Assembly (NCBI GenBank): GCA_003164075.1
Contig: PLRZ01000608.1
Coordinates: forward strand, 1,222 to 12,320
DNA: 11,099 nt
Direction: 5' to 3'
From: Bryobacterales bacterium
Lineage (GTDB): Bacteria > Acidobacteriota > Terriglobia > Bryobacterales > Bryobacteraceae
Notes under the pieces: generated by a model
Database searches by the model: none
Seen by the model: the letters and a program-made list of their open reading frames with translations, nothing else
Told to the model about the DNA's origin: nothing
Shown here: positions 1 to 11,099 of the stretch, in pieces
Layout of the letters: each line of letters starts with the position of its first letter
Position numbering within the stretch: the first letter of the stretch is position 1
Translations under genes and position numbers: made by a program

Positions 1-46
1 TTCCCCGGATCGTACTTCGCCAATTGGGACCGGTACGTCGCGGCTT

Positions 47-859
47 TCACTTTCGCGGTTCGAAGCGCACTTCAACTTCGGTGCTCACTTTGACGGGGTG
101 GCCGCCCTGGACCGGGGGCTGATAACGGAACTGAGACCACGGCACACTCTCACAGAGCTGCGCGCCGGTTTCGAGGTCGGAGATCTTCCCCTCCTTGTCG
201 ATAATGATTTTGCAGCGAACCGTTCCCCCCTCGGGCTGCCAAAGGGGTGCGGGTTGAACGGTCGGACCCTCAATCAGAAGAGCGCGTTGTTTATCCGCCG
301 GAACAGGGACTTCGGGGATGTTCTTGTCCTCCGCCGCGGTGTCTTTCTTCGCCGCGGAATCCGGTGTAACGGCCCGTAGCCGCGTGACCAGGAAAACGGG
401 TCTGGCGGGATATCGTTGAATCCTGGTGCGCAAAACCGTGGCATCCGCCTCGCTTTCATCGAAGGGCAGGCCGCTCCAGGCCTTCTCGACGACGCTTTCG
501 CAGCTTGATTGGAGCGGGTAGCCGTGCTTGCCCTGGTCGGGATCGCCAATATCGTCAATGGCCTTTTGAGCGTAGATGCCCTCGGCAATATACTCGTCCC
601 CGTGGACTACCTCAACGGGCGTCCTCAAGAACAGGCGGTAGCGATGCGTGCCTTCCCAAAGGTACACAGAAGACCCACCCGCGTTCAGAGCGGCATCGGT
701 CGCCCCGCCCGATTCCACCAGAACCTGGGCCTTTCCCTGGATTTTGTCCGGCGCGGTCCCGGCCTTCTTGGAATCTTTGCCTGTTGACGGGCTGGAGCAA
801 CCGCCCAGTGCGGCAAGCGTAAATGCGAGAAAACAGAAAATGCGTGTGTCGCGGTTCAT
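47..859 (-). CDS. Lipoprotein with TonB-C-like C-terminal domain
   Basis: This 270-residue protein is predicted to be exported and lipid-anchored. The N-terminus has a basic start, a hydrophobic stretch (residues 7-18) and a lipobox L18-G19-G20-C21. A Ser/Thr/Lys/Gly-rich linker follows. The last ~58 residues (about 212-268) read like the TonB C-terminal fold: a strand pattern around GTVRCKIIIDKEGKI, then FRYQPPVQGGHPVKV and a final VEVRFEPR. I chose the ATG at 859 because it sits directly before the signal peptide and has GAGGG eight bases upstream. A start at 910 would place 17 polar residues ahead of the signal. Four Cys lie in the mature part. The central ~150 residues match no family I know. 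Proteins with this ending are often annotated as energy transducer TonB, but there is no TonB-type membrane anchor or Pro-rich spacer, so a role in TonB-dependent transport is only a guess. Confidence 0.75.
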   Translation of the reverse strand: MNRDTRIFCFLAFTLAALGGCSSPSTGKDSKKAGTAPDKIQGKAQVLVESGGATDAALNAGGSSVYLWEGTHRYRLFLRTPVEVVHGDEYIAEGIYAQKAIDDIGDPDQGKHGYPLQSSCESVVEKAWSGLPFDESEADATVLRTRIQRYPARPVFLVTRLRAVTPDSAAKKDTAAEDKNIPEVPVPADKQRALLIEGPTVQPAPLWQPEGGTVRCKIIIDKEGKISDLETGAQLCESVPWSQFRYQPPVQGGHPVKVSTEVEVRFEPRK

Positions 860-954
860 TCGTCGTGCCCTCGCTTTCGAGACGTGGTCGTCCGAATCTG
901 AAGGTATCACGGGGCATGATCGCTTACAACGGCGCCCGGGTGTGCAGGTCGTGT

Positions 955-1467
955 CTACGTCGCCAGGGCCTGCTGAATCTCGCGCAGCACAGCCGCCAAA
1001 TCAGGTTCGTGCGACGTATCGACGGTGACTCTCGGTCCGATTTCGAGCACCCCCAAGCGTGAAACCGCTCGCAGACTTTCCAGTGCCTCCGCATGAGACG
1101 ACTCGCCGTCCAGATGTCCCGGGTGGCGATTCCGCTGGAAGAACCGCTGGCCCGCCACTTCAGGCGCGCAGGCGCAATGAACGTGCACCACCCGGCTGGC
1201 GAGTTCCGTGAGCCACCCCGTGGGTGTCCCCGAATCCGAGGGCATGCCGGGCAGTCGCCAGAAGGAAACCAGAATCGCGCCCGCCGAAGCCTTTGCTTCA
1301 GCCTGGAATATGGCGTCGCTCTCGCGGCTCAACCGGCGCCGCCAGGCAGCGTCGCCCACCCCCCTGGAGTCGAAGAGATTCTCCAGGATCGCATCCTTAT
1401 CGATGAGAGGGAGACCCAGCGAGGGCGCGAGTCGGCGCGCCAGCGTGGTCTTCCCGCTCGATGGCAA
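955..1467 (-). CDS. P-loop (AAA-type) small-molecule kinase-like protein, start uncertain
   Basis: A protein of about 170-185 residues with the layout of small P-loop kinases. Read upstream of the TTG at 1467, the frame gives HFVIVSGLPSSGKTTLARRL, a strand followed by a complete Walker A motif (GLPSSGKT). PLIDKDAILENLF comes next, resembling the substrate-side Asp region of shikimate/zeta-type kinases. A later RFFQRNRHPGH segment resembles an Arg-rich lid. The substrate cannot be told. The start is a problem: the TTG at 1467 would remove the first Gly of Walker A and its strand, while the frame upstream to the TAG near 1516 has no ATG, GTG or TTG. The only candidates are rare, such as ATT at 1503-1501, which overlaps the stop of the upstream permease fragment. 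Either a non-standard start is used or the true start was lost. The stop is 95 bases from the lipoprotein start, on the same strand. Confidence 0.65.
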   Translation of the reverse strand: MPSSGKTTLARRLAPSLGLPLIDKDAILENLFDSRGVGDAAWRRRLSRESDAIFQAEAKASAGAILVSFWRLPGMPSDSGTPTGWLTELASRVVHVHCACAPEVAGQRFFQRNRHPGHLDGESSHAEALESLRAVSRLGVLEIGPRVTVDTSHEPDLAAVLREIQQALAT

Positions 1468-1498
1468 GCCAGAGACTATAACGAAATGTCTTTCGTCC

Positions 1499-1780
1499 CT
1501 AATCCTCTCGCAATGCTACCACCGGGTCCACCCACGCCGCGCGCCGCGCCGGGATCGAGCACGCCAGGACAGCGGAAGCTACCAGCACCGCGGCAACCAC
1601 GCCGAATGCAACCAGGTCGATGGACTTCACACCGTACAGCATGTTTGGCATGCTGCGTCCCACCAGCCACGCTCCGGCCAGTCCGATTACCGCCAGGCGA
1701 AGACCCTCTCCCACCACCATCGGGAGGACGTGGATTCGCCCGGCCCCCAGCGCGATCCGCAAACCGATCTCATGCGTACG
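1499..1780 (-). pseudogene. C-terminal fragment of a MacB/FtsX-type ABC transporter permease
   Basis: About 90 residues match the end of MacB/FtsX permeases. They begin at RTHEIGLRIALGA, the conserved cytoplasmic segment before the penultimate helix. Two hydrophobic helices follow (around LRLAVIGLAGAWLVG and LVAFGVVAAVLVASAVLAC), and the family ending IPARRAAWVDPVVALRED. Acidobacteria carry many such permeases of about 800 residues, usually near duplicated-domain transporters. Here everything upstream of RTHEIG is missing: the frame runs on to a TGA near 1831, but that stretch is repeat-like DNA and not permease. The piece is therefore a 5'-truncated remnant. Its stop TAG overlaps the frame of the downstream kinase. 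An internal TTG at 1762 could in principle start a short peptide, but a functional product is unlikely. Confidence 0.75.
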
Positions 1781-1781
1781 T

Positions 1782-1834
1782 TCAGAACTCCTGATGTCGT
1801 GGAATTTGCAGTGAGCCCGCAGGTGGGGTAGTCA
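1782..1834. repeat. Dispersed intergenic repeat at a rearrangement junction
   Basis: Bases 1782-1798 are an exact inverted match (17/17) to 7687-7703. Bases 1787-1806 match 11031-11050 in direct orientation at 18 of 20 positions, and similarity continues with gaps into a GGTGGGG-rich stretch. Bases 1818-1828 (CGCAGGTGGGG) also equal 10951-10961. The segment lies exactly where a permease fragment (minus strand) and a 5'-truncated ATPase (plus strand) both lose their homology. It looks like a mobile or recombinogenic repeat at the junction. The family is not identified. Confidence 0.6.
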
Positions 1835-2486
1835 GAACAAATACCTCGACTTGCGGCAATACGGCATAGGGCCTGTCGAAATCCGCCTCTCAATCTTCGA
1901 TCGTGAGCCACAGATCCTCGCCCTTGGCGTAACCGACAAGAAGGGCCTGAAAGACTACCTCGACAGCGTCGGCGGCATCCGTGTTTATCGTGACGGAATT
2001 CGGGTCTACAACTACGGCGAACCCGGCGATGACTGGCTTGGCCTGGGAGGAAGACGCGTCAACACCCCCACGGGCCGGATCAGCAACAATTTGGTGATCG
2101 GTGCGGTGTCGCTCGATCTCACACAGAGTCGTGACCTCGTTGAAAAGACCAACCGCGAAGGTTTCGTTGACAATCAGGCGTTTTCGCTCTTTCGGGAGGC
2201 GGTCCTGCGGGCGATCGAGCAGATCGAGGCCGAGCGCAACCAGGACAAGGCACGAATCAGACAGGCCTACTCGAAGGGCAGGTTCCGGGAGCCAGTGCTT
2301 GCGGACCTGACCGCGGTGCGCGAAGTGGTCGAGCGAAAGCACCTGAAAGAATTGACTCCGTTCCTTGATCGTATTGAAACGGACTTCACCGCGATCCGCG
2401 ACCGTTTTCTGACCTCAGCCAGCGCCGGATTGAGCCTGACTATTGTGATCCATGAGGGTGGAGAAAGGGATCACAAATCTTGTTAA
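1815..2486 (+). pseudogene. GHKL ATPase/histidine kinase, N-terminal part (5'-truncated and frameshifted)
   Basis: This is the middle portion of a large ATP-binding protein. The frame is open from 1815, and the first possible start is a TTG at 1851 with no ribosome binding site. From KYLDLRQYG (about 1839) onward it reads like proteins that carry an N-terminal Hsp90/MutL-like GHKL domain. The region visible here, with GGIRVYRDGIRVYNYGEPGD, WLGLGGRRVN and RISNNLVIGAVSLD, would be its post-ATPase transducer part. The ATP-binding motifs themselves are absent, so the 5' end is lost. A long charged helix follows (about 2200-2420), ending in SLTIVIHE, which resembles a histidine-kinase H-box with His201 (codon 2451-2453). 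One base later the frame fails: an extra G in the GGG at 2456-2458 sends it to a stop at 2486. Removing that G joins HE to VEKGITNLV in the next frame. Confidence 0.65.
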
Positions 2487-3084
2487 GGCGGCCGACGAGT
2501 ACGGCGCCGCGCCACAGGTGGTATCGATGGCCAGGCACCTGGCGGAACTCGTCGAAGGGCTTGGCGCACTGGCGCGACGGTCTGGTGATTCACGCGAGCA
2601 GGCCACGTCTCTCGTGCGAGCGCCATTGTTCAACACCGAACTTCGCCTGCAGGCCCACGGCGTCACGGTGACGCGGAAACTCACAGCCGACTTCGAGGCC
2701 AAGTGCAGCAAGCGTCTTCTCGTGGCTACCATCATGAACCTCATCGACAACTCCATCTGGTGGCTCGACAACAAATGGGGACCGAAGAACAAGTCAGGCG
2801 AGAAGAAGCTCTACATCGGAACGAGCCGCGATTTCGCGGAGGGCCCGGCTATCGTGGTCGCGGACAATGGTCCCGGATTCAATGATCCGCCAGAGTACTT
2901 GGTCGAGCCGTTTATGAGCCGCAAGCCGGATGGTATGGGGCTCGGGCTTCACTTGGCCGACCAAGTTATGAAGGTTCAAGGTGGCAAGTTGCTGTTCCCG
3001 GAGCGGGACGACGTCACACTGCCGGCCGAATTCGACGGTGCAGTGGTCGCCCTCGTGTTTGGAGGTGCGAAGTGGCTGGCCTGA
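2452..3084 (+). CDS. Histidine-kinase-like catalytic (HATPase_c) domain, C-terminal part of the split gene
   Basis: 210 residues if started at the ATG at 2452. The C-terminal ~130 residues form a complete GHKL catalytic domain: N-box N96-L-I-D-N100, G1 box D138-NGPGF-143, an F-box-like EPFMSRKPDG, and G2 box G161-M-GLGL-166. The region before it (residues 4-50) is helical and fits the second half of a DHp-type dimerisation domain. This is therefore the ATP-binding half of a kinase whose phosphoacceptor His lies in the preceding, differently framed piece. The ATG at 2452 overlaps that piece by 35 bases and has no Shine-Dalgarno sequence, so it is more likely the out-of-frame rest of one gene than a designed start. 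The stop overlaps the next gene by 13 bases, showing tight translational coupling to the receiver protein. Confidence 0.7.
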   Translation: MRVEKGITNLVKAADEYGAAPQVVSMARHLAELVEGLGALARRSGDSREQATSLVRAPLFNTELRLQAHGVTVTRKLTADFEAKCSKRLLVATIMNLIDNSIWWLDNKWGPKNKSGEKKLYIGTSRDFAEGPAIVVADNGPGFNDPPEYLVEPFMSRKPDGMGLGLHLADQVMKVQGGKLLFPERDDVTLPAEFDGAVVALVFGGAKWLA

Positions 3085-4415
3085 ATGGTGTCCGGGTCGT
3101 TATCATCGACGATGTCGAATCCGAAATCCTCGATTTGGTCCGGGGCTTATGGAGAATAGGCGCCGCGCCTCTTTACATCGATCCGGCCACCCTGGAGCGC
3201 GAAGATGCGTGCAAACCGCTGTCCGGGATTCGCGTTGCATTCCTGGATATGGACATTGTTGGTGCTGGGGCAGACGCGAAGTCGAAAGTCGCAGCTCTCG
3301 CGAATTGTATTCGACGTGTCATCAGCAAAGACAACGGTCCTTACGTCGCGGTGGCATTTACGAAGCACCCGGAGCTGGTTGAAGATCTCGACAGCTATGT
3401 TTTTCGTAACGCGGAAATCGCTCGTCCCTATGCTTTCGTGACCATCGGCAAAGAAGAATGCCAAGACATTTCTGCCCTGTCCGCGCGAATCGACGAGGAA
3501 CTCCAAAAGCGCGGACCGGTGCGGATGCTTCAAACATGGGAGGCTGCGTCGACAGACGCTGGTAGCGAGGTTGTGGGCGAGCTTGCCTCAATCGCGTCTG
3601 GTTCGGAGGCTGAGCCCGCAAAGTGGCGGGAGGCGTGGGGCAAAGCGATGCTCCGGATCATGCATAGCTGTGGAAAGGAATCTGTTGGCGACAGCGGCAT
3701 GTCCTCTGGCCCAGCGGCCTTCAAGGCGTTCTGCCATTCGATGATCCCACTCCACGGCGACAAGCTCGAGGGACGTGTGGCGGTGCCGTATCCCGATCTT
3801 GATGAAACCACCAAGGAACTCCTTGTGGATGATTCCAGGGCAGATTGCGGGATTGAGGCGAAGGCGCGGATCAATTCGATGTTGCACTGTTCTTTCGATG
3901 ACCTCCAGGCAAGCCGGCCCGGAAGTGTCTATTCCCTGAGATCTCAAAGTCTGGCTCCGTTGTTTCCGGACGTCGCGACCATGATCAAGTCCCTGGTCGA
4001 CAGGGACAAGAAAACGGCCGACGCAGACTTCCTGAAACAGGTAGAGGAAGCTGCGAAGCATGTGTTTCCAATTGCGGTTGAGACAAGCCCTGCGTGTGAT
4101 CACGTGCAGGGCAATCTGATCGTGGCTCGGCTTACGGCTGGCTGCCTTGTGCCCGTCGATGCCGCGAAAAAGAGGCTCAAGTACAAGCTGCCGCCCCAGT
4201 CAGTCTGGAAGCTGGCCCCGGTCTGGCTTTCCGTTGACGGTGGTGACTTGGCCGCCTACGCACTTCTCGTCAACTGCCTCCTTGTCAGCAGCTGCGCCTT
4301 GGGTGTGCTTCAGAAGGAGACGGCGATGTTCCGCATTCGGAGCCAAGCATTTGCTACGTTGCAGGTCTGTTTCGGCAGCCATGCCGCACGGCCTGGAATG
4401 CTCCTCTTGCGATAG
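3072..4415 (+). CDS. Response-regulator-like protein with large unknown C-terminal domain
   Basis: 447 residues. I chose the GTG start because a strong GGAGG (3061-3065) lies six bases upstream and the gene overlaps the kinase stop, as coupled two-component pairs often do. Residues 7-115 look like a receiver domain: VRVVIIDD with the acidic pair D13-D14, a helix, then GIRVAFLDMD with D59 as the probable phosphoacceptor, and VAVAFTKHPE with T98 in the position of the conserved Thr/Ser. The usual later Lys is not clear, so phosphorylation is inferred. Residues ~150-447 show no DNA-binding output domain that I recognise; the end (RSQAFATLQV to HAARPG) looks conserved in type. It sits between a histidine-kinase-like ATPase and a Vsr endonuclease and probably links the two. 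Third-position GC is visibly lower than in the downstream metabolic genes, consistent with transfer. Confidence 0.65.
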   Translation: MAGLNGVRVVIIDDVESEILDLVRGLWRIGAAPLYIDPATLEREDACKPLSGIRVAFLDMDIVGAGADAKSKVAALANCIRRVISKDNGPYVAVAFTKHPELVEDLDSYVFRNAEIARPYAFVTIGKEECQDISALSARIDEELQKRGPVRMLQTWEAASTDAGSEVVGELASIASGSEAEPAKWREAWGKAMLRIMHSCGKESVGDSGMSSGPAAFKAFCHSMIPLHGDKLEGRVAVPYPDLDETTKELLVDDSRADCGIEAKARINSMLHCSFDDLQASRPGSVYSLRSQSLAPLFPDVATMIKSLVDRDKKTADADFLKQVEEAAKHVFPIAVETSPACDHVQGNLIVARLTAGCLVPVDAAKKRLKYKLPPQSVWKLAPVWLSVDGGDLAAYALLVNCLLVSSCALGVLQKETAMFRIRSQAFATLQVCFGSHAARPGMLLLR

Positions 4416-4422
4416 TGAATTT

Positions 4423-4845
4423 ATGGACGTCTTCTCGAGCGGCAAGCGATCTGAGGTGATGTCCAAGATACGGGGGAAAGGGAACCGCTCGACGGAACGG
4501 CGGATGGCCGCGATGTTGCGAGCCAGGGCGATCTCCGGGTGGCAAATGCATCGGAGGGACATACCGGGCACGCCGGATTTCTATTTCCAGGAGCTCCATC
4601 TCGCGCTATTCATCGACGGGTGCTTCTGGCACCAGTGCCCCAAGTGTTCTAAGATGCCGACTCAGAATCGCACGTTCTGGAACGAGAAGTTGACCAAGAA
4701 CATTCGACGCGATAGACGAATTCGACGCATGCTCAATCGGAGCGGTATCCGTGTGATCCGATTGTGGGAGCACGACCTGGAGCACCAGACTATGCGCTGT
4801 AGATGCGTGCTGGATAGAATCGAGTCGCTGCTGCTGACAGTCTGA
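4423..4845 (+). CDS. vsr: Very short patch repair (Vsr-type) endonuclease
   Basis: 140 residues, the usual length for Vsr. In E. coli this enzyme nicks next to T:G mismatches left by deamination of 5-methylcytosine. Visible family landmarks: the start MDVFSSGKRSEVMSKIRGKG, Glu25 in STERRM, catalytic Asp52 in the PGTPDF motif, G66-C67-F68-W69-H70 with H70 in the active site, a zinc-binding set C67/C72/C75 with probably H117 of WEHDL as fourth ligand, and the helix W86-N-E-K-x3-N-x3-D97. Asp65 replaces E. coli His64, a change I recall in many homologues. The ATG at 4423 fits the family N-terminus and lies seven bases after the receiver-protein stop; an in-frame ATG at 4381 would add a poorly conserved 14-residue extension. 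No cytosine methyltransferase is visible in the window, so the enzyme may serve the adjoining signalling module rather than mismatch repair. Confidence 0.88.
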   Translation: MDVFSSGKRSEVMSKIRGKGNRSTERRMAAMLRARAISGWQMHRRDIPGTPDFYFQELHLALFIDGCFWHQCPKCSKMPTQNRTFWNEKLTKNIRRDRRIRRMLNRSGIRVIRLWEHDLEHQTMRCRCVLDRIESLLLTV

Positions 4846-4876
4846 AGGTGCCATGCGGAGACGAGAAAGGAACAGC

Positions 4877-5131
4877 ATGACTATGAAAGCTCCGTCACAG
4901 ACTAAGCCCAAAGCGAAACGAGCCGGCGAGTTGCGGACCGAGTACCGTTTCGACTACACCAAGGCAAAACCCAACCGATTCGCGCAACAGATGCCGCCGG
5001 GACCGGTCACGATCCTGCTGGACCCGGATGTAGCGCGAGTGTTCAAGAACGCGGAATCGGTGAACAGTATTCTGCGTGCTTTAATGGCGACTATGCCAAA
5101 GCCGGCAAGCGCTGACGAGCGGATACTTTGA
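4877..5131 (+). CDS. Small basic protein, possible antitoxin-like
   Basis: 84 residues. The ATG at 4877 has AAGGA five bases upstream; the earlier in-frame ATG at 4853 lacks such a site. A Lys/Ala-rich N-terminus (residues 1-20) precedes ELRTEYRFDYTKAKPNRFA and then VTILLDPDVARVFKNAESVNSILRALM. The last segment, a strand plus two helices with DPDVARVF, is like small ribbon-helix-helix or BrnA-type antitoxins, and the FDYTKAKPNRFA block is a pattern I recall from many uncharacterised small proteins. No toxin gene sits beside it. It starts 31 bases after the Vsr stop on the same strand, so it may be the last gene of that operon. Its function is unknown. Confidence 0.6.
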   Translation: MTMKAPSQTKPKAKRAGELRTEYRFDYTKAKPNRFAQQMPPGPVTILLDPDVARVFKNAESVNSILRALMATMPKPASADERIL

Positions 5132-5220
5132 ACGGGCCAGGGCTGAAATAGTCCACGACGGATTGGTAAGAGCCTTTCCCCCACTCCCCCGCGCCACGGA
5201 CTATCCTGAATCAGTCCGCC

Positions 5221-6600
5221 ATGAAACACGAATTCCTTCTCCTCCTTCTTTTCGCCGCCATCGCCACCGCGCAGACGCCGCGCACCATGCGCGTCGACTA
5301 CGTCCACACCGGCGCCGCTTCCGAGGAATACTTCGCCCTGGACGCCATCGTCCTGGAAGGCGCCTGGCCGGGGCCGCTGGACCGCTGGATCGACGAATCC
5401 AACCTCGGCCGCTACTACTTTCAGGTGCTCGACCGCTCGACCAATCGCCTGCTCTACTCGCGCGGCTTCGCCAGCATCTTCGGCGAGTGGGAAACCACCG
5501 ACGAGGCCAAACAACAACGCCGCGCCTTTCACGAAAGCGTCCGCTTCCCCGCACCCGCGGCGCCCGTCCAGGTGGTCCTCAAGAAACGCGGGCCCAATAA
5601 CGAATTCCGCGAAGTCTGGTCCACCGTGGTCGATCCGGCGGACCCCGCCATCGACCGCAGCGCCGCGCCCAAGCTCAACGTCTGGGCCGTGATCGAGAAC
5701 GGCCCCCCGCGCGATAAGGTCGACCTGCTGCTGCTCGGCGATGGCTATACCGCCGCCGAAATGGACAAGTGGCATCGCGACGCCCGCCGCACCGCCGACA
5801 CCCTCTTCGCCGTCTCGCCCTTCAAGGAACACCGCGCCGATTTCAACGTCTGGGCCATCGACACGCCGGCCGAGGAGAGCGGCGTCTCGCGCCCCTCCGA
5901 TGGCGTCTATCGCCGCTCCCCCCTCGGTGCCGCTTACGATGCCTTCGGCTCGGAGCGCTATGTGCTCACCTTCGACAACCGGCGCCTGCGCGAGATCGCC
6001 TCGGCCGCGCCGTATGAGTTCATCGAAATCGTGGTCAACGACCGCAAGTACGGCGGCGGCGGCATTTTCAATCTGTTCGCCACCGTCTCGGCCGACAACG
6101 CCTTCACGCCCTACGTTTTCGTCCACGAATTCGGGCACCATTTCGCCGGCTTGGCCGACGAGTATTACACGTCCGACGTCTCTTACGGCAGCACTACCGA
6201 GCGGCCCGAGCCCTGGGAGCCCAATGCCACGGCCGACCGCACCGCCGCCAAGTGGAAGGAACTGCTGAGCGGCGGAGTCCCGCTGCCTTCGCCCTGGCCC
6301 AAGCAGGAATTCGAGCAGATGCAGCAGGAGATCCAGAGCCGACGCCATGAGATCCGCGCCGCACACCGTCCCGAAGAGGAAATGGAAGCCCTGTTTCGCG
6401 AGGAGCGCGCCCGCGACACCAAACTGCTCGCGTCCGGCCCCAACGCGGGCAAAGTGGGGGCCTTCGAGGGCGCCATGTACGAGGGCCGCGGCTATTACCG
6501 TCCGCAACAGGATTGCATCATGTTTACGCGCGATGAGACCGGCTTTTGCGCGGTGTGCCGGCGGGCCATCGAACGGGTGATCCGCATGTACGCAAAATAA
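5221..6600 (+). CDS. Secreted M64-family (IgA peptidase-like) metallopeptidase
   Basis: 459 residues. A signal peptide (residues 1-17, hydrophobic core LLLLLF, probable cleavage ATA-Q) indicates export. The first ~135 mature residues, starting RTMRVDYVHTG, match the usual N-terminal beta-domain of M64 proteins. The catalytic domain begins around NGPPRDKVDLLLLGDGYT. Zinc-binding H302-E303-F304-G305-H306 is followed by FAGLADEYY, where D313 is the likely third ligand and E303 the catalytic base. A Cys cluster near the end (DCIM, CAVC) may form a disulphide or structural site. Length and order agree with the family. M64 was named for a clostridial IgA protease, but soil bacteria carry many copies and the substrate here is unknown; general extracellular protein digestion is more likely. 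The start lacks an obvious ribosome binding site. Codon third positions are strongly GC, unlike the preceding module. Confidence 0.88.
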   Translation: MKHEFLLLLLFAAIATAQTPRTMRVDYVHTGAASEEYFALDAIVLEGAWPGPLDRWIDESNLGRYYFQVLDRSTNRLLYSRGFASIFGEWETTDEAKQQRRAFHESVRFPAPAAPVQVVLKKRGPNNEFREVWSTVVDPADPAIDRSAAPKLNVWAVIENGPPRDKVDLLLLGDGYTAAEMDKWHRDARRTADTLFAVSPFKEHRADFNVWAIDTPAEESGVSRPSDGVYRRSPLGAAYDAFGSERYVLTFDNRRLREIASAAPYEFIEIVVNDRKYGGGGIFNLFATVSADNAFTPYVFVHEFGHHFAGLADEYYTSDVSYGSTTERPEPWEPNATADRTAAKWKELLSGGVPLPSPWPKQEFEQMQQEIQSRRHEIRAAHRPEEEMEALFREERARDTKLLASGPNAGKVGAFEGAMYEGRGYYRPQQDCIMFTRDETGFCAVCRRAIERVIRMYAK

Positions 6601-6700
6601 GGGCGGGCTCCAACCCTTCGGTTATCATTCTCTCCACTAACCTTTTGGGAATGTCAAATTCTTACTGGAACCCATACCATAGATACGAAGTGGAGCAGCT

Positions 6701-7441
6701 ATGGAACTAATCGTGACCCTCCTGGCGTCGATAGGCGGAGCCCTCATTGGGACCTCCGTCGGCATCTTTCTGCTGTATCGCAAACTTCGCCCCATCACCG
6801 GTGCTGAACTGGACCTGACAAGAGGGAAACTGCGTTCTACCGAGTTCTCTCTGTCCTCTATGACGGCCAACCTGGAGAACCTCCGGAAGCAGTTGGCGGA
6901 GCGCGAGCGGCAGCTTTCCGCGGCCGAGGAAAAAGTCCGCCTGGCCGAAGCCGAGACCGCCAATCTCCGTCTGCAAGTGGGCGACCAGGAGACCAAGGTG
7001 CAGGATGCTACCAGGTCGGTAGCTGAAACGGCCAGCCGGCAGCTCGCTTCCTACGAATCCCAGATCGACGCCGACGACCGCCAGCTCCAGGAACTCAACG
7101 GGCAGGTGGCTCGCCTGACCGCCGAGTCGAATCGACTCAGGAGCGACCTCGACGAGGAGACGAAGATCCGGATGACTTTGGAGACCCAGCTCAGCGCCGA
7201 GCACGAGCACTCCCGGTCTCTGGCCAGCCGGATTGCCGAAATGGAATCCGAAAGATCCCACTTCGACCTCACCCTCCAGGAAGAGCGCCAATCCGCCGCC
7301 AAGGGCATCGAGCTGTTATTGATGGCGCAGGAGAACCTCAGGCGCGTGTTCCGGCCGGTCCAACCCGAGCTTGCCGGTGGTGACGACGGCGACAGCAACG
7401 GCCATGTTTTGGTGGGCGTCGCCGCCTCCCCGGACGCTTAG
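6701..7441 (+). CDS. Membrane-anchored coiled-coil protein
   Basis: 246 residues. One N-terminal membrane helix (about residues 3-26, with a Gly-rich ASIGGALIGTSVG stretch) is followed by RKLRP, so the long remainder most likely faces the cytoplasm. Residues ~36-215 are almost entirely charged and helical with Leu/Ala/Glu/Arg heptad spacing (for example LRKQLAERERQLSAAEEKV), typical of a long coiled coil. The tail is short and Gly/Asp-rich. The ATG has GGAG five bases upstream. The layout resembles RmuC/YhcB-like or chemoreceptor-like scaffolds, but no enzymatic domain is present and I do not assign a family. It stands alone, 100 bases after the peptidase gene and before a long repeat-filled gap. 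Confidence 0.75.
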   Translation: MELIVTLLASIGGALIGTSVGIFLLYRKLRPITGAELDLTRGKLRSTEFSLSSMTANLENLRKQLAERERQLSAAEEKVRLAEAETANLRLQVGDQETKVQDATRSVAETASRQLASYESQIDADDRQLQELNGQVARLTAESNRLRSDLDEETKIRMTLETQLSAEHEHSRSLASRIAEMESERSHFDLTLQEERQSAAKGIELLLMAQENLRRVFRPVQPELAGGDDGDSNGHVLVGVAASPDA

Positions 7442-7484
7442 GATTATCACTACGTCACAAAGTGTGGGGATGGGCTGAAGTCTT

Positions 7485-7534
7485 GGCCTCTGCCTCCTCT
7501 GTGCTCTCAAAATCACCAGAACCGGGGCCGCGCC
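7485..7534. repeat. Intergenic repeat, copy A (direct repeat with 7736-7785)
   Basis: A 50-base unit beginning GGCCTCTG and ending CCGCGCC, with TCAAAATCACCAG at its centre. It matches 7736-7785 in the same orientation at 44 of 50 positions by hand alignment, 251 bases apart. It is CT-rich at the start and GC-rich at the end. Confidence 0.75.
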
Positions 7535-7595
7535 CTGTTCCCCCCAGCTTAGACTCATCTCGACCCTCTTCGCGAGCGGCATTCACCGTCCCGGA

Positions 7596-7617
7596 GCGCC
7601 GAGAAGAGTCTCGGCGC
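7596..7617. repeat. Palindromic REP-like hairpin
   Basis: Perfect 9-bp arms, GCGCCGAGA and TCTCGGCGC, around a 4-base AGAG loop. Just to the right, GCAGA at 7618-7622 and a nearby TCTGC form a second weaker pair. On the minus strand the element translates to VAQTLVSAAPRLFSALR, a string I recall as a recurrent spurious peptide in acidobacterial genomes, which suggests a high-copy intergenic element. Confidence 0.6.
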
Positions 7618-7686
7618 CGCAGAAACGAGTGTCTGCGCCACGTCATGGCTCGGGTCAATTTTCCCAACTATCCGAAATCCCCGGCC

Positions 7687-7703
7687 GACATCAGGAGTTC
7701 TGA
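7687..7703. repeat. 17-base copy of the junction repeat
   Basis: GACATCAGGAGTTCTGA here is the exact reverse complement of 1782-1798, which lies at the permease/ATPase junction. Related sequence is found at 11031-11050. Confidence 0.65.
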
Positions 7704-7735
7704 GCTTGATGTGCCGGCTTCCCCCAAACCTCTGT

Positions 7736-7785
7736 GGCCTCTGTATCCTCTGTGCCCTCAAAATCACCAGGACCGGCACCGCGCC
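7736..7785. repeat. Intergenic repeat, copy B
   Basis: The second copy of the 50-base unit described at 7485-7534, same orientation, 44 of 50 identical by hand alignment. The differences are scattered substitutions without gaps, indicating an old duplication or two independent insertions of a high-copy element. Confidence 0.75.
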
Positions 7786-7819
7786 GCAATGTCACCGGAC
7801 GACCTTTGTAGTTTCTTGG

Positions 7820-7852
7820 TTCTTCTCTGTGTCTCTGTGTCTCCGTGGTGAA
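7820..7852. repeat. CTCTGTGT-rich dispersed repeat
   Basis: Two tandem CTCTGTGT units are followed by CTCCGTGGTGAA. Read on the minus strand this gives the peptide FTTETQRHREEP, which I recall as a frequent spurious translation in many unrelated environmental bacteria. It is therefore best seen as a widespread intergenic repeat of unknown origin and not as coding sequence. Confidence 0.6.
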
Positions 7853-7894
7853 TAATGTTTTCCTCTCAGAACACTCCACCTCTCAAAATGGGTG

Positions 7895-7923
7895 TTGTAG
7901 ACCTGCTAATCTGGAATTATAAT
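7895..7923 (+). promoter_or_regulatory. Sigma-70-like promoter of the oxidoreductase operon
   Basis: A TTGTAG -35 box (7895-7900, four of six consensus bases) and a perfect TATAAT -10 box (7918-7923) are separated by the ideal 17 bases. Transcription would begin near 7930, giving a leader of about 53 bases before the ferredoxin start at 7983. The site is AT-rich against a GC-rich background. Confidence 0.65.
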
Positions 7924-7982
7924 AACAGTGGGTGGAGCAAGCACCAACTTTAGGTGGGTCTATCCGCTCGGGAGGCATCGAA

Positions 7983-8249
7983 ATGTCGCCAAACGCCAAG
8001 CCTGACCGCGGTTCCGTCGAAATGAACGCCGAGGAATGCAAGGGTTGCGGCCTTTGCGTGGAGGCCTGCCCTCCCAAGGTGCTCCGCCTTGCCGAGGCAT
8101 TGAATCGCTACGGCTACCACCCTGCCATCTACCTTGGCCATGGCTGCACCGGCTGCGGTATCTGCTACTTCGCCTGTCCCGAACCGGGCGGTATTCAGGT
8201 ACGGCGCCGGGCCGCGTCGACAGTCGCCGAAATGGCGGGCGTGGTCTAG
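7983..8249 (+). CDS. 2-oxoacid:ferredoxin oxidoreductase, delta (ferredoxin-like) subunit
   Basis: 88 residues. It is the electron-transfer subunit of a multi-subunit 2-oxoacid:ferredoxin oxidoreductase, passing electrons from the thiamine-diphosphate site to free ferredoxin. Two complete CxxCxxCxxxCP motifs are visible, C19/C22/C25/C29 and C55/C58/C61/C65, so it should hold two 4Fe-4S clusters. I chose the ATG at 7983 because GGAGG lies seven bases upstream; an earlier in-frame ATG at 7932 would begin almost at the predicted transcription start. It is the first gene of a three-gene operon, and its stop is 15 bases before the alpha-subunit start. The order delta-alpha-beta is common for Kor/Vor operons. 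Confidence 0.88.
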
Positions 8250-8264
8250 AGCAAGGAGATGCCC

Positions 8265-9335
8265 ATGAAACCAGAACTCACCAAGGGTAACGAAGCCATT
8301 GTCAAGGCTGCCGTCCTGGCGGGGTGCCGCGCTTATTATGGATACCCCATCACTCCGGCCAGCGAAATCGCCGAGGCGGCCGCGCTCTACCTGCCGCGAG
8401 TGGGTGGCGTCTTCATCCAGGCGGAAAGCGAAACTGCCTCCGTCAACATGCTGTACGGCGGCGCATCCGCCGGCGTGCGCTGCCTGTCCGGCTCCAGCGG
8501 GCCGGGCATCAGCCTGATGCAGGAGGGGATGAGCTACCTGGCCGGCGCGGAACTGCCCTGCGTCATCGCCGACATCATGCGCGGCGGCCCCGGGCTCGGC
8601 AATATCGCCCCCGAGCAGGGCGACTACAACCAGATCGTCAAGGGCGGCGGGCACGGCAATTACCGCACTCTGGTGCTGGCGCCGGCCTCCGTGCAGGAAA
8701 TGGCCGACTTCACCGCTCTGGCCTTCGACCTCGCCGACCAATACCGCAATCCCGTGGTGGTCCTGACCGACGGCAATATCGGCCAGATGATGGAGCCGGT
8801 CCGCTTCGCCGATCCCATCGAAGTCCCCGCGCCGCCGGCGTGGGCCGTTCTCGGCACCGCCGCCACCCGTCCCAACCTGATCGCTTCCATCTTCCTCGAG
8901 CCCGAAAAGATGGAGCGCCACGTGCGCAAGCTGGAAGCCAAGTACCACGACGCCGAACTCCACGCCGTGCGTTCGGAAAGCTACCGCACCGGCGATGCCG
9001 AAATCGTCGTTATCGGGTATGGCATCGTGGGCCGTATTCTGAAGGCCGTGGTCGATCTCGGCCGCCAGCGCGGGCACAAAATCGGCCTGCTCCGCCCGCT
9101 CACGCTGTATCCATTCCCCGTGGAAGCGATACGCCGGCTGGCCCCACAGGTCAAGGGTTTCCTGGTGGCCGAACTCAGCGTCGGCCAGTTGGTGGACGAT
9201 GTCCGCCTGGCGCTCGAAGGCCGCAAGCCGGTGGAGTTCTTCAGCCGCGTCGGCGGCGTGGTGCCCACCGCCGAGGAAGTATTGGAAGCGCTGGAACGGA
9301 AGTTCGCACTGCAGGAGGTCCTGGTCCATGGCTAG
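8265..9335 (+). CDS. vorB: 2-oxoacid:ferredoxin oxidoreductase, alpha subunit (VorB/KorA-like)
   Basis: 356 residues. This subunit carries the pyrimidine-side thiamine-diphosphate domain and substrate pocket of an enzyme that turns a 2-oxoacid plus CoA into acyl-CoA, CO2 and reduced ferredoxin, or the reverse. Family marks: [15 protein letters not shown] at the N-terminus, Y-GYPITP (residues 25-31), QAESE with E54/E56, [23 protein letters not shown] in two adjoining blocks, RGGPGLGN, and a domain-II strand [10 protein letters not shown] near the C-terminus. It is closest in feel to proteins annotated as 3-methyl-2-oxobutanoate dehydrogenase VorB, but branched-chain and 2-oxoglutarate substrates cannot be separated by eye. 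The ATG at 8265 is preferred over 8259 because AAGGAG (8253-8258) is six bases upstream of 8265 and would abut 8259. Its end overlaps the next gene by eight bases. Confidence 0.88.
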
Positions 9336-10788
9336 CCTCACCGTCACCCACGAGAAAGCTTCGGTTTTTTATGACCAGTTCGCCCGCAAAGGCGAGCTGC
9401 GGCACCAGACGCACTACTGCCCCGGATGCGGCCACGGCATCACCCACAAGTTGCTGGCCCAGGCGCTTGACGACCTCGGTCTACAGGACCGCACCGTACT
9501 GGTCAGCCCGGTGGGCTGCTCGGTGTTCGCTTATTACTATTTCGACGTCGGCAACATCCAGGCGGCCCACGGACGCGCGCCCGCCGTGGCGACGGCCGTC
9601 AAGCGCAGCCGGCCGGATAGCATCGTGATCGGCTACCAGGGCGATGGCGACCTGGCCGCCATCGGTACCGCGGAAATCATTCACGCGGCCAACCGCGGCG
9701 AGCCCATTACCATCATCTTCGTCAATAACGGAATCTACGGCATGACCGGCGGCCAGATGGCCCCCACCACGCCGCTCGGCAAGAAGACCACCACCACGCC
9801 GCTCGGCCGGAACGCCATGACCGAGGGCTATCCGCTGCACGTCTGCGAACTGCTGAATACCCTGGAAGCGCCGGTCTATATCGAACGCGTTTCGCTGGGA
9901 TCCACCAAGCACATCATGGCCGCCGCCAAGGTGATCCGCCGCGCGGTGGAGAATCAGGTCAAAGGCCTGGGATTTTCCTTCGTGGAAGTGCTCTCGCCCT
10001 GCCCCACCATCTGGAAATTCGAGCCCGTGGACGCCCAGCGCTTCGTGCGCGAGGAGATGGCCAAGGTCTTCCCCGTGGCCAACTTCCGCGACCGCACGCG
10101 GGATGCCACGGCGCGCCCTGCCGCTCCCCCACCGCCCGCCATCGCGGAGATTCCCGCGCTGCTGGGCCTGGTTGCCGAGGACGACGGTGCGCTACGCCCT
10201 CGTCCGGAGCGGCCCCTCGACCTTCGCATGCGGGTGGCCGGTTTCGGCGGGCAAGGCGTGCTCACCCTCGGTTATGTGCTGGCCGAGGCCGGGATGGAGG
10301 CCGGCTACGAGGTTTCCTGGCTACCCTCTTACGGTCCCGAGATGCGCTCCGGGACGTCGAACTGCCATGTGCGCTTGTCGAACGAACCGATTTCGTCGCC
10401 CCTGGTCTCGCGTCCCAACGTCCTGCTGGCTCTCAATGAGCCGTCCCTCCGCAAGTTCCTCCCCGACGTGGAGCCCGGAGGCATCGTGCTCTACAATAGC
10501 GATACCCTGCCGGCGGACTGCATGCGCAGCGATCTCCGCATCGTCGCCAGGCACTTTTCCGGCTTGGCCGACAAGCTCGGCGACCCGAAAGTGGGCAATG
10601 TGGTCATGCTGGGGGCGCTTCTGGAAGCCACCGGTCTGCTGGAGCCGGAACAGATCGTCAGCGCCCTGCGTGCCCTGGTCAAGAACAAGAAATACCTGGA
10701 TCTGGATCTGCTCGCGCTCCAGTTGGGGCAGGACGAGGTCCGCAAAGAGCCACTGCCGGTTTGCGACGACGACCTTTGGGGCGTGTAG
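9328..10788 (+). CDS. 2-oxoacid:ferredoxin oxidoreductase, fused beta-gamma subunit
   Basis: 486 residues. Two subunits that are usually separate are joined here. Residues 1-~250 are the beta subunit, which binds the diphosphate of thiamine diphosphate: HYCPGCGHG with C31/C34, [11 protein letters not shown], the metal-binding G105-D-G-D108 and [12 protein letters not shown], ending around SPCPTIW. A Pro/Ala-rich linker (about 270-290) leads to the gamma subunit (~299-486), marked by [10 protein letters not shown] (G305-F-GGQG-310), [15 protein letters not shown] and [16 protein letters not shown]. The ATG at 9328 overlaps the alpha-gene stop (ATGGCTAG) and has AGGAGG nine bases upstream, so translation is coupled. 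With the delta and alpha genes it completes all four functional parts. Beta-gamma fusions are known for this enzyme class. The missing cluster-binding domain is supplied by the delta subunit. Confidence 0.88.
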
Positions 10789-10950
10789 GAAGAAAGCTTT
10801 CAGCGCCCCTGAGGCTGTACATCGATCTGGGGAAGGTCCATCACCGGTGAACGCTCCCTAACGGGGTGTCCCTCTGTGCCCGGCTCCGCCCCGCAATTTC
10901 AGCCTGGCGGGGAAAATGGGCTGAGCCATTCCTTTCGGTGGCGAGAGCTT

Positions 10951-10989
10951 CGCAGGTGGGGCAGGCGAGCACCGCCTGCCCCACCTGCG
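10951..10989. repeat. Perfect 17-bp inverted repeat (REP-like), possible terminator
   Basis: The left arm CGCAGGTGGGGCAGGCG (10951-10967) is perfectly complementary to the right arm at 10973-10989, with a 5-base AGCAC loop. The stem is very stable. No T-run follows, so it is more like a REP-type intergenic palindrome than a classical terminator, but it could protect or end the oxidoreductase transcript. The first 11 bases recur at 1818-1828. Confidence 0.75.
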
Positions 10990-11030
10990 GGCACCCAATC
11001 CCAAGATCGGTCACGCACCCCAGCCCCTGG

Positions 11031-11076
11031 ACTCCTGATCTCATGGAATTAGGCTCAGCCGGGGGGTGGGGCAGAC
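11031..11076. repeat. Copy of the junction repeat
   Basis: ACTCCTGATCTCATGGAATT (11031-11050) matches 1787-1806 at 18 of 20 positions in the same orientation. Both are followed after a gapped, less similar stretch by GGTGGGG and AG. Together with 7687-7703 this makes three members of one dispersed family in 11 kb. Confidence 0.55.
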
Positions 11077-11099
11077 TTTAGAGGAACTTGCAAAATTCG

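Follow-up and report, generated by a model that had tools for sequence, protein, structure and literature searches.

The three consecutive plus-strand features described here, found in an 11,099-nucleotide stretch of Bryobacterales DNA (the window), are probably the surviving 3' part of an operon that ran C5-cytosine methylase, hybrid MORC/histidine-kinase ATPase, receiver and Vsr, and that belonged to the HEF_HK type of system before it was broken. The ATPase-receiver-Vsr arrangement is real and, according to excerpts of Bellieny-Rabelo et al. (2021, PMC8011034), already published. The present analysis extends that computationally described system to a clade missed by its Pfam models and offers a predicted structural basis for it, namely a MORC/MutL-like module joined to a histidine-kinase core, and a receiver followed by a C-terminal part with an invariant Cys-Asp. 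It is also argued that Vsr goes with the methylase and not with the relay, and the ATPase-receiver pair is tied to an Mza operon in one genome.

Gene layout and predicted domains

The ATPase gene (in two frames), the gene for a 447-aa protein and the Vsr gene follow one another, with a repeat copy at their left end:

1815..1831, no strand: repeat copy at the breakpoint, the left end of the surviving operon (inverted copy at 10976-10992; homology to the relative L001 from 1831)
1831..2486, plus strand: ATPase fragment 1, the rest of an S5-type domain and linker helices up to the H-box His (compared with L001 by dN/dS)
2452..3084, plus strand: ATPase fragment 2, in the other frame, the rest of the two-helix region and a C-terminal histidine-kinase ATP-binding domain with N, G1 and G2 boxes (PF02518)
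3072..4415, plus strand: receiver-like protein of 447 aa, with a receiver domain, a helical middle and a C-terminal part with an invariant Cys-Asp
4423..4845, plus strand: predicted Vsr DNA mismatch endonuclease, open frame (TIGR00632, PF03852, E. coli Vsr structures)

The ATPase and receiver genes overlap by 13 bases (3072-3084) and the receiver and Vsr genes are separated by 7 bases (4416-4422), as first annotated; the 7-base figure assumes that Vsr starts at the ATG at 4423, matching L035. The first gene had been read as a kinase-like ATPase, and its motifs are in place: an H-box-like HE at 2451-2456 (His codon 2451-2453), an N box NLIDN at 2737-2751, a G1 box DNGPGF at 2863-2880 and a G2 box GMGLGL at 2932-2949, with fragment 2 scoring 31.5 bits against PF02518 (cut-off 26.4). 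However, the gene is not intact, as the N-terminal ATPase domain is absent and the frame changes. The full set of HATPase_c_3, His-bearing two-helix region and HATPase_c is present in the intact relative L001, a 700-aa homologue from a Candidatus Solibacter MAG (PF13589, 60.5 bits; PF02518, 51.7 bits), and it is the first of these domains that is absent from the window. The H-box His (H491 in L001 numbering) is kept in 46/46 alignment rows. Helices are predicted in L001 at 486-506 and 511-532, partly below pLDDT 50, in a structure model of moderate quality (pLDDT 72.5, low near the H-box).

In the 447-aa protein the receiver domain covers approximately residues 1-147 (3072-3512) and is followed by the helical middle and the C-terminal part. 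The D13-D14 and D59 pointed out in the first-pass annotation were located in IIDD (3102-3113) and FLDMD (3240-3254), and alignments and fold prediction together give a receiver fold with the Asp-Asp pair, the acceptor Asp, the Thr/Ser and the Lys. In two alignments hand-chosen from profile matches and loci, A4 (26 rows) and A7 (32 rows), D59 is kept in 26/26 and 31/32 rows (the remaining one being a gap) and K127 in 26/26 and 32/32 rows. The earlier reading of this protein was therefore borne out, and the models support a predicted histidine-kinase core next to a receiver fold. Foldseek searches with the whole protein returned PorX and other response regulators as best rows at low TM-scores (0.17-0.22 by query), and the claim is therefore restricted to the receiver part.

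Within the C-terminal part, the Cys-Asp of SPACDH (4086-4103) is invariant in all rows of A4 (26), A7 (32) and A9 (6), and is present in L019 and L023 and absent in L026. This part, which the fold search barely probed, has no Pfam match, and the best result for seven C-terminal pieces was a coiled-coil model at E 0.0087 (L010). A PemK-like assignment came from a viral row only (E 0.18) and was not relied on. PADLOC models searched against the receiver proteins gave a best match at chance level (E 0.43).

Conservation of the ATPase-receiver pair

The trio is conserved beyond the window: L035 and L015 have the three genes in the order ATPase-receiver-Vsr, and L013 shows it too, with one intervening ORF. 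Neither of the two outcomes that the first-pass annotation had named as refuting its reading was thus observed. L035 is the closest complete copy, with a C5 methylase at 6117-7172, the ATPase at 7159-9261, the receiver at 9249-10583 and Vsr from 10603, and its ATPase and receiver genes also overlap by 13 bases. The closest relatives of the operon lie in the order of Candidatus Solibacter (Bryobacterales).

L001 comes from genome G001. Across the phylum to which G001 belongs, the receiver was detected in 5/396 genomes by the A1 profile (made from 22 of 25 matches) and in 6/396 by the A4 profile, and across its order in 3/257 genomes. Overall, eight genomes bear the receiver, one weakly (G125, 24.6 bits) and one in damaged form (G140). 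The ATPase and receiver genes occur together in distant genomes and adjoin in all eight (in G140 with the second half of the ATPase only), often near C5 methylases: a methylase lies within 10 kb in 7/8 genomes, and Vsr within 5 kb in 4/8 (P ~3e-10 under uniform placement). An A1 scan of genome contigs matched 109 stretches, one of them a relative (L001), and an A1 scan of viral contigs matched 60 stretches, none of them a relative.

Additionally, 21 loci besides the window were surveyed. All 21 have the ATPase and 13 have a receiver match; the other eight have no match to the receiver profile. The proteins downstream of such receiver-less ATPases (A6, three sequences) did not match the A4 profile (hhalign 2.6%); against A5, A4 reached 88.3% and this three-sequence A6 4.0%. 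The alignment A8 has 45 rows, drawn from the best 120 of 6763 matches. Among plasmids, 98 records match the ATPase, and of the matches listed, seven align with 99% of the query at 40-42% identity; searching independently for the receiver gave the same seven records. Judged by the annotation of four of them, three have both Vsr and a C5 methylase and the fourth stretch has neither. The analysis covered 16 regions from the best 40 of the 98 plasmid ATPase records, and one of three phage records.

Some of these relatives are unusual in themselves. L022 is an unverified faecal scaffold labelled as phage (MT838277.1) that carries a C5 methylase, the ATPase and the receiver. In L018 and L020 the ATPase relative is followed by a protein of approximately 227 aa and an MBL-fold hydrolase in place of the receiver, perhaps another system. 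P0141 (912 aa), a single metagenomic case, has the back part of a C5 methylase fused in frame to the ATPase.

A different association was found in G001, which has no Vsr or C5-methylase match genome-wide. There, L009 (2-12512) encodes MzaA (cut by the contig start), MzaB, MzaC, MzaD and MzaE, with the ATPase-receiver pair approximately 500 bases behind on the same strand. L016, L017 and L019 likewise encode an MzaB-like protein in the neighborhood of the ATPase, and L019 has an MzaC-like one there as well. This suggests that the ATPase and receiver form a regulatory pair coupled to different DNA-targeting modules. The MzaA-matching protein of L009 has sigma-70 regions 1.2, 2 and 3.

Vsr and the C5 methylase

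The Vsr assignment of the first-pass annotation was upheld: the protein scores 105.5 bits against TIGR00632 (cut-off 97.85) and 61.1 bits against PF03852, and it matches the E. coli Vsr structures 1cw0, 1vsr and 1odg. By the cut-off and these matches it is a predicted Vsr endonuclease.

Among the 21 other loci, 12 have a C5 methylase and eight have Vsr, and all eight Vsr loci also have the methylase (Fisher p 0.0046, for loci that are non-independent and have flanks of unequal length). The Vsr and methylase profiles derive from seven or eight of the surveyed genes, which they match by construction; outside the builds that found them are L022, L035, L036 and L037, and L012 for the methylase. 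A separate count with Pfam models in eight genomes placed 7/8 Vsr genes no more than 4.3 kb from a C5 methylase. Four of those eight lie less than 2 kb from the receiver and three of the other four less than 2.8 kb from a methylase; the last receiver-distant one (G648:C125) has no methylase on its contig. Since the occurrence of Vsr tracks that of the C5 methylase across loci and genomes, the best reading is that Vsr accompanies the methylase. The window is the only one of nine surveyed Vsr loci without a methylase in view, and this fits the loss of the left half of the operon.

The first-pass annotation had proposed instead that a phosphorelay turns Vsr on as an anti-phage nickase, and Vsr does lie directly behind the receiver gene in the window, L035 and L015. 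However, the fetched stretch gave no Vsr match in 13/21 other loci, despite the presence of the ATPase in every one, and where Vsr occurs the methylase is there as well, so this control of Vsr by the relay is very improbable. Nearly as improbable is a mismatch-repair role in which the MORC/MutL-like ATPase serves Vsr as a MutL-type matchmaker and is tuned by the receiver; the same 13 loci have the ATPase with no Vsr match in the fetched stretch, and three of the four receiver-distant Vsr genes adjoin C5 methylases.

State of the window copy

The window is 80% similar to L001 at the nucleotide level over 1831-4415, and this homology begins abruptly at 1831, so that approximately 283 codons of the ATPase are missing, which would encode the first GHKL domain and a portion of the S5-type domain. 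The ATPase frame, open from 1815, then shifts near 2452-2486, after the H-box His, with a stop at 2484-2486. Despite this, the two ATPase fragments are 95.6% and 94.3% identical to L001 in protein, with dN/dS of 0.021 and 0.032 (0.097 for the receiver); against L035, dN/dS is 0.082 for the second ATPase piece and the other three comparisons are saturated. Such strong purifying selection in both fragments relative to L001 indicates that the break is recent or technical.

It is quite possible, though we lean the other way, that the damage is technical, with the contig mis-joined at the 1815-1831 repeat, the frameshift a sequencing error and an intact operon in the real genome. In addition to the low dN/dS values, the L001 homology begins exactly where a repeat that recurs in the window ends: the 17-base repeat at the breakpoint recurs in inverted form at 10976-10992 (94%), and 14 bases at 10951-10964 match it directly. 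The minus-strand FtsX-like fragment to the left of the breakpoint (1499-1762; PF02687, 19.1 bits, under the cut-off) also seems truncated at the same junction. However, repeats are natural recombination sites too, very recent decay would leave the same dN/dS, and the relative G140 is likewise damaged, with a stop in the receiver and only the second half of the ATPase; other relatives have intact ATPase copies. A technical origin would concern the broken state only and is compatible with membership in the system.

The segment just before the breakpoint repeat (1782-1799) is repeated perfectly, in inverted orientation, at 7686-7703, and the exact repeat cores (11 and 12 bases) are absent from 49 loci. 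An empty site was sought in seven same-order contigs with the downstream M64 peptidase, and besides the peptidase the sole further match to the window genes tested was FtsX-like (L045), so no insertion boundary can be drawn. The receiver and Vsr frames remain open in the window, but a copy that lacks the clamp domain, the methylase and an uninterrupted ATPase frame should not act as a relay.

The rest of the window has further features. Right behind Vsr, the 92-aa product of 4853-5131 matches the BrnA antitoxin below threshold (18.7 bits, cut-off 26.1). The M64 metallopeptidase (5221-6600) reaches up to 85% identity with proteins from the order of G001, where 37/257 genomes have a match. A pair of 51-base repeats, 88% alike and 251 bases apart, lies at 7484-7785, and the repeat at 10951-10989 forms a perfect 17-base hairpin. 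At 8259-10788 are 2-oxoacid:ferredoxin oxidoreductase-like genes, one of whose products combines TPP-binding and POR (gamma-type) domains.

Proposed mechanism

In an intact copy, the methylase would mark host DNA and Vsr, its usual companion, would repair T:G mismatches from deaminated 5-methylcytosine. The ATPase may close a MORC/MutL-like clamp in response to the state of the DNA, the H-box His (H491 of L001) would hand its phosphate on to the receiver at D59, and the C-terminal Cys-Asp part could then switch a partner, such as a restriction or Mza-type defense effector. The analysis establishes the anatomy, the predicted folds, the association of the genes and the broken state of the window copy, whereas we infer autophosphorylation, phosphotransfer, DNA sensing and receiver output for an intact one. 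The phosphorelay step alone, from H491 to D59, is conceivable if somewhat doubtful; the whole chain, in which the clamp reads DNA, the kinase core signals to the receiver and the Cys-Asp part, as switch or enzyme, arms a coupled R-M or Mza module, is a tentative proposal that is rather unlikely to hold throughout. If it were true, the ATPase and receiver would serve as a plug-in regulator for DNA-methylation-linked immunity, and Vsr would be a companion of the methylase. The findings give a basis for asking whether bacterial DNA-methylation-linked defense uses two-component signaling.

Comparison with known systems

The Dcm-Vsr pair carries out very short patch repair. The relatives resemble it in having a classical-family Vsr beside a C5 methylase, although the methylase is missing in the window. 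The Mza defense system (PADLOC MzaA-E), reportedly described by Gao et al. in 2020, is similar in that the MzaB of L009 is also a GHKL protein; however, the ATPase and receiver match no Mza model, and Mza models gave no match to the window's operon proteins.

The paraMORC GHKL ATPases of R-M operons (Iyer et al. 2008, PMC2292703) share with the present ATPase, in the portions of that paper considered here, an N-terminal GHKL and S5 module and a place in operons with methylases and Vsr-type nucleases. The present system differs in that a histidine-kinase core is added at the C-terminus and the receiver is a separate partner; the main text of that paper has 0 occurrences of the word "receiver".

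The closest likeness is to HEF_HK/Response_reg_2, a two-component-like system linked to R-M genes. In the excerpts of PMC8011034, receiver-like and kinase-like genes are linked (within three genes) in 91.6% of 644 regions, a C5 methylase is frequently upstream, and Vsr occurs in 20 genera, mostly directly 3' of the receiver-like gene. Here too, a protein with HATPase_c_3, His-bearing helices and HATPase_c adjoins a receiver-like protein without a known output domain, with a C5 methylase often upstream and Vsr, if present, mostly directly downstream of the receiver. Kinase-like and receiver-like genes adjoin near R-M genes in the relatives, and the window itself retains only Vsr. No newer account of the kinase-receiver-Vsr combination was among the literature matches listed. 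The window copy differs in having no HATPase_c_3 domain and no methylase and in being frameshifted, and the clade as a whole fails Pfam PF19191 and PF19192: neither model exceeded its cut-off among the window proteins, the 22 A1 members, L001 or the other tested loci. The best PF19191 score, among distant kinases, was 23.6 bits (cut-off 24.1). PF19192 matched 0/99 genomes and 0/10 records, and this silence says little because no control genome was above its cut-off in either search. However, the ATPase matches the kinase of L050, which scores 0.5 bit below the HEF_HK cut-off, at E 5e-37, and between the receiver profile and the partners of such near-HEF_HK kinases the match has E 2.4e-12 over 359 columns. 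Judged by sequence comparison, the clade is therefore outside PF19191 and PF19192 by the strict Pfam test and inside the wider group by homology.
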